64,000 bases of DNA from Flavobacteriales bacterium (GTDB lineage Bacteria; Bacteroidota; Bacteroidia; Flavobacteriales_F; PHOS-HE28), in NCBI GenBank assembly GCA_023957375.1, contig JAMLHB010000002.1:682001-746000 (forward strand). The letters are read 5' to 3'. The notes below the pieces were generated by a model. That model saw only the letters and a list, made by a program, of their open reading frames with translations, did no database searches and was not told the origin of the DNA. Shown here in pieces: positions 1-64,000 of this stretch (positions are counted from its first letter, which is position 1; each line of letters opens with the position of its first letter). A program made the position numbers and the translations under genes.

Positions 1-412
1 CGCGAATGAAGCGCAGAAAGCCCATGTCCTTGAACCAGTCGTAGTTGTTCACCATGCGCGCGGCGTTGCTGCCGCTGAAATCCAGGAAGCGCTCCAGTTG
101 CTTCTTCACGCAGGCTTCGTTGTGGCGCAGGGCCTCTTCGTCCAGCAAATTGCGCTCGGTTCGCTTTCCGCTGGGATCGCCCACCATGCCCGTGGCGCCG
201 CCCACCAAGGCTACGGGCTTGTGCCCACAGCGCTGGAAGTGGGTGAGCGTCATCACCTGCACCAGGTGTCCCACGTGCAGCGAATCGGCCGTCGGGTCGA
301 AGCCGATGTAGCCTGTGGCGGGTGCCTTCAGCAGGTGTTCCTCCACGCCGGGGGTGCTGTCCTGCAACATGCCGCGCCAACGCAGCTCTTCGATGAAATT
401 GGTGGGGGCCAT
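1..412 (-). CDS. tyrS: Tyrosyl-tRNA synthetase, N-terminal part (cut by window edge)
   Basis: Reading the minus strand from the ATG at 412 gives an uninterrupted frame of 137 codons that runs off the window start. It shows the N-terminal catalytic core of bacterial TyrRS: the [12 protein letters not shown] segment contains the class I HIGH signature as HVGH (about residues 46-49), followed by [13 protein letters not shown] and the stretch leading to NNYDWF. The enzyme charges tRNA-Tyr with tyrosine in the cytoplasm. Full-length family members have roughly 420-430 residues, so about the first third is present. The ATG is the natural start because the conserved N-terminus ([12 protein letters not shown]) follows at once. 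Identification is firm; the rest of the gene is not visible. Confidence 0.95.
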
Positions 413-556
413 GTGTGTTTACCGCAATGAGCGCAAAGGACGCAAAGAAATGCCTGAAAGAAGATGGAGTTCTTGCAATCCGCAACGACCCAACCGTTCC
501 CGGACGATTCAAGGCATGGCCCACCGATCTTTCGGGCGCCCTACCTTGCCTATGCC

Positions 557-1417
557 ATGAATGCCAAAAACACCGTCAAGGTCTTCGAGGAAAAGCAGGT
601 GCGCACCGTATGGGATGATGCCCGGGAAAAGTGGTATTTCTCTGTTGTGGATGTGATTGCCGCGCTCACTGGTAATGAACGCCCGCGCAAGTACTGGAAC
701 GACCTGAAAATGAAGCTGCGCAAGGAGGGCAGCCAGTTGTCCGAAAAAATCGGACAACTGAAAATGAGGTCATCGGATGGAAAACTATACGTCACCGACG
801 TAGCCGACACCGATCAACTCTTCAGGCTGATCCAATCCATCCCTTCCCCCAAGGCTGAGCCGTTCAAACTGTGGCTGGCCCAGGTCGGCTCGGAGCGGCT
901 GGATGAGATGCAGGACCCCGAACTCACCATCGACCGGGCACTGGCCCAGTACCTGCGGCTCGGCTATTCGCAGAATTGGATCAACCAACGCCTAAAGAGC
1001 ATCGAGGTGCGCAAGGAACTCACAAACGAGTGGAAGAAACGGGGCATGCAGGAAGGCATGCACTTCGCCACGCTCACGGACATCATCACCAAGGCGTGGT
1101 CGGGGAACACCACCAAGGAGTACAAGGTGCTGAAGGGCCTGAAGAAGGAAAATCTGCGTGACAATATGACCAACACGGAGCTGATCCTGAACATGCTCGC
1201 GGAGGTATCGACCAAAGACATTTCGCAGGCCACGGAGCCGCAGGATTTTGATGGGAACAAAGAGGTGGCGCGCCAGGGCGGGAACGTGGCCAAGGTGGCC
1301 CGGTTGGAATTGGAGGCGCGCACCGGTAAACAGGTGGTGACCCGCTTGAGCGCGAAGAAGCTGTTGAAACAGGTCGCTCCTGCCAAGCAAAACCGAAAGC
1401 GTACGAAAAAGACGTGA
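557..1417 (+). CDS. Bro-N domain protein (phage antirepressor-like)
   Basis: 286 codons from the ATG at 557. The N-terminal ~100 residues (VRTVWDDAREKWYFSVVDVIAALT, then RKYWNDLKMKL and DVADTDQLFRLIQSIPS) match the Bro-N fold of phage antirepressors and baculovirus BRO proteins, a DNA-binding domain. The C-terminal part is helical and very basic at the end (KQNRKRTKKT). An in-frame ATG at 464 would add 31 residues without resemblance to the family, so 557 is preferred. Chromosomal copies of this family are common in Bacteroidota outside recognisable prophages, and no other phage gene is seen here. The DNA target is unknown. The stop at 1415-1417 lies 38 bp before the next gene. Confidence 0.8.
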   Translation: MNAKNTVKVFEEKQVRTVWDDAREKWYFSVVDVIAALTGNERPRKYWNDLKMKLRKEGSQLSEKIGQLKMRSSDGKLYVTDVADTDQLFRLIQSIPSPKAEPFKLWLAQVGSERLDEMQDPELTIDRALAQYLRLGYSQNWINQRLKSIEVRKELTNEWKKRGMQEGMHFATLTDIITKAWSGNTTKEYKVLKGLKKENLRDNMTNTELILNMLAEVSTKDISQATEPQDFDGNKEVARQGGNVAKVARLELEARTGKQVVTRLSAKKLLKQVAPAKQNRKRTKKT

Positions 1418-1455
1418 CGGGCAGCGCCTGTTTTCGGCGCATCTTCGCCGCAACC

Positions 1456-2457
1456 ATGGATTTCGTCACCGGAGGAACGGGCATCGTGGGCGCGCATGTG
1501 ATTGATGCGCTGCTGGCGCAAGGCCGTGAAGTGCGGGCACTGCTCCGGAAAGGCAGCGACCCGTCCATCGTGCGGCGGATCCTGGAGCATTACCACGCCG
1601 ATGGCGCGGAGCAATTTGAACGGATCCAATGGGTGGAAGGCGACCTCTTCGATGCCGATGCGCTGCGCGCAGCCATGCACGGCGTGGAGCACGTGTACCA
1701 CTGCGCAGCGCTGGTTTCCTTCGACCCGCGCGATGGCCGGGAACTGCATGCCATCAATGTGACCGGCACGGCCAATGTGGTGGATGCCGCATTGGAGGCT
1801 GGCGTGAAGCGGCTCTGCCACGTGAGCTCCACCGCAGCCATCGGCGGCGCACTGGACGGCGGCACCGGCGATGAGACCAAGCCCTTCATGGAGGAAAAGG
1901 GTTCTTCGCCGTATGCCATCAGCAAGGCGGATGCGGAACTGGAGGTACACCGCGGCATTGCCGAGGGCCTGCAAGCGGTGATGGTGAACCCGTGCGTGGT
2001 GATCGGCCCCGGCACGGCTGGCCGCAGCAGCATGACGATGATCGAGCGGGTGCGCAAAGGCACGCGCTTCTTCCCCGCCGGCAGCAACGCCGTGGTGGAC
2101 GCCCGCGATGTGGCCACCGCCATGACGCGCTTGATTACCGAAGGGGCGACCGGCGAACGCTACTTACTGATCGGCGAGAATCTTCCTTACCGCAAGCTGT
2201 TCACCTTGATCGCCGCAAGTGCAGGCCACTCCGCTCCTACCCTGCTCTTACCGAAGTGGGCGCTGGAGTTGGGTTGGCGCGCGGAGGCACTGCGCACGCT
2301 TTTCGGCGGCAGGCCGTTGATCACCAAGCATACCGCACGGACGGCCTCACGGGCCCGGGAATACGATCGGTCCAAGGCGGAACGCTTGCTGGGCATGCGC
2401 TTCAGGGACGCGGAAGAGGCCGTAGCGAACGTGGCGGTGTTCCTGGAGGCGCCTTGA
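1456..2457 (+). CDS. NAD(P)-dependent epimerase/dehydratase (extended SDR)
   Basis: 333 codons from the ATG at 1456. The protein opens with the dinucleotide-binding glycine motif TGGTGIVG (residues 5-12), has a YAISK sequence giving the catalytic Tyr153/Lys157 pair of short-chain dehydrogenases, and ends at about the usual length for the dihydroflavonol-4-reductase / nucleoside-sugar-epimerase branch. It is a soluble NAD(P)-dependent oxidoreductase or epimerase; the substrate cannot be read from the sequence. An ATG at 1414 in frame adds 14 unrelated residues and overlaps the preceding gene. Its own C-terminus recurs as a decayed second copy about 1.1 kb downstream (3528-3689), pointing to an old tandem duplication. 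Confidence 0.85.
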   Translation: MDFVTGGTGIVGAHVIDALLAQGREVRALLRKGSDPSIVRRILEHYHADGAEQFERIQWVEGDLFDADALRAAMHGVEHVYHCAALVSFDPRDGRELHAINVTGTANVVDAALEAGVKRLCHVSSTAAIGGALDGGTGDETKPFMEEKGSSPYAISKADAELEVHRGIAEGLQAVMVNPCVVIGPGTAGRSSMTMIERVRKGTRFFPAGSNAVVDARDVATAMTRLITEGATGERYLLIGENLPYRKLFTLIAASAGHSAPTLLLPKWALELGWRAEALRTLFGGRPLITKHTARTASRAREYDRSKAERLLGMRFRDAEEAVANVAVFLEAP

Positions 2458-2501
2458 CGGATCACTTCCCAAAGATCGCATTGAGGGCAAACCCGACTTA
2501 T

Positions 2502-2691
2502 GGGTGGCTCGAAGTACCTCGAACGGATGGCACGCGAAGCAATCGTTCGCTCAGACAAGGCGCAGCGAAGAGAGGATACTGGAACGAAGTATCCGACTGA
2601 GCTGCAACGCAGCATGAGCGAACGAGGGCGAGCATCCAAAAGTACCTTCTTAACCGATCGTGCCGCCGGAGCGAGGTACTTCGAACCACCC
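2502..2691. repeat. Inverted-repeat-bounded nested-hairpin element (copy 1)
   Basis: Arms of 20 bp at 2502-2521 (GGGTGGCTCGAAGTACCTCG) and 2672-2691 pair with one mismatch. Inside, CGTTCGCTCA (2544-2553) pairs with 2615-2624, and GGATACT (2574-2580) pairs with AGTATCC (2588-2594) across a 7-nt loop, so the 190 bp can fold into one long branched hairpin. No gene is credible inside. It shares CGCAGCG (2561) followed by GGAACG (2581) with the element at 24076-24240. Confidence 0.65.
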
Positions 2692-2728
2692 TTACCCCAT
2701 CGTTCCGGGAGGGAACCAACCTGCGCGA

Positions 2729-3172
2729 TCACAGATAATCGTGGGCGAATTCGCCAGGTTCAAACACCGGCAATTGCGAGTGGCCGTCATAATCCTTCAC
2801 GTTGCACGTCACAATGCCGTCCACCCGGCCACGGGCATGGATTGCTGCAAAGTGCTGCAACCCATCTTCCAGGTCCACGAAAGTGCTGGCCATGCTGGCG
2901 TAGAAATGGGCGGGCGTAACATGCACCATGGAAAAAAGCGGCAACAGGTCGTTCATGGCCCGCACCACCCTGGGGCGGTCCGGGATACCGCGCTTGACTG
3001 CCCACCTGCGGCCCAGCACATATTGGATATTGGCCATGATCACCGGTGTGGTAACCGCCAGGAACTCCCCGTTGATCAGGGCATCCATCAACAATTGGCA
3101 GGCGGCACTTTGTGCCTCGTCTCCCTTGAGGGCGGAAATCACCACGTCGGAATCCACCAACACGCGCATCAT
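2729..3172 (-). CDS. PIN-domain toxin of a type II toxin-antitoxin pair
   Basis: 147 codons. The N-terminus RVLVDSDVVISALKGDE has the first acidic residues of a PIN ribonuclease site, and the C-terminal half keeps the conserved block with DLEDGLQHFAA, VDGIVTCNVKDY and the terminal FEPGEF. PIN toxins cleave RNA and are held inactive by the antitoxin made from the gene just upstream. Start (ATG, 3172) overlaps the antitoxin stop by 4 bp, the usual translational coupling of such pairs. An ATG one codon in (MMRV) is an alternative. The module lies between an epimerase gene and the ghost of a second epimerase copy, so it probably arrived by insertion or rearrangement. Confidence 0.85.
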   Translation of the reverse strand: MMRVLVDSDVVISALKGDEAQSAACQLLMDALINGEFLAVTTPVIMANIQYVLGRRWAVKRGIPDRPRVVRAMNDLLPLFSMVHVTPAHFYASMASTFVDLEDGLQHFAAIHARGRVDGIVTCNVKDYDGHSQLPVFEPGEFAHDYL

Positions 3173-3441
3173 GCCCGCTTCACCTTGTTGGTACGGGTCG
3201 GCTTTGTCCTAACCTTCCGTGCCATGCGGCCCACGCGATCATCGCGCAACAGGTCCGCATCCGTGAAGGTGAGGGTGCCTCCCCACTTCGCGCTCCATGA
3301 CCGCCGGGGGGCTTGGGAGGTAGAACGTTCCACCGCCTCGGTGAACAGTTCACTAACGCTCTTGCCAGACCGTTTGCCCGCAGCTTTCGCCTTGCGGACA
3401 GTGGACTCTTCCACACTTAGGGTAAGCTTCGTTTTGGACAT
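3169..3441 (-). CDS. Antitoxin-like ribbon-helix protein (DUF6364 type)
   Basis: 90 codons from the ATG at 3441. The opening MSKTKLTLSVEES with KAKAAGKRSGKSVSELF is the ribbon-helix-helix-like N-terminus typical of the small antitoxins paired with PIN toxins in Bacteroidota. The remainder is basic and unstructured and would contact the toxin. A longer reading from 3498 adds 19 residues that run through the promoter-like palindrome, so 3441 is preferred. The gene is first in a two-gene operon with the PIN toxin (4-bp overlap). Autoregulation is likely given the palindrome immediately upstream. Family placement is from pattern recognition, hence moderate confidence. Confidence 0.75.
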   Translation of the reverse strand: MSKTKLTLSVEESTVRKAKAAGKRSGKSVSELFTEAVERSTSQAPRRSWSAKWGGTLTFTDADLLRDDRVGRMARKVRTKPTRTNKVKRA

Positions 3442-3443
3442 GA

Positions 3444-3468
3444 CACAAATATACGTATAGATTTTGTG
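3444..3468 (-). promoter_or_regulatory. Promoter/operator of the toxin-antitoxin pair
   Basis: On the minus strand a TATATTTG box (3446-3453) fits the Bacteroidota -7 consensus TAnnTTTG. It overlaps the perfect palindrome TATACGTATA (3450-3459), which is flanked by CACAAA and TTTGTG. The antitoxin ATG at 3441 lies only five bases beyond the box, so the transcript would be leaderless or nearly so. No clear -33 TTG was found. Confidence 0.5.
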
Positions 3469-3527
3469 AATACGTGCATTAAACTGGGCACTTCGCATTC
3501 GCCCACCGCTCGCGCCTGTTTTCCCGC

Positions 3528-3689
3528 GTGCTTTTCTGCGTCAGGCCTTTGGTCACGCAGAATACGGCGCGAACGGCATCTCGCACGCGGAGCCATGACG
3601 GCTCGGAGGAGCAGCAGCTAAAGGGCATTCCATTTCGTTCGGCGGAGGAAGCGGTCGCGAATGGGTCGGCGTTCCTGGAGCATGCCTGA
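3528..3689 (+). pseudogene. C-terminal ghost of a second epimerase gene
   Basis: Translating from 3528 to the TGA at 3687 gives about 53 residues aligning without gaps to the C-terminus of the epimerase ending at 2457: RPLVTQNTARTASR against RPLITKHTARTASR, and FRSAEEAVANGSAFLE against FRDAEEAVANVAVFLE. The frame stays open upstream to 3483 but the similarity fades, and there is no start codon or catalytic domain. This is the remaining 3' end of a tandem paralogue. The toxin-antitoxin pair and a hairpin element now occupy the space between the two. Confidence 0.75.
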
Positions 3690-3700
3690 ATTTGAATGCT

Positions 3701-4039
3701 TCAATGCTTCAAGCTGTCCGCCCGCTGTTGCAGGTCGTTCAGCACGTCCTGGTACACGGCCTTCAATTCTTCCGGCTTCGCCAGGTAGGCGTTGTACGTG
3801 GCCTTGAAATCCGCTTCGGTAACGCCATGTTTGCGGAACAGCTCGTCATACGCGGCTTGCGGAGATGCTCCAGCCTTGGGGTCCACCTGCAGGTCCTGTT
3901 TCGTACGGGCCTCGATCAGCAGGGACCCGGCAAGCACCTGTTCAAACGTGGCGCGGTCCAGCGGCGTGTCGGGTATCGGCTCCCCTCCTCCGCAGGCCGC
4001 AAGGAACAGGCCGATCGCAACAAGGAGAGGCCGCATCAT
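3701..4039 (-). CDS. DUF4296 lipoprotein
   Basis: 112 codons. A hydrophobic N-terminus ends in the lipobox LFLAAC (Cys16), so the protein should be a lipid-anchored envelope protein. The remainder is helical, with the DUF4296 pattern (YDELFRKHGVTEADFKATYNAY). Function is unknown in the family, which in Bacteroidota is regularly encoded beside dihydroorotase, as here. The ATG overlaps the TGA of pyrC upstream, so translation is probably coupled. A second ATG follows directly (4036). It is the last gene of the minus-strand operon that starts at 6110. Confidence 0.8.
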   Translation of the reverse strand: MMRPLLVAIGLFLAACGGGEPIPDTPLDRATFEQVLAGSLLIEARTKQDLQVDPKAGASPQAAYDELFRKHGVTEADFKATYNAYLAKPEELKAVYQDVLNDLQQRADSLKH

Positions 4040-5373
4040 CGGTCAAAGGTGGCGCGCATGCCGCGCACGCTGCGGTCCACTTGGCCGTCCGCATAAGCCA
4101 ATTGGCCGTTCACCCAGGTGCGCAATACGCGGCTGCGGAAGGCCTGCCCTTCAAAGGGCGACCAGCCGCATTTGTACAGCAGGTTTTTCTTTTCCACGGT
4201 CCAAGGCGCATCGAGGTCCACCAATACCAAGTCCGCGTGTTGCCCTTCGTTGATGAAGCCACGGTCTTCCACCTGGAACATCCGCGCCGGTGCGTGGCAC
4301 ATCTTCTCCACCACTTCTTCCAAGGTGAACACGCCCTGGTGCATCAGTTCCAACATGATGGGCAACGCATGTTGCACCAGCGGACCTCCGCTTGGGCAGC
4401 TCGTGTACGGCTGCGCCTTCTCTTCAAGCGTATGTGGTGCATGGTCGGTGGCCACCACGTCGATGCGGCCGTCCTTCACCGCTTGGCGGATGGCGGCGCG
4501 GTCCGTTGCGGACTTCACCGCCGGGTTCCACTTGATGAAGGCACCCTTGGCGGCATAGTCCGCATCGGTGAACCAGAGGTGGTGTACGCAGGCTTCCGCC
4601 GTGATGCGCTTGCCCGCCAACGGCCCGGGCGCGAAGAGTTCCAGTTCCTTCGCGGTGCTGATGTGCAGCACATGCAACCGCGTTCCGTGCTGCTTGGCCA
4701 GTGCCACGGCATTGCTGGAGGAACGCCAGCAGGCTTCGGCGCTGCGGATCAGCGGGTGCTGCTCCATCGGGATGTTTTCCCCATACTTCGCCACTGCCTC
4801 GGCCATGTTCCGGCGGATGGTGGGCTCATCCTCGGCGTGGATCGCCAGGATCAAATGTGCTTCGCTGAACAGCCGCTCCAAGGTCTCCGGGTTGTCCACC
4901 AGCATGTTGCCGGTGCTGCTGCCCAAGAACGCTTTCAGGCCGCACACCGTGCGTGGATCGGTGCGCAGCACTTCATCCACATTGGTGTTGCTGGCGCCCA
5001 TGTAGAAGGAGTAGTTGGCCACGCTGCTGGCCGCGCCCAGCGCGTACTTCGCTTCCAGCAGCTCCTGCGTGAGCGTTTGCGGCACGGTGTTGGGCATCTC
5101 CATGAAGGTGGTGATGCCGCCGGCCACCGCAGCGGCGGAACCGTGCGCGATGTCTTCTTTGTGCGTGAGGCCGGGCTCGCGGAAATGCACCTGGTCGTCG
5201 ATGGCGCCGGGAAGCAAGTGCTTGCCTTGCGCGTCGAACTCCTGCACGCCGCTGGCCGTCCCGATGCCTTGCGCAGCCACCTGCTCGATGCGCCCGTTAC
5301 GCACCAGCACGTCCGCCTCCGTCACCGTGCCTTCATTCACCACGCGTGCGTTGCGGATCAGCCAGTTGTTCAT
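4036..5373 (-). CDS. pyrC: Dihydroorotase, class I type
   Basis: 445 codons. An amidohydrolase that closes carbamoyl-aspartate to dihydroorotate, step three of pyrimidine synthesis, in the cytoplasm. Visible landmarks are DDQVHFREPG (residues 59-68), GGITTFMEMPNT, the LHISTAKEL segment with a metal-site His, and ATDHAPH with the catalytic Asp. The first position of the usual HxH metal pair is Gln61, leaving only His63; this substitution is, as far as I know, shared by Bacteroidota relatives. Start (ATG 5373) overlaps the glycosyltransferase stop by 4 bp, and its stop overlaps DUF4296, so the three genes form one operon. Confidence 0.92.
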   Translation of the reverse strand: MNNWLIRNARVVNEGTVTEADVLVRNGRIEQVAAQGIGTASGVQEFDAQGKHLLPGAIDDQVHFREPGLTHKEDIAHGSAAAVAGGITTFMEMPNTVPQTLTQELLEAKYALGAASSVANYSFYMGASNTNVDEVLRTDPRTVCGLKAFLGSSTGNMLVDNPETLERLFSEAHLILAIHAEDEPTIRRNMAEAVAKYGENIPMEQHPLIRSAEACWRSSSNAVALAKQHGTRLHVLHISTAKELELFAPGPLAGKRITAEACVHHLWFTDADYAAKGAFIKWNPAVKSATDRAAIRQAVKDGRIDVVATDHAPHTLEEKAQPYTSCPSGGPLVQHALPIMLELMHQGVFTLEEVVEKMCHAPARMFQVEDRGFINEGQHADLVLVDLDAPWTVEKKNLLYKCGWSPFEGQAFRSRVLRTWVNGQLAYADGQVDRSVRGMRATFDR

Positions 5374-6110
5374 GGTGCCGGTGCGGGCCTGTGCGCCTGT
5401 TTGATGGTGAAGCGCATCTTGATCACGCCCAGGAACGCTTCCCGGAAGATGTTCGCGCTCATCTTGCTCTTGCCCTTCACCCGGTCAATAAAGGTAATGG
5501 GCACTTCCCGGATGCGGAAACCGGCGAGCTTCACGCGGTACTTCATTTCGATCTGGAACGCATAGCCGATGAAGCAGATCTGGTCCAGCGGCAAGGCGCG
5601 GAGCGTGTCGGCGCGGTAGCACACGAAACCCGCCGTGGTGTCATGCACGCCCAGCCCCAGCACGGCGCGCACGTATTGCGAGGCGCTCCAGCTGAGCAGG
5701 ATGCGGTTCCAGGCCCAATCATTCACGCGGCCGCCCTTCACGTAGCGCGAGCCCACGCTCATGTCCGCGCCGCCTTCGGCACAGGCCGCATAGAGCCGCA
5801 ACAGGTCGTCCGGGTTGTGGCTGAAGTCGGCGTCCATCTCGAAGATGTAGCCGTAGTTGCGCTCCAATGCCCAACGGAACCCCGCGATGTATGCGGTGCC
5901 CAAGCCGAGCTTGCCTTTTCGCTCCAGCAGGTGTACCCGCCCGTCCGCACCGGCCTGCACTTCCCGCACAATGGCTGCGGTTCCGTCCGGCGATCCATCG
6001 TCCACCACAAGCACATGGAATTCCGGCTGCAGGCCGAGCACATGCGCGAGCATGTCGCGGATGTTCTCCTTCTCGTTGTAGGTGGGAATGATGACCAACC
6101 GCTCGCTCAT
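5370..6110 (-). CDS. Polyprenol monophosphomannose synthase-like GT2 glycosyltransferase
   Basis: 246 codons from the ATG at 6110, where the conserved N-terminus MSERLVIIPTYNEKEN begins. GT-A fold landmarks are VVDDGSPDGT (residues 35-44) for nucleotide-sugar binding, KLGLGTAYIAGF, and the metal-binding MDADFSHNP (DAD at 93-95). The pattern matches DPM1-type enzymes, which move mannose from GDP-mannose to a polyprenyl phosphate at the cytoplasmic membrane face. No C-terminal membrane domain is present. An upstream ATG at 6182 would add 24 residues and overlap the giant gene; it is not favoured. First gene of the pyrC operon. Confidence 0.88.
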   Translation of the reverse strand: MSERLVIIPTYNEKENIRDMLAHVLGLQPEFHVLVVDDGSPDGTAAIVREVQAGADGRVHLLERKGKLGLGTAYIAGFRWALERNYGYIFEMDADFSHNPDDLLRLYAACAEGGADMSVGSRYVKGGRVNDWAWNRILLSWSASQYVRAVLGLGVHDTTAGFVCYRADTLRALPLDQICFIGYAFQIEMKYRVKLAGFRIREVPITFIDRVKGKSKMSANIFREAFLGVIKMRFTIKQAHRPAPAP

Positions 6111-6178
6111 GGGCCTTGGGGCGGCAAAGGTGGAGGAAAATCCGTTGTCGCGAAATGGCCCCGGGCGTGCATCCGTGA

Positions 6179-9100
6179 TCAACGCACAAGGGTGACGTGG
6201 CCGATGTGCTCAAAGCGCGTTTGCGAGGTCATGTCCTGCGCGGTCAATTTCCACACATACACGCCGATGGGAACTGGGTTGCCATTGGTGTACTTGCCGT
6301 CCCAGGCGGCATCGCGATCTACCGTAGCGAAGACTTCCTTGCCCCAGCGGTCCATGATGATGAAGTGGTAATCATTCGGGTCCAGACCGATGGAAACCGG
6401 CGCAAACGTGTCGTTGATGCCATCGCCGTCCGGGCTGAAGGCATTGGGGGCAAAGACGGAAGCGTGGGCCGGCACCAGCAGGTCCAAGCACACGGTATCC
6501 GTGCAAGTGGGTGTTGCGTAGGCAATGAGGCAAACCGGGTAGATTTCCTCGATTTCATACGGGAAGGTGAACTGGGGGTCCACAGCAGAGGAGGAACCAA
6601 GCCCGCCAAAATCCCACAGGTAGGAACCGGCGCCGGTGCTGGTGTTATCGAAAGCGGCGGTAGGCCGCAAGGTGCTGATGATATCACCAACCACGGTGAA
6701 GGAAGCGGCCGGCTGTGCCGCCACCACCACCTGTTGGTCCAGGTTGAAGGCCACGGCACATCCGTTGCCGGGATCCACGGACAGCTGCACATTGTAGGTG
6801 CCCGGTTGATCGTAGATGATGGTGATCGGGCCGGAACCAACGGAATCCACCCCATTGCCGAAATCCCAGTGGCAGACGGCATTTCCGCTGTACCCGCTGA
6901 AGAACGTAACGGCGACCGGCACACAGCCGGGATCCATGGTGAACGAAGGCGTTGCCACCGGCAACGGGATCACCACGACATCCACTTGCGCGCTTACTTG
7001 CGGGCAGGGAGCAGGTGCCGTTAGAGTGTACACATACGTGCCGCCAGGGGTGTTCGCGGGGTTGAACATGCCGTCGCTGCCAACCGGGGCAGGCCCGGAC
7101 CAAACCCCTCCGGGATCGGGGGTTCCGCCCAACAGGTCCATCAAGGGGAACGGATCGCCGGATGCGCACAACGTGGTATCGCCGGAGGTGCCGGCATTGG
7201 CGGCTTGCGCCACGGTCATTTCCAAATTCGAGGAATCTTGCGGGCAGCTTGCCACGGCAGGCAGGTGGTACAGGTAGGTCCCCGGCAATGATGTCGTCGG
7301 ATCGAAGATCGCCGCAACGGTATTCCCGCCCGGGCCGGTCCAATGGCCACCGGGGTCCGGGGCCCCACCGAGCAGATTGAACATGTTCACGTTGGCGGAG
7401 GAACTGCACAGTGCCGCTGAAGAATCTGCTCCTGCATCCGGTGCCTGGGTCACGGTGACCACTATCGATGCGCTGTCCGCCGGACATGGCACAGGGCCTT
7501 GAACCGTGTATGTGTACACGCCGGAAGCAGCAGTAGCGGGATTGAGCAAGCCAGGGACGGGGACGTGGCCGGGAGCAAGTGTCCATGTTCCGCCAACATT
7601 AGGATTGCCGGCCAACACAGTGAACAAGTTGACCGGCATGCCGGTGCTGCACACGCCCAAGGTGGAATCCTGTCCGGCATCCACGGCCTGGCTGATGGAT
7701 ACGGTAAGTACTGCAGAGGCGTCCGGACAAGAGGCATTGCCCTGAACAGTATAGGTGTATGGCCCCGCCGTCGCTGTGTCCGGGCTTAGCACGGCGGGAA
7801 CCGTGGAACCATCCGGGCCGGTCCAAACACCTCCGGTTTGCGGACTACCTGATAAAAGGCCGGTCAAATTCACGGTCGGGCCCGCATTGCAGAGCGCCAC
7901 CGCATTGGGCTGGCCGGCATTCGGGCCGTTCAATACGGTCATCTGCACAGTTGCGGATGCTGATGGGCAGGCACCACCTGAAACCTCGTAGGTGTATGTT
8001 CCCTGATCAGAGGTGGACGGATCAAAGATGCCGATTGAAGCATTGCCATCCGGGTCCGTCCATGTGCCACCCACATCCGGTGACCCACCGAGAAGGTTGA
8101 ACAGATCAATGGGAGCATCACCGGTGCAAAGGGTGTCCACAGCATTGGTTCCCGCGTTGTGTAACGGTGAAATAGTGATCACTACAACAGCAGTGCCATC
8201 AACACACGGTGGAGTGGCGGTCACCGTGTAGGTGTATGTGCCCGCCGTGTTCACCGCAGGATCGAACATGCTGCCGGTGATGGCGCTCGGTCCGCTCCAC
8301 GTGCCGCCCGCATCCGGCGTGCCGCCGATTGAGTTCAAGAGGTCTACCGCCGCACCGCCGCTGCACACGGTCACGTTGCCGTCCGCGCCCGCGTTGGGGC
8401 TGCCCGTTTCACTTACTGTTACCGTGGCTGTTGCGCTGCCGCAAGGTGCAGTTCCGTTCACCGTGTACACGTACGAGCCGGGGTCCATCGTCGCCGGTTC
8501 GTAAATCCCACCGACCACTGCACTCGGTCCGCTCCACGTACCGCCCGCATCGGGCGTGCCGCCCAACGCAGCGAACAGGCTCGTTGCCGCGCCCTGGTCG
8601 CACACCGTGAGGGTATTGTCCGCGCCGGCGTTCGGCGCAGCGATGATCGTGACCGTGACAATTGAGGTAGCGCTCGCGCACGGCGGCGTGGCGGCGAGCG
8701 TGTAGGTGTACGTGCCCGCCGTGTTTGCCGTGGGATCGAACATGCCGTTCACCAAGCCGCCGCTCCATGTGCCGCCCGCATCCGGCGTGCCGCCTAAGCT
8801 GCTGAAGAGATCGATTGCGGCACCATCGCTGCATACGGTCACGCTGCCGTCCGTGCCCGCATCGGGGCTGGCGGTTTCGTTCACCGTGATGGTGCCACTG
8901 GCGCTGCCGCACGGCGCTGTGCCGTTCACCGTGTACACATAGCCACCTGGGTTCATCGTCGCGGGATCGTACATCCCGCCGGTGATCGGGCTGGGGCCGC
9001 TCCACGTGCCGCCAACATCGGGCGTGCCGCCCAGCGTGGCGAACAGGCTCGTTGCCGCGCCCTGGTCGCACACCGTGAGGCTGTTGTCCGTGCCTGCGCT

Positions 9101-12100
9101 TGGTGCAGCGATGATCGTGACCGTGACAATTGAGGTAGCGCTCGCGCACGGCGGTGTGGCGGTGAGCGTATACGTGTACGTGCCTGCCGTGTTTACCGTG
9201 GGATCGAACATGCCGTTCACCAGGCCGCCGCTCCACGTGCCGCCCACATCCGGCGTGCCGCCTAAGCTGCTGAAGAGATCGACCGCTGCTCCGTCGCTGC
9301 ACACGGTCACGTTGCCATCGGTGCCCGCATCGGGGCTGCCCGTCTCGGTCACCGTGATGGTCGCACTGGCGCTGCCGCACGGCGCTGTGCCGTTCATCGT
9401 GTACACGTAGCCACCTGGGTTCATCGTCGCGGGATCGTACATCCCGCCGGTGATCGCGCTCGGGCCGCTCCACGTGCCGCCAACATCGGGCGTGCCGCCC
9501 AGCATGGCGAACAGACTCGTTGCCGCGCCCTGGTCGCAGACGGTCAAATTGTTGTCCGTGCCCGCGTTCGGCGCTGGCGTAATTGCAACGGTGACGTTGA
9601 CAGAGGTGCTCACGCAGGGCGCCGTGGCGGTGAGCGTGTAGGTGTACGTGCCTGCCGTGTTTACCGTGGGATCGAACATGCCGTTCACCATGCCGCCGCT
9701 CCACGTGCCGCCCACATCCGGCGTGCCGCCTAAGCTGCTGAAGAGATCGACCGCTGCTCCGTCGCTGCACACGGTCACGTTGCCATCGGTGCCCGCATCG
9801 GGGCTGCCCGTCTCGGTCACCGTGATGGTCGCACTGGCGCTGCCGCACGGCGCTGCGCCGTTCACCGTGTACACGTATGCGCCGGGGTTCATCGTCGCAG
9901 GGTCATACATCCCGCCGGTGATCGCGCTCGGGCCGCTCCACGTGCCGCCAACATCGGGCGTGCCGCCCAGCATGGCGAACAGACTCGTTGCCGCGCCCTG
10001 GTCGCAGAGCGTCAAATTGTTGTCCGTGCCCGCGTTCGGCGCTGGCGTAATTGCAACGGTGACGTTGACAGAGGTGCTCACGCAGGGCGCCGTGGCGGTG
10101 AGCGTGTAGGTGTACGTGCCTGCCGTGTTCACCGCGGGATCGAACATGCCGCCGGTGATGACGCTCGGTCCGCTCCACGTGCCGCCCGCATCCGGCGTGC
10201 CACCAAGGCTGGTGAAGAGATCAATAGCAGTTCCATCGCTGCACACGGTCACGTTGCCGTCCGTGCCCGCATCGGGGCTGCCCGTCTCGGTCACCGTGAT
10301 GGTCGCACTGGCGCTGCCGCACGGCGCTGTGCCGTTCACCGTGTATACGTAGCCACCTGGGTTCATCGTTGCTGGATCGTACATCCCGCCAGTAATCGGG
10401 CTGGGGCCGCTCCACGTGCCGCCAACATCGGGCGTGCCGCCCAGCGTGGCGAACAGGCTCGTTGCCGCGCCCTGGTCGCAGACCGTCAAATTGTTGTCCG
10501 TGCCCACGTTCGGTGCAGTGGTGATGGTGACCGTGACGTCCGCGCTCGCACTCAGGCATGGCGGTGTGGCGTTGAGCGTGTAGGTGTACGTGCCAGCCGT
10601 GTTCACCGCGGGATCGAACATGCCGTTCACCAGGCCGCCGCTCCACGTGCCGCCCGCATCCGGCGTGCCGCCAAGGCTGGTGAAGAGATCGATAGCAGTT
10701 CCATCGCTGCACACGGTAACTGATCCGTCCGTGCCCGCATCGGGGCTGCCGGTCTCGGTCACCATGATGGTTGCACTTGTTGAGCCGCAGGGCGCTGCGC
10801 CGTTCACCGTGTACACGTACGCGCCGGGGTCCATCGTTGCGGGATCGTACATCCCGCCAGTGATCGGGCTGGGGCCGCTCCACGTGCCGCCAACATCGGG
10901 CGTGCCGCCCAGCGTGGCGAACAGGCTCGTTGCCGCGCCCTGGTCGCAGACCGTCAAATTGTTGTCCGTGCCCACGTTCGGTGCAGTGGTGATGGTGACC
11001 GTGACGTCCGCGCTCGCACTCAGGCATGGCGGTGTGGCGTTGAGCGTGTAGGTGTACGTGCCAGCCGTGTTCACCGCGGGATCGAACATGCCGTTCACCA
11101 GGCCGCCGCTCCACGTGCCGCCCGCATCCGGCGTGCCGCCAAGGCTGGTGAAGAGATCGATAGCAGTTCCATCGCTGCACACGGTAACTGATCCGTCCGT
11201 GCCCGCATCGGGGCTGCCGGTCTCGGTCACCATGATGGTTGCACTTGTTGAGCCGCAGGGCGCTGCGCCGTTCACCGTGTACACGTACGCGCCGGGGTCC
11301 ATCGTTGCGGGATCGTACATCCCGCCAGTGATCGCGCTCGGTCCGCTCCATGTGCCGCCTGCATCGGGCGTGCCGCCCAAGGCCGCGAAGAGGCTCGTTG
11401 CCGCGCCCTGGTCGCACACCGTCAGGTTGTTGTCCGCACCGGCGTTGGGTGCAGCGATGATCGTCACTGTCACGTCGGCCGAGGCGCTCGCGCACGGCGG
11501 TGTAGCTGTCAACGTGTAGGTATAGGTACCTGCGGTGTTGATGGCCGGATCAAACATGCCACCCACCAGCCCGCCGCTCCACGTGCCGCCCGCATCCGGC
11601 GTGCCGCCTAAGCTGGTGAAGAGGTCGATAGCAGTTCCATCGCTGCACACGGTCACGTTGCCGTCCGTGCCTGCATCCGGGCTGCCCGTCTCCGTTACCG
11701 TTACCGTGGCGCTCGCACTGCCGCACGGCGCGGAGCCGTTCACCGTGTACACGTACGCGCCTGGGTCCATCGTCGCAGGATCGTACACCCCGCCGGTGAC
11801 AACGCTCGGACCGCTCCACGTGCCCACCGCGTCAGGCGTGCCGCCAAGCGATGCAAAGAGGCTCGAAGCAGCGCCGCTCTCGCACACGTTCAACGCGCCA
11901 TCAATGCCCGCATCAGGAGATGCTTGTTCAGTTACCGTCACTGTGGCGGTGACGTTCGCGCAGGGCGCGATGCCTGCAACCGTATAGGTGTACACGCCGG
12001 GGTCCATCGTCGCGGGGTCGTATTGCCCGCCGACAACTGCACTTGGGCCGTTCCACGTGCCGCCAACATTAGGAGTGCCGCCAAGTGCGGTGATCAACCC

Positions 12101-15100
12101 TGATGCCGCACCGCTCTCGCACACGTTCAGCACTCCATCAACGCCCGCATCCGGAGCCGCTTGCTCCGTGACGGTAACGGTGGCCGTGGCATTCCCGCAG
12201 GGCGCCACGCCGGTGACTGTGTACACGTACGCACCAGGAAGCATCGTGGCCGGGTCGTACATCCCGCCGACAACCGGGCTTGGGCCGTTCCATGCGCCGC
12301 CTGCTTCCGGCATACCGCCGAGCGAAGCAATCAAGCCCACCGCAGCACCGCTCTCACACACGTTCAACGCTCCATCGATGCCCGCGTCCGGGGCGGCCTG
12401 CTCCGAGACGGTTACTGTTGCCGTTGCGTTCCCGCAGGGTGCCACGCCGGTCACCGTGTACACGTACGCGCCCGGGTTCATCGTGGCCGGGTCGTACATC
12501 CCGCCGACAACCGGGCTTGGGCCGTTCCATGCGCCACCCGCATCCGGTGCGCCACCCAGCGAAGTGATCAAGCCCACCGCCGCACCACTCCCGCAAACGT
12601 TCAGTGCTCCGTCAATACCGGCGTCCTGGGCGGCCTGTTCAGTCACCGTCACCGTGGCTGTCGCGTTCCCGCAGGGTGCCACGCCGGTAACCGTGTACAC
12701 GTAAGCACCAGGAAGCATCGTCGCCGGGTCGTAAATCCCGCCAACTACAGCGCTGGGGCCGCTCCATGCACCGCCGGCATCAGGCGTGCCGCCGAGCGAA
12801 GTGATCAAGCCCACCGCCGCGCCGCTCTCACACACGTCCAGCGCTCCGTCAACACCCGCATCCGGTGATGCTTGCTCGGTTACCGTCACTGTGGCCGTGG
12901 CGTTCCCGCAGGGGGCCACACCGGTCACCGTGTACACGTACGCGCCCGGGGTCATCGTGGCCGGATCGTACATCCCGCCGACAACCGGGCTTGGGCCGTT
13001 CCATGCGCCGCCTGCATCCGGTGCGCCACCCAGCGAAGTGATCAGGCCCACTGCCGCACCACTCCCGCAAACGTTCAGTGCTCCGTCAATACCGGCGTCC
13101 TGGGCGGCCTGTTCAGTCACCGTCACCGTGGCTGTCGCGTTCCCGCAGGGTGCCACACCGGTCACCGTGTACACGTAGGCACCAGGAAGCATCGTCGCCG
13201 GGTCGTACATCCCGCCGACCACAGCGCTCGGGCCGTTCCATGCGCCGCCTGCTTCCGGCGTACCGCCGAGCGAAGCAATCAAGCCCACCGCAGCACCGCT
13301 CTCACACACGTTCAACGCTCCATCAATGCCCGCATCAGGAGATGCTTGTTCCGTTACCGTCACTGTGGCGGTGACGTTCGCGCAGGGCGCGGTGCCTGCA
13401 ACCGTATAGGTGTACACGCCGGGGTCCATCGTCGCGGGGTCGTATTGCCCGCCGACAACTGCACTTGGGCCGTTCCACGTGCCGCCAACATCAGGAGTGC
13501 CGCCAAGTGCGGTGATCAACCCTGATGCCGCACCGCTCTCGCACACGTTCAGTGCTCCGTCAATACCGGCGTCCGGGGCGGCTTGTTCGGTTACCGTCAC
13601 TGTGGCCGTGGCGTTCCCGCAGGGTGCCACACCGGTCACCGTGTACACGTACGCGCCCGGGTTCATCGTGGCCGGATCGTACATCCCGCCGACAACCGGA
13701 CTTGGACCGTTCCATGCGCCGCCCGTATCCGGTGCGCCACCCAGCGAAGTGATCAAGCCCACTGCTGCATCACTCCCGCATACGTTCAGTGCTCCGTCAA
13801 TACCGGCGTCCGGGGCGGCTTGTTCAGTCACCGTCACCGTGGCTGTCGCGTTCCCGCAGGGGGCCACGCCGGTAACCGTGTACACGTATGCACCAGGAAG
13901 CATCGTGGCCGGATCGTACATCCCGCCGACAACCGGGCTTGGGCCGTTCCATGCGCCACCCGCATCCGGTGCGCCACCCAGCGAAGTGATCAAGCCCACC
14001 GCCGCACCACTCCCGCAAACGTTCAGTGCTCCGTCAATACCGGCGTCCGGGGCGGCTTGTTCGGTCACCGTCACCGTGGCTGTCGCGTTCCCGCAGGGAG
14101 CCACGCCGGTAACCGTGTACACGTATGCACCAGGAAGCATCGTGGCCGGGTCGTACATCCCGCCAACTACAGCGCTGGGGCCGCTCCAAGTCCCGCCTGC
14201 GTCAGGCGTGCCGCCGAGCGAAGCAATCAAGCCCACTGCAGCACCGCTCTCACACACGTCCAGCGCTCCATCGATGCCCGCGTCCGGGGCGGCTTGCTCG
14301 GTCACCGTCACCGTGACCGTCGCGTTCCCGCAGGGCGCCACGCCAGTGACCGTGTACACGTACGCACCCGGGGTCATCGTGGCCGGATCGTACATCCCGC
14401 CGACAACCGGGCTTGGGCCGTTCCATGCGCCGCCCGCATCCGGTGCGCCACCCAGCGAAGTGATCAAGCCCACTGCCGCATCACTCCCGCATACGTTCAG
14501 TGCTCCGTCAATACCGGCGTCCGGGGCGGCTTGTTCGGTCACCGTCACCGTGGCTGTCGCGTTCCCGCAGGGGGCCACGCCGGTAACCGTGTACACGTAC
14601 GCACCCGGAAGCATCGTCGCCGGATCGTACATCCCGCCGACAACCGGGCTTGGGCCGCTCCATGTTCCGCCAGCATCGGGAGTGCCGCCAAGTGCCACGA
14701 TCAACCCGGATGCCACACCGCTCTCGCATACGTTCAATGCACCGTCAACGCCCGCATCAGGCGATGCTTGTTCGGTTACCGTCACTGTGGCCGTGGCGTT
14801 CCCGCAGGGTGCCACACCGGTCACCGTGTACACGTACGCGCCCGGGTTCATCGTGGCCGGATCGTACATCCCGCCGACAACCGGACTTGGACCGTTCCAT
14901 GCGCCGCCCGTATCCGGTGCGCCACCCAGCGAAGTGATCAAGCCCACTGCTGCATCACTCCCGCATACGTTCAGTGCTCCGTCAATACCGGCGTCCGGGG
15001 CGGCTTGTTCAGTCACCGTCACCGTGGCTGTCGCGTTCCCGCAGGGGGCCACGCCGGTAACCGTGTACACGTATGCACCAGGAAGCATCGTGGCCGGATC

Positions 15101-18100
15101 GTACATCCCGCCGACAACCGGGCTTGGGCCGTTCCATGTTCCGCCAGCATCGGGAGTGCCGCCTAGTGCCACGATCAACCCGGATGCCACACCGCTCTCG
15201 CATACGTTCAATGCACCGTCAACGCCAGCATCAGGCGATGCTTGTTCGGTTACCGTCACCGTGGCCGTGGCGTTCGCACAAGGGGCCGTGCCCGTCACCG
15301 TGTACACATACGCACCGGGTAGCATTGTAGCCGGGTCATACTGGCCTCCAACAACCGCGCTCGGACCAGTCCACGTACCGCCCGCATCGGGCGCGCCGCC
15401 CAGCGCAGCGAAAAGGCCGGTGGCCGCGTCGCTCTCGCATACGTTCAGCGCACCGTCAACACCGGCATCAGGCGATGCCTGTTCAGTCACCGTCACCGTG
15501 GCTGTCGCGTTCCCGCAGGGGGCCACGCCGGTAACCGTGTACACGTATGCACCAGGAAGCATCGTGGCCGGATCGTACATCCCGCCGACAACCGGGCTTG
15601 GGCCGTTCCATGTTCCGCCAGCATCCGGCGTGCCGCCCAGCGAAGTGGTCAAACCCACCGCAGCACCGCTCTCACACACGTTCAACGCTCCGTCAACACC
15701 CGCATCCGGGGCGGCTTGCTCGGTCACCGTCACCGTGGCCGTCGCGTTCCCGCAGGGTGCCACACCGGTCACCGTGTACACGTAGGCGCCCGGGGTCATC
15801 GTGGCCGGATCGTACATCCCGCCAGCCACCGGACTGGGGCCGCTCCAGGTGCCGCCCGCATCAGGCGTGCCGCCCAAGGCCGTTAAGAGGCTGCCGGCCG
15901 CACCATTGGCGCACAGGTTCAACGCGCCGTTCGTGCCTGCGTTCGCCGGGGCTTGCTCCGTCACCGTTACCGTGGCCGTCGCGTTCCCGCAGGGGGCCGT
16001 GCCGGTCACCGTGTACACGTATGCACCGGGGTTCATCGTGGCCGGGTTGTACATCCCGCCCGCCACTGGGCTGGGACCGCTCCATGTGCCACCTGCTGCG
16101 GGAGTGCCGCCCAAGGCCGCAAAGAGGCTACTGGCCGCGCCGTTGGTGCAGAAAGCCAACGTGCTGTTCGTGCCTGCGTTCGCCGGGGCTTGTTCCGTTA
16201 CCGTTACCGTAGCCGTCGCGTTCCCGCAGGGAGCCACGCCGATCACCGTGTACACGTAGGCGCCCGGGGTCATCGTGGCCGGATCGTACATCCCGCCTGC
16301 CACCGGACTGGGGCCGCTCCACGCACCTCCTGCTTGGGGTATGCCGCCCAAGGCCGTGAAGAGGCTGCCGGCCGCACCATTGGCGCACAGGTTCAACGCG
16401 CCGTTCGTGCCTGCGTTCGCCGGGGCTTGCTCCGTCACCGTTACCGTGGCCGTCGCGTTCCCGCAGGGGGCCGTGCCGTTCACCGTGTACACGTATGCAC
16501 CGGGGGTCATCGTGGCCGGGTTGTACATCCCGCCCGCCACTGGGCTGGGACCGCTCCATGTGCCACCTGCTGCGGGAGTGCCGCCCAAGGCCGCAAAGAG
16601 GCTACTGGCCGCGCCGTTGGTGCAGAAAGCCAAAGTGCTGTTCGTGCCAGCGTTCGCCGGGGCTTGTTCGGTTACCGTTACCGTGGCTGTAGCGGAGGGG
16701 CATCCTCCCACGCCAAGGACGGTGTATAAAAAAACGTCCGGCGCCTGGGTGGCAGGATTGTAATTCGGGCCGACCGGCACCCCTGTCGCCTGTATCGTCC
16801 ATGTACCGCCCGCATCCGGGGTCCCTCCCAATCCATTGGTCAACGGCACCGGAGCAGCACTGCCGCAGACCGTCAATGCACCGCTTGTTCCGGCATCCGG
16901 ATTGCTATTGGTAATGGCCACGGTCACTGTGGAACTGGCATTGGAGCAGGCATTCCCCACCGTGTAGGTGTACACGCCGGGTGGGTCCGTGGCCGGGTCG
17001 AACTGCGGTCCGTGGAAACTTTGGTCGGGAGCTACCCAAAAGCCGGTGGTGTTAGGCGTTCCGCCGAGCTGGTCGATCAAGTTGAACGGGGAAGCGGTAG
17101 GGCAGACTTGGACGCTGGTGTTCGTGCCCGCATCGGGCAGGTTTGTGAGCGGGATCACGGAGGTGATGGTCACGCCGACCGTGGAGGTGTTCATGATGGG
17201 ACAGGCTCCGTCGTTGACCTGCATCAACAGGTTCACCGGGCTGTTGCCTACATCGCCAGTCCAGCAAACCGTGACGGTCATCGGGTTGGTTCCGGTGGTA
17301 GTAACCGTGGACCCGGGCATCAAGGTGGCAGCCTGTGAGGTAATGTTCAGGACATCCCCGGCATCGGCATCGTTGAAGGTCAGGTTGAAGCAAAAAGGGA
17401 ACCCGTCGCACACCTCAATGGTATTGATGCCGATGTAGAGCACTCCGTCCGTGGGCCCGCTAAGCACGGCCGGGCCCTGCACGTTGGGCGGCGATCCGGA
17501 ACAGGGCATGGCGATGAGCATGATGTCCCGCATCACCGACCCGATAAGCACACCATTGGCATCGTATTGCTCCACCAGGATGACGAACCCGTATTTCCCC
17601 GTGTTGGTGGGGGTGAAGGACAACTGCCCCGAATAAGGATCCAACACCGTGCCTGGCACCGGCATCGTGCCGCTAAATCCGGCAGCATAGGTGATCGGCG
17701 CGGAGGACGTCCCAAAGCCACGTGCGCCGATCAGCGTATAGACCAAGCTTTGCCCGCTGGCAGCGGTTACTCCGAAATTGAAGTTGAATTCTTCGCCTAC
17801 GCAGATGTAAGGCGCACTGTTCTGGGAGAATTGCGGGGAGTTTGTGCAGGGGGCCAGATCATTCCTGAGGATGGCTTCCAGGTACGTGCCCGGCGCACCG
17901 ACCAGATTGAGCGTCAAGGCGCGGCAGCAGGTCACCCAGTTGATGTTCCAGCCGCCGGCGCAAGGAGGCAGGTTCACGGTAGTTTGGTACGTGTACAAGT
18001 AAACCCCCTGGATCGCGCCCCCATTGCACGTGCTATTAGGCAATTGGCTTGGGCAGATCTGGCTGACTTCCACCGGCGCGGGTGGCTGGATGGTGACGGT

Positions 18101-18334
18101 TTGATTGCCACAGGCACTGTTGAAATTGAGTACCTGCGGGGCTGCTGCACCGGCAGTTCCGCAATCAACGAAGAGGTCGAGGCTGACCAGGTAATTGTTG
18201 CCGCCCAGGCAGGTGTAGGTGATGTCTCCGCCCAAGATGTGGGCTGCTTGTGCCTGAACGCCCAGCAACAGCATGAGCACGGCAAGGGCAACCTTCCTGC
18301 ACCAAGGCATGCTGGTGTCGGGACGGGTGGGCAT
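6179..18334 (-). CDS. Giant repeat protein with gliding-type T9SS C-terminal domain
   Basis: About 4051 residues from the ATG at 18334. The signal peptide runs to VQAQA, followed by AHILGGDITYTCLGG, an N-terminal domain seen in large Bacteroidota surface proteins. Next come a cadherin-like stretch, about 43 tandem modules of 77-79 residues with two cysteines each (VCES and APCGN positions) and the hallmark LGGTPDAGGTW, then two PKD-like domains (CHWDFGNG, YLWDFGG). The end, SVFAPNAFSPDGDGINDTF to HVTLVR, is the gliding-motility-associated sorting domain exported by T9SS. The product is probably an adhesin or surface filament. Starts at 18310 or 18514 are possible; a promoter at 18365-18396 rules against the longest. 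All but the signal and sorting regions are repetitive. Confidence 0.9.
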   Translation of the reverse strand: MPTRPDTSMPWCRKVALAVLMLLLGVQAQAAHILGGDITYTCLGGNNYLVSLDLFVDCGTAGAAAPQVLNFNSACGNQTVTIQPPAPVEVSQICPSQLPNSTCNGGAIQGVYLYTYQTTVNLPPCAGGWNINWVTCCRALTLNLVGAPGTYLEAILRNDLAPCTNSPQFSQNSAPYICVGEEFNFNFGVTAASGQSLVYTLIGARGFGTSSAPITYAAGFSGTMPVPGTVLDPYSGQLSFTPTNTGKYGFVILVEQYDANGVLIGSVMRDIMLIAMPCSGSPPNVQGPAVLSGPTDGVLYIGINTIEVCDGFPFCFNLTFNDADAGDVLNITSQAATLMPGSTVTTTGTNPMTVTVCWTGDVGNSPVNLLMQVNDGACPIMNTSTVGVTITSVIPLTNLPDAGTNTSVQVCPTASPFNLIDQLGGTPNTTGFWVAPDQSFHGPQFDPATDPPGVYTYTVGNACSNASSTVTVAITNSNPDAGTSGALTVCGSAAPVPLTNGLGGTPDAGGTWTIQATGVPVGPNYNPATQAPDVFLYTVLGVGGCPSATATVTVTEQAPANAGTNSTLAFCTNGAASSLFAALGGTPAAGGTWSGPSPVAGGMYNPATMTPGAYVYTVNGTAPCGNATATVTVTEQAPANAGTNGALNLCANGAAGSLFTALGGIPQAGGAWSGPSPVAGGMYDPATMTPGAYVYTVIGVAPCGNATATVTVTEQAPANAGTNSTLAFCTNGAASSLFAALGGTPAAGGTWSGPSPVAGGMYNPATMNPGAYVYTVTGTAPCGNATATVTVTEQAPANAGTNGALNLCANGAAGSLLTALGGTPDAGGTWSGPSPVAGGMYDPATMTPGAYVYTVTGVAPCGNATATVTVTEQAAPDAGVDGALNVCESGAAVGLTTSLGGTPDAGGTWNGPSPVVGGMYDPATMLPGAYVYTVTGVAPCGNATATVTVTEQASPDAGVDGALNVCESDAATGLFAALGGAPDAGGTWTGPSAVVGGQYDPATMLPGAYVYTVTGTAPCANATATVTVTEQASPDAGVDGALNVCESGVASGLIVALGGTPDAGGTWNGPSPVVGGMYDPATMLPGAYVYTVTGVAPCGNATATVTVTEQAAPDAGIDGALNVCGSDAAVGLITSLGGAPDTGGAWNGPSPVVGGMYDPATMNPGAYVYTVTGVAPCGNATATVTVTEQASPDAGVDGALNVCESGVASGLIVALGGTPDAGGTWSGPSPVVGGMYDPATMLPGAYVYTVTGVAPCGNATATVTVTEQAAPDAGIDGALNVCGSDAAVGLITSLGGAPDAGGAWNGPSPVVGGMYDPATMTPGAYVYTVTGVAPCGNATVTVTVTEQAAPDAGIDGALDVCESGAAVGLIASLGGTPDAGGTWSGPSAVVGGMYDPATMLPGAYVYTVTGVAPCGNATATVTVTEQAAPDAGIDGALNVCGSGAAVGLITSLGGAPDAGGAWNGPSPVVGGMYDPATMLPGAYVYTVTGVAPCGNATATVTVTEQAAPDAGIDGALNVCGSDAAVGLITSLGGAPDTGGAWNGPSPVVGGMYDPATMNPGAYVYTVTGVAPCGNATATVTVTEQAAPDAGIDGALNVCESGAASGLITALGGTPDVGGTWNGPSAVVGGQYDPATMDPGVYTYTVAGTAPCANVTATVTVTEQASPDAGIDGALNVCESGAAVGLIASLGGTPEAGGAWNGPSAVVGGMYDPATMLPGAYVYTVTGVAPCGNATATVTVTEQAAQDAGIDGALNVCGSGAAVGLITSLGGAPDAGGAWNGPSPVVGGMYDPATMTPGAYVYTVTGVAPCGNATATVTVTEQASPDAGVDGALDVCESGAAVGLITSLGGTPDAGGAWSGPSAVVGGIYDPATMLPGAYVYTVTGVAPCGNATATVTVTEQAAQDAGIDGALNVCGSGAAVGLITSLGGAPDAGGAWNGPSPVVGGMYDPATMNPGAYVYTVTGVAPCGNATATVTVSEQAAPDAGIDGALNVCESGAAVGLIASLGGMPEAGGAWNGPSPVVGGMYDPATMLPGAYVYTVTGVAPCGNATATVTVTEQAAPDAGVDGVLNVCESGAASGLITALGGTPNVGGTWNGPSAVVGGQYDPATMDPGVYTYTVAGIAPCANVTATVTVTEQASPDAGIDGALNVCESGAASSLFASLGGTPDAVGTWSGPSVVTGGVYDPATMDPGAYVYTVNGSAPCGSASATVTVTETGSPDAGTDGNVTVCSDGTAIDLFTSLGGTPDAGGTWSGGLVGGMFDPAINTAGTYTYTLTATPPCASASADVTVTIIAAPNAGADNNLTVCDQGAATSLFAALGGTPDAGGTWSGPSAITGGMYDPATMDPGAYVYTVNGAAPCGSTSATIMVTETGSPDAGTDGSVTVCSDGTAIDLFTSLGGTPDAGGTWSGGLVNGMFDPAVNTAGTYTYTLNATPPCLSASADVTVTITTAPNVGTDNNLTVCDQGAATSLFATLGGTPDVGGTWSGPSPITGGMYDPATMDPGAYVYTVNGAAPCGSTSATIMVTETGSPDAGTDGSVTVCSDGTAIDLFTSLGGTPDAGGTWSGGLVNGMFDPAVNTAGTYTYTLNATPPCLSASADVTVTITTAPNVGTDNNLTVCDQGAATSLFATLGGTPDVGGTWSGPSPITGGMYDPATMNPGGYVYTVNGTAPCGSASATITVTETGSPDAGTDGNVTVCSDGTAIDLFTSLGGTPDAGGTWSGPSVITGGMFDPAVNTAGTYTYTLTATAPCVSTSVNVTVAITPAPNAGTDNNLTLCDQGAATSLFAMLGGTPDVGGTWSGPSAITGGMYDPATMNPGAYVYTVNGAAPCGSASATITVTETGSPDAGTDGNVTVCSDGAAVDLFSSLGGTPDVGGTWSGGMVNGMFDPTVNTAGTYTYTLTATAPCVSTSVNVTVAITPAPNAGTDNNLTVCDQGAATSLFAMLGGTPDVGGTWSGPSAITGGMYDPATMNPGGYVYTMNGTAPCGSASATITVTETGSPDAGTDGNVTVCSDGAAVDLFSSLGGTPDVGGTWSGGLVNGMFDPTVNTAGTYTYTLTATPPCASATSIVTVTIIAAPSAGTDNSLTVCDQGAATSLFATLGGTPDVGGTWSGPSPITGGMYDPATMNPGGYVYTVNGTAPCGSASGTITVNETASPDAGTDGSVTVCSDGAAIDLFSSLGGTPDAGGTWSGGLVNGMFDPTANTAGTYTYTLAATPPCASATSIVTVTIIAAPNAGADNTLTVCDQGAATSLFAALGGTPDAGGTWSGPSAVVGGIYEPATMDPGSYVYTVNGTAPCGSATATVTVSETGSPNAGADGNVTVCSGGAAVDLLNSIGGTPDAGGTWSGPSAITGSMFDPAVNTAGTYTYTVTATPPCVDGTAVVVITISPLHNAGTNAVDTLCTGDAPIDLFNLLGGSPDVGGTWTDPDGNASIGIFDPSTSDQGTYTYEVSGGACPSASATVQMTVLNGPNAGQPNAVALCNAGPTVNLTGLLSGSPQTGGVWTGPDGSTVPAVLSPDTATAGPYTYTVQGNASCPDASAVLTVSISQAVDAGQDSTLGVCSTGMPVNLFTVLAGNPNVGGTWTLAPGHVPVPGLLNPATAASGVYTYTVQGPVPCPADSASIVVTVTQAPDAGADSSAALCSSSANVNMFNLLGGAPDPGGHWTGPGGNTVAAIFDPTTSLPGTYLYHLPAVASCPQDSSNLEMTVAQAANAGTSGDTTLCASGDPFPLMDLLGGTPDPGGVWSGPAPVGSDGMFNPANTPGGTYVYTLTAPAPCPQVSAQVDVVVIPLPVATPSFTMDPGCVPVAVTFFSGYSGNAVCHWDFGNGVDSVGSGPITIIYDQPGTYNVQLSVDPGNGCAVAFNLDQQVVVAAQPAASFTVVGDIISTLRPTAAFDNTSTGAGSYLWDFGGLGSSSAVDPQFTFPYEIEEIYPVCLIAYATPTCTDTVCLDLLVPAHASVFAPNAFSPDGDGINDTFAPVSIGLDPNDYHFIIMDRWGKEVFATVDRDAAWDGKYTNGNPVPIGVYVWKLTAQDMTSQTRFEHIGHVTLVR
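6965..17136 (-). repeat. Array of about 43 tandem protein-coding modules
   Basis: The array encodes modules beginning near DAG/NAG and ending with TVTVTEQ or similar. Three zones are visible. Modules near the C-terminal end (about 6965-8230) are divergent. From about 8230 to 11530 two module types alternate (VCDQGAATSLF and VCSDGTAIDLF), giving a 468-474 bp period. From about 11770 to 16690 a single type (NVCESGAA or NVCGSDAA) recurs with a period near 237 bp and very high similarity. The pattern shows repeated unequal exchange within a coding frame. Confidence 0.9.
10399..11334 (-). repeat. Tandem 468-bp duplication inside the module array
   Basis: The 468 bp at 10399-10866 and 10867-11334 look identical over essentially their whole length, compared by eye, and flanking copies differ at many positions. 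This is the most recent expansion in the array: exactly two modules (156 codons), which keeps the frame. Confidence 0.75.
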
Positions 18335-18364
18335 GGGCAACACGATCAAATCCGCAAAAGCCAT

Positions 18365-18396
18365 CAAAACTATCACAATGCTCCGGTTCGGCACAA
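18365..18396 (-). promoter_or_regulatory. Promoter of the giant repeat gene
   Basis: On the minus strand TAGTTTTG (18365-18372) fits TAnnTTTG and lies 21 bp from a TTG (18394-18396), the Bacteroidota -33/-7 arrangement. Transcription would begin near 18358, leaving a short leader before the ATG at 18334. Confidence 0.5.
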
Positions 18397-18645
18397 CCGG
18401 TACGAATGACGCCCGGCTTGCACACCCGGTTGTCCGCGCCGCCATCATCAGCTGTTGCATCCGGCATCGGGGCCGTGCCCTGACCTTTCCACTGCACCCC
18501 ATACATGAACCCATGGGCTGCCATGAAAGGGCGGGAAACCAGAGCCGCTGCCCCCGCGACGCCCTGGGCCGTTGCGGCTTGGGTTGTGCCTTACGACCAA
18601 GTCAACGATGCACGAACCGCGCTATCGGCCATTGGCGGTGGACAT

Positions 18646-18653
18646 TACATTTG
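18646..18653 (+). promoter_or_regulatory. Candidate -7 box for the TonB-dependent receptor operon
   Basis: TACATTTG is a perfect TAnnTTTG match 34 bp before the receptor ATG. No TTG is found at the expected -33 distance, so support is partial. Confidence 0.35.
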
Positions 18654-18686
18654 ACGCCCCTTGCCGGAAATCAACCGATACCATTC

Positions 18687-21305
18687 ATGCAAAGGCCCAT
18701 GCGGATGCCCCACCACGCAACTCACCACTGGGCCAGCGCCTTTCCGTTCTCCTTGGTGCTTGCCACCGGCCTGTGCCTGCTGAATTCCAATGTGGTGTTG
18801 GGCCAAACGGACACCACTGGAGGAACTCCGCGCGATTCCTCCCTGCTGAACACCGTACCGGACACCTCCATCACGGACCAAGATATCCGGGCTGGGGCGT
18901 TCACCGTGGGGGCAAGCGATCTGGATGCGGAGATCGCCGGGCAGGACATTTCCGGAATCCTGCGCTCTTCGCGTGATGTGTTCAATGCCACGGCAGGATA
19001 CAATTTCGGTGCGGCCCGTTTTCGGGTACGCGGCTTAGGGGGCGAGTACAGCACGGTAAGTGTGAACGGCATCGCCATGAACGACCTGGAAAACGGCTAC
19101 GCATCCTGGTCGCTGTGGGGCGGGCTGAACGACGTAACCCGCTGGGCCGAGACCCGCACCGGCATCAGCGCATCGCCATACGGGTTTGGCGGCATCGGCG
19201 GCTGGACCAACATCGACATGCGGGCGTCGGGCCTGCGCAAAGGCACCCGCCTCTCCTACGCTTCCACCAACCGCAACTACCGCAACCGGGCGATGGCCAC
19301 GTACAACACGGGCTTGCTGCCCAACGGCTGGGCCTTCAGCCTGAGCGGCTCATTGCGTTGGGCCGATGAAGGCTATGTGCCTGGCACCTTTTACAACGCC
19401 GGTGCCTATTTCCTTTCGGCCGAGAAGAAGATCAACGGCAAGAACAGCGTGGGCTTCACCACTTTCGGCGCCCCCACCGTTTCCGGCAGGCAAGGCTTGG
19501 CCGTGGCCGAGGCCCAAACCCTCACCGGCGACCACTACTACAACCCCAATTGGGGCTGGCAGGACGGTAAAAAGCGCAACGCCAACGTAAGCAACGACCA
19601 CAAGCCGGTCTTCCTCCTGTCGCACTACTACCAACCCGACGAACGCACCCGGTGGAACACCAGCGTGTTGTACACCTTCGGTCGCGACGGCTATACCGCG
19701 CTCAACTGGTACGACGCACCCGACCCCCGGCCCGACTATTACCGGTACCTGCCCAGTTATTACGAGGATACCTACCCGTGGATCGCGGCCCAATTGACCG
19801 ATGCCTGGGAAAACGACCCCAACACGGCACAGATCGACTGGGAACACCTGTACTTTGCCAATACCAAGAACCTGTACACCGTGCATGACGTGGACGGCGT
19901 GGCGGGCAGCAACCTCACGGGCATGCGCAGCAAGTACTTGGTGGAAGACCGCCGGGCCGACCCCTCGAGAATAGCGGCCACCAGTGTGTGGTCCCGGGAC
20001 TTCAAGGACCAGTTGGGCATCACTGCCGGGGTGAGCTACAACAGCCAAAAGACCCATTATTTCAAAGTGGTTGACGACCTGCTTGGTGGTGATTACTGGC
20101 TCGACCTGGACCAGTTCGCAGCCCGTGACAGCGACGACCCCAACGCGGCACAGAACGACCTGAACATGCCCAACCATGTGGTGTACCAAGGCGATGCCTT
20201 CGGCTACGACTACGATATCAAAACACGGGAGGCCAACCTGTTCGGGCAGGTGGAGAAGAAGTGGCGGAAGGTGGAAGGCTACGCCGGATTGAGCCTCTCA
20301 AGCACTGCATTTTGGCGGGACGGTCACTACCGGAAGGCCCTTTTCCCTGAAACCTCCTTCGGGGAGAGCCCGAAGCAATCCTTCCTGCACGGCGGCGTGA
20401 AGGCCGGTGCGGTGTACAAGATCTCGGGGCGGCAGTACATCACGGCCAATGCCGCATTCCTCTCCAATGCCCCCACGGCCCGCAGTGCCTTCCTCAGCCC
20501 CCGCACACGGGAAGCCGTGGTCGAAGGGCTCACCACGGAAAAAGCCCTCAGCGGTGACATCGGCTATGAAGTGCGCATGCCGCGGGTAAAGGGACGTGCC
20601 ACGCTCTATTACGCCGGAACGTCCGACGGTATCTGGTCGCGTAGTTTCTACCACGACGTATACCGCACCTTCGTGAATTATTCCATGACGGGCGTTTCGC
20701 GCGAGCACATGGGCCTGGAGCTGGGCGCCGAAATGAAGCTCTCCCCTACCTGGCAGCTCACCGCCGTCTATGCCGAAGGGCAGTCGCTGTACAGCTCGCG
20801 CCCCTCGGCCACCATCACCCGCGACAACAGCGACACCGCCTTGGCCGTGAACCGTACCGTGTATTGGAAGAACTACCGCATCGGCGGCATGCCCCAGCGC
20901 GCCGCCTCCGTGGGCCTGCGCTACAATGCCCCCAAGTATTGGTCCGTTGGCGCCGACGTGAACTACTTCGGCAACATTTACTTGGACCCCAACCCCGACC
21001 GCCGGACGGCCGAGGCGCTAGGCAACTTGGTGCAGGAAGACCCCCAGTGGAACGCACTGCTCGAACAAACCAAGCTGGACGATGGAGTCACGGTGAACAT
21101 CTTCTTCACCAAGAGCTGGCGACTGATGAAAAAATACCGGATCGGCCTGAACCTTTCGGTCAGCAATCTGCTTGACAACACCGACTTGGTGACGGGCGGC
21201 TACGAGCAATTGCGATACGTGCCCATGGAAATCGACAAGTTCCCGCCCAAGCTTAGCTACATGTACGGCCGCAACTACTACGCCATGCTAACTTTCAGCT
21301 TCTGA
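18687..21305 (+). CDS. TonB-dependent outer-membrane receptor
   Basis: 872 codons from the ATG at 18687; ATGs at 18699 and 18705 are alternatives. A signal peptide ends near NVVLGQ. The plug domain is recognised by DISGILRSSRDVF, RFRVRGLGGEYSTVSVNGIAMND and the glycine-rich SPYGFGGIGGWTNIDMR. The rest is a long beta-barrel of alternating aromatic strands ending YYAMLTFSF, with the terminal aromatic residue expected for an outer-membrane barrel. No carboxypeptidase-regulatory N-terminal domain is seen, unlike SusC proteins. It would import a large or scarce ligand using TonB energy (see 43337-46388). It is first in a run with a DUF5689 lipoprotein 12 bp downstream; the ligand is unknown. Confidence 0.88.
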   Translation: MQRPMRMPHHATHHWASAFPFSLVLATGLCLLNSNVVLGQTDTTGGTPRDSSLLNTVPDTSITDQDIRAGAFTVGASDLDAEIAGQDISGILRSSRDVFNATAGYNFGAARFRVRGLGGEYSTVSVNGIAMNDLENGYASWSLWGGLNDVTRWAETRTGISASPYGFGGIGGWTNIDMRASGLRKGTRLSYASTNRNYRNRAMATYNTGLLPNGWAFSLSGSLRWADEGYVPGTFYNAGAYFLSAEKKINGKNSVGFTTFGAPTVSGRQGLAVAEAQTLTGDHYYNPNWGWQDGKKRNANVSNDHKPVFLLSHYYQPDERTRWNTSVLYTFGRDGYTALNWYDAPDPRPDYYRYLPSYYEDTYPWIAAQLTDAWENDPNTAQIDWEHLYFANTKNLYTVHDVDGVAGSNLTGMRSKYLVEDRRADPSRIAATSVWSRDFKDQLGITAGVSYNSQKTHYFKVVDDLLGGDYWLDLDQFAARDSDDPNAAQNDLNMPNHVVYQGDAFGYDYDIKTREANLFGQVEKKWRKVEGYAGLSLSSTAFWRDGHYRKALFPETSFGESPKQSFLHGGVKAGAVYKISGRQYITANAAFLSNAPTARSAFLSPRTREAVVEGLTTEKALSGDIGYEVRMPRVKGRATLYYAGTSDGIWSRSFYHDVYRTFVNYSMTGVSREHMGLELGAEMKLSPTWQLTAVYAEGQSLYSSRPSATITRDNSDTALAVNRTVYWKNYRIGGMPQRAASVGLRYNAPKYWSVGADVNYFGNIYLDPNPDRRTAEALGNLVQEDPQWNALLEQTKLDDGVTVNIFFTKSWRLMKKYRIGLNLSVSNLLDNTDLVTGGYEQLRYVPMEIDKFPPKLSYMYGRNYYAMLTFSF

Positions 21306-21317
21306 ACCCTGACCCGC

Positions 21318-22610
21318 ATGCTTCGCACCCCCATTTTGAACCGTACCGCCCTACTGGCCTTGCCCCTCCTTCTTGCCTTGTCCACCGGCTGCAAGAAGGA
21401 GTTTGATTCGCCGCCCGTGCGTACCATCCCCGAAGGCAGCGTGCTCACCATCGCCCAGCTCAAGGCACTCTACCAAGGTATCCCGGTCCACTTTGCTGAC
21501 AGCGCCGCCCAGAGCGTGTATGCCGTGGTGACTGCCGATGAGCAAAATGGCAACTTGTACAAAAACCTTTACGTGCAGGACCACACCGGTGCCATGGCCA
21601 TCCGCCTGCTGAATTCCGGGGGGCTCTATCAAGGCGATTCGATCCGCATTTACTTGCCCGGCACCGTGCTGAGCCCATACAACGGTTTGATGCAATTGGA
21701 CAGCTTGGACGTGGACAACAACGTGGTAAAGCAAGCCACGGGCGTATACGTGGCGCCAACCGTTACCACCATTTCCGCCCTGATGACGGGTGCAGGTTTC
21801 GGAGGAGCCCTCCAAGCCAAATTGATCACGTTGTCCGGAGTTCAATTTGTGGACAGCACGGGTACTCTTACCTATGCTGACCCGGTTACTCAAACCACCC
21901 TGAACCGAAAGCTCCAAGATTGTTCAGCGGCGACCCCGCTGGACGTGCGCACCAGCGGCTACGCCAATTTCGCCGGGCAGCATCTGCCCACGGGCAAGGG
22001 CACCTTTACCGGCATCGCCTCCTGGTACGGCAGCGGCCCGCAGTTGTACATCCGCGACATCAATGAAGTGCAATTGAACGGCCCGCGCTGCGGGGCAACC
22101 GTCAACTGCACCCCGGAGAACAGCCTCAGTGAGGACTTTTCCACCGTGGCCAACAATGCCACCGTGACCCTGGATTGCTGGACCAACATCTTCACGGAAG
22201 GCAGCGTGTTCTGGCGCGGAAAGGTGAGCGGCTCCGACTTCAGCGCTGAAGCCCGCCTTTCGCTGGGCCAAGCCAGTACCATGTGGCTCATAACTCCACA
22301 GATCAACTTTCCGGCAGCCCAGAACCTTTCCTTCTCCAGCGCACGCCAGAACTGGGTGCATGATGGTCTTACCGTGTGGATAAGCACCGATTTCACCACG
22401 GACGTAAGCACCGCCACCTGGACGCAGTTAACGGGCGCCACCATGGCCGGCCAAACCGATGCCGACAACGCCTGGGTGCCTTCGGGCAACATCGCGCTCT
22501 CCGGCGTACTTCCTTCCGGCTACAGTGGTACCTTCGTGGTGGCCTTCAAGTATATGGGCGATGCAACCAACAGCACCACCTACCGCGTCGATAACGTACA
22601 GGTAAACTAG
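21318..22610 (+). CDS. DUF5689 lipoprotein
   Basis: 430 codons. A lipobox LALSTGC places the acylated Cys at residue 25, so it should sit on the outer membrane. The N-terminal half (IAQLKALYQG, VYAVVTADEQNGNLYKNLYVQD, AMAIRL) is the DUF5689 OB-like domain. The C-terminal half (SEDFSTV to YRVDNVQVN) looks like a choice-of-anchor/jelly-roll domain. It follows the TonB receptor by 12 bp, and such pairs are usual in Bacteroidota. By analogy with SusD it may be the receptor's surface partner, though this is inference. The next gene starts 29 bp downstream. Confidence 0.82.
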   Translation: MLRTPILNRTALLALPLLLALSTGCKKEFDSPPVRTIPEGSVLTIAQLKALYQGIPVHFADSAAQSVYAVVTADEQNGNLYKNLYVQDHTGAMAIRLLNSGGLYQGDSIRIYLPGTVLSPYNGLMQLDSLDVDNNVVKQATGVYVAPTVTTISALMTGAGFGGALQAKLITLSGVQFVDSTGTLTYADPVTQTTLNRKLQDCSAATPLDVRTSGYANFAGQHLPTGKGTFTGIASWYGSGPQLYIRDINEVQLNGPRCGATVNCTPENSLSEDFSTVANNATVTLDCWTNIFTEGSVFWRGKVSGSDFSAEARLSLGQASTMWLITPQINFPAAQNLSFSSARQNWVHDGLTVWISTDFTTDVSTATWTQLTGATMAGQTDADNAWVPSGNIALSGVLPSGYSGTFVVAFKYMGDATNSTTYRVDNVQVN

Positions 22611-22639
22611 TTTTCCCTCCTTTGACCCGAAACCCGAAC

Positions 22640-23998
22640 ATGATGAGAACAGCAGTACTCCTTTCAACTTTCGCGATCGCCGGCATGGCCAGCGCGCAGA
22701 TCTTCCAAAGCGGCTTTGAAAACTGGACCGGCACCACACCGGACGGATGGATGGGCAGCAAAACCAATATCGCACCCGCCTCGGTAACCCAAGTGACGGA
22801 CAACGCCCACGGCGGAGCCTCGGCAGTGCGCCTGGAGAATGCCACGAGCAGCCACAAACGCTTCACCACCCAGCCCATGGCAGTGACCAACGGCCAGAAC
22901 TACTCCGTTTCGTTCTGGGTGCGCGGCGCAGGCGATGTGCGCGTGGGGTTGTTCGACGGCCGCCCGGGAGGCAGCTCCGGTTATGCCACTTACACCCCGT
23001 ATACCGCAGCCACCAGCGATTGGCAGCAGGTCACCGTATCAATTGCAGCAGCATATGACACCACCGATGGGGAGTTCATTTTTTCCGTGCGGAACACGGC
23101 TGCGCCCGAGCACATCGTGATCGATGATGTCAACATCGGTGATGCCGCCCCCCTTGTGCCCATCAGCATTTACGAGATCCAATACACCACCAATGCCAGT
23201 GGTGATTCGCCCTACAACGGACAGACGGTGATGACGGGCGGCATTGTAACGGCGGACCTGCCGGGCACCGGCGACGGCTACTTCGTGCAAAGCGGCACCG
23301 GGCCATGGTCGGGGATCTATGTGTACGACCAGGACCACAGCCCTGCCATCGGTGACAGCGTCACCTTCATCGCCTCGGTCAGCGAGTATTTCAACCTCAC
23401 CGAGCTTTCGGGCGTGTCGGATTTCACGGTGGTGTCCAGCGGGAATCCCACGCCCGCATTCACCGTAGCCACCGGTGACGTATCCCTTGAGCCCCTGGAA
23501 AGCGTACTGGTACGCGTGGTGAACGCCGAATGCACCGTGGCCCCGAGCGGCGCCACCTTCGGCAAGTACAAGGTGGATGACGGTACCGGCGAAGCCACCA
23601 TCGGCAAAGCCATCTACACTACGGAACCGGCACCCGTGGTTGGCAACGTGTACAACATCACCGGTGTGAACTTCTATGACTTCGGCGAATACAACATCCA
23701 GCCCCGCATGGCCAGCGACGTGGACCTGGCCACCGGCATTGCCGGGGCGGGCCTGTTGGAGACGATTTCATTCGGGCCCAACCCGGCCACCCACCTGCTG
23801 CAAGTGGACCTGGGCCAAGCAGCAGGAAGCAACGTGGAGTTTACCCTCACGGACATGCAGGGCCGTACGCTGCAAACAGGTGCGTTCAGCGACAGCCGGG
23901 GGCAGATCAATGTGGGCGGCGTGGCTGTAGGCACATACCACCTCACCTTCCGCAGCAATGAATTCGTGAAGACCATGGTCGTGCAGGTGGCACGCTGA
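22640..23998 (+). CDS. T9SS cargo protein with carbohydrate-binding-like and OB-fold domains
   Basis: 452 codons from the ATG at 22640, with a signal peptide ending MASA before QIFQSGFENW. Residues about 20-165 form a CBM-like jelly roll (FESGFENW-type opening, YSVSFWVRGAG, HIVIDDVNIG). Residues about 170-375 contain an OB-fold region of the kind found in secreted Bacteroidota nucleases (IVTADLPGTGDGYFVQSG, SVTFIASVSEYFNLTEL, YNITGVNFYDFGEYNIQPR). The last ~75 residues (FGPNPATHLLQVDL to MVVQVAR) are a short-type T9SS sorting domain. No nuclease catalytic domain is present. It ends the receptor operon, before a hairpin terminator. Confidence 0.8.
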   Translation: MMRTAVLLSTFAIAGMASAQIFQSGFENWTGTTPDGWMGSKTNIAPASVTQVTDNAHGGASAVRLENATSSHKRFTTQPMAVTNGQNYSVSFWVRGAGDVRVGLFDGRPGGSSGYATYTPYTAATSDWQQVTVSIAAAYDTTDGEFIFSVRNTAAPEHIVIDDVNIGDAAPLVPISIYEIQYTTNASGDSPYNGQTVMTGGIVTADLPGTGDGYFVQSGTGPWSGIYVYDQDHSPAIGDSVTFIASVSEYFNLTELSGVSDFTVVSSGNPTPAFTVATGDVSLEPLESVLVRVVNAECTVAPSGATFGKYKVDDGTGEATIGKAIYTTEPAPVVGNVYNITGVNFYDFGEYNIQPRMASDVDLATGIAGAGLLETISFGPNPATHLLQVDLGQAAGSNVEFTLTDMQGRTLQTGAFSDSRGQINVGGVAVGTYHLTFRSNEFVKTMVVQVAR

Positions 23999-24020
23999 TC
24001 GGAGCAAACGGAACAGGTAT

Positions 24021-24047
24021 AGGGGCTGCCTCAAAAGGGCGGCCCCT
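24021..24047 (+). terminator. Hairpin terminator after the receptor operon
   Basis: AGGGGCTGCC (24021-24030) pairs with GGCGGCCCCT (24038-24047) with one G-T wobble and a 7-nt loop, 22 bp after the stop codon. No strong T-run follows. Confidence 0.6.
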
Positions 24048-24075
24048 ATTGCTTCCATGCCATCCGGATCCCGCT

Positions 24076-24240
24076 TATACCAATTGGACATTCAATTCCA
24101 GCCAAAGATGCCCAGCTATTTTTTCGTAGGGCGATCCGTGACGGACGTTGCGCAGCGGTGCCTACGGAACGCATGGCACGGAGAAGCCATGCGGAAAAAG
24201 AGCAAGCAGATCGGCTTAGATTGAATGTCCATTTGGTATG
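24076..24240. repeat. Inverted-repeat-bounded nested-hairpin element (copy 2)
   Basis: Arms at 24076-24096 and 24220-24240 pair at 19 of 21 positions (core TGGACATTCAAT). Inside, CGTAGG (24125) pairs with CCTACG (24161), and GCATGGC pairs with GCCATGC near 24171-24192. CGCAGCG (24151) followed by GGAACG (24166) is shared with the element at 2502-2691, although the outer arms differ. The element fills most of the gap between two T9SS cargo genes. Confidence 0.65.
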
Positions 24241-24373
24241 ACTACCAGGTGTGCGGAAGGATAGCACACGGTACGGGCCAAGTAGGTGGGATCAACCGGT
24301 GCCGGGCCATTCCAAGCCAGATCCTCGAGCTCCTTCCCTGCTTGACGCCCATCTGCAGCACTTCGACGAACTA

Positions 24374-24405
24374 TTGACTTTCGTCGACGAACGCACCTAT
24401 CTTGC
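24374..24405 (+). promoter_or_regulatory. Candidate promoter of the T9SS protein at 24422
   Basis: TTG (24374-24376), a 21-bp spacer, then TATCTTGC (24398-24405), one base off TAnnTTTG in each of the last two positions. The implied leader is about 10 nt. Confidence 0.35.
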
Positions 24406-24421
24406 GGCAGATCAATCCATC

Positions 24422-26968
24422 ATGAAGCAGCTCTTTACCCTGATTTCCGGCCTCCTGAGTGCGTGCTTGCTCCAAGCCCAAGTAACGATAGGCCAAAACG
24501 AAATGCCCCACAGCGGGGATGAATTGCACCGGACCCGGGCCACGTTGAACCCCTTTGTGAATTATGGGGCCACGGGTGCCGGCCATAGCTGGAATTTTGC
24601 CTCCTTGACGGCTGCCGGGGAAGAAAGCACGGAATACATGTCCGTTTCCGCCACCAACATCGTGTACGCCTTTGTCTATGCCGACATTCCGTTCAATCCG
24701 AACCGGGCCAATCTTGCGCAGGCAGGTGTTGACATCGCGTTCAGCGACCTGTTGCCGATCGATGACCCATACACCTTCACCCATCGCAGTTCCTCTGCGT
24801 ACGCCACGGTGGGCTTCGGTGCTGCACTGAGCGGCATCCCCGTTCCGATCATCTTCGACCAGCGTGATGTGATCTATCAGCTCCCCTTGAATTATGGCAA
24901 CAGCAGCACGTCCAACTCCTCCTGGAAGGTCAGCCTGCCCACTTTGGCCTACTACGGCTACCGGCAAACCCGCCAAAACCAAGTGGACGGATGGGGTGCC
25001 ATTACCACGCCCACCGGCATCTACGATGCACTGCGGGTGAAAACCACCATCCACGGAAGTGATACGATCAACATCGACACCTTGGGGCTGGGCTTTGCCA
25101 TCAACCGGCCCACCGTCCGGCAGTACAAGTGGTTGTCTCCGGGTATCCGCGTTCCGGTGCTGGAGATCAATACCGCGGAGGTCCTGGGCGCTGAGGTAGT
25201 GACCTCCATCTATTACTACGACGAACCCCACACGATCGCCGTACAGCAGCCGTTGGCCACCATGCTGTGCGCAGGCGCTGCCGTTACGGTGCATTACGGG
25301 GCCACTGGCACGTACAACAGCGGCTCCTTTCTAATACCGGCCAACAAGTTCCGCGTTCAACTTTCCGACGCGGAAGGCAGCTTCGCCGCCCCCACCAACA
25401 TTGGGGAGGTGACCGCCACGGCTACTGGCAGCATCAACGCCAACATTCCCGCCAACACGCCGCCCGGAACCGGCTATCGCATCCGGGTGGTCTCCACCAG
25501 CCCGGCGTTCATCGGCCCTGATAACGGTGTCGATCTTTCCATCGGCACGGCGCCGACGGCCTCGGTGTTGGCCAATGGCCCGGTCAGCTTCTGCGAGGGC
25601 GGCTCGGTACAGCTGCTGGCCACCACATCACCGGGCGCAACCCTGCAATGGACCTTGAACGGGGATGTGATCGATGGGGCCACCATGGCGGAACTGGATG
25701 CCACGGCATCGGGCAGCTTTGCCGTGCAAACCTCAAACGCCTGTGGCAGCTCCGCGTCCACGGCGATCGATGTGCAATCCATGCCGCTGCCGGTGCATCA
25801 ACCGCTCAACTCCTTCATGACCGCATGCAACGGCGGCATGGTGAGCTTGGTGGCCGTGAACACCTCAGGCGCTACGTCCTTGGCATATCAATGGTATGCC
25901 GATGGCACTCCAGTGGCCGGCGGCACCGGGGCGGAATTAACCACCGGCCAGTCCGGCTTGTACAGCCTGGAGGTCACTGATGTGGCCAACGGCTGCACCT
26001 TTCTGATGGAGGATATCACCGTGGAGGCCGTCACCATGGACGCACCGCAGCTTTCGGCAGAAGGTGCTGCCACCTTCTGCCCGGGCGGTTCGGTGATGCT
26101 GCTGGCCGCGGGCCAAGCCGCCGACTACCAATGGCTGCTGAATGGCACACCCGTTGCCGGTGCTTCCGGAAATTCCTACGATGCGGGTTCGGCCGGCGTG
26201 TACACGGTAGTGGCCATCGGCGCACAGGGTTGCAACAGCGAACCGTCCGCCGGTATTGAGGTGGGCATCCATCCGGTGCCGGAAACGCCGGTGGTCACCG
26301 CTTCCGGCCCCCTAAGCTTCTGTGCCGGGGAGGAAGCAACGCTTACCGCCACGTCGGTGGGAAGCAGCAGCTATCTGTGGAACAACAGCGCGGACGGGGC
26401 TACCCTCACCGTGGGCGCAAGTGGCACCTACAGCGTGGTGGCCACGAACGAGCACGGCTGCACTTCCGCACCTTCCGCCGAAATCGCCATAACCGTGCAC
26501 CCACTCCCGGAAATACCCGTGATCACGGCGGTGGGCGACCATCTGTCCGTTGTGGATGCCGGCGGAATGGTCCAGTGGGCGTTCAATGGAGAGGACATTC
26601 CCGGGGCCACGGGGCCGACCTGGGAGCCGGATGGGCAAGGCATCTATACCGCGACCGTAACCGACGCCAATGGCTGCTCCAGCATGTCCGTGGGTTACGT
26701 GTACGTCCATACCGGCATTACCGGCCAGCATTCGATGGGGGTTGCGGTAATGCCCAACCCGACCAACGGGATCTTCACCATCAACTTGGACGGGGGGACG
26801 GCAGGAACCGTGTTCACCATTTTCGACGCCACCGGCAAGCTGGTGCAAAGCGGCCAGGCGGGCGAACAGCGAACGAAGGTGGACCTGGCCGGCAATGCCC
26901 CGGGCCTGTACTTCCTGCGCGTCGAAGGCCGATCCGAGCTTCGGGTGGTGCGTATTGTACTGGAGTGA
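24422..26968 (+). CDS. T9SS cargo protein with Ig-like repeats
   Basis: 848 codons from the ATG at 24422, where a signal peptide begins (MKQLFTLISGLLSACLLQAQ). The first ~280 residues form an unrecognised domain with an NFASL/GYRQTRQNQVDGWG pattern seen in Bacteroidota secreted proteins. A middle region carries four or five Ig-like modules (SFCEGGSVQLLA, TFCPGGSVMLLA, SFCAGEEATLTA with the following WxxNG strands). The last ~75 residues (VMPNPTNGIFTINLDG to VVRIVLE) are a short-type sorting domain, so the protein is exported and anchored by T9SS. No catalytic motif is seen. A 10-bp-stem terminator follows directly. Confidence 0.85.
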   Translation: MKQLFTLISGLLSACLLQAQVTIGQNEMPHSGDELHRTRATLNPFVNYGATGAGHSWNFASLTAAGEESTEYMSVSATNIVYAFVYADIPFNPNRANLAQAGVDIAFSDLLPIDDPYTFTHRSSSAYATVGFGAALSGIPVPIIFDQRDVIYQLPLNYGNSSTSNSSWKVSLPTLAYYGYRQTRQNQVDGWGAITTPTGIYDALRVKTTIHGSDTINIDTLGLGFAINRPTVRQYKWLSPGIRVPVLEINTAEVLGAEVVTSIYYYDEPHTIAVQQPLATMLCAGAAVTVHYGATGTYNSGSFLIPANKFRVQLSDAEGSFAAPTNIGEVTATATGSINANIPANTPPGTGYRIRVVSTSPAFIGPDNGVDLSIGTAPTASVLANGPVSFCEGGSVQLLATTSPGATLQWTLNGDVIDGATMAELDATASGSFAVQTSNACGSSASTAIDVQSMPLPVHQPLNSFMTACNGGMVSLVAVNTSGATSLAYQWYADGTPVAGGTGAELTTGQSGLYSLEVTDVANGCTFLMEDITVEAVTMDAPQLSAEGAATFCPGGSVMLLAAGQAADYQWLLNGTPVAGASGNSYDAGSAGVYTVVAIGAQGCNSEPSAGIEVGIHPVPETPVVTASGPLSFCAGEEATLTATSVGSSSYLWNNSADGATLTVGASGTYSVVATNEHGCTSAPSAEIAITVHPLPEIPVITAVGDHLSVVDAGGMVQWAFNGEDIPGATGPTWEPDGQGIYTATVTDANGCSSMSVGYVYVHTGITGQHSMGVAVMPNPTNGIFTINLDGGTAGTVFTIFDATGKLVQSGQAGEQRTKVDLAGNAPGLYFLRVEGRSELRVVRIVLE

Positions 26969-26991
26969 CCCGGGGAATACCTCCCCATGCG

Positions 26992-27023
26992 AACACCCCG
27001 GTACGTGAAGATGCCGGGGTGTT
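26992..27023 (+). terminator. Rho-independent-like terminator
   Basis: AACACCCCGG (26992-27001) pairs perfectly with CCGGGGTGTT (27014-27023) across a 12-nt loop, 24 bp after the T9SS gene stop. A short T-rich tail follows. Confidence 0.65.
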
Positions 27024-27080
27024 TGCGTGTGGGATCATCCGGCCCGCAAACGAAAGATTCCACCGACCAGGAGGGCCGGA

Positions 27081-27698
27081 TCAATGACCCCCATTGGCTT
27101 GTGTCCGCTCCTTGGCCATTGGGCGCTTAACCCACTCCGCATAGATCACCTCCAGCTCATCGTACCACTCCTCCCCGTATTCCCGCACCAGCGCGTTCTT
27201 CAGGAAACGGAACACCGGTATGCCCAGCTCAGCGCCCAACTTGCAGGCCGGGTCGCAGATCTCCCATTGATGGTAGTTCAGCGCGTCGTGGTATTTCAGT
27301 TTGGTCACGCGGATGGGGTACAGGTGGCAGCTGATCGGCTTGTTGAACGGGATCTTGCCGTCGTGGAAAGCCTGTTCGATGCCGCACTTCCAAATGCCGC
27401 GTTTGTCCTTCTTGGCATACACGCACTCGGCGTATTCCTGCACTAAGGGCGTCACTAATTCACCGTCCATGTCCACCACGCTGGTGCAACCTTGGTCCTT
27501 CACGGATTTCTTGCCCCGGGCCGTCATGTACGGCTCGATGGCCGCGTAATGCTTCCCGATCAGCTTAGCCTCTTCCGGGGTCAACGGCGCGCCGCTGTCC
27601 CCCACCTCGCAGCAGGCGCCCTTACAGGCATCCAGGTTGCAGACGAACTGTTTCTCAAAAAGTTCCTCGGAGAGGAGGACGCCGCGGTGTTCGATCAT
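27081..27698 (-). CDS. DUF3109 family cysteine-rich protein
   Basis: 205 codons from the ATG at 27698, which gives the family-like opening MIEHRGVLLSEELFEKQFVC. Conserved cysteines occur in CNLDACKGACC, GCTSVV, ECVYAKK, WKCGIE, ISCHLYPIRV and ICDPAC, matching the DUF3109/YkgJ-like arrangement thought to bind a metal or cluster. In-frame ATGs at 27728, 27734 and 27800 would extend the protein into the hairpin region upstream and are less likely. It is soluble, with no signal peptide. Biochemical role is unknown. It is transcribed divergently from glyS. Confidence 0.8.
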   Translation of the reverse strand: MIEHRGVLLSEELFEKQFVCNLDACKGACCEVGDSGAPLTPEEAKLIGKHYAAIEPYMTARGKKSVKDQGCTSVVDMDGELVTPLVQEYAECVYAKKDKRGIWKCGIEQAFHDGKIPFNKPISCHLYPIRVTKLKYHDALNYHQWEICDPACKLGAELGIPVFRFLKNALVREYGEEWYDELEVIYAEWVKRPMAKERTQANGGH

Positions 27699-27764
27699 GG
27701 GGAGGGCCGAAATTAAGGCTGTGGGCATGGCCATGGTATTGGGGTCCTCCCCATGGACAACCAA

Positions 27765-27809
27765 TGGACGGGCATGGACACGGGCCGAGGCCGTGTCCAT
27801 GCCCGTCCA
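27765..27809. repeat. Perfect 19-bp inverted repeat between divergent genes
   Basis: TGGACGGGCATGGACACGG (27765-27783) pairs without mismatch with 27791-27809 across a 7-nt loop. It lies between the starts of DUF3109 (27698, minus) and glyS (27906, plus), so it could act on either transcript. The parts TGGACGGGCATGGACA are themselves slightly repetitive with nearby sequence. Confidence 0.7.
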
Positions 27810-27905
27810 TCACCGTCCGCTCGAACACAGCCACCGAAATGGCCCACGCACCCCATCTTTGCGCCCGCGGCGCTGAAGGTTTCCAGAGCGCACGCCACAA
27901 CAACC

Positions 27906-29447
27906 ATGAGCACCAACGAGGACAAACTCAAGACCCTGATAGGCCATGCCAAGGAGTATGGCTATGTGTTCCAAAGCAGCGAGATCTACGACGGGCTGAG
28001 CGCCACGTACGACTACGGCCCTTACGGCGTGGAGCTGAAGAACAACATCCGCCGCTACTGGTGGGAAGCCATGACCAAGCTCAACGACAACATCGTGGGC
28101 TTGGACGCGGCCATCTTCATGCACCCGCTCACCTGGAAGGCCAGCGGGCACGTGGACGCCTTCAACGACCCGCTGATCGACAACAAGGACAGCAAGAAGC
28201 GCTACCGGGCCGACGTGCTGTTGGAAGAGCACATCGGCAAGTACGCCGACAAGATCGAAAAGGAGGTGGAGAAGGGCCGCAAAAAGTTCGGTGAGGCCTT
28301 TGATGAAGCGCAGTTCCGCGCCACCAATCCCAACGTGAAGCGCGCCCAGGAACGCATCGATGCCGTGGTAAGCCGCATGAAAGCCGCCTTGGACGCCAAC
28401 GACCTCGCGGCCCTGCGCCAGTTGATCATCGACGAGGAGATCAAGTGTCCTATCAGCGGCACCGGCAACTGGACGGATGTGCGCCAGTTCAACCTGATGT
28501 TCGCCACCGAACTGGGCAGCGTGAGCGGCGAGAGCAGCACCATCTACCTGCGGCCCGAGACGGCGCAGGGCATCTTCGTGAACTTCCTCAACGTGCAGAA
28601 GAGCGCCCGCATGAAGATCCCTTTCGGCATCGCGCAGACGGGCAAGGCCTTCCGCAACGAGATCGTGGCGCGCCAGTTCATCTTCCGCATGCGCGAGTTC
28701 GAGCAGATGGAGATGCAGTTCTTCATCAAGCCCGGCACGCAGAAGGAGTGGTACGACTACTGGAAGACCAAGCGCATGGAGTGGCACCGCGCACTCGGCC
28801 TGCCCGCGGAGAACTACCGCTTCCACGACCACATCAAGCTGGCGCACTACGCCGACGCGGCCTGCGACATCGAGTTCAAGTTCCCCATGGGCTTCAAGGA
28901 GCTCGAAGGCATCCACAGCCGCACGGATTTCGACCTCGGCAACCACGAGAAGTTCAGTGGCAAGAAGCTGCGCTACTTCGACACGGAGACCAACGAGAGC
29001 CACGTGCCCTACGTGCTGGAAACCTCCATTGGCCTGGACCGCATGTTCCTGGCGATACTCAGTGCGGCTTACGAGGAGGAGAAGTTGGAGAACGGAGAAA
29101 CGCGCGAAGTGCTGCGGATCCCTGCCCCGCTGGCCCCGGTGAAAGTGGCCGTGCTGCCGCTGATCAAGAAGGACGGTCTGCCCGGGAAGGCGCGTGCGAT
29201 CTTCGACATACTGAAGCTCGACCTGAACTGCCAATACGACGAGAAGGACAGCATCGGCAAGCGGTATCGGCGTCAGGATGCGATCGGAACCCCGTACTGC
29301 ATCACCATCGACGATAAGACCATCGCCCATGGAACAGTCACCATCCGGGAGCGCGACAGCATGCAGCAGGAGACGGTGCCGGTGGCTGAGGTGCAACGCA
29401 TCGTGAATGAGAAAGTGGACTTGAGGCGGTTGCTGGAACAGCTCTGA
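27906..29447 (+). CDS. glyS: Glycyl-tRNA synthetase (homodimeric type)
   Basis: 513 codons from the ATG at 27906 (MSTNEDKLKTLIGHAKEYG). Class II landmarks are GLSATYDYGPYGVELKNN, the motif 2 region YLRPETAQGIFVNF followed by PFGIAQTGKAFRNEI, and the motif 3 region ETSIGLDRMFLAIL. The C-terminal anticodon-binding domain (VKVAVLPLIKKDGLPGKARAI) is complete. It charges tRNA-Gly. This single-chain type is normal in Bacteroidota, in contrast to the alpha2beta2 enzyme. The frame continues upstream to 27753 but those residues are GC-rich hairpin sequence. Two degraded partial copies follow at 29468-29650 and 30346-31190; this copy is intact and presumably functional. Confidence 0.95.
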   Translation: MSTNEDKLKTLIGHAKEYGYVFQSSEIYDGLSATYDYGPYGVELKNNIRRYWWEAMTKLNDNIVGLDAAIFMHPLTWKASGHVDAFNDPLIDNKDSKKRYRADVLLEEHIGKYADKIEKEVEKGRKKFGEAFDEAQFRATNPNVKRAQERIDAVVSRMKAALDANDLAALRQLIIDEEIKCPISGTGNWTDVRQFNLMFATELGSVSGESSTIYLRPETAQGIFVNFLNVQKSARMKIPFGIAQTGKAFRNEIVARQFIFRMREFEQMEMQFFIKPGTQKEWYDYWKTKRMEWHRALGLPAENYRFHDHIKLAHYADAACDIEFKFPMGFKELEGIHSRTDFDLGNHEKFSGKKLRYFDTETNESHVPYVLETSIGLDRMFLAILSAAYEEEKLENGETREVLRIPAPLAPVKVAVLPLIKKDGLPGKARAIFDILKLDLNCQYDEKDSIGKRYRRQDAIGTPYCITIDDKTIAHGTVTIRERDSMQQETVPVAEVQRIVNEKVDLRRLLEQL

Positions 29448-29467
29448 CACAGACCCTCTTCCGGTCC

Positions 29468-29650
29468 CTTGGCGCACCGTACGCTCACCGTGGACCACGA
29501 TACGTTGAACGACGACGCGGTGACCATCCGCGAGCCTGCCTGCCTTTGGCATGGCGCGACAGCATGAAGCAGGAACGCGTGAAGATCAATGAGGTGGAGC
29601 GGATCGTGGGGGAGAAGGTGGATATCAGGGGGCTGTTGAAGCAGTTGTGA
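29468..29650 (+). pseudogene. 3'-end ghost of a second glyS copy
   Basis: The stretch resembles the last ~60 codons of glyS: TVDH-D-TLNDDAVTIRE, then RDSM-K-QERVKINEVERIVGEKVDIRGLLKQL and a TGA at 29648. It is broken by a frameshift near 29480 and by about 20 extra bases between the CGCGAG and CGCGACAGC blocks (about 29536-29556). Only the anticodon-binding tail remains. Confidence 0.8.
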
Positions 29651-29736
29651 GGCACACCCGGAAGGATCCTCCCTCGTTGATCTGGCGGTCGGAGGGGTGT
29701 GTTATCGCTATGTTCGCCCTGCGAACACTCCTCCAC

Positions 29737-30273
29737 ATGCGCCCTCTTCCCGCCCGCCTCACCAACACGGCCTTTGTGGCCCTGCTTGTCCTGCTTGCCG
29801 CCGCTCCCGCTGATGCTTCCGCGCAGAAATGCAAATTCTCGGTGGACAAGAAGGATCCCTTGACCGGCGAGCACCTCCGCGCGGAAGGCATCCAGCTGGG
29901 CCGTGGCGTGCGCATAGGGATCGGCAAGGCAGGCCAAGTGCCGCAGCTTTCCATTACCCTCACCTACCCGCACGACCAAGGCTTCCAAGTGCAGCCGGGC
30001 AACTTGCTGATCGTAAAGCTCGCGAGCGGTGATACGCTCCATTACCGCAACGTGAACACCGCTGCCCCGGTCACCTACGTCGCCTCCACCAATCCCCCAG
30101 CGATCCACACGCAGTACTCCCTCAACTATTTCATGGACCAGCGCTTCTACCCGTTGCTCGCCCAGCACCCCCCCGAGCTTTTCCGCGTGCATTTGGGCGA
30201 CCGGGCGGTGGACGTGGAGGTGAACAGCAAGGATGGTAGGAAGATCATGAAGTACGCGGACTGTCTGAGGTAA
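29737..30273 (+). CDS. Small secreted protein of unknown function
   Basis: 178 codons from the ATG at 29737. A clear signal peptide (positive start, hydrophobic TAFVALLVLLAAAPADASA) precedes KCKFSVDKKDP. The mature part is beta-rich (RGVRIGIGKAGQVPQLSITLTYP, GNLLIVKLASGDTL) and ends DGRKIMKYADCLR, with a cysteine near each end that could form a disulfide. No family was recognised. ATGs at 29710 and 29647 are possible longer starts but place extra residues before the signal. The gene sits between two decayed glyS copies, suggesting it arrived with or after the duplication. Composition is like its neighbours. Confidence 0.65.
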   Translation: MRPLPARLTNTAFVALLVLLAAAPADASAQKCKFSVDKKDPLTGEHLRAEGIQLGRGVRIGIGKAGQVPQLSITLTYPHDQGFQVQPGNLLIVKLASGDTLHYRNVNTAAPVTYVASTNPPAIHTQYSLNYFMDQRFYPLLAQHPPELFRVHLGDRAVDVEVNSKDGRKIMKYADCLR

Positions 30274-30345
30274 GACCCGCAAGCGATCGGCGCGGGTAGG
30301 CGAACATCATGCCCTCCGGCCCCGGCTGGTACCTTTCCCTACCCG

Positions 30346-31190
30346 TGCGCGCGGATGAAACTGCCCTTCGGCATCGCGCAGACCGGCAAGGCCTTCCGCA
30401 ACGAGATCGTGGCGCGGCAGTTCATCTTCCGCATGCGCGAGTTCGAGCAGATGGAGATGCAGTTCTTCATCAAGCCCGGCACCCAGCAGGAATGGTACGC
30501 CTATTGGAAGGAGAAGCGCATGGCCTGGCACAGCGCGCTGGGCCTGCCTGCTGACAACTATCGCTTCCACGACCACATTAAGCTGGCCCACTACGCCGAT
30601 GCCGCCTGCGACATCGAGTTCAAGTTCCCCATGGGCTTCAAGGAGCTCGAGGGCATCCACAGCCGCACCGATTTCGACCTGGGCAACCACGAAAAGTTCA
30701 GCGGCAAGAAACTGCGCTACTTCGACGCCGAGGCCAACGAGAGCTACGTGCCTTATTGCTGGAAACATCTATCGGCTTGGACCGCATGTTCCTCGCGGTG
30801 TTCAGTGCGGCTTTCCAGGTGGAACAATTGGAGAACGGCGAAACACGCGAAGTACTTCGTATCCCCGCCGCTTTGGCTCCCGTGAAGGTGGCCGTACTGC
30901 CGCTCATCAAAAAGGAAGGCCTGCCGGAAAAGGCCCGGGCCATCATGGATACATTGAAGCTGGACCTGAACTGCCAGTACGACGACAAGGACAGCATCGG
31001 CAAGCGCTACCGCCGCCAAGACGCCATCGGCACGCCCTATTGCATCACCGTGGACCACCAAACACTGGCCGACGGCACGGTGACCATCCGTGAGCGCGAC
31101 AGCATGCAGCAGCAACGCGTGCCCATTGAACACCTGGAGCGCATCGTGAGCGAAATGGTGGACCTGAAAGGGCTGCTGCGGAAGCTGTAA
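30346..31190 (+). pseudogene. 5'-truncated, frameshifted glyS copy
   Basis: Similarity to glyS starts at the motif 2 region (MKLPFGIAQTGKAFRNEI) and continues to the normal end (LLRKL, stop 31188-31190), a bit over half the gene. One base is missing near 30755, where the intact gene reads TACGTGCTG and this copy TATTGCTG, so the frame shifts after SYVPY and resumes one frame over at LETSIGLDRMFLAVF. The N-terminal half and start are absent. At protein level it remains very similar to the intact copy, so decay is fairly recent. Confidence 0.88.
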
Positions 31191-31235
31191 GGCATTATCT
31201 TCGCGCCCCGGCCCCATGTGGGGTGCCGGGCACCC

Positions 31236-31320
31236 ACCCAGGTGGCGGAATCGGTAGACGCGCTGGTCTCAAACACCAGTGATGCAAATCATGCGGGTTC
31301 GAGTCCCGCCCTGGGTACCA
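31236..31320 (+). tRNA. tRNA-Leu (anticodon CAA)
   Basis: The acceptor stem ACCCAGG (31236-31242) pairs with CCTGGGT (31310-31316), followed by discriminator A and an encoded CCA end. The anticodon arm CTGGT-CTCAAAC-ACCAG carries CAA, which reads UUG. There is a long variable arm (TGATGCAAATCA) as expected of leucine tRNAs, and a TTCGAGTC T-loop. Confidence 0.95.
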
Positions 31321-31348
31321 GGCCGATCGACTGATCAGAAGATCGGCC
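31321..31348 (+). terminator. Hairpin directly after tRNA-Leu
   Basis: GGCCGATC (31321-31328) pairs perfectly with GATCGGCC (31341-31348) over a 12-nt loop, starting at the base after the tRNA CCA end. It could end the tRNA transcript or guide 3' processing. No T-run follows. Confidence 0.4.
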
Positions 31349-31399
31349 GACCGGGCGATTAGAGGACCGGAGGCGATCGCCAGCCGCCGGTCGGGCCCC

Positions 31400-31849
31400 A
31401 TGCAGAACGAAGTGCTTGTTTACCCCGATGCCGCCAAGCAGGCGCGTTATGATCGCGCCTACATGAAAATGGCCCTGGAGTGGGCCAAGTTGAGCCACTG
31501 CACCAGGAAGAAGGTGGGGGCCTTGGTGGTGAAGGACGGCATGATCATCAGCGACGGGTACAATGGCACGCCCTCGGGCTTCCCCAACGACTGCGAGGAT
31601 GGGCAGGGCCTGACGCACTGGTACGTGCTGCATGCCGAGGCTAACGCGATCATGAAGGTGGCCCGCAGCACAAACAACGCACGCGGCGCCACCTTGTACC
31701 TTACGCACTCGCCCTGCAGGGATTGCAGCAAGCTCATCCTGCAAGCCGGCATCAAGCGGCTGGTATACATGGAAGCCTACAAGGACACCTCCGGCCTCGA
31801 CCTATTGGGCCAAGGCGGGGTTCACATAGATAAGCTGCCCGCCCCGTGA
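31400..31849 (+). CDS. Deoxycytidylate deaminase family protein
   Basis: 149 codons. Zinc-dependent cytidine/dCMP deaminase: HAEAN (His78, catalytic Glu80) and PCRDC (Cys106, Cys109) supply the zinc site, and the insert DGYNGTPSGFPNDCED matches the dCMP-deaminase/ComEB branch rather than free cytidine deaminases. It converts dCMP to dUMP, feeding dTMP synthesis. The stop overlaps the GTG start of the S41 protease by 4 bp, so the two are translationally coupled. Confidence 0.9.
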   Translation: MQNEVLVYPDAAKQARYDRAYMKMALEWAKLSHCTRKKVGALVVKDGMIISDGYNGTPSGFPNDCEDGQGLTHWYVLHAEANAIMKVARSTNNARGATLYLTHSPCRDCSKLILQAGIKRLVYMEAYKDTSGLDLLGQGGVHIDKLPAP

Positions 31850-33480
31850 ACGGAACAAATACGAGCAAGCGGACCCTGGCGGTAGCGTATCCCCTCATAC
31901 TGGGGGTGGCTGTTTCCGTCGGCTACCTGATGGGTACGAACTTGGGTGGCCCGGCAGCAACCGGCTCGCCGATCTTCGAGCTGCGCCGCCCAACTCCGGG
32001 GACCAAGCTCCAACAAGTGCTGGACTTGATCGATCGACAATACGTGGACACGGTACGGGAAGGCCAGTTGGTGGATGCGGTGCTGCAGGACATGCTTCAG
32101 CAGCTCGACCCGCACAGCTACTACATCAGTGCGAAGGACCTGCGCGCCGCCGAAGAGCCCTTGGAGGGCAGTTTCACCGGCATCGGCGTGGAATTCAGCA
32201 TCCAGCGCGACACCATTGTGGTGGTGGCCACCATCGAAGGCGGCCCCAGCGAAGCCTTGGGCATCCGTGCCGGCGATCGGCTGGTAAGCGCGGACAGCGT
32301 GCAATTGGCCGGGGTGGGCGCCACAAACCAAATGGTGATGACCGCCTTGCGGGGCCCAAGCGGCACCAAGGTGAACGTGGGCGTGGTGCGCAACGGCAGC
32401 GAACCCTTCAAGGTCTCCATCACCCGCAGCCCCATACCCATCAACAGCATCGCTGCGGCATTCATGGATACGGGCGGCACGGCCTATGTGAAGCTCAGCC
32501 GGTTTGCACGTACCACTCCGGAGGAATTTCTCAAGGCCGTCCAAGACCTGAAGGAGCAGGGAATGAAACGGCTCGTGCTCGACCTGCGCGGCAATGGGGG
32601 CGGCTACCTAAATGCGGCCATCAGCCTTTGCGAAGAACTGCTGCCCCAGGGAAGCGGCATCGTATATACCGAAGGCAGATCTTCTCCGCGCCAGGACTAC
32701 AAGGCCGATGGGCGCGGAAGTCTGACGGACATGCCCCTGGCCGTATTGATCGACGAAGGTTCGGCCTCGGCCAGCGAGATCGTGGCAGGTGCCGTGCAAG
32801 ACAACGACCGGGGCCTGATCGCAGGTCGCCGATCCTTCGGTAAAGGCTTAGTGCAGGAACAAGTGAACCTGCGCGACGGAAGCGCCGTGCGCCTAACCAC
32901 GGCACGCTACTACACGCCCAGTGGACGCTGCATCCAGCGGCCATACGGCGAGGGCATCAAATACGACGAAGATTTGGAAACACGATATCTCCACGGAGAG
33001 CTCGTGAACAAGGACAGCATCCACTTGGATTCATCGGACACCTACTTCACCAAGGGCGGGCGCAAGGTTTTCGGCGGCGGGGGCATCATGCCGGACGTGT
33101 TCGTAGCTGCGGACACGGCCGAGCGATCCATGTACCTGGGCGAACTGTTCTTCTCCGGCGCACTGAACCAGTATGCGTTCGACCTGGCGGACCGCCACCG
33201 GGCGCGGCTTGCCCGGTACGGCGATGCAGCACGGTTCCAGGCCGAATATGAGGTAACGTCGGGGATGCTCCAGGAGCTTGCTGCGGAAGCGCGCAAACTT
33301 GGGGTGGCCGAAGATCCGAAAGCGTTGGAACGCTCGGCCCCGGTGATCGCACTGCGGTTGAAGGCCGGCATTGCCCGCAACATCTGGGGCGATGGCGGCT
33401 ATTACCGTGTACTTCTGGGCAACGACCGCATTTATCACCAAGCCGTCCGGTCCTTGAGGAAAGGTTCTCCGGCAGCCTGA
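31846..33480 (+). CDS. C-terminal processing peptidase (S41)
   Basis: 544 codons starting with GTG at 31846, overlapping the deaminase stop. One N-terminal membrane segment (LAVAYPLILGVAVSVGYLMG) anchors it in the inner membrane facing the periplasm. A PDZ domain follows (FTGIGVEFSIQRD to GIRAGDRLVSAD, about residues 105-190). The S41 core has LDLRGNGGGYL, the catalytic Ser308 in GSASASEI and Lys333 in FGKGLVQ, a spacing of 25 as in plant and bacterial Ctp enzymes. It trims periplasmic proteins from their C-termini. The C-terminal 150 residues are a family-specific extension. Confidence 0.92.
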   Translation: MNGTNTSKRTLAVAYPLILGVAVSVGYLMGTNLGGPAATGSPIFELRRPTPGTKLQQVLDLIDRQYVDTVREGQLVDAVLQDMLQQLDPHSYYISAKDLRAAEEPLEGSFTGIGVEFSIQRDTIVVVATIEGGPSEALGIRAGDRLVSADSVQLAGVGATNQMVMTALRGPSGTKVNVGVVRNGSEPFKVSITRSPIPINSIAAAFMDTGGTAYVKLSRFARTTPEEFLKAVQDLKEQGMKRLVLDLRGNGGGYLNAAISLCEELLPQGSGIVYTEGRSSPRQDYKADGRGSLTDMPLAVLIDEGSASASEIVAGAVQDNDRGLIAGRRSFGKGLVQEQVNLRDGSAVRLTTARYYTPSGRCIQRPYGEGIKYDEDLETRYLHGELVNKDSIHLDSSDTYFTKGGRKVFGGGGIMPDVFVAADTAERSMYLGELFFSGALNQYAFDLADRHRARLARYGDAARFQAEYEVTSGMLQELAAEARKLGVAEDPKALERSAPVIALRLKAGIARNIWGDGGYYRVLLGNDRIYHQAVRSLRKGSPAA

Positions 33481-33559
33481 AGCTCCGGCAAAACCGGGTT
33501 GTTGCGGGCCATTGGCAGAAGCAGGCCTCCCAGTGGCCCTGGTTGGCACCAAAAAAGGA

Positions 33560-33581
33560 AAGGGGGCCGCAAGGCCCCCTT
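33560..33581 (-). terminator. Strong terminator of the small lipoprotein gene
   Basis: AAGGGGGCC (33560-33568) pairs perfectly with GGCCCCCTT (33573-33581) around a 4-nt loop. Read on the minus strand it is followed by a T-rich run (33551-33559), as expected for intrinsic termination. It may also stop read-through from the S41 gene on the plus strand. Confidence 0.75.
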
Positions 33582-33602
33582 CCGTTCTCGGCAAATTTGC
33601 GC

Positions 33603-33842
33603 TTACTTGGTCACTGCTTGGGTGGCTTCGTCCACCACCGCCTTGGCGGTGTCCACGGCAGCGTTGGCCGTGCTGTCGATCACGGCGGCAGCGTCCTGAA
33701 CGGTTTGCTGGGCCTGGTCAACAGCCTGCGTGGCCTGCTCGGTGGCAGCATCCATCGTATCGGCGGCCTTTTCTTCTACATTGCTTCCGCAGGCCACGAA
33801 CAGCGCGGCAGCGGTGGCAACCATGGCGAACTTCCTGATCAT
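33603..33842 (-). CDS. Small alanine-rich helical lipoprotein
   Basis: 79 codons from the ATG at 33842. A lipobox ALFVAC puts the acylated Cys at residue 18. The mature ~60 residues are almost entirely Ala, Thr, Asp, Val and Gln in a heptad-like pattern (AADTMDAATEQATQAVDQAQQTV), suggesting a single long amphipathic helix or coiled coil. No family is recognised; similar small Bacteroidota lipoproteins exist but have no known function. A TACATTTG box (33873-33880, minus) lies 31 bp before the start and a strong terminator follows the stop, so it is a monocistronic unit. Confidence 0.75.
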   Translation of the reverse strand: MIRKFAMVATAAALFVACGSNVEEKAADTMDAATEQATQAVDQAQQTVQDAAAVIDSTANAAVDTAKAVVDEATQAVTK

Positions 33843-33872
33843 CCTTGTTGTTTGGTTTGGTGAAAGTGGGGG

Positions 33873-33880
33873 CAAATGTA
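33873..33880 (-). promoter_or_regulatory. -7 box for the small lipoprotein
   Basis: TACATTTG on the minus strand, a perfect TAnnTTTG match, 31 bp upstream of the ATG. No -33 TTG is evident at the usual spacing. Confidence 0.4.
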
Positions 33881-33970
33881 ATGGAAACAGGGTGGAACGG
33901 AAAAATTTGTTAACCACCTGTCGCCTAACTTGCAGCCCTTGTCGTCAAACACCTAAAACCAAACTACAAA

Positions 33971-34579
33971 ATGCCCTTTGAGTTGTCGGCTCTGCCTTAC
34001 GCCTTCAATGCTTTGGAACCTCATATTGATGCCCGAACCATGGAGATCCACCATGGCAAGCACCACCAAGGCTATGTGAACAACCTCAACAAGGCCATCG
34101 AGGGCACTCCTTTGGACGGTAAACCCATTGAAGAAGTGCTGAAGACGTTGGACATGAAAAACATGGCCGTGCGCAACAATGCTGGTGGCCATTACAATCA
34201 CAACCTCTTCTGGGCTGTCATGAGCCCCAACGGGGGCGGCACGCCCACCGGGGAGCTGGCAGGAGCGATCCAACGCGACTTCGGCAGCTTCGAGTCATTC
34301 CAGGAGAAATTCTCCCAAGCAGCGGCTACCCGGTTCGGCAGCGGTTGGGGTTGGCTTTGCGTGCATAAGGGTGGAAAACTGGAAGCCTGCTCCACGCCTA
34401 ACCAGGACAGCCCCCTGATGCCCGAGTACAGCCACTGCGGAACGCCCATCTTGGGGGTCGACGTTTGGGAACATGCGTACTACCTGCACTATCAGAACCG
34501 CCGTCCGGATTATCTGAAGGCGTGGTGGAACGTGGTGAACTGGGATGCAGTGGCCAAACGCTACGCAGCGGCAAAGTAG
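33971..34579 (+). CDS. Superoxide dismutase (Mn/Fe)
   Basis: 202 codons. Metal ligands are His27 (EIHHGKHH), His77 (NHNLFW), Asp164 and His168 (DVWEHAYY). [13 protein letters not shown] resembles the manganese branch, but metal choice cannot be settled from this. It dismutates superoxide to peroxide and oxygen. There is no signal peptide, so it is cytoplasmic. The start ATG opens with the conserved [19 protein letters not shown] perfect 11-bp-stem terminator follows the stop by 19 bp, so the gene is probably expressed alone. Confidence 0.95.
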
Positions 34580-34598
34580 CCCGGACATAACGGAACGG

Positions 34599-34632
34599 AC
34601 GGGCGGATGCCGCGATGCGGACATCCGCCCGT
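34599..34632 (+). terminator. Terminator of superoxide dismutase
   Basis: ACGGGCGGATG (34599-34609) pairs perfectly with CATCCGCCCGT (34622-34632); the loop itself can form CCGC/GCGG. A T-rich tail (TTTACATTT) follows. Confidence 0.7.
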
Positions 34633-34645
34633 TTACATTTGGGCC

Positions 34646-35033
34646 ATGCTTTCCCGGCCATACCCAACGACTGTGTTGCTGTGCGCCATTTTGCTCTGCG
34701 CAGTGCCACAACGGCTTTGGTGTGCGGGGCCATACCAAAACGCCGAACACGAACTTGCCGCCCTGCTCCCGCAGGAACTGGCCTCCGCAGATCAAGTGCG
34801 TGAGCCCAAACGCTTGGTGGCCGCAGCGCTCACCCTTACGCTCGGCACCTTTGCCGCACACCGCCTCTATCTAGGTACTGACGTGAAGGTGCCCATCCTC
34901 TACGGCCTCACTTTCGGGGGCTTCGGCATCCTGGTATTGATCGACCTGGGCCACATCCTATTCACCAAGGACCTGCAGGCCTATTGCCGGAACAACAAGG
35001 TGCTGATGTGGGCAGGTGGCCCCCGGCAGGCCG

Positions 35034-35047
<14 letters not shown>
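34646..35047 (+). CDS. TM2-domain membrane protein
   Basis: 133 codons from the ATG at 34646, with a signal-like hydrophobic start (TTVLLCAILLCAVPQRLWC). The C-terminal half is a TM2 domain: two membrane helices around GTFAAHRLYLGTDVKVPILYG and GGFGILVLIDLGHILF, with the conserved short turn between. Function in the family is not known. Its last 14 bp overlap the end of the convergent glmS gene, so the two transcripts collide tail to tail. A longer start at 34607 overlaps the preceding terminator and is rejected. Confidence 0.78.
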
Positions 35048-36878
<1,831 letters not shown>

Positions 36879-36887
36879 GCTCTTTGC

Positions 36888-38234
36888 TCAATAGGTGGTG
36901 AAGGTAAGCACCAGTTTCATCGGGTTCTCCGGATGGGCCGGGCCGGCCAATGCGGCCCTGTTCACCGAGACGCCGTTGCTGCCGGGCACCACGGAAAGGC
37001 CCGTGTTCGGATAAGTGCCGTTGATGACGCCCTGGGCCCAGCGGGTGAGATTGAAGCGGTAGGCCCGTTGTTGGTCATCATAAATGCCGCCGACCACGCC
37101 TTCCCCGGCGATCTGGTCCGGCACCAACAGGTCCTGGCCATCGTCGCCTTTGCGGAAGGCAAAGAGCTGCGCCGGTGGCAGGTACGTGGCGTGGTACTCT
37201 CCGGCAATGGGCACGATCAGCTCGGCCTTGGCCAAGGCTTGCAAGGGCGTTCCGCCGTAGTTGCCCAAGAACGGGAACCGGATTTCACTGCGCAGCCCGC
37301 CCATGGACTGCACGTAGGTGGTGGTTTGCCCTTGGGTGCTGTCCGCCAAGGCCTGTGGAAGGCCAGGCACGAAAGCGGCCCCATGGTTGAATTGGGCAAA
37401 GGTCCAACGTGCACTGCTGCTGCCGATGATGAAGTCGAACGTGGACGCTGTCCCGTTCCCGTCATGGTAATAGAGGGTCATTTTGGTGGCCCCGCTCAGC
37501 AGGTTGAAGCGCCAAATCCCTCCTTGCAACGGTGCCTGCGTGCCACTGTCCGGCACCACCGCCAAACCCTTGAACCACGCCAGGAAGGAGGCATTGTCGG
37601 CCATGTCCGCCTGTCCCCAATGGGCCAGCAGCTCATTGCCCAAGGCCGGGTCCAAGGGGATCCGCAGCTGGGGCACCAAGGTATCGCCGCCAATAACCGG
37701 CCCCGTGCCGGTGATGGGCGTGAACAGCCGCGGCGCGCCCAGCACCAGGTCCACCAGATCGATCTGCGGCCTGTAGTTGCTCTTGTAAATGGAATCAAGA
37801 TGCAGGTCTTCGCTGATGCGGTGCACGCGGATGACCTGCGGGTCCGGCTCGCCGTACAAGGGGTCGGATGTGGCATAGGCCAGCGCCAACACCAGGGAAT
37901 CGCACACCAACGACGGGTCTGCGGGGCCGATGTTGTTGACGCTCAACCGCAGCTGGGTTGCCGTTCCGGTGGTCACCGGCCCGAAGACATCATCCACGTA
38001 ACTGCCCACCTCATTGCTGGAGAGGGCGCTGGTGCGCACCGGCTCGTCGGCCCGGGGCCAAGTGAGCACCGTATTCGTATCGATGCGGACCGTGCCCAGG
38101 TTGTCCGCCGGGTCCAGCACGGCCAGCCCGAGGTCGTCCTCCGGTTTCCTGCAACCGCCGGCAAGGATCAAGCCCGAGAGGAAAATGGCGGCTATCGCCG
38201 CTTTTCCCGAAAACACTGGAAGTGTTGTTTTCAA
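36888..38234 (-). CDS. DUF4270 lipoprotein
   Basis: 448 codons. Lipobox LAGGC puts the acylated cysteine at residue 28. The sequence has the DUF4270 pattern: an early EDDLGLAVLDPAD segment, repeated beta-rich motifs (ATQLRLSVNNIG, CDSLVLALAY, KAELIVPIAG) and a C-terminal NPMKLVLTFTTY. Function is unknown. The family is typical of Bacteroidota and regularly lies between the half-length glycogen synthase-like gene and glmS, as here (gaps of 4 and 9 bp), so a conserved cell-envelope role is likely but unproven. Confidence 0.85.
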   Translation of the reverse strand: MKTTLPVFSGKAAIAAIFLSGLILAGGCRKPEDDLGLAVLDPADNLGTVRIDTNTVLTWPRADEPVRTSALSSNEVGSYVDDVFGPVTTGTATQLRLSVNNIGPADPSLVCDSLVLALAYATSDPLYGEPDPQVIRVHRISEDLHLDSIYKSNYRPQIDLVDLVLGAPRLFTPITGTGPVIGGDTLVPQLRIPLDPALGNELLAHWGQADMADNASFLAWFKGLAVVPDSGTQAPLQGGIWRFNLLSGATKMTLYYHDGNGTASTFDFIIGSSSARWTFAQFNHGAAFVPGLPQALADSTQGQTTTYVQSMGGLRSEIRFPFLGNYGGTPLQALAKAELIVPIAGEYHATYLPPAQLFAFRKGDDGQDLLVPDQIAGEGVVGGIYDDQQRAYRFNLTRWAQGVINGTYPNTGLSVVPGSNGVSVNRAALAGPAHPENPMKLVLTFTTY

Positions 38235-38238
38235 AGTA

Positions 38239-39063
38239 TCACACCAGCGCTTCCTCCATTACGCCTTGGAAAAACTCCAGGTGGGCCTCCAGCCGCTCGT
38301 CCGCTTCCTTGTGGAAGGGGAGCACCGGCTTGTCCAGGGTTTTGATGGTGCTTTCCATGGACTTGCCCAGCTTTGCACTTCCACGCACCACCGCATCGCT
38401 CATGCCCATGGCAAACTTGAGCAGGTCTTCCGTGGTGCATTTCCCGAGGTTCTTCAGCAGGTCCTTGTCAAATCCCTCCAAGGCCAGCTTCTTGGGCAGG
38501 TTCTTGTCCAATGGGCGAGGCTGCTCGTCATAGAGGCTGAACACGATCTTGGCATCCTCGAAGTGGGGGTCGTCATTGAAGAAGTGCCGCACATAAAGCG
38601 GGATGAAACCGGTCATCCAGCCGTGGCAGTGGATGATGTCCGGCGCCCAGCCGAGCTTGCGCACCGTTTCCAGTACCCCCCTGCAGAAGAACAATGCCCG
38701 CTCATCGTTGTCGGGGAAGAAGTTTTCGTCGTCGTCCTCCACGTCGGCCTTGCGCTTGAAGTACTCCTCATTGTCGATGAAATACACCTGCATGCGGGCG
38801 TTGGGCACGCTGGCCACCTTGATCAGCAGGGCGTGGTCGGTGTCGTTGATGATCAAGTTCATGCCGCTGAGCCGGATCACCTCGTGCAGTTGGTGCCTGC
38901 GCTCGTTGATGGAACCGAACTTGGGCATGAAGACGCGCACCTCATTGCCCTGCTCCAAAATGCCCTGGGGGAGTTGGCGTGCCGCCTTGGCCATGCCCGT
39001 GCCGTCGATGAAAGGGTGGATGAATTGCGAAACGGTGAGGACTTTGGCGTTCTTCAGGCTCAT
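38239..39063 (-). CDS. Glycogen/starch synthase-like protein, N-terminal domain only
   Basis: 274 codons from the ATG at 39063 (MSLKNAKVLTVSQFIHPFID). It matches only the N-terminal half of GT5 glycogen synthases (GNEVRVFMPKFGSINERRH, VYFIDNEEYFKRK, FFCRGVLETVRKLGWAPDIIHCHGWMTG). Full-length enzymes have about 480 residues, and the C-terminal Rossmann half is missing. The ADP-glucose-binding KxGGL element is replaced by GTGMAKAA, so catalytic activity is doubtful. This short version is widespread in Bacteroidota. The frame extends to 39342 but the extra residues cover the promoter and antisense panC. It heads the operon with DUF4270 and glmS. Confidence 0.82.
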   Translation of the reverse strand: MSLKNAKVLTVSQFIHPFIDGTGMAKAARQLPQGILEQGNEVRVFMPKFGSINERRHQLHEVIRLSGMNLIINDTDHALLIKVASVPNARMQVYFIDNEEYFKRKADVEDDDENFFPDNDERALFFCRGVLETVRKLGWAPDIIHCHGWMTGFIPLYVRHFFNDDPHFEDAKIVFSLYDEQPRPLDKNLPKKLALEGFDKDLLKNLGKCTTEDLLKFAMGMSDAVVRGSAKLGKSMESTIKTLDKPVLPFHKEADERLEAHLEFFQGVMEEALV

Positions 39064-39089
39064 GGGTTGGAGAAATTTCGTTGAAACCA

Positions 39090-39120
39090 CAAAAGTATAG
39101 ACAATTTCCGCGATATTCAA
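39090..39120 (-). promoter_or_regulatory. Promoter of the glycogen synthase-like/DUF4270/glmS operon
   Basis: On the minus strand TACTTTTG (39090-39097) is a perfect TAnnTTTG box, and TTG (39118-39120) lies 20 bp upstream, the standard Bacteroidota arrangement. The leader would be about 20 nt. This also supports the ATG at 39063. Confidence 0.55.
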
Positions 39121-39154
39121 GCTTTGCGTAGTTTGGCCGCCTTGCCCTGCGCCC

Positions 39155-40000
39155 TTGGAAACCCTCCTGCATCCCCCTGAAGCTGCGGCTTGGTCCGCCC
39201 GGCAACGGCGTGCAGGCAAACACATTGCCTTCGTCCCCACCATGGGCGCGCTGCATGAAGGACACTTGGCCTTGGTGCAGGCGGCGCGGCAACGGGCCGA
39301 CGCCGTGGCGGTCAGCATTTTCGTGAACCCGTTGCAGTTCAACGACCCCGACGACCTGGCGCGCTATCCCCGGCACCCGGAACAAGACCTGGACCTGCTG
39401 GCCGCCACTGGCGCGGACATGGTGCTGATGCCCTCCACCGCCGAGGTGTTCCAAGGCTTCACACCCCGGCACTACAACCTCGGGGGGTTGGACGCCATCT
39501 TGGAAGGAGCCTCGCGCCCGGGCCATTTCCAAGGCGTGGTGAACGTGGTGGAAAGGCTCTTCCACTATGTTCGGCCGGACCTGGCCCTGTTCGGGGAGAA
39601 GGACCGCCAGCAACTGGCCGTTATCCGCCACACGGCTATTCAGCAGCACTGGCCGGTGGAGATCGTCGGCCATCCCATCGTCCGTGCGGCGGACGGCCTG
39701 GCCCTCAGTTCAAGGAACCAACGCCTTTCCCCCTCGGAGCGCACAGCGGCACCGGCCTTGTACCGCTGCCTTGCAGCGATGAAGGAGTTAGCCTTCCATG
39801 GCACGGTGGAGGAAAGCTTGTCAGCAGGCAGGCACATCCTGGACGCAAGCCCCGGCATCGCCACGGATTATTTGGTGCTGTGCCTGCCGGACACCCTGCA
39901 GCCGGTGGCCTCGTGGGAAGGCGTGGAGGAGGTGGTGGCTTTGGTAGCCGCTCAGGTGGGCCCGGTGCGCCTGATCGACAACATGGCCTTCAACAGGTAA
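39155..40000 (+). CDS. panC: Pantothenate synthetase
   Basis: 281 codons, apparently starting at a TTG (39155), since no ATG fits the conserved N-terminus. FVPTMGALHEGHLAL holds the HIGH-like HEGH (residues 34-37), IFVNPLQFN and DLALFGEKDRQQLAVIR line the pantoate and ATP sites, and LSSRNQRLS is the KMSKS-like loop. It joins pantoate and beta-alanine with ATP in coenzyme A synthesis. Beta-alanine comes from the panD product encoded 38 bp downstream. It is divergent from the glycogen synthase-like gene, with 91 bp between starts. Confidence 0.93.
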   Translation: METLLHPPEAAAWSARQRRAGKHIAFVPTMGALHEGHLALVQAARQRADAVAVSIFVNPLQFNDPDDLARYPRHPEQDLDLLAATGADMVLMPSTAEVFQGFTPRHYNLGGLDAILEGASRPGHFQGVVNVVERLFHYVRPDLALFGEKDRQQLAVIRHTAIQQHWPVEIVGHPIVRAADGLALSSRNQRLSPSERTAAPALYRCLAAMKELAFHGTVEESLSAGRHILDASPGIATDYLVLCLPDTLQPVASWEGVEEVVALVAAQVGPVRLIDNMAFNR

Positions 40001-40038
40001 TTTTGCGCGCCCCATTGCCGGGGATACTGCCCTACAGA

Positions 40039-40392
40039 ATGACGATCGAAGTCCTGCGCGCCAAGCTGCACCGCATCACCATCACCGAAGCCGACGTGGA
40101 TTACATCGGCAGCATTACCCTGGACCGCGACCTGATCGATGCGGCCGGGCTCGTGGAGGGTGAAAAGGTGCACGTGCTGAACGTGAACAATGGCCAACGC
40201 TTGGTGACCTACGTGATCGCCGGTGAGCGGGCAAGCGGCCAGGTATGCCTGAACGGCCCCGCCGCCCTGCTGGCCACCGTCGGTGACGTGGTGATCGTGC
40301 TGGCCTACGCGCAAATGACCCTGGAGGAGGCAAAGGTGTTCCAGCCCACCGTGGTCTTTCCCGATGAACGCACGAACAAACTGCGGTCGTGA
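40039..40392 (+). CDS. panD: Aspartate 1-decarboxylase
   Basis: 117 codons from the ATG at 40039. The proenzyme cleaves itself between Gly24 and Ser25 (DYIGSITLD), and Ser25 becomes the pyruvoyl cofactor. AKLHRITIT, VNNGQRLVTYVI and LNGPAALLATVGDVVIVLAYAQM are the usual core. It makes beta-alanine for panC directly upstream. Its stop overlaps the GTG start of the next gene by 4 bp. An upstream in-frame ATG at 39880 lies within panC and has no family support. Confidence 0.95.
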   Translation: MTIEVLRAKLHRITITEADVDYIGSITLDRDLIDAAGLVEGEKVHVLNVNNGQRLVTYVIAGERASGQVCLNGPAALLATVGDVVIVLAYAQMTLEEAKVFQPTVVFPDERTNKLRS

Positions 40393-41411
40393 GGGCGGTG
40401 GTCGTCAATATCCTGAAGGTAGGGGTCCCCTTGGCGATCGGTGTCTGGTTGGTGTTCTATTTCTATGATGCCTTGGAGCCCAAGCAGCGGGAAGAGTTGT
40501 TCGCAGCGTTCGGGCAGGCCGACCTTCGTTGGTTGGGCCTTGCCACGGTGGTGGGCTGGCTTTCGCACGTCAGCCGTGCCTGGCGTTGGCGGTACATGCT
40601 GCAGCCCTTGGGCTACAAGGCGGGTTTTTGGAACTGCTACCATGCGGTGATGACCGGGTATTTCATGAACCTCTTCCTACCCCGGGCGGGCGAGGCCAGT
40701 CGGGCGATTTCCTTGTACCGCACCGAGCAGGTACCCTTTGAGAAGGGCTTCGGCACCATCCTGGCGGAGCGCGCCGTGGACATGCTGATGCTGCTGGGCA
40801 TTGCGGGTGTAACCATGCTTTTGCAGCTGGAGAAGTTGGACCTGTTCAAGGAGCGCATTGCGGGGTTCCGGGCCTCGCAAGGCGAACAAACCGGGGCAGC
40901 AGGCGCTTCCTGGATGCTTGGGGCCGTGGTAGTGCTGTTGCTGCTTGCCGTGGTGGCCGTCTTCCTGCTCGCCACCCGGCCCGCGCTGCGCGACCGGCTC
41001 CATGAGCTGGTGCGTGGATTCATGCAGGGGTTGCGTTCGGTGTTCAGGACCAAGGACCCCGGTGGCTTCATCCTGCACACGGTGCTCATCTGGGCGGCCT
41101 ATGTGGGCATGTTCAAGCTGGGCTTCTTTGCCCTGCCGGAAACTGCCGGCGTGCCCATGGCCGGGGTGCTGGCCGGTTTTGTCGCCGGTGCCGTGGGCAT
41201 CGTGCTGGTGCAGGGCGGCATTGGCGTGTATCCAGCGTTCGTGGCGCTCATCGTCAGCATTTACATGGCCCCTGCGGCGGGGGGTGGATACATCCGGCCG
41301 GAGGCATTGGCCATGGGCTGGCTTCTGTGGCTGGTGCAAACGGTGATGTTGATCGTGCTCGGCGGACTCTCCCTACTTTTACTCGCCCTCAGGCGGTCCG
41401 CCACCCCATGA
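40389..41411 (+). CDS. Flippase-like membrane protein (lysylphosphatidylglycerol synthase TM / UPF0104 family)
   Basis: 340 codons from a GTG at 40389 overlapping the panD stop. Around eight membrane helices are visible, with the family hallmarks [42 protein letters not shown] and [13 protein letters not shown] near the end. The family is related to the membrane half of MprF and to archaeal AglD; members are proposed lipid-linked carriers or flippases. The C-terminal catalytic domain of MprF is absent. The role here is unknown. It overlaps rfaE2 by 4 bp, so it sits inside the panC-radA operon. Confidence 0.8.
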
Positions 41412-41896
41412 ACACCCCCCCGGCCCACATCACCGACCTGGTCACTCTGCAGCGCTTGGTGCACGTGTGGCGGCTGAAGAGCGACCGCATCGTGTTCACC
41501 AACGGCGTGTTCGACATCCTGCACCGGGGCCATGTGCAATACTTGGAACAGGCCGCGGCGCTGGGCCACCGGTTGGTGGTGGGCTTGAACAGCGATGCCA
41601 GCGTGCGGCGCTTGGGCAAGGGCGATGACCGGCCGCTCAACAGCGAAGCCGACCGGGCGCGGGTACTGGCGGGGCTCCGTTGCGTGGATGCGGTGGCCGT
41701 CTTCGATCAGGACACTCCCTTGGAGCTGATACAGGCCATCGGCCCGGACGTGCTGGCCAAGGGCGGCGATTGGGCCGTGGAGAAGATCGTGGGAGGGGAA
41801 TACGTGAAACATTACGGCGGCGAGGTCGTGTCCATTCCCTTGGTGGAGGGCCTTTCCACCACGGCGCTGGTGGAGCGCATCCGGCATGGCAGCTAA
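41408..41896 (+). CDS. rfaE2: D-glycero-beta-D-manno-heptose 1-phosphate adenylyltransferase
   Basis: 162 codons from the ATG at 41408. It is a cytidylyltransferase-fold protein with [20 protein letters not shown] (HxGH as HRGH) and [16 protein letters not shown], followed by ALVERI at the end. It corresponds to the C-terminal half of E. coli HldE and would make ADP-heptose for the LPS core. The kinase partner is not in the window. Start overlaps the flippase gene by 4 bp and its end overlaps radA by 11 bp, a tight operon. Confidence 0.88.
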
Positions 41897-43259
41897 GCTG
41901 CGCACCAGCTGGGTGTGCCACCATTGCGGGGCGGAGCACGCACAGTGGCTGGGGCAATGCCCCGTGTGCAAGCAGTGGAACACCTTGGTGGAGGAAGTTC
42001 GTGAGCGCCCGGAGCAACGGCGGGGGATCCCTTCGGGCAACCGGGAGCAACGCCCCGTGGCGATCGCGGAGATCAGCGCCGCCGACGGCCCGCGCATCAC
42101 CCTGGGCGACCGCGAGCTGGACCGCGTACTGGGGGGGGGCGTGGTGCCGGGCTCGCTGATCCTGATCGGTGGTGACCCGGGCATCGGCAAAAGCACCTTG
42201 ATGCTACAGACCGCCCTGCGGACCCCGCAATTGTCCACGCTGTACGTCAGCGGGGAGGAAAGCGCCGCCCAGGTCCGGATGCGGGCTGACCGCCTCGGGG
42301 GCGAGCCTGGTGCGTCCGGGGGCACCACCTGCTTCGTGCTCACCGAAACAAACACCCAGAACATCTTCCGCCAAGCGCAGGAACTACAACCCGGCCTGGT
42401 GATCGTGGACAGCGTGCAAACCCTGCACACGGCCGTGCTGGACGGCAGCCCCGGCACCGTGGGCCAGGTGCGCGAGTGCACCGGCGAACTGATGCGTTTC
42501 GCCAAGGCCACCGGCATTCCGGTGGTGCTCATCGGCCACATCACCAAGGACGGCGCCATTGCGGGGCCCAAGGTGCTGGAGCACATGGTGGACTGCGTGC
42601 TGCAGTTCGAAGGGGACCGCAACCACGCCTACCGCCTGCTGCGCCCGTTGAAGAACCGCTTCGGCAGCACCAACGAGCTGGGCATTTACGAGATGCGCGG
42701 CAGCGGCCTGGCCATTGTGGAAGACCCCAGCCAAGTGCTTCTGGGCGACCGGGGGCCACGCCCCAGCGGCGTTTGCGTGGCTGCGGCCCTGGACGGTATG
42801 CGCCCCTTGCTCATTGAGGTGCAGGCCCTAGTGAGCTCCGCCGTGTACGGCACCCCGCAGCGCAGCGCCACCGGGTTTGACCTGCGGCGGATGAACATGC
42901 TGCTGGCCGTGCTGGAAAAGCGATGCGGTTTCCGCTTGGGCCAAAAGGATGTTTTCCTCAACCTGGCCGGTGGCTTCCGCGTGGAGGAGCCTGCGATGGA
43001 CCTGGCGGTTGCCTGCGCGGTGCTCAGCAGCAATGCCGACATTCCCGTGCCCATGGAATGCTGTTTTGCCGGGGAGGTGGGCCTTACCGGCGAAGTTCGC
43101 CCCGTGACCCGCACGGAGCAACGCATCGCAGAGGCCGCCAAGCTGGGCTTCTCCCGCATTTTCGTGCCCAAGGGCACCAAAGGCCTTCCCCAGCGCAGCC
43201 CGATCGAAGTGGTGCCCGTGGGCCGCTTGGACGAGCTGGTGTCACATCTGTTCGCTTGA
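41886..43259 (+). CDS. radA: DNA repair ATPase/helicase
   Basis: 457 codons. An N-terminal C4 zinc finger (Cys11, Cys14, Cys25, Cys28) is followed by the RecA-like core with Walker [10 protein letters not shown] (residues 96-104) and the RadA-specific KNRFG (Lys256). The C-terminal part is the Lon-like domain ([21 protein letters not shown]). It is full length. RadA drives branch migration at recombination intermediates. The gene overlaps rfaE2 by 11 bp and ends the operon, converging on tonB with 77 bp between, where no strong terminator was identified. Confidence 0.95.
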
Positions 43260-43336
43260 CCGCATAGGCCGGGCCGTGCACGGCAGGTCTGTGCGGTTCC
43301 CGTGGCCGCAATAACCTCACGCCCTTGGTGGAGCGC

Positions 43337-44179
43337 CTACTTCAGCTTGAAGTCCACCGGGATCGTGAAGCGCACCTTCACCGCCTTCCCATTCATCTTG
43401 CCCGGGTTCCAGTTGGGCATGGACCTCACGGCGCGGAGAGCCTCCTTGTCCAGGCCCGGGCTCACGCCCCTGCGCACCTTCACATCGCTCACTTCACCGC
43501 TCCTTTCCACCACGAACTCCACCCACACCTTGCCTTGTATCCCGGCGTCGTATTCCATGTCCGGATACTTGGTGTTCTTCTGCAGGTACTCGTACATCTT
43601 GCCCATTCCCCCGGGGAATTCAGGCTGCTCCTGCACGGCTGCCAGGTCGAAGGTTTCCTCTTCCACGGGCGGCGGGGGCGGCGGCGGTGCATCGATCTTC
43701 TGGCCTTCCTGGGTAGTGGTGCTGGCCACGGTCTCGCTCAAGTCCTCCTGTGTGGGCGGCGGGGCCTCCACGGGCTCGTCACTGGCTTCCACGGCCACGA
43801 ACTGCACGGTTTCGATCTGGGGCTGCGGGGGCACGATCACTTCCGGCGGCGGCGGTGGTTCCTCGGGCTGGTCGTCGCGGAAATTGTCCAGGTTCACTTC
43901 CACGATCTGCACCATCTCCTTGGTATCCTGTTCCGGGCCCATCTTGGTGATGAGGTACGGCGTGCCCACCACCACGGCAAAGAGCGCGATCCCGGCCACC
44001 ATGGCCACCGCCAAGCGCCGCGTGTACTCCTTGCGCAGCTCATAGGCACCGTAATCCTTGTTCCGTTTGGCGAAGACCAGTTCATTGCGGGTCCCCTGCA
44101 GGACGTTCATCCACGAGGTGTCCAAGGTGAGCACCACGCTCAGGGCCACCAGCACCAGGATTATGATCGCAAAGGCCAT
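43337..44179 (-). CDS. tonB: TonB energy transducer
   Basis: 280 codons. The segment ELVFAKRNKDYGAYELRKEYTRR followed by AVAMVAGIALFAVVVG is the usual start of Bacteroidota TonB. It continues as a proline-rich periplasmic spacer (residues about 95-180, with PPPPPP runs) and a TonB C-terminal domain (KVWVEFVVERSGEVSDVKV to FTIPVDFKLK). The first 20 residues add a second hydrophobic helix; an alternative ATG at 44110 would remove it, but the ATG at 44179 sits 5 bp after exbD. It carries proton-motive energy to outer-membrane receptors such as the one at 18687. Last gene of the exb operon. Confidence 0.9.
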   Translation of the reverse strand: MAFAIIILVLVALSVVLTLDTSWMNVLQGTRNELVFAKRNKDYGAYELRKEYTRRLAVAMVAGIALFAVVVGTPYLITKMGPEQDTKEMVQIVEVNLDNFRDDQPEEPPPPPEVIVPPQPQIETVQFVAVEASDEPVEAPPPTQEDLSETVASTTTQEGQKIDAPPPPPPPVEEETFDLAAVQEQPEFPGGMGKMYEYLQKNTKYPDMEYDAGIQGKVWVEFVVERSGEVSDVKVRRGVSPGLDKEALRAVRSMPNWNPGKMNGKAVKVRFTIPVDFKLK

Positions 44180-44184
44180 TTCGC

Positions 44185-44811
44185 TCAGAATTTCAGTTTC
44201 TCAGCATCCAACAACGCCTGTTCGTCCGGCTTGATGGTATCCTGCACGGCGAATTTGCCAATGCCGCTGATGTCCATCTCATCCACCATGTCGATCATGT
44301 TGCGGTACTTGGCGTCCTTGTCGGGCTTAATGATCACGAACAGGGCTTCGGGTCTTTTCTCGATGTTGTTCTTCAGCGTGTCGTAGGCGATTTGATCGAT
44401 CTCGTTCGCGTTGAACCTGCGCTTGAGCGCCTGCACTTGGTCGAAAGTGGACTTGTTTTCCGTCACGAGCAGCTCGGTGATCTTGTTGAAATTGGTGCGT
44501 GCCAGTTGGGTTTCACCGGGCTTGAAGGCATCGCGGTAGTAGAGGATCTGATCGTTCTTGGTCAGGAAAACGGTCAAGGCGTTGTTCACTTTTTCGAGGT
44601 CCTTCTTTTGCTGCTCGTCCTGCGGCACCGGAAAGGTAAGCTGCAGGGTGGACGGCTTGTACATGGTGGTGGTGAGGATGAAGAAGGTGAGCAGCAGGAA
44701 CGCCAGGTCCACCATCGGCGTCATGTCGATGTGGGTGCTGCCCTTTTTGGCGCGCTTCTTCTTGTGGCGTCCCCCGCCACCTCCGCCGTCCCCTTGTTGC
44801 ACTTCTGCCAT
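44185..44811 (-). CDS. exbD: Biopolymer transporter ExbD (second copy)
   Basis: 208 codons. The N-terminus is basic (GRHKKKRAKKGSTHIDMTPMVDLAFLLLTFFILTTTMY), with the conserved membrane Asp in MVDLAFLL. A periplasmic domain of about 150 residues ends in KPDEQALLDAEKLKF. It forms the proton channel with ExbB and drives TonB. Two exbD genes in tandem are common in Bacteroidota and probably form mixed complexes. It is 5 bp from tonB and 60 bp from the first exbD. Confidence 0.9.
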   Translation of the reverse strand: MAEVQQGDGGGGGGRHKKKRAKKGSTHIDMTPMVDLAFLLLTFFILTTTMYKPSTLQLTFPVPQDEQQKKDLEKVNNALTVFLTKNDQILYYRDAFKPGETQLARTNFNKITELLVTENKSTFDQVQALKRRFNANEIDQIAYDTLKNNIEKRPEALFVIIKPDKDAKYRNMIDMVDEMDISGIGKFAVQDTIKPDEQALLDAEKLKF

Positions 44812-44871
44812 CTTCCTCGGTCAGGTCAGTTCAGTTTTCAGCTTCGTCATTCCGGCTGTACACGCCAACGT

Positions 44872-45525
44872 TCATTTGGTTGAGGTGCTTGCCGTCATTC
44901 TGCTTTCCTCCAAGTTGGTGATCATCTTGAAGCGGTTGATCTTCACGGTGGGGCTTTGGAAGATCTTGATCACCTTGTTCACAACGGAATAATCCACGTT
45001 TCCGTCTCCCTTGAGCGCCACGATGGGGTTCTTGCCATCGGCCCCGCTGCTGAAGATCAGTTGGGTCACGCGGATCCATTCCAGCAGCTGGTTGTTGGTG
45101 CTGTCGATGGGGATCCCTTGGGATTGCAGGTCCATCTGGTGCCGGCCCACGGCGTCTTCCTGTGAAAGATAGGCCGGCATTTGCTGCATGGGCATGCCCA
45201 TGGCGCCGAGGCTCACAAAGCGCTGTTCCTGTTCGGGGGTGAACTGGATCTTGTAGCGGTTGCCCATTTCCTTGATCACCTCGCGCCTCACCTTTTTGTC
45301 GGTGAAGTCCCAGAACACGCGCCCGGCGCTGTCCACCACCACGGTCATCAGGTTTTCCGTGGGAATGGCCGATTGGCTGCGGCTGCTGGGGATGTCCACC
45401 ACCACGCTTTCCTCCGGGCGGAATTGGGCGGTGAGCATGAAGAAGGTGACCAACAGGAAGCCCAGGTCCACCAATGGCGTCATGTCCATTGCCGGGCTGG
45501 AGCGGGGCATCTTGATCTTGGCCAT
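44872..45525 (-). CDS. exbD: Biopolymer transporter ExbD (first copy)
   Basis: 217 codons. The opening KIKMPRSSPAMDMTPLVDLGFLLVTFFMLTAQF has the single membrane helix with the conserved Asp in PLVDLGFLL. The periplasmic part carries the family-like segments NLMTVVVDSAGRVFWDF and NPIVALKGDGNVDYSVVNKVIKIFQ. It differs clearly from the second copy in the periplasmic domain. It lies 50 bp downstream of exbB in the same operon. Confidence 0.9.
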   Translation of the reverse strand: MAKIKMPRSSPAMDMTPLVDLGFLLVTFFMLTAQFRPEESVVVDIPSSRSQSAIPTENLMTVVVDSAGRVFWDFTDKKVRREVIKEMGNRYKIQFTPEQEQRFVSLGAMGMPMQQMPAYLSQEDAVGRHQMDLQSQGIPIDSTNNQLLEWIRVTQLIFSSGADGKNPIVALKGDGNVDYSVVNKVIKIFQSPTVKINRFKMITNLEESRMTASTSTK

Positions 45526-45575
45526 GGTCGTGGGTTACCTTGATCCGCTGTACGTGGCGAAGCACATGGGGGCGA

Positions 45576-46388
45576 TCACTTGCGGTTGGCCAAGGTTTGG
45601 CTCACGCTGAATCCGGCCTCGTCGATGCCGTGGGTGATGCCGTCGATCTTGGTGCCGAAATAGTTGAACATGATGATGGCCAGGGCCGAGCCGGCCACGC
45701 CCAAGGCGGTGTTGATCAGGGCCTCGGAGATGCCAGTGGAGAGGGCCGTGGCATCGGGTGCACCGGCGGTGGCCATGGCGCTGAAGGCCCGGATCATCCC
45801 CAATACCGTACCGATCAGGCCGAACAGGGTGCTGACGCTGGCGCAGGTGGAGATGATCACCAGGTTCTTGCTGAGCATGGGCAGCTCCAAGGCGGTGGCC
45901 TCCTCGATCTCCTGCTTCACGGTGTTGATCCGCGTTTCCTTGTCCAAGTTGCCGTCGTTGAGCACGGTCTTGTACTTCACCAGGCCGCTGCGCATCACAT
46001 TGGCCACGCTGCCCTTCTGTTCGTCGCACAGGGTCATGGCCTCGTCCACGCGGTCGCTGGCCAGCAATTGCCGCACATTGTGCAGGAACTCATCGATGCG
46101 GCCCTTGCCCGAGGCCCGCTTCAAGGTGATGAAGCGCTCGATGGAGAAGGTGATCACCAACAGCAGCACCGTCACCAGGATGGGTACGATGAAGCCCCCC
46201 TTGTGGATCAGTCCGAAGGTGTGGGCCGGGTCCTCAGCCACCGGGTGGCCATGGATGGGGTCCCCGCCTTCGAAGTTGGCCGGATCCCCCAATACGAACA
46301 TGTAAAAGAGAATGCTGACGGCCAAGGCCAAGGGGAAGGCCAAGGCGACGAACAGGCTGGACAGCTTCCCGGATTTGCTTGCGCTCAT
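45576..46388 (-). CDS. exbB: ExbB/TolQ/MotA-type proton channel
   Basis: 270 codons. Three membrane helices are evident: near the N-terminus (SLFVALAFPLALAVSILFYM), at about residues 65-90 (GGFIVPILVTVLLLVITFSIERF) and in the C-terminal pair (TCASVSTLFGLIGTVLGMIRAF, NTALGVAGSALAIIMFNYF). The cytoplasmic loop between helices one and two carries KRASGKGRIDEFLHNVRQ. It is the first gene of exbB-exbD-exbD-tonB and forms the channel that energises TonB. A -7 box lies about 87 bp upstream. Confidence 0.92.
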   Translation of the reverse strand: MSASKSGKLSSLFVALAFPLALAVSILFYMFVLGDPANFEGGDPIHGHPVAEDPAHTFGLIHKGGFIVPILVTVLLLVITFSIERFITLKRASGKGRIDEFLHNVRQLLASDRVDEAMTLCDEQKGSVANVMRSGLVKYKTVLNDGNLDKETRINTVKQEIEEATALELPMLSKNLVIISTCASVSTLFGLIGTVLGMIRAFSAMATAGAPDATALSTGISEALINTALGVAGSALAIIMFNYFGTKIDGITHGIDEAGFSVSQTLANRK

Positions 46389-46474
46389 GGATGAATGGTT
46401 TCGTGTTTGAAAAGGCTCGTTGGCTGGTTCGGTTTCGGTGGGACGGTCCCTTGGGCTCGTTCACCGGAGGGGCG

Positions 46475-46482
46475 CAAACATA
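46475..46482 (-). promoter_or_regulatory. -7 box for the exb/tonB operon
   Basis: TATGTTTG on the minus strand (46475-46482), a TAnnTTTG match, 87 bp before the exbB ATG. No clear TTG lies 20 bp upstream. The rest of the 348-bp gap to the pirin gene (46389-46736) holds no gene. Confidence 0.4.
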
Positions 46483-46684
46483 GGAAGTCCATCTTTTTCC
46501 ACCAGCACCCCGTTGCGGAAAAGCCGCATAACGAGGTGGGCGGCCCTGCATCAACGCAGTGGCGCCCTGATCGTTGTGCCCGGCCCTACTGCGCGGTTCC
46601 ACACCGTTGGTGCTTCTCCCCTGCGCTCCTGCGCTGCCTTCGTCAAATCAACGGTAGGTTTCCGATCATCGCCACTTGATTGGC

Positions 46685-46715
46685 TTGGATATATTTTACA
46701 TGTAAAGTACATTTG
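46685..46715 (+). promoter_or_regulatory. Promoter of pirin-yceI with an embedded 12-bp palindrome
   Basis: TTG (46685-46687), a 20-bp spacer and TACATTTG (46708-46715) make a textbook Bacteroidota promoter. The perfect palindrome TTTACATGTAAA (46695-46706) lies in the spacer, an ideal place for a repressor such as a MarR or HxlR protein. The leader before the ATG at 46737 would be about 15 nt. Confidence 0.6.
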
Positions 46716-46736
46716 CACTACGAAAAGGCACACCCC

Positions 46737-47480
46737 ATGAACACCACGATCACACCCCCTGCCGGTACCGTTGTGCACCAAGCTTCCGGCCGCGGCCACG
46801 CCGACCACGGCTGGCTCAATGCATGGCACTCCTTCAGCTTCGCCGGTTGGTACGATGCCGATCGCATCCATTTTGGCAATCTGCGTGTGCTGAACGATGA
46901 CACCATCGCGCCGGGCATGGGTTTCGGCACCCACCCGCACGACAACATGGAGATCATCACCCTGGTGACCGAAGGTGCCTTGGAGCACAAGGACAGCATG
47001 GGCAACCACGGCGTGATCAAGGCAGGGGACGTACAGGTGATGAGCGCCGGCACCGGGGTGCAGCACAGCGAGTTCAACCCCGACCCCGCACACCGCAGTA
47101 AGTTGTTCCAGATCTGGATCTTCCCGCGCCAACGCGGCACCACGCCCCGTTATGGGCAGTACACCCCCGATCCCCGGGAACGCGACAACCAGTTCCAGCA
47201 GATCGTATCGCCTGACAAGGACGATGCGGGCATGTGGGTCGGCCAGGATGCCTGGCTCCACCTCGGCCGCTTCGATGCGGGCCGCACCGCCGAGTACCGC
47301 CTGAAGCGCCCCGGGAACGGCGTGTATGCCATGGTGGTGGACGGCAGCGCCACCATCCAAGGGCATCCCTTGGACACCCGCGACGCCATCGGCATCACCG
47401 ATGTGGACGTGCTGGAGATCAAGGCGGGGAACAACGGTGCGGAACTGTTGTTGATCGAAGTACCCATGCAATTGAACTGA
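46737..47480 (+). CDS. Pirin family protein
   Basis: 247 codons from the ATG at 46737. Bicupin protein with the pirin signature: HSFSFAGWYD, metal-site histidines in GTHPHDNMEIITLVTEGALEHKDSMG, then VQVMSAGTGVQHSEFN and KLFQIWIFP. Pirins bind a non-haem metal; some have quercetinase activity and others act as redox-linked regulators. Soluble, no signal. It begins a two-gene unit with YceI (30 bp gap), a pairing often found under MarR-type control in Bacteroidota. Upstream extension to 46680 runs into the promoter. Confidence 0.9.
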   Translation: MNTTITPPAGTVVHQASGRGHADHGWLNAWHSFSFAGWYDADRIHFGNLRVLNDDTIAPGMGFGTHPHDNMEIITLVTEGALEHKDSMGNHGVIKAGDVQVMSAGTGVQHSEFNPDPAHRSKLFQIWIFPRQRGTTPRYGQYTPDPRERDNQFQQIVSPDKDDAGMWVGQDAWLHLGRFDAGRTAEYRLKRPGNGVYAMVVDGSATIQGHPLDTRDAIGITDVDVLEIKAGNNGAELLLIEVPMQLN

Positions 47481-47510
47481 ACCTGACAAACCATCAACAC
47501 CAATGCGATC

Positions 47511-48089
47511 ATGACCACACAAACACAAACAACGCAAACCGCTGGAACGAAGGCCCAGCAGGTAAAATGGACGATCGATCCCGCCCACAGCGAGATCCAG
47601 TTCAAAGTGAAGCACATGATGATCAGCACCGTGACCGGCAGCTTCCAGAAGTTCGACGCCGACATCGAGGCACCGGGCGACGACCTCAGCAAGGCCAAGA
47701 TCCATTTCCGGGCGGACGTGGACAGCATCACCACCGGCAACGGCCAGCGTGACGGCCACCTGAAGAGCACCGACTTCTTCAGCGGCGAAAAGCACCCGCA
47801 GATCACTTTCACCTCCACCGGCACCAGATCCGTGGACAAGGACGGCAGCTGGACCCTGCTGGGCGATTTGCACATGAACGGCATCACCAAGCCCGTGCAA
47901 TTGGATGTGGAATGGGGCGGGGTAATGAAGGACCCTTACGGCAACACCAAAGCCGGTGTAAGCATCCGCGGCAAGGTGAACCGCAAGGACTGGAACATCA
48001 ATTGGAACACCGCCCTGGAAGCAGGCGGCATGCTGGTGAGCGACGAGGTGCGCATCGCCTGCGACGTGCAGTTGGTGAAGCAGGGCTGA
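47511..48089 (+). CDS. YceI family lipid-binding protein
   Basis: 192 codons. VKWTIDPAHSEIQFKVKHMMIS, SITTGNGQRDGHLKSTDFF and LDLHMNGITKPVQL-type strands identify the lipocalin-like YceI beta-barrel, which binds an isoprenoid chain. The N-terminus is Thr/Gln-rich (TTQTQTTQTAGTK) without a signal peptide, so it is probably cytoplasmic, unlike E. coli YceI. It follows the pirin gene in one transcript and ends before a strong terminator at 48112-48141. Confidence 0.9.
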   Translation: MTTQTQTTQTAGTKAQQVKWTIDPAHSEIQFKVKHMMISTVTGSFQKFDADIEAPGDDLSKAKIHFRADVDSITTGNGQRDGHLKSTDFFSGEKHPQITFTSTGTRSVDKDGSWTLLGDLHMNGITKPVQLDVEWGGVMKDPYGNTKAGVSIRGKVNRKDWNINWNTALEAGGMLVSDEVRIACDVQLVKQG

Positions 48090-48111
48090 TCCAATAGCCC
48101 TGCTTGGTGGA

Positions 48112-48141
48112 ACGGATGCCTGGCTTCGGCCGGGCATCCGT
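48112..48141 (+). terminator. Rho-independent terminator after yceI
   Basis: ACGGATGCCTGGC (48112-48124) pairs with GCCGGGCATCCGT (48129-48141) with one wobble around a TTCG tetraloop, followed by GTTTT. Confidence 0.8.
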
Positions 48142-48177
48142 GTTTTGGGCCCATGCGCAAGGAGGCGGCCAGCAAGG

Positions 48178-48460
48178 GATCGTTGCGCCATGGCCATCGG
48201 GTCTAACGCGCCATGCGGGCGCGGCTTCCAGTAGCATTCAAACCATAGCTGGACGCACCCCGGCGCATACCGGGGGAACACGGATGAATGCGTGATGTGG
48301 GAAGTGGGCCACGACTTTGCGTCCGATACCCGGAGATGTACGTGACCCGTGTCCATCCATGTGGACCCGCCTGCCGGCCGGCAGGTCCGTGGTTCGTCCA
48401 AGTGTTGGATTTGCGCTGCCAGGCGCAGCATTAAGAGGCGATAGCCCTGATCGTTGCGCC
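48178..48460. mobile_element. Decayed ISAs1-related relic flanked by a direct repeat
   Basis: ATTAAGAGGCGATAGCCCTG (48430-48449) matches the right end of the intact ISAs1 element (55139-55158) at 19 of 20 positions. GATCGTTGCGCC occurs immediately on both sides (48178-48189 and 48449-48460), like a target duplication. The left end, ATGGCCATCGGGTCTAACG, is only a degenerate match. About 260 bp remain, with no transposase frame but with a 16-bp palindrome CCTGCCGGCCGGCAGG (48370-48385). The remainder of 48090-48512 holds only the yceI terminator. Confidence 0.55.
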
Positions 48461-48512
48461 CTGTAGCAGCACCCGTTGCCTTTCAATTACATCCGGGCAT
48501 TACCTTGGCCTT

Positions 48513-48731
48513 ATGAACGCGGAACCTGCGGCTGCGGCAAAACCGCCCCGGCCCATGCATGGTGAAGAGTGGACGGTGGAGCCTGCCCGGCACCGCGATG
48601 CCGACGTGCTGCTGATCCGCTTCCCATACGACCGCGCACAATTGAAACGTGTCCGGAAACTGCCCGGAGCGCGCTGGTCAAGGACTAAAAAGGCGTGGTA
48701 CGTACGCGACAATGCCCATTACCGGCAGTAA
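48513..48731 (+). CDS. N-terminal fragment of a tyrosine recombinase-like protein
   Basis: 72 codons from the ATG at 48513. The segment LLIRFPYDRAQLKRVRKLPGARWSRTKKAWYV closely resembles the N-terminal arm-type domain at the start of many Bacteroidota tyrosine recombinases (XerD/phage-integrase type). No SAM-like or catalytic domain (R...HxxR...Y) follows before the stop, and none is seen in other frames downstream. So it is either a truncated integrase or a stand-alone small protein with the same domain. It lies about 560 bp upstream of the AT-rich nuclease gene, at the head of the accessory island. Confidence 0.5.
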   Translation: MNAEPAAAAKPPRPMHGEEWTVEPARHRDADVLLIRFPYDRAQLKRVRKLPGARWSRTKKAWYVRDNAHYRQ

Positions 48732-49286
48732 TTCAGGTTGCCCCCGAAAACAACCGGCAAGGCCACATTGGCGCGGATCGGCGGGGTGAACCGGGCTGCC
48801 TTGGGGAATTACATTGAACCCGGATTATGCAGCAGGGTTCGTTGCGAGGGTCGAAATCACAAGGACAGCGCGGATTTCACCGAGAAGGAATAGCACAAGC
48901 TATTGTGCCGAGGGGAAAACCGGAGAAGCGTACGCTGCCGCAGTGATTTCGGGCCGTAGTAGAAATCCTGCTGCATATTCCGGGTTGAAACAGGCCAAGT
49001 ACCTTCGCTCCACCCAAGCGTTACGCTTGCGTGCAACCACCAGAACCCCGGAAGCATCCTCTCATGTCAGTTCCCGTTACCCTCAAGGCATTGCCACCTT
49101 CCATGTTGCATTGGACCTCGCCTGCCGAGTTTCCTGCCAAAACCTACGCGTTTTGTCCATTTGGGGCGGAATATGCGAGGATCACCCCCATTCAACTACT
49201 TGCGAAATAGGCGAAGATCTGCGGCAACCCTACGTTGGTGGCAAGTGTAACGGACGACAAACAACATAACGAGAAAATCAAAAAAT
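48732..49286. other. Non-coding transition into the AT-rich island
   Basis: No convincing gene is present in these 555 bp. They hold the nested-hairpin element at 48817-48987, a short AAGCG/CGCTT hairpin near 49016, and a GTTGGTG motif at 49234-49240. Base composition falls sharply after about 49240. Confidence 0.6.
48817..48987. repeat. Inverted-repeat-bounded nested-hairpin element (copy 3)
   Basis: AACCCGGATTATGCAGCAGG (48817-48836) pairs with 48968-48987 at 19 of 20 positions. Nested inside, CGAAATCAC (48852-48860) pairs with GTGATTTCG (48943-48951), CAGCG with CGCTG, and GCACAA (48893) with TTGTGC (48903) around a 4-nt loop. Size and architecture match the elements at 2502 and 24076 although the arm sequence differs. 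Confidence 0.65.
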
Positions 49287-51305
49287 ATGAGACTAATAAA
49301 AGCAAGAGTTCAAAACTACCGAAGCATAATTGATAGCGGAGAGTTTGAAATCGAAAATTTGAAGACAATTATGGTTGGCCCAAATGAAGCAGGAAAGACC
49401 GTTTTGCTTAAAGCCTTGCAGCAGCTTAATAAACCAGCAGATGTGCAAGGTTTTGAAGTTTTACGTGATTATCCACGCTCAAAATTCAATGATATTGACA
49501 CAGGAAAAGTTGACCCAAAAAATGTAACAGTTGTAACGGGATATTTTGAGCTTGAAGATAGCGACAAAGCAGAAATACCCGAAGAGTTTAGAAACTGTAA
49601 ATACAAATTCTATAAAAACATAGATAACTCAACTTATCACAATTTAATTGATGCTCCAAATCGACTTAATTTCAAGGACATCAAATCAGACCTTTCTAGA
49701 CTTATTGCACATTTAGATAAGCAATACTCAATTGAAAATCCCGAAGAAGAAACAAAGAAGCCTAGCATTTTAATTAAACCAATTACTGATACCTTCGAAG
49801 ATTCGACCACTCTATCAACCGAAAATTGTAAAAGCCTAAAGTCTTTCCTTGAAAAAAACTATGCACTAGTAGAAGAAGGTAATGAAAAAGAAGAGAGTCG
49901 CTACGAAAAGTTAATTGAGCAAATTGACTTCAATAGTAAGTATGAACAAGTCTTAGCTACTTTGAGTAAAAGGAAGCCAGTTTTCATCTTATTTAACAAT
50001 TACTTCAAGGTAAAACCTTCTGTTCATTTGGAACACTTGGCAACAAGAACAGAACAAAAATTACTTGATGACCAATATTATGATTATGGAAATCTATGTT
50101 TGTTAAAATTACTAGGTTTTACAGCAAGAGAACTTTCAAATCTAGGTAAAACACAAAGTCCAGACATTAATAACCCAGATGCTTTAAAAGTCTATAAAGA
50201 CAAACTTGACACTAGAAGCTACAAATTAAATGCTGCAAGTGTTCGCTTGACTGAAGAAATCAAAAAAGTTTGGATGCCAAACCCTGATAGACCCGAAGCA
50301 GATAAGCTAAAAGTTACCGCAGATGGGCAATATTTAAAAGTTGTAGTAGAAGATGATATTGGAGTTGACATTGAATTAGACCAGCGTTCAGAAGGCTTCC
50401 AATGGTTAGTTTCTTTTTTTGTTGTATTCTTCGCAGAAGCAATGGATAAACATAAAAATGCAATACTGCTTCTTGATGAACCAGGAATGAGCTTACACGG
50501 ACTAAAACAAAGAGATTTTAGAGATACGATAACGAGACTTGCTGAGCATAATCAGACAATTTATACAACTCACTCTCCTTTTCTTGTTGGGCCTGATGAA
50601 TTAGACTTAGTAAGGGTTGTTGAATTGAAAAATAGAAAAGAAGGAACTAAAGTTCACACGACAATTTCATCAAGTGACCCAGCGGGTCTTCTTCCGCTAC
50701 AAGAAGCTTTGGGTTATGACCTTGCTCAAAGTCTCTTTTCACAACAAAGAAACTTAATCTTAGAAGGAATTACTGATTATTGGTATTTAGACGCATCAGC
50801 CCAACTATTGAGTGATGCCGGAATAGAAAGCCTTAATGATAAAATTGCTTTAGTGTTCGCTAATTCAGCAGGTAAAGTTGTTTACTATGCAACAATACTT
50901 TTTGCTCATAACTTAAAAGTTGCAGCACTTTTAGACTCTGATGCAGCAGGAGACCAAGCCGCCCAACAAGAAAACTTGGTTCACACTTTAGGGAATAAAA
51001 ATATTTTAAGAACAAAGGATTTTGTATCAGGAGTTGCCAAAGCAGAAATAGAAGATTTGCTTAGAGAGACACTTGTTAAGGTTGTTAAAGATGAGTATGG
51101 TGTTGACTTATCCGCAAAAGTAACAAGCCAACCAAATAGACCAATAATTGACATTTTCGCAAGTGAAGTGACTAATTTTTCAAAGTATAAACTTGCTAAG
51201 GCATTTGTTCGGTGGACAAGAAATCACGAAGCGAAGGACTTGACAGCAGATGAACAAAAGAATCTCAAAAATCTAGTTCAACAAATAAATAAAGCACTCA
51301 AATGA
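49287..51305 (+). CDS. OLD-family ATPase/TOPRIM nuclease
   Basis: 672 codons. The N-terminal ABC-type ATPase has Walker A GPNEAGKT (31-38), a long inserted coiled region (about 90-330) and Walker B ILLLDEPG (Asp397, Glu398) followed by a switch His in IYTTHSP. The C-terminal TOPRIM domain shows LEGITDYWYL (Glu493) and LLDSDAAGD (Asp550, Asp552), the metal-binding acidic set. This is the architecture of OLD nucleases and of GajA in Gabija defence; no GajB-like helicase is adjacent, so it is closer to a single-gene OLD. Its composition is far more AT-rich than every neighbour, a clear sign of transfer. A role in phage defence is inferred. Confidence 0.85.
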   Translation: MRLIKARVQNYRSIIDSGEFEIENLKTIMVGPNEAGKTVLLKALQQLNKPADVQGFEVLRDYPRSKFNDIDTGKVDPKNVTVVTGYFELEDSDKAEIPEEFRNCKYKFYKNIDNSTYHNLIDAPNRLNFKDIKSDLSRLIAHLDKQYSIENPEEETKKPSILIKPITDTFEDSTTLSTENCKSLKSFLEKNYALVEEGNEKEESRYEKLIEQIDFNSKYEQVLATLSKRKPVFILFNNYFKVKPSVHLEHLATRTEQKLLDDQYYDYGNLCLLKLLGFTARELSNLGKTQSPDINNPDALKVYKDKLDTRSYKLNAASVRLTEEIKKVWMPNPDRPEADKLKVTADGQYLKVVVEDDIGVDIELDQRSEGFQWLVSFFVVFFAEAMDKHKNAILLLDEPGMSLHGLKQRDFRDTITRLAEHNQTIYTTHSPFLVGPDELDLVRVVELKNRKEGTKVHTTISSSDPAGLLPLQEALGYDLAQSLFSQQRNLILEGITDYWYLDASAQLLSDAGIESLNDKIALVFANSAGKVVYYATILFAHNLKVAALLDSDAAGDQAAQQENLVHTLGNKNILRTKDFVSGVAKAEIEDLLRETLVKVVKDEYGVDLSAKVTSQPNRPIIDIFASEVTNFSKYKLAKAFVRWTRNHEAKDLTADEQKNLKNLVQQINKALK

Positions 51306-51318
51306 CAAGAACACCAGC

Positions 51319-51452
51319 CACCAACATCACCTATACGCAAGCAGGGGTTTCGTGCTTCGTAGGACAGGTAAGTGCTAAATTTAAAGTTCAGTTCTTCGTA
51401 GGAAGTTCAGTGGTAAAAATCCCTGCCTGCGTATAGCTGAGAACCGTTAGCG
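51319..51452 (+). other. attC-like site after the nuclease gene
   Basis: CACCAAC (51319-51325), five bases, then CTATACGCAAGCAGGGGTTT (51331-51350). This arm pairs at 18 of 20 positions with 51417-51436, and nine bases later comes GTTAGCG (51446-51452). Box-stem-stem-box order is that of integron attC sites, with variant end boxes CRCYAAC/GTTRGYG instead of RYYYAAC/GTTRRRY. A similar GTTGGTG stands at 49234-49240, just before the nuclease gene. The inner part repeats CTTCGTAGGA (51355 and 51403). Confidence 0.45.
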
Positions 51453-51519
51453 TAAGTACGGAGGGCGTGGCAGGTAGCCCCACCCGACGCCCTCGTCGCC
51501 CCTGCCGTTACTTTACCGC

Positions 51520-52257
51520 GTGAAAAAGAGCAACGACACCACCATTGCCCTGCTGATTGACGGGGACAATGCGGCCCCGCGCCGCTTGGCCGCCATCCTG
51601 GAAGAGGTTTCCAAGCAGGGCACCATCACCGTACGCCGCATCTATGGCGACTGGACCTCCAACGGCATGAGCGGCTGGAAGGAGCTACTGAACGCCAATG
51701 CCATCCAGCCTGTGCAGCAGTTTGCCTACACCAAGGGCAAGAACAGCACCGACAGCGCCCTGATCATCGATGCCATGGACCTGCTGCACGGCGGCCGCGT
51801 GGACGCCTTCTGCATTGTGAGCAGCGACAGCGACTACACCCGCTTGGCCACCCGGCTGCGCGAATCGGGCCTGTACGTGATGGGCGTGGGCGAGAAAAAA
51901 ACGCCCGATGCCTTCGTGCAGGCCTGTGAACGGTTCATCTACGTGGAGAACTTGGAGACGGTGGACGAGCCCAAGGCCACCGGAAAGACGGCCAAGCAAA
52001 AGGCCACACCGCCTTTGAGCGCCAATTCGGCCTTCATGCGCCTGTTCCGCAAAGCATTCAACATGGCCAAGGACGATGACGACATGGCCCTGCTGAGCAA
52101 CATTGGCCAGGCCCTGCGCCGCCTGGACCCCGGCTTCGACCCGCGCAGCTACGACCACGGTTCGCTCTCCTCCCTGGTGAACGCGTTGCAGGACAAGCTG
52201 GACGTGGACCGCGAGGCGGAGAAAGGCAACCGGGTGGTGGTGCGGATGAAGGGTTGA
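51520..52257 (+). CDS. NYN domain / OST-HTH (LOTUS) protein
   Basis: 245 codons from a GTG at 51520. The first ~150 residues form a NYN/PIN-like ribonuclease domain with acidic motifs ALLIDGDNA, STDSALIIDAMDLL and FCIVSSDSDYTRLA. The C-terminal ~70 residues (SAFMRLFRKAFNMAKDDDDMALLSNIGQALRRLDPGFDPRSY) form the OST-HTH/LOTUS domain that binds RNA. Similar LabA-like proteins are widespread in bacteria with unclear roles, probably RNA turnover. A hairpin GAGGGCGT/ACGCCCTC (51461-51494) precedes the gene. Its composition is typical of the host chromosome, so the AT-rich island ends before it. Confidence 0.85.
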   Translation: MKKSNDTTIALLIDGDNAAPRRLAAILEEVSKQGTITVRRIYGDWTSNGMSGWKELLNANAIQPVQQFAYTKGKNSTDSALIIDAMDLLHGGRVDAFCIVSSDSDYTRLATRLRESGLYVMGVGEKKTPDAFVQACERFIYVENLETVDEPKATGKTAKQKATPPLSANSAFMRLFRKAFNMAKDDDDMALLSNIGQALRRLDPGFDPRSYDHGSLSSLVNALQDKLDVDREAEKGNRVVVRMKG

Positions 52258-52438
52258 CCGCAGGGCCGGCAATTGGCCCGGGCGCCCATTCGCAAAGGCC
52301 CACCAGCAGTGGCGGTACACCGCCGTCCGGCGACCACGCCCATAGCACATCCATCCATCCCGGCCAGCCCGGCCGACCATGCCAAGATCATCCAATCCAT
52401 TGGCCATTCCGGACCCTGGCTTCTACCTTCGGCCCATC

Positions 52439-53746
52439 ATGCGTTACACACCTCTTTCCGCAGCCACCTACCGCGAGCACCGGGCCCGCTTCAACCAAGC
52501 CATGGACAAGGGCGGCCTCGCCGTGTTCCACAGCAATGACATCATGCCCACCAGCGCCGACGGAAGCATGCCGTTCCATCAGGCGGCCGACCTCTTTTAC
52601 CTCAGCGGGATCGACCAGGAGGAGACCGTTCTGTTGCTGTTTCCCGGCGCCCATGACCCCCGGGACCGCGAGATTCTTTTCGTGCGCGAAACCAGCCCCG
52701 CGATCGCCATTTGGGAAGGGGCCAAGCTCACCAAGGCCCAAGCCACGGAGCTCAGCGGCATCGCCAACGTGCAGTGGACCAGCAGCTACGACGATGTGAT
52801 CAAGCGCCTGATGCCCCAGGCCGATGCCCTCTACCTGAACAGCAACGAGCACCTGCGCCAAAGCAACGAGGTGCAAACGCGCGAGGAGCGCAAGAACGCC
52901 GAACTCCGCGCCCGCTACCCCTTGCACGCGGTCAAGCGCAGTGCGCCCACCATGCACCGCATCCGCTCGCGCAAGACGACCGAGGAGGTTGCACAGATCC
53001 GGAACGCGGTGAACATCACGGCCAAGGCCCTGCGCAAAGTGCTTGCCTACATGAAGCCCGGGGTGATGGAATACGAGGTGGAAGCGGAGATCACCCACGA
53101 GTTCATCCGCCACGGCTCGCGCGGGCATGCCTACACGCCCATCATTGCCAGCGGGCGCAACGCCTGCGTGCTGCACTACATCACCAACGATGCCCCCTGC
53201 AAGGACGGCGACGTGGTCCTGATGGATTTCGGCTGCGAGTATGGCGGATACGCCAGCGACCTCACCCGCAGCATCCCCGTCAACGGCAAATTCACCCCCC
53301 GCCAGCGCGACGTGTACAACGCCGTGCTGCACGTGCAGAAGGAAGCCACCAAGTTGCTCAGGCCCGGGACCTTCCTGGCCGACTACCACAAGCAGGTGGG
53401 GGGCATCATGGAGGAGCAATTGATCAAGCTGGGGCTGTTGGACAAAAAGGAAGTGGCCGCACAAGACCCGGACCGGCCCTTGTACAAGAAGTACTTCATG
53501 CACGGAACCAGCCACTTCCTCGGCTTGGACGTGCACGACGTGGGCCTGTGGACCGAACCCATCACCGAGGGCATGGTGTTCACCGTGGAGCCGGGCATTT
53601 ACATCCTGGAGGAAAACCTCGGCATTCGCATCGAGAACAACATCGTGGTGACCAAGGACGGCCAGGACGACCTCTTCAAAGACATCCCCCGCGAGGTGGA
53701 GGAGATCGAGGAACTGATGGCCCAGGGGAAGCACGTGAAGGTGTGA
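52439..53746 (+). CDS. pepP: Xaa-Pro aminopeptidase (M24B)
   Basis: 435 codons from the ATG at 52439. An N-terminal creatinase-like domain (FHSNDIMPTSADGSMPFHQAADLFYLSGI) is followed by the pita-bread catalytic domain. Metal ligands are visible: Asp in LMDFGCEYGGYASDLTRSIPV (two), His in HGTSHFLGLDVHDVG, Glu in TVEPGIYI and Glu in GIRIENNIVV. It removes N-terminal residues preceding proline in the cytoplasm. An ATG at 52379 adds 20 unrelated residues. The gene is monocistronic, followed 110 bp later by a palindromic hairpin. Confidence 0.92.
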   Translation: MRYTPLSAATYREHRARFNQAMDKGGLAVFHSNDIMPTSADGSMPFHQAADLFYLSGIDQEETVLLLFPGAHDPRDREILFVRETSPAIAIWEGAKLTKAQATELSGIANVQWTSSYDDVIKRLMPQADALYLNSNEHLRQSNEVQTREERKNAELRARYPLHAVKRSAPTMHRIRSRKTTEEVAQIRNAVNITAKALRKVLAYMKPGVMEYEVEAEITHEFIRHGSRGHAYTPIIASGRNACVLHYITNDAPCKDGDVVLMDFGCEYGGYASDLTRSIPVNGKFTPRQRDVYNAVLHVQKEATKLLRPGTFLADYHKQVGGIMEEQLIKLGLLDKKEVAAQDPDRPLYKKYFMHGTSHFLGLDVHDVGLWTEPITEGMVFTVEPGIYILEENLGIRIENNIVVTKDGQDDLFKDIPREVEEIEELMAQGKHVKV

Positions 53747-53857
53747 ACACATAGGCGTTGCGTCCCGGCCATGGCCCGGCGAACGGTGCTTTTCTACCTT
53801 CGGTACCGTCTGAAGCCCCCTGTACCGCAGGGTGCATTGGCCCGCCGTCTTCCCGAA

Positions 53858-53887
53858 CCGGCCATTCCCGTGCACGGGAATAGCCGG
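53858..53887 (+). terminator. Palindromic hairpin downstream of pepP
   Basis: ATTCCCGTGCACGGGAAT (53864-53881) is a perfect 18-bp palindrome, extended by CCGGC outside on the left and GCCGG on the right. It lies 112 bp after pepP with no T-run, so it may be a processing or recombination site rather than a true terminator. Confidence 0.35.
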
Positions 53888-53942
53888 AAGCTGCTCCGAA
53901 ATGCCAATACGTGCATGCCGTACCAATATGTGGCGATGGGCC

Positions 53943-55158
53943 CAGGGCTATCGCGTCTTAAATCCAAGAAGCGCATCCAATTGAGCATCGCTTCTTGCGG
54001 CAGACTTACGCCTACGGCTTGTTGACTTCTTGTCGCCAGTAAATGTGCGGCAGATGGTCAGAGCTATCCTTCGGATTGCCGCCATGTTCTGGCTTCCATG
54101 GTCCTTTCGGATGCACGAGCCATCCTCGTCGAAGGTCACGTCAAGTACCCAATGCACTTGATTCTCAACACCCCAGTGCTGGCGTACCAGGCTGTTGAAC
54201 CTGGCGGCATCTGCTTGTAGGCTGGAGATGTAGAACCGTATCTCTTCGCTGCGTTTGCCGGTAGTGACCTCCTCTCTTGTTGAGACAATGCGCACAAGGC
54301 TCTTGAGCCCGGCCCAACGGGGGAATCGGTCCTGCAGGTCCGGAGAGTCAATCACGGCACATGTGCGCGATTCGATGCGGCCATGTCCCTTGTCCCATTG
54401 CTCATCCACCGATGAAGGAGCGTTGTGCACGAAGCACATTTCAACTTCCTCCATCAGCTCGCTCTGATTGCCCTTGGCACCCAGCAGGTACTCCCCGCCC
54501 CGGTCCAATATCCCTTCCGCGATCTCGGTCTGGCAGCCCATGGCATCAATGCTCACCGCGGCTCCCTTGAGGTCCAACAGGGCCAACAATTCCGGGATGG
54601 CCGTGATCTCGTTGCTCTTGTCATCCACTTTCATCTGTGCAAGGACCACTTGGTTGCTGCTGCTCCACGCACTGATCACATGGATCGCCTTCTTTCCATT
54701 ACGGTGGTCATGGCTGCGCCGCAAGGTCTTTCCGTCTATGCTCACCAGCGCGCCATCCGTACTGCCGCAAACCGCCGAAGTCCATTGCATGAAGCAAGTC
54801 CGGAAGGCAATTGGATCCATGCGGCGAAAGAGGTTGCCCAAGATGTCATGGGACGGAGTACGGCCATCAAGAAAGTGGCCATGGCTTTGGAGCCAACTCA
54901 ACCGCTCATCACCAAAATCGGCGATCTCCGTATAGTGCTCACAGTCGGCTACCACAGCCGAAATGGTCAGGAAGATCAGCGACTGCAGCTCATAGTGCTT
55001 GGTGCGGTCAATGCGTGGGTCTTGAAGTTCCTCGAAGTGCGTGAACAGGGTCATGTGCGGTGTTTTGCCGCAAGAACCAATGCATAAAGCTGGGGATCAA
55101 GACCTTGCAAAAAGATCGATCAACCACGAATTGTTCCTATTAAGACGCGATAGCCCTG
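53943..55158 (-). mobile_element. ISAs1-family insertion sequence, intact
   Basis: A 1216-bp element begins CAGGGCTATCGCGTCTTAA on the plus strand and ends with the perfect inverted copy (to 55158). The 10-bp sequence GCGATGGGCC appears on both sides (53933-53942 and 55159-55168), a perfect target duplication, so insertion is recent. It carries a single transposase gene with no frameshift. The element sits between pepP and the PorW/SprE gene, 69 bp before the latter's start. Confidence 0.93.
53948..55054 (-). CDS. ISAs1 family transposase
   Basis: 368 codons, full length. The N-terminus FTHFEELQDPRIDRTKHYELQSLIFLTISAVVADCE is the standard opening of the family. The DDE catalytic residues lie in SIDGKTLRRSHD (Asp), VSIDAMGCQTEIAE (Asp) and RQHWGVENQVHWVLDVTFDED (Glu). 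The C-terminus is basic (KKSTSRRRKSAARSD). It cuts and pastes the surrounding element. The stop lies 5 bp inside the left inverted repeat end, which is normal for compact insertion sequences. No sign of decay. Confidence 0.95.
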   Translation of the reverse strand: MTLFTHFEELQDPRIDRTKHYELQSLIFLTISAVVADCEHYTEIADFGDERLSWLQSHGHFLDGRTPSHDILGNLFRRMDPIAFRTCFMQWTSAVCGSTDGALVSIDGKTLRRSHDHRNGKKAIHVISAWSSSNQVVLAQMKVDDKSNEITAIPELLALLDLKGAAVSIDAMGCQTEIAEGILDRGGEYLLGAKGNQSELMEEVEMCFVHNAPSSVDEQWDKGHGRIESRTCAVIDSPDLQDRFPRWAGLKSLVRIVSTREEVTTGKRSEEIRFYISSLQADAARFNSLVRQHWGVENQVHWVLDVTFDEDGSCIRKDHGSQNMAAIRRIALTICRTFTGDKKSTSRRRKSAARSDAQLDALLGFKTR

Positions 55159-55227
55159 GCGATGGGCCCGCCCATACCGTCCCCGTGAAATATCTTCGCC
55201 GCCTTGCTGTTTATACAGCACTTGGTC

Positions 55228-57849
55228 ATGCGCCGCCCCTCCGCCCGATACCTGCTGCCCGCTGCGGCCGTGCTGCTGATCGCTTCCTGCTCCACCAACA
55301 AGGACGCCTTCCTCAACCGCACCTTCCACCGCCTCACCTCGCGGGACAACGGCTGGTTCAATGCCAACGAAAAGCTGAAGGAGACGGTGGCGGCCATGCA
55401 GAAGGCCCACGTGGACGACTACGACGAGGTGCTGCCCATCTTCGTGAACGGCACCGAGGAGGAAGCCCGGGCGATGGTGCCCGAACTGGAGATCTGCATC
55501 GAGAAGTGCGCCACGGTGATCGACCGGCACAGCATGGAGATCGGCGGCAAGGAAAAGAACGCCTGGATCGACGATGCCTGGTTCGTTATTGCCAGAAGCA
55601 ATTTCTACAAGCGCAACTACTACGACGCCTCACGCACGTTCGACCACATCAGCCGCCGCTACAAGGGAGAGGACCGGCAGATGGAATCCAAGCTGTGGCT
55701 GGCGCGCAGTTCCATTGAACTGGAACAGTATGCCAAGGCACAGACCACCTTGGACGAGATCAAGAACCAAAAGCAGCTGCCCAAGCGCTTCCCGGCCGAC
55801 CAGTTGAGCGCCGTGCAGGCCGACCTGGACATCCACCGCGGCAAAGTGGACGAGGCCATCACCTCCTTGGAGCACGCGGTTTCCATCACCAAGACCAAGG
55901 CCGACCGCATCCGCTGGACCTTCATCCTGGCCCAGCTCTACCAACTGAAGGGCCGGCAGGACAAGGCGATCGCGGCCTATGCCAAGGTTACCCGCATGGG
56001 GCCGCCCTATGAGCTGGGCTTCCACGCCCAGGTGTTCCAGGCGTTGGCCCTCAGCCATGGCAACACCAAGGCCATCCGCCAGAAGCTCACCCGCATGCTG
56101 CGCGACGAAAAGCACAAGGACCACTACGACATGATTCTCTACGCGCTGGCCGAGCTGGACCTGCGCGACAACCTGCGGGGCGATGCAATCAGCCACCTGA
56201 AGCTCAGCACCCGCGCCAGCACGCTGGACACCCGGCAAAAGGCCAAGAGCTTCCTGAAACTGGCCGACCTGTACTTCGACGACAAACAATACCCCTCCGC
56301 CCAGCAATACTATGACAGCACCAGCACCTTGCTCAGCGAGGAAAATCCGCGCTACAACGAGGTGCTCACCCGTGCCGATGTGCTTGGCGACCTGGTGGTG
56401 CAGCTCAACATCATCAGCCGGGAAGACAGCCTGCAGGCTTTCGCCAAACTAGACCCTGCGGAGCGGGAAAAGAGGGTGCGGGAATTGATCCGCGAACGCG
56501 AGCGCCAGGAGGCCGAACAGCAACAGGCCGCCGCAGATGCCCGCGAAGTACTGGCCGGCACGCCCCTTACACCTTCCAAGCCCGGAAACGCCGGAAGCGG
56601 TGGTGCCTGGTATTTCTACAACCCCACGCAGATCGCAAGGGGGCTGTCCGATTTTCGGAAGAAATGGGGCAACCGGCCCAACGACGATGATTGGCGGCGC
56701 GCCGACAAGAGCGGGACCGCATTGGTCGACATCGCGGAGGAAGAAATGGAGGACTTGGGGACCGCCTCGGCCAGCAACGGGGAAAGCGAACCGGAATGGA
56801 AGAAACCCGAATCCTATCTCAAGGACATCCCCACCGACTCCGCCATGCTGGACTCCAGCAACGCCCGCATCTGCCAAGCCCTGTACCTCTCGGGCATGAT
56901 CTACAAGGAAAAGCTCAAGGACGTCGACAATGCCATCGAGAGCTTCCAGGTATTGAACGAACGATTTGATGATTGCCGCTACACCCCGGAATCCTACTAC
57001 CAGCTCTACCGGATCTACCTGGCCAAGGAGCAAGCAGGCAATTTCATGGACTTTGGCGGCTCCAGTTCCCAGCACTATGCCGAGATCATCCTGGAGCGGT
57101 GGCCCGGCTCGGAGTTCGCCCGCCTGGTGCGCAACCCGGACCAATTGCAAGCCGACGAGGCCGCACGGCTGGCCGAGGACCAGGCCTACCAGGAACTGTA
57201 CAGCCAGTACAAAATGGGGGCCTTCCAAGGGGTGATCGCCACCTGTGACGGCATGCTGGCCAACGAACCGGACAACCACCTGCTGCCCAAGTACGGCCTA
57301 CTGAAAGCCATGGCCATCGGCAACCTGCACCTGCTGGGCCCCTTCCGCGATGCCTTGACCCACGTGCGCGACAAGTGGCCCGGCAGCGACGAGGCCAAGG
57401 CCGCCAGCGCTTTGCTGGCCGGTTTGGACCAAGGGAGCGGTAGCGGAACCAAGACCGGGGAAACGGAGACAGGCCCGGCCTACACCCCGGCCAAGGGAGA
57501 GCACTATGTGATCATCATTGTGCCCGACAGCGCCGGGCCCATGACCAGGATCACTGCGGCGATCAGTGACTTCAACGGCCGGTTCTTCCGCAACCAAGGG
57601 ATCGAGGTGCGCACCAGCATTTGGAGCCCCGGCAGCCAGGTGGTCCTGATCCGCTTGTTCCAGACCAAGGAGCAGGCCATGACCTATTACGACCTGTTCA
57701 AAAACAACAAAGGTGACCTCGGCGGCATCAACGACCAGGGCTACCCGCTTTTCGCCATCAGCAGCGGCAATTACACGCCGTTCTACAATGCCAAGGACAC
57801 GGCCGGCTACAGCAGCTTCTTCGCCGGCAACTACCTCAAAGGCAAATAG
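55228..57849 (+). CDS. PorW/SprE-like T9SS lipoprotein
   Basis: 873 codons from the ATG at 55228. Lipobox LLIASC gives an acylated Cys21, followed by STNKDAFLNRTFHRLTSRDNGWFNANEKL, the characteristic start of SprE/PorW. Several TPR-like helical repeats follow (KAQTTLDEIKNQ, RWTFILAQLYQLKGRQDKAIAAYAKV, SFLKLADLYFDDKQYPSAQQYY). In the T9SS of Bacteroidota, PorW/SprE is needed for secretion and gliding and links parts of the machine. The cargo proteins at 6179, 22640 and 24422 would depend on it. The ISAs1 element ends 69 bp upstream and could disturb or supply its promoter. Confidence 0.85.
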   Translation: MRRPSARYLLPAAAVLLIASCSTNKDAFLNRTFHRLTSRDNGWFNANEKLKETVAAMQKAHVDDYDEVLPIFVNGTEEEARAMVPELEICIEKCATVIDRHSMEIGGKEKNAWIDDAWFVIARSNFYKRNYYDASRTFDHISRRYKGEDRQMESKLWLARSSIELEQYAKAQTTLDEIKNQKQLPKRFPADQLSAVQADLDIHRGKVDEAITSLEHAVSITKTKADRIRWTFILAQLYQLKGRQDKAIAAYAKVTRMGPPYELGFHAQVFQALALSHGNTKAIRQKLTRMLRDEKHKDHYDMILYALAELDLRDNLRGDAISHLKLSTRASTLDTRQKAKSFLKLADLYFDDKQYPSAQQYYDSTSTLLSEENPRYNEVLTRADVLGDLVVQLNIISREDSLQAFAKLDPAEREKRVRELIRERERQEAEQQQAAADAREVLAGTPLTPSKPGNAGSGGAWYFYNPTQIARGLSDFRKKWGNRPNDDDWRRADKSGTALVDIAEEEMEDLGTASASNGESEPEWKKPESYLKDIPTDSAMLDSSNARICQALYLSGMIYKEKLKDVDNAIESFQVLNERFDDCRYTPESYYQLYRIYLAKEQAGNFMDFGGSSSQHYAEIILERWPGSEFARLVRNPDQLQADEAARLAEDQAYQELYSQYKMGAFQGVIATCDGMLANEPDNHLLPKYGLLKAMAIGNLHLLGPFRDALTHVRDKWPGSDEAKAASALLAGLDQGSGSGTKTGETETGPAYTPAKGEHYVIIIVPDSAGPMTRITAAISDFNGRFFRNQGIEVRTSIWSPGSQVVLIRLFQTKEQAMTYYDLFKNNKGDLGGINDQGYPLFAISSGNYTPFYNAKDTAGYSSFFAGNYLKGK

Positions 57850-57905
57850 TCTGTTGGCCCGAAGTGATTAACTTCGCGGTTTACAGACGTATTAAACCAC
57901 GGCCC

Positions 57906-58394
57906 ATGTTCCGGAACGACAAAACCCACGACGCCATGAGCAAGCCCATCGAGCCCGTCAGCCCCGGCAAGATCAACAGCATCATGGAGGGCACCTCCAT
58001 TGAAGGGGAGGTGAAGTCGGACAGCAACATCCGCATCGACGGCAGAATGAAGGGCACCTTGCAGGTGCGCGGCCGGCTGATCGTGGGCGCCACCGGCCTT
58101 GTGGAAGGTGATGTGCACTGCCAAAGTTGCGATATTGAAGGCACCGTGAACGGCAAGATCCATTGCCAGGACCTGCTTTCGTTGAAGGCTACCGCCAAAC
58201 TCACCGGGGACATCCACACCAAGCAGCTCTCCATTGAACCGGGCGCCGTGTTCAGCGGCAACTGCGACATGGGTGGGGGCAAGGCCATCAAGGAACCCGA
58301 ACCTGTGCGCCTAAGCACCGCCACGGACCGGCCGGGCCAACGCGACGTGACGGCCGGGGCCGTGCGCCCGGAGCCGTTGAAGGCCGGTCATTGA
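57906..58394 (+). CDS. Bactofilin (polymer-forming cytoskeletal protein)
   Basis: 162 codons from the ATG at 57906. The core INSIMEGTSIEGEVKSDSNIRIDGRMKGTLQVRGRL with GLVEGDVHCQSCDIEGTVNGKIHC is the right-handed beta-helix of bactofilins, with short disordered ends rich in Pro and charged residues. Bactofilins assemble into filaments without nucleotides and organise envelope synthesis. In Bacteroidota they often precede the ATP synthase cluster, as here. Earlier starts at 57864 add residues with no family support. Confidence 0.85.
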   Translation: MFRNDKTHDAMSKPIEPVSPGKINSIMEGTSIEGEVKSDSNIRIDGRMKGTLQVRGRLIVGATGLVEGDVHCQSCDIEGTVNGKIHCQDLLSLKATAKLTGDIHTKQLSIEPGAVFSGNCDMGGGKAIKEPEPVRLSTATDRPGQRDVTAGAVRPEPLKAGH

Positions 58395-58416
58395 GCCGCC
58401 TCACGCCGACTCTTTC

Positions 58417-58818
58417 ATGCACAAGGAGAACCACCACCCCGCGCGGACCGCGGGTGCCGTCGGCCTGTTCACCGTGGCCTGCGGCGGAGCCACTTACGCC
58501 GTATACCAAATGCTGCATTGGCCGTTCGGTGCAGGCCCATGGGCGGTGATCCTCTTCCTGGGCGCGCTCACTGCTGTCCTGCTGCTGTGGCAGGAACGGG
58601 CATTGGTTCTGGACCCCAAGGGCTTCATGATGCGCTTCATGACCGGGCTTGTAGTGAAATTACTGGCCGGACTCGCTGCTGTGGCCGCCATCCTGGTGCT
58701 GCTGCCCCGCGGCCAGGGCCTGCGCCTGTCGCTCACCTTCGCCGCACTGTACTTGGCGTTCCTTGCCTTCAGCACGGTGCGGCTGTCCCGGCTCTCACGC
58801 AATCCGGGCAGCCCATGA
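58417..58818 (+). CDS. Small membrane protein before atpZ
   Basis: 133 codons with four likely membrane helices (GAVGLFTVACGGATYAVY, PWAVILFLGALTAVLLLW, FMTGLVVKLLAGLAAVAAILVLL, SLTFAALYLAFLAFST). It resembles AtpI-like or DUF6168-type small proteins usually found at this position in Bacteroidota ATP synthase clusters; the exact family is uncertain. The stop overlaps the atpZ start by 4 bp. A role in assembly of the synthase membrane sector is inferred from position only. Confidence 0.6.
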   Translation: MHKENHHPARTAGAVGLFTVACGGATYAVYQMLHWPFGAGPWAVILFLGALTAVLLLWQERALVLDPKGFMMRFMTGLVVKLLAGLAAVAAILVLLPRGQGLRLSLTFAALYLAFLAFSTVRLSRLSRNPGSP

Positions 58819-59042
58819 GCGGCCCGGATAAGCGGAAAAAATTGCAGGACAACGCCAACGCGTGGCTGCGGTTCAGCGGCATCGGCTTTCAAATGGCGGT
58901 GATCATCGGGCTGGGAGCCTATGGCGGGTGGTGGGCAGACGGGCGCACAGGCTGGGAATTCCCCGCCTTCACCCTGATCGGCTCGTTGGGCGGCGTGGCC
59001 TTGGCCATGTGGGTGCTGTTCAGGGAAACGCGGGTGAAATAA
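58815..59042 (+). CDS. atpZ: AtpZ/AtpI-like ATP synthase accessory protein
   Basis: 75 codons from the ATG at 58815 (MSGPDKRKKLQDNANAWLRF). Two membrane helices (GIGFQMAVIIGLGAYGGWWAD and TLIGSLGGVALAMWVLF) with the intervening WxDGRTGWEFPAFT match AtpZ. AtpZ and AtpI proteins associate with the synthase membrane part and are linked to c-ring assembly or ion supply. The gene overlaps the preceding one by 4 bp and is separated from atpB by 233 bp that hold no gene. Confidence 0.8.
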   Translation: MSGPDKRKKLQDNANAWLRFSGIGFQMAVIIGLGAYGGWWADGRTGWEFPAFTLIGSLGGVALAMWVLFRETRVK

Positions 59043-59217
59043 CCCTCCAGGACAGCTCCGGGATCGCCGCATCCGCCCCGGCATTAGGTTGGAGCAAAGA
59101 GGCACGCACACAGCGGACCGCCCCCTACCGCCCTACCATCCTACCACCCTATAGCCTATCTCCCATTGCTGTTCCGATAATCATTTGGGGCTACATGCCC
59201 CATTCGGGGTCCTTGGC

Positions 59218-59225
59218 TACATTTG
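59218..59225 (+). promoter_or_regulatory. Candidate -7 box for the ATP synthase operon
   Basis: TACATTTG, a perfect TAnnTTTG, 50 bp before atpB. No TTG at the standard distance, though TTTG occurs at 59184. A small GGGGC/GCCCC hairpin lies just upstream (59187-59200). Confidence 0.35.
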
Positions 59226-59275
59226 CGGCCGCTAAGAAGGGAGGAAGATCCCTTCCAAAGTACCTGAACTCGTTG

Positions 59276-60623
<1,348 letters not shown>

Positions 60624-60675
60624 TCCCTCCCGGCATTGCCGCAGGGTACGTTCCGTTCAATCCAACCGTTGTTCC

Positions 60676-61185
60676 ATGCTTCTCGCAAGTCTCGTAGAAC
60701 CCGCTTTCGGGCTCATCTTCTGGATGACCCTGTCCTTCGGGATCGCTTTCTTCCTGCTGACCAAGTTCGCCTGGAAGCCCATCCTCGGCGCCCTGCGCGA
60801 GCGGGAACGCTCCATCGAGGATGCCATCGGCGAGGCCAAGAAAGCCCGTGAGGAGGTGGCGGCCATGAAGGCCGGCAACGAGGAGTTGCTGCGCGAGGCC
60901 CGCGCCGAGCGCGACCAAATGATGAAGGAGGCCCGCGAGGTGCGCGACCGCGAGATCGCCCAGGCCAAGGATCGCGCCAAGGCGGAAGCTGATGCGCTGC
61001 TGGCCCGTGCCCGCGAGGACATCCGCAACGAGAAGAACGCAGCCCTCACCGAGATGAGGAACCAGCTTGGTGAGCTGAGCATCCAGGTGGCCGAGCGCAT
61101 CCTGCGGGAGAAGCTCGGCGACCAGTCGGCCCAACAAGCCTTGCTGGACAAGGTGCTCAAGGAAAGCGACCTGCACCTCTCATGA
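60676..61185 (+). CDS. atpF: ATP synthase subunit b
   Basis: 169 codons. One N-terminal membrane helix (FGLIFWMTLSFGIAFFLLTKFAWKPI) leads into a long charged coiled coil (RERERSIEDAIGEAKKAREEVAAMKAG and onward) that forms the peripheral stalk. Only one b-type gene is present, so the stalk is a homodimer. The stop overlaps the atpH start by 4 bp. Confidence 0.95.
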   Translation: MLLASLVEPAFGLIFWMTLSFGIAFFLLTKFAWKPILGALRERERSIEDAIGEAKKAREEVAAMKAGNEELLREARAERDQMMKEAREVRDREIAQAKDRAKAEADALLARAREDIRNEKNAALTEMRNQLGELSIQVAERILREKLGDQSAQQALLDKVLKESDLHLS

Positions 61186-61742
61186 ACATTTCACCCGTTG
61201 CCTACCGGTACGCCCGCTCGCTGATCCAGCTTGCGCAGGACCAGGGCGAGGTGGCTTCCGTGCGGGAAGACCTGCAATTAGTGGCGGACACCTGCGCCCA
61301 AAGCCGCGACCTCCGCGTGGTGCTGAACAGTCCGGTGATCAAGGCCGACCTCAAGCTCAAAGCCCTCGGGCGCCTGTTCGGCGGGCAGATCGGCCACATC
61401 ACCGAGCGCTTCATCGCCATTTTGGTGCGAAAGGGCCGCGAGCCCATGCTGGAAGAGATCGCGTTGGCCTTCCAGGAAGTATACCGCGCGGCCAACGGCA
61501 TTCTGATGGCCGAGGTGCGAAGCGCCACCCCGCTTTCCAACGAGGCCCGCGCGCAGGTGCAGCAGTTGGTTGAAAAACGCCATCCCGGCAAGGTGATCAC
61601 CCTGCGCGAGGAACTGGACCCGGCACTGATCGGCGGGGCGGTGATCCGCGTGGGCGACGAACAGATCGACGCCAGCGTGCTCCGCCGCTTGAACGACCTA
61701 CGCCGCAAGTTTTCCGAGAACCCGTACATCCCAGAGATCTAA
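61182..61742 (+). CDS. atpH: ATP synthase subunit delta
   Basis: 186 codons. The N-terminal helical bundle (VAYRYARSLIQLAQDQGEVASVREDLQLV, RVVLNSPVIKADLK) and the C-terminal part (VEKRHPGKVITLREELDPALIGGAVIRVGDEQIDASVLRRLNDLRR) are typical of the OSCP/delta subunit, which clamps the peripheral stalk to the top of F1. 12 bp before atpA. Confidence 0.95.
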   Translation: MNISPVAYRYARSLIQLAQDQGEVASVREDLQLVADTCAQSRDLRVVLNSPVIKADLKLKALGRLFGGQIGHITERFIAILVRKGREPMLEEIALAFQEVYRAANGILMAEVRSATPLSNEARAQVQQLVEKRHPGKVITLREELDPALIGGAVIRVGDEQIDASVLRRLNDLRRKFSENPYIPEI

Positions 61743-61754
61743 AGAAAGAGGCCC

Positions 61755-63335
61755 ATGGCACAGATCAAACCCGCCGAGGTATCGGCGATCCTCAAGGAAG
61801 AATTGGCAGGCCTGCGCACGGCCGCCGAACTGGAAGAAGTGGGCACCGTGCTGCAGATCGGCGACGGCATCGCCCGCATCTACGGCCTGAACAGCGTGCA
61901 GAGCGGCGAGCTGGTGGAGTTCACCAACGGCCTGCGCGGCATCGTGCTCAACCTCGAAGAAGACAACGTGGGCGTGGTGCTCCTGGGCCCTAGCGTGGGC
62001 ATCAAGGAGGGCGACACGGTGAAGCGCACCAAGCGCATCGCCAGCGTGAACGTGGGCGAAGGCATGGTGGGCCGCGTGGTGGACACCTTGGGTGAGCCGA
62101 TCGACGGCAAGGGCCCCATCCAAGGCAAGACCTACGAGATGCCCATCGAGCGGAAGGCGCCGGGCGTCATCTACCGGCAGCCCGTGAAGGAGCCGTTGCA
62201 AACCGGCATCAAGGCGATCGACGCCATGATCCCCATCGGCCGCGGCCAGCGCGAGCTCATCATCGGCGACCGCCAGACCGGCAAGAGCACGGTGGCGATC
62301 GACACCATCATCAACCAGAAGGAATTCTTCGACGCGGGCAAACCGGTGTACTGCATCTATGTGGCCGTGGGCCAGAAGGGCAGCACCGTGGCCGGCACCG
62401 TGAAGGTGCTGGAGGAGGCTGGCGCCATGGCCTACACCACCGTGGTGGCCGCCAACGCCAGCGACCCCGCTCCCATGCAGTTCTACGCCCCCTTCACCGG
62501 GGCCGCGATCGGCGAATTCTTCCGCGACACCGGCCGTCCGGCGCTGATCGTTTACGACGACCTTTCCAAGCAGGCCGTGGCCTACCGCGAAGTGTCGCTG
62601 TTGTTGCGCCGCCCCCCGGGCCGCGAGGCCTATCCGGGCGACGTGTTCTACCTGCACAGCCGCCTGCTGGAACGCGCCGCCAAGATCATTGAGGACGACA
62701 CCATCGCCGCGCGCATGAACGACCAGCCCGAATCCTTGAAGGGCATGGTGAAGGGCGGCGGTTCGCTCACCGCACTGCCGATCATTGAAACCCAGGCCGG
62801 CGACGTGTCCGCCTACATCCCCACCAACGTGATCTCCATTACCGACGGGCAGATCTTCCTGGAGAGCAACCTCTTCCTCAGCGGTGTGCGGCCCGCCATC
62901 AACGTGGGTATCAGCGTGAGCCGCGTGGGCGGCAACGCCCAGATCAAGAGCATGAAGAAGGTGGCCGGCACCTTGAAGCTGGACCAGGCCCAGTACCGGG
63001 AACTGGAGGCCTTCAGCAAATTCGGCTCCGACCTGGACGCCGCCACCAAGGCCGTGCTGGACAAGGGCGCCCGCAACGTGGAGATCCTCAAGCAGGGCCA
63101 GAACAGCCCGTTGCGCGTGGAAGACCAGATCGCCATCATCTACTTGGGCACCAAGGGCCTGTTGGGCAAGGTGCCCGTGAACAAGGTGCGCCAGTTCGAG
63201 GAACAATTCCTCACCCTGATGCGCAATGCGCATGGCGACACCATGGCCGCCCTGAAACGCGGGGAATACAACGACCAGATCACCGGTGTGATCGAAAAGG
63301 TAGGTTCCGACCTGGTGAAGAGTTTTTCAAATTGA
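61755..63335 (+). CDS. atpA: ATP synthase subunit alpha
   Basis: 526 codons, full length. Walker [10 protein letters not shown] (residues 171-179), [37 protein letters not shown] with the catalytic-site Arg, and [28 protein letters not shown] are present. With beta it forms the catalytic hexamer. The atpD and atpC genes are not in this cluster as far as atpG; in Bacteroidota they usually form a separate unit elsewhere. A 68-bp gap with a GTGGTTGGT/ACCACCAAC hairpin precedes atpG. Confidence 0.97.
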
Positions 63336-63403
63336 GCGACCCGTGGTTGGTTGGTAATTGTCAAGGCACAACCACCAACTGACCACGGACAACACCCCCA
63401 GCC

Positions 63404-64000
63404 ATGGCCAGCCTGAAGGAAGTACGCAACCGGATCGTCTCGGTGAACAGCACCAAGCAGATCACTGCGGCCATGAAGATGGTGAGCGCCGCGAAGCTGC
63501 GCCGGGCACAGGATGCCATCATCCGCATGCGGCCCTATGCGGAAAAGCTGGGCACTCTGCTGAGCAACGTAAGCTCCTCGCTGGACGGCAGTGAAAATCG
63601 CTATGCCAGCAACCGCGAAGTGAAGAACGTACTGCTGGTGGCCATCGTCAGCAACCGTGGCCTGGCCGGCATCTTCAACACCCAAGTGTTCCGCCGGGTG
63701 AACAAGGCGGCCAAGGAGGCCGAGGCCCGCGGCGAAACCGTGCACGTGCTCTCCGTGGGTAAGAAGGCTGCCGACCATTACCGGCGTTCCAACTGGCATG
63801 CCCAAGGCCTGCCCGAAAACCTCGCCAGCCTCTACGACGGGCTTTCTTTCGACAAAGTGGCCCCGGTGGCCGAAGCCATCATGGCCAAGTACGCCTCCGG
63901 CGAATATGACCGCGTGGTGCTGTTCTACAACCGCTTCAAGAACGCTGCCACGCAAGTGCTCACCGAGGAGCAGTTCCTGCCCATTGTGCCGCCACGCGCC
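63404..64000 (+). CDS. atpG: ATP synthase subunit gamma (cut by window end)
   Basis: The frame opens at the ATG at 63404 and runs off the window after 199 codons. MASLKEVRNRIVSVNSTKQITAAMKMVSAAKLRRAQ is the conserved N-terminal helix of the rotor shaft, and NVLLVAIVSNRGLAGIFNTQVFRR is the family's Rossmann-like core. Complete subunits have about 290 residues, so roughly two thirds are present. It turns inside the alpha/beta hexamer. Confidence 0.95.
   Translation, partial: MASLKEVRNRIVSVNSTKQITAAMKMVSAAKLRRAQDAIIRMRPYAEKLGTLLSNVSSSLDGSENRYASNREVKNVLLVAIVSNRGLAGIFNTQVFRRVNKAAKEAEARGETVHVLSVGKKAADHYRRSNWHAQGLPENLASLYDGLSFDKVAPVAEAIMAKYASGEYDRVVLFYNRFKNAATQVLTEEQFLPIVPPRA

Follow-up and report, generated by a model that had tools for sequence, protein, structure and literature searches.

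How did a single AT-rich gene come to stand in a GC-rich stretch of a Flavobacteriales genome? In the window, which is the whole 64,000-nucleotide stretch of DNA analyzed here, a first-pass annotation had described an OLD/GajA-like nuclease gene carried as an integron-like cassette. We concluded that the feature is very probably a cassette that belongs to an integron-like system of Bacteroidota and was left behind in a decayed platform, and we infer that a XerA/IntI-related recombinase of this system joins circular cassettes at the GTT box of an attI-like site.

The cassette and its platform in the window

The features are listed below. IntC1 is an intact 386-aa tyrosine recombinase elsewhere in the source genome (C1, locus L045), L044 is a third platform of the same genome, and L153 and L154 are loci of a Crocinitomicaceae MAG and of Belliella filtrata.

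48513-48731, + strand: remnant, N-terminal DUF5710-like domain of the cassette recombinase (tblastn, L044 recombinase E 2e-6; IntC1 E 8e-5 in a 900-base search)
48985-49122, + strand: remnant, recombinase C-terminus (IntC1 residues 341-386 at 48% identity, E 2e-7 in a 900-base search)
49137-49238, + strand: attI-like stretch of 102 bp (100/102 identical to the stretch behind intact IntC1; similarity stops at the box)
49234-49240, + strand: 5' box GTTGGTG (complement of GCCACCAAC at 51317-51325; similarity to C1 and L153 breaks here)
49235-51446, + strand: gene cassette, 2,212 bp, 36% GC (49235-51324 recurs in L153 and L154)
49287-51305, + strand: gene for an OLD-type ATPase-TOPRIM nuclease, 672 aa (AAA_15 E 2e-22; PADLOC Old E 5.7e-26; top fold match OLD nuclease 6p74)
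51312-51325, + strand: outer arm (R''-like) CACCAGCCACCAAC (box rule; pairs with the cassette start)
51323-51448, + strand: attC-like site, AAC to GTT (covariance model E 3.1e-22; 92-98% identical copies on plasmids and in class genomes)
51327-51338, + strand: 5' strand of the covarying stem (pairs with 51429-51440)
51429-51440, + strand: 3' strand of the covarying stem (pairs with 51327-51338)
51446-51452, + strand: 3' box GTTAGCG (last six bases outside the cassette)

The observations of the first-pass annotation were confirmed overall. Its two motifs, GTTGGTG at 49234 and GTTAGCG at 51446, were correctly placed, and the foreign composition that it described agrees with a GC content of 36% in the cassette vs 61% in the window. 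Its cassette layout, a single gene between two boxes, gained support from GTTGGTGGC at 49234, which is the exact reverse complement of GCCACCAAC at 51317-51325 and ties both ends together. Because the cassette start is complementary to the box ahead of the 3' site, both ends of the unit would pair with each other once it is closed into a circle. We refer to this complementarity as the box rule. At the 5' box, the crossover was inferred to separate 49234 (G) from 49235 (T) or to lie directly ahead of 49234.

The assignment of the gene to the OLD/GajA kind was borne out by the AAA_15 and PADLOC matches, the motifs and the fold. Walker motifs GPNEAGKT and LLLDEPG were conserved in 14 homologues, as required of an N-terminal ABC-type ATPase, and the homologues kept the TOPRIM motifs LEGxTD and LLDSD, as required of a C-terminal TOPRIM domain (E, DxD). 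The nearest folds of the predicted structure, a model of moderate confidence (mean pLDDT 69.8), were 6p74 (OLD nuclease) and 8x5i, the proteins nearest in fold being OLD and GajA. The ATPase-TOPRIM layout is shared with OLD nucleases and Gabija GajA. Unlike Gabija, the cassette has a single gene without GajB, and it also lacks the small partner gene, itself different from GajB, that was seen behind several OLD homologues (159-165 aa, LITLYQFFKNQRFQQKQF...; L156, L165, L168). The product is probably an anti-phage nuclease; this was inferred from the family, without nuclease or phage-defence data. A DDE_Tnp_1 transposase gene, possibly of an IS, lies about 2.5 kb downstream of the cassette (53948-55054).

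The recombinase remnants and the attI-like stretch just upstream of the cassette had been missed in the first-pass annotation. The window recombinase is without its catalytic middle, and the DUF5710 match of the 48513-48731 remnant was below the cut-off of that family (E 4e-4). At the intact IntC1 locus, the attI-like stretch follows the stop codon and is itself followed by two other cassettes that obey the box rule. In the L044 platform, which has two cassettes, an IS66-type element interrupts the recombinase. Remnants, attI-like stretch and one cassette together indicated that the window holds a decayed platform with one cassette left. As read from the sequence, an attI next to the integrase as the entry point, which is one criterion of an integron, is met. 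The platform in the window is dead and is evidence of a past event.

Further lone sites were seen elsewhere in the source genome, in C3 (G000:C3:162098-162220 and C3:167189-167412) and in C2 (G000:C2:847530-847653). The one in C3 is some 5 kb away from recombinase fragments of the same strand and probably marks another decayed platform.

The same cassette was found in other genomes. In the Crocinitomicaceae MAG, 49235-51324 was present with 3 mismatches in 2,090 bp between unrelated flanks; this copy begins at the GTT of another such site, and the identity is bounded by the boxes. In Belliella filtrata, the same gene stands between two sites and the cassette is 95.6% identical. A megablast search of the window cassette against plasmids gave no match. 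The YceI-NYN spacing is 89-349 bp in four genus relatives, which are without the cassette, vs 3,431 bp here, although this comparison spans species and the platform as a whole has no sharp outer borders. The cassette reading would have been refuted by related strains carrying the same site with no gene exchange, or by close relatives with the nuclease in an untouched host-like flank. Neither was the case: the nuclease cassette moves without its flanks, and none of the four genus relatives has the nuclease between YceI and NYN.

Group II introns are known to enter attC sites. In the MAG, a group II intron with reverse transcriptase splits the OLD cassette's own site at AAC; the inserted element (L153 4393-6151) has its reverse transcriptase ORFs in antisense and lies exactly at the AAC box. 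An Rfam search on this insertion gave no match, and its identity rests on these ORFs. Another array (L183) also holds a group II intron reverse transcriptase gene (ltrA).

Sites, boxes and arrays across Bacteroidota

Single-sequence folding of the site was only moderately better than that of shuffled sequences (z -1.96 and -1.76). Since z values of about -1.9 are not decisive, the site was judged by comparison across relatives. Over 19 divergent sites, pairing was possible in 92.1% of the cells of the helix vs 22-40% when the alignment was slid by 1-3 columns, the covariation score of the stem was 0.665 vs 0.05-0.08 when slid, and 10 of the 12 stem pairs had changed on both sides in a compensatory manner. 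A palindromic site with a conserved fold, another criterion of an integron, is met insofar as this comparison predicts the fold.

Near-identical copies (91-98%) of the 127-bp AAC-to-GTT stretch were found in class genomes and on 13 plasmids, whose hosts include Bacteroides, Riemerella, Myroides, Sphingobacterium, Salmonella and Acinetobacter. Their similarity breaks off at AAC and GTT, and the flanks are unlike. The box consensus over 77 sites was C and then GTTRnnnGYMA; the GTTRGYG given in the first-pass annotation proved too narrow. Canonical RYYYAAC and GTTRRRY were present in 5/77 sites each, which equals chance level, and only AAC and GTT are kept. The pattern TATACGCN{40,70}GCGTATA had no match in the source genome, because the other sites differ in stem sequence.

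The interior of the site (e.g. 51345-51425 in the window) looks as if it were made up of near-repeats, each about 20 nt long and centred on GTGCTnnn, which is not usual for attC loops. In 79 sites of the studied loci, the Bacteroidota -7 promoter motif TAnnTTTG was present in 18 interiors, in the forward direction only, vs a mean of 4.8 in shuffled sequences. The sites may carry a promoter for the next cassette, for which there are no promoter data.

A covariance model built from divergent sites detected six sites in the source genome (the window site and five more), sites in 183/247 genomes and 109/135 genera of the class, and sites in 174/395 genomes of the phylum (44% of those sampled). A stem-box structure occurring only once would have spoken against the cassette reading, and this was clearly not so. 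The model had no match in a plasmid region with a class 1 integrase, a weak control as the cassettes of that region were not annotated.

With iterated profiles, head-to-tail arrays became visible, among them about 12 sites on one strand in L050 and four sites on a 4.8-kb Riemerella plasmid (L035). Different single genes stand between consecutive sites in these arrays, which is the check that the first-pass annotation had proposed. A run of at least 5 nt beyond GTT was common to both boxes in 74% of the cognate pairs vs 2.4% of the non-cognate ones. In a first pairwise comparison, 8/31 cassette pairs broke the box rule; these span long gaps, and most likely each has an overlooked site in the gap. 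For the 67 cassettes delimited by the rule, the medians were 911 bp in length and 34% in GC, and the longest ORF was oriented toward the site in 60 of 62. Tandem cassettes, usually of one gene each and ending in a recombination site, are a further criterion of an integron that is met.

The recombinase and competing explanations

The recombinase was found at E 1e-60 or better in 105/247 class genomes. Sites were present in 98 of these 105 genomes vs 85 of the 142 others (odds ratio 9.4, p 6e-10). The 85 site-bearing genomes without a recombinase at this cut-off may reflect draft contigs or other recombinases. Many recombinase matches run to contig edges, as expected because repeated sites break assemblies. 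In 15 recombinase loci, all 45 sites lay downstream of the recombinase on the same strand, and a nearest-start search found an exact 9-nt complementary start upstream of 43 of the 45. The first cassette starts 77-155 bp after the recombinase stop in nine of these loci. A tyrosine recombinase adjacent to the array, also a criterion of an integron, is met in the 15 loci; the window has only remnants.

The best NCBIfam match of the recombinase was XerA (NF040815). At a cut-off of 220, the L028 recombinase scored 238.5, IntC1 218.5 and the L046 recombinase 204.8. The spacing of catalytic motifs is the same as in XerA/Xer proteins; unlike these, IntC1 is just under the family cut-off, and the recombinase heads cassette arrays and can be present more than once per genome. 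At its N-terminus, the recombinase carries an additional domain that matches DUF5710 weakly.

An ordinary integron, with a standard IntI acting on its cassettes, would fit the overall layout, and the best PDB match of IntC1 is indeed IntI4 (2a3v, E 9e-41). Against the integron-integrase model TIGR02249, however, IntC1 scored 211.7, below the cut-off of 265, and matched in two stretches with a gap between them. The spacing from KxxKDR to HxLRH was 64 residues in 13/13 recombinases measured vs about 101 in IntI4, which indicated that the IntI-specific insertion is absent, and GTTRRRY is at chance level, so that we regard an ordinary integron as very improbable. The system resembles IntI integrons (class 1, Vibrio and other chromosomal ones) in having a recombinase, an adjacent attI-like site and head-to-tail single-gene cassettes with a hairpin site at the 3' end and AAC/GTT cores. 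It differs from them in its recombinase without the insertion and with the DUF5710-like domain, in its boxes, in an outer pairing of 9-14 nt, in the same direction of recombinase and cassettes, and in the reassortment of inner site and gene. Since the anatomy is integron-like and two defining features of the IntI family, the insertion and the canonical boxes, fail, the system is classed as an IntI-independent integron variant and not as a member. The variant recombination system in Bacteroidota that the first-pass annotation had considered matches these data (recombinase, arrays, boxes), with recombination itself inferred.

The hairpin could instead be the end of a transposon, IS91-type element or MITE that brought the gene in, as the site is 92-98% identical in distant hosts and an IS91 transposase and an integrase-like gene lie near some plasmid arrays. 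Such an end would not be expected in head-to-tail arrays with different single genes between the sites and with starts that complement their own ends, and what precedes the arrays is a tyrosine recombinase rather than a transposase. The transposon-end or MITE reading was rejected on the arrays and the box rule, and we give it scant credence. IS91 as the mover was also rejected, as it lies near few arrays only and its proximity was limited to two plasmids. That the gene entered by natural transformation, with homologous recombination between repeated hairpins (terminators, for instance) and only an incidental link to the recombinase, seems scarcely credible. Hairpins are common behind genes, and Riemerella takes up such a unit by natural transformation, but its integration there occurred without flanking homology (PMC13148043). 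Junctions also lie at the box although the joined inner sites differ, and the box rule and the recombinase linkage would be left unexplained.

For the integron-like system that we prefer, the following mechanism was proposed. The XerA/IntI-related tyrosine recombinase would join a circular cassette, typically one AT-rich gene followed on its 3' side by a hairpin site some 125 nt long, to the attI-like site behind its own gene, at the GTT box. The site would fold as a single strand, in which the outer arm pairs with the first 9-14 nt of the cassette itself and the inner stem presents the boxes to the recombinase. Boundaries, arrays, recombinase linkage, the covarying stem, the pairing of the ends and, through the copy of this cassette in a second genome, mobility have direct support, which is support from DNA sequence and its comparison alone. 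The circle, the folded-strand exchange and its strand, the exact cut and the linked recombinase as the enzyme are inferred, and no recombination was observed.

Cargo, reassortment and significance

The suggestion in the first-pass annotation that such a system disperses defence genes held only in part. A few of the 52 cassette genes scanned matched defence families (SspE/GmrSD, PD-Lambda-2, HEC-06, PDC-S41). Much of the other cargo consists of transporters, resistance genes, enzyme families and unknowns, mostly with one occurrence each. The box rule of cassettes also holds for the resistance genes tet(X2), aadS, ere(D), blaOXA-347 and catB and, in inverse orientation, for erm(F).

In Acinetobacter, the 'xerD' directly before tet(X3) corresponds to the C-terminal part of the cassette recombinase family (50% identity), and a truncated site, whose boxes no longer match, lies behind the gene. 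An N-terminally truncated 'xerD' ahead of tet(X3) was seen in L181 (4028-6211; NZ_CP041297.1) and L182. This 'xerD' fragment would be explained, as it resembles the last part of such a recombinase, to which tet(X3) would be the cassette. Among the published xerD-tet(X) units of Acinetobacter and Chryseobacterium, those of Acinetobacter share this recombinase and site; in the parts of the publications available to us, the units were reported as neighbours of ISCR2 or IS91, without a cassette reading (PMC9784759, PMC11194056).

One property is not predicted by a plain integron. One inner site type (at least 90% identity) was joined to eight different arms, and the OLD cassettes of the window (51323-51448) and Belliella (L154 6037-6160) have the same arms around inner sites only 73% identical. 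In a genome of the same genus, the same arms surround another gene. This reassortment of inner sites and genes is unexplained; our guess is that exchange at both boxes would account for it. That Bacteroidota have an integron lineage of their own, independent of IntI, with both boxes exchangeable and hairpin sites swapped between genes, is a tentative proposal that we consider possible and do not hold as probable.

Parts of the system have been reported before. IntegronFinder 2.0 described Bacteroidetes with only cassette-less In0 in an earlier survey, and then one complete integron (PMC9024848). A 2026 paper on Riemerella described how aph(3')-IVb, which has an attC-like tail of 140 bp (3' UTR), integrates independently of homology, and left the mechanism open (PMC13148043). 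That unit is like the present cassettes in that a 27-bp leader and the hairpin tail move with the gene without flanking homology, a likeness drawn without sequence comparison; unlike the present system, the paper names neither a recombinase nor an attI. In our literature search, which did not cover preprints and most subscription papers, no publication described the recombinase, the attI and the family of sites as one system. The system as a whole appears to be new, which is not certain, as preprints lay outside the search.

A system with sites in 44% of the sampled phylum genomes appears to lie outside usual integron detection. It offers one common mechanism by which tet(X), erm(F), aadS, ere(D), blaOXA-347 and catB could spread among Bacteroidota, and it provides candidates for the recombinase and the attI behind the homology-independent integration that was reported in Riemerella. 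Whether folded-strand exchange needs the IntI-specific domain, and how genes acquire recombination sites, can now be tested. If both boxes are exchangeable, there would be a route for an ordinary gene to become a cassette.
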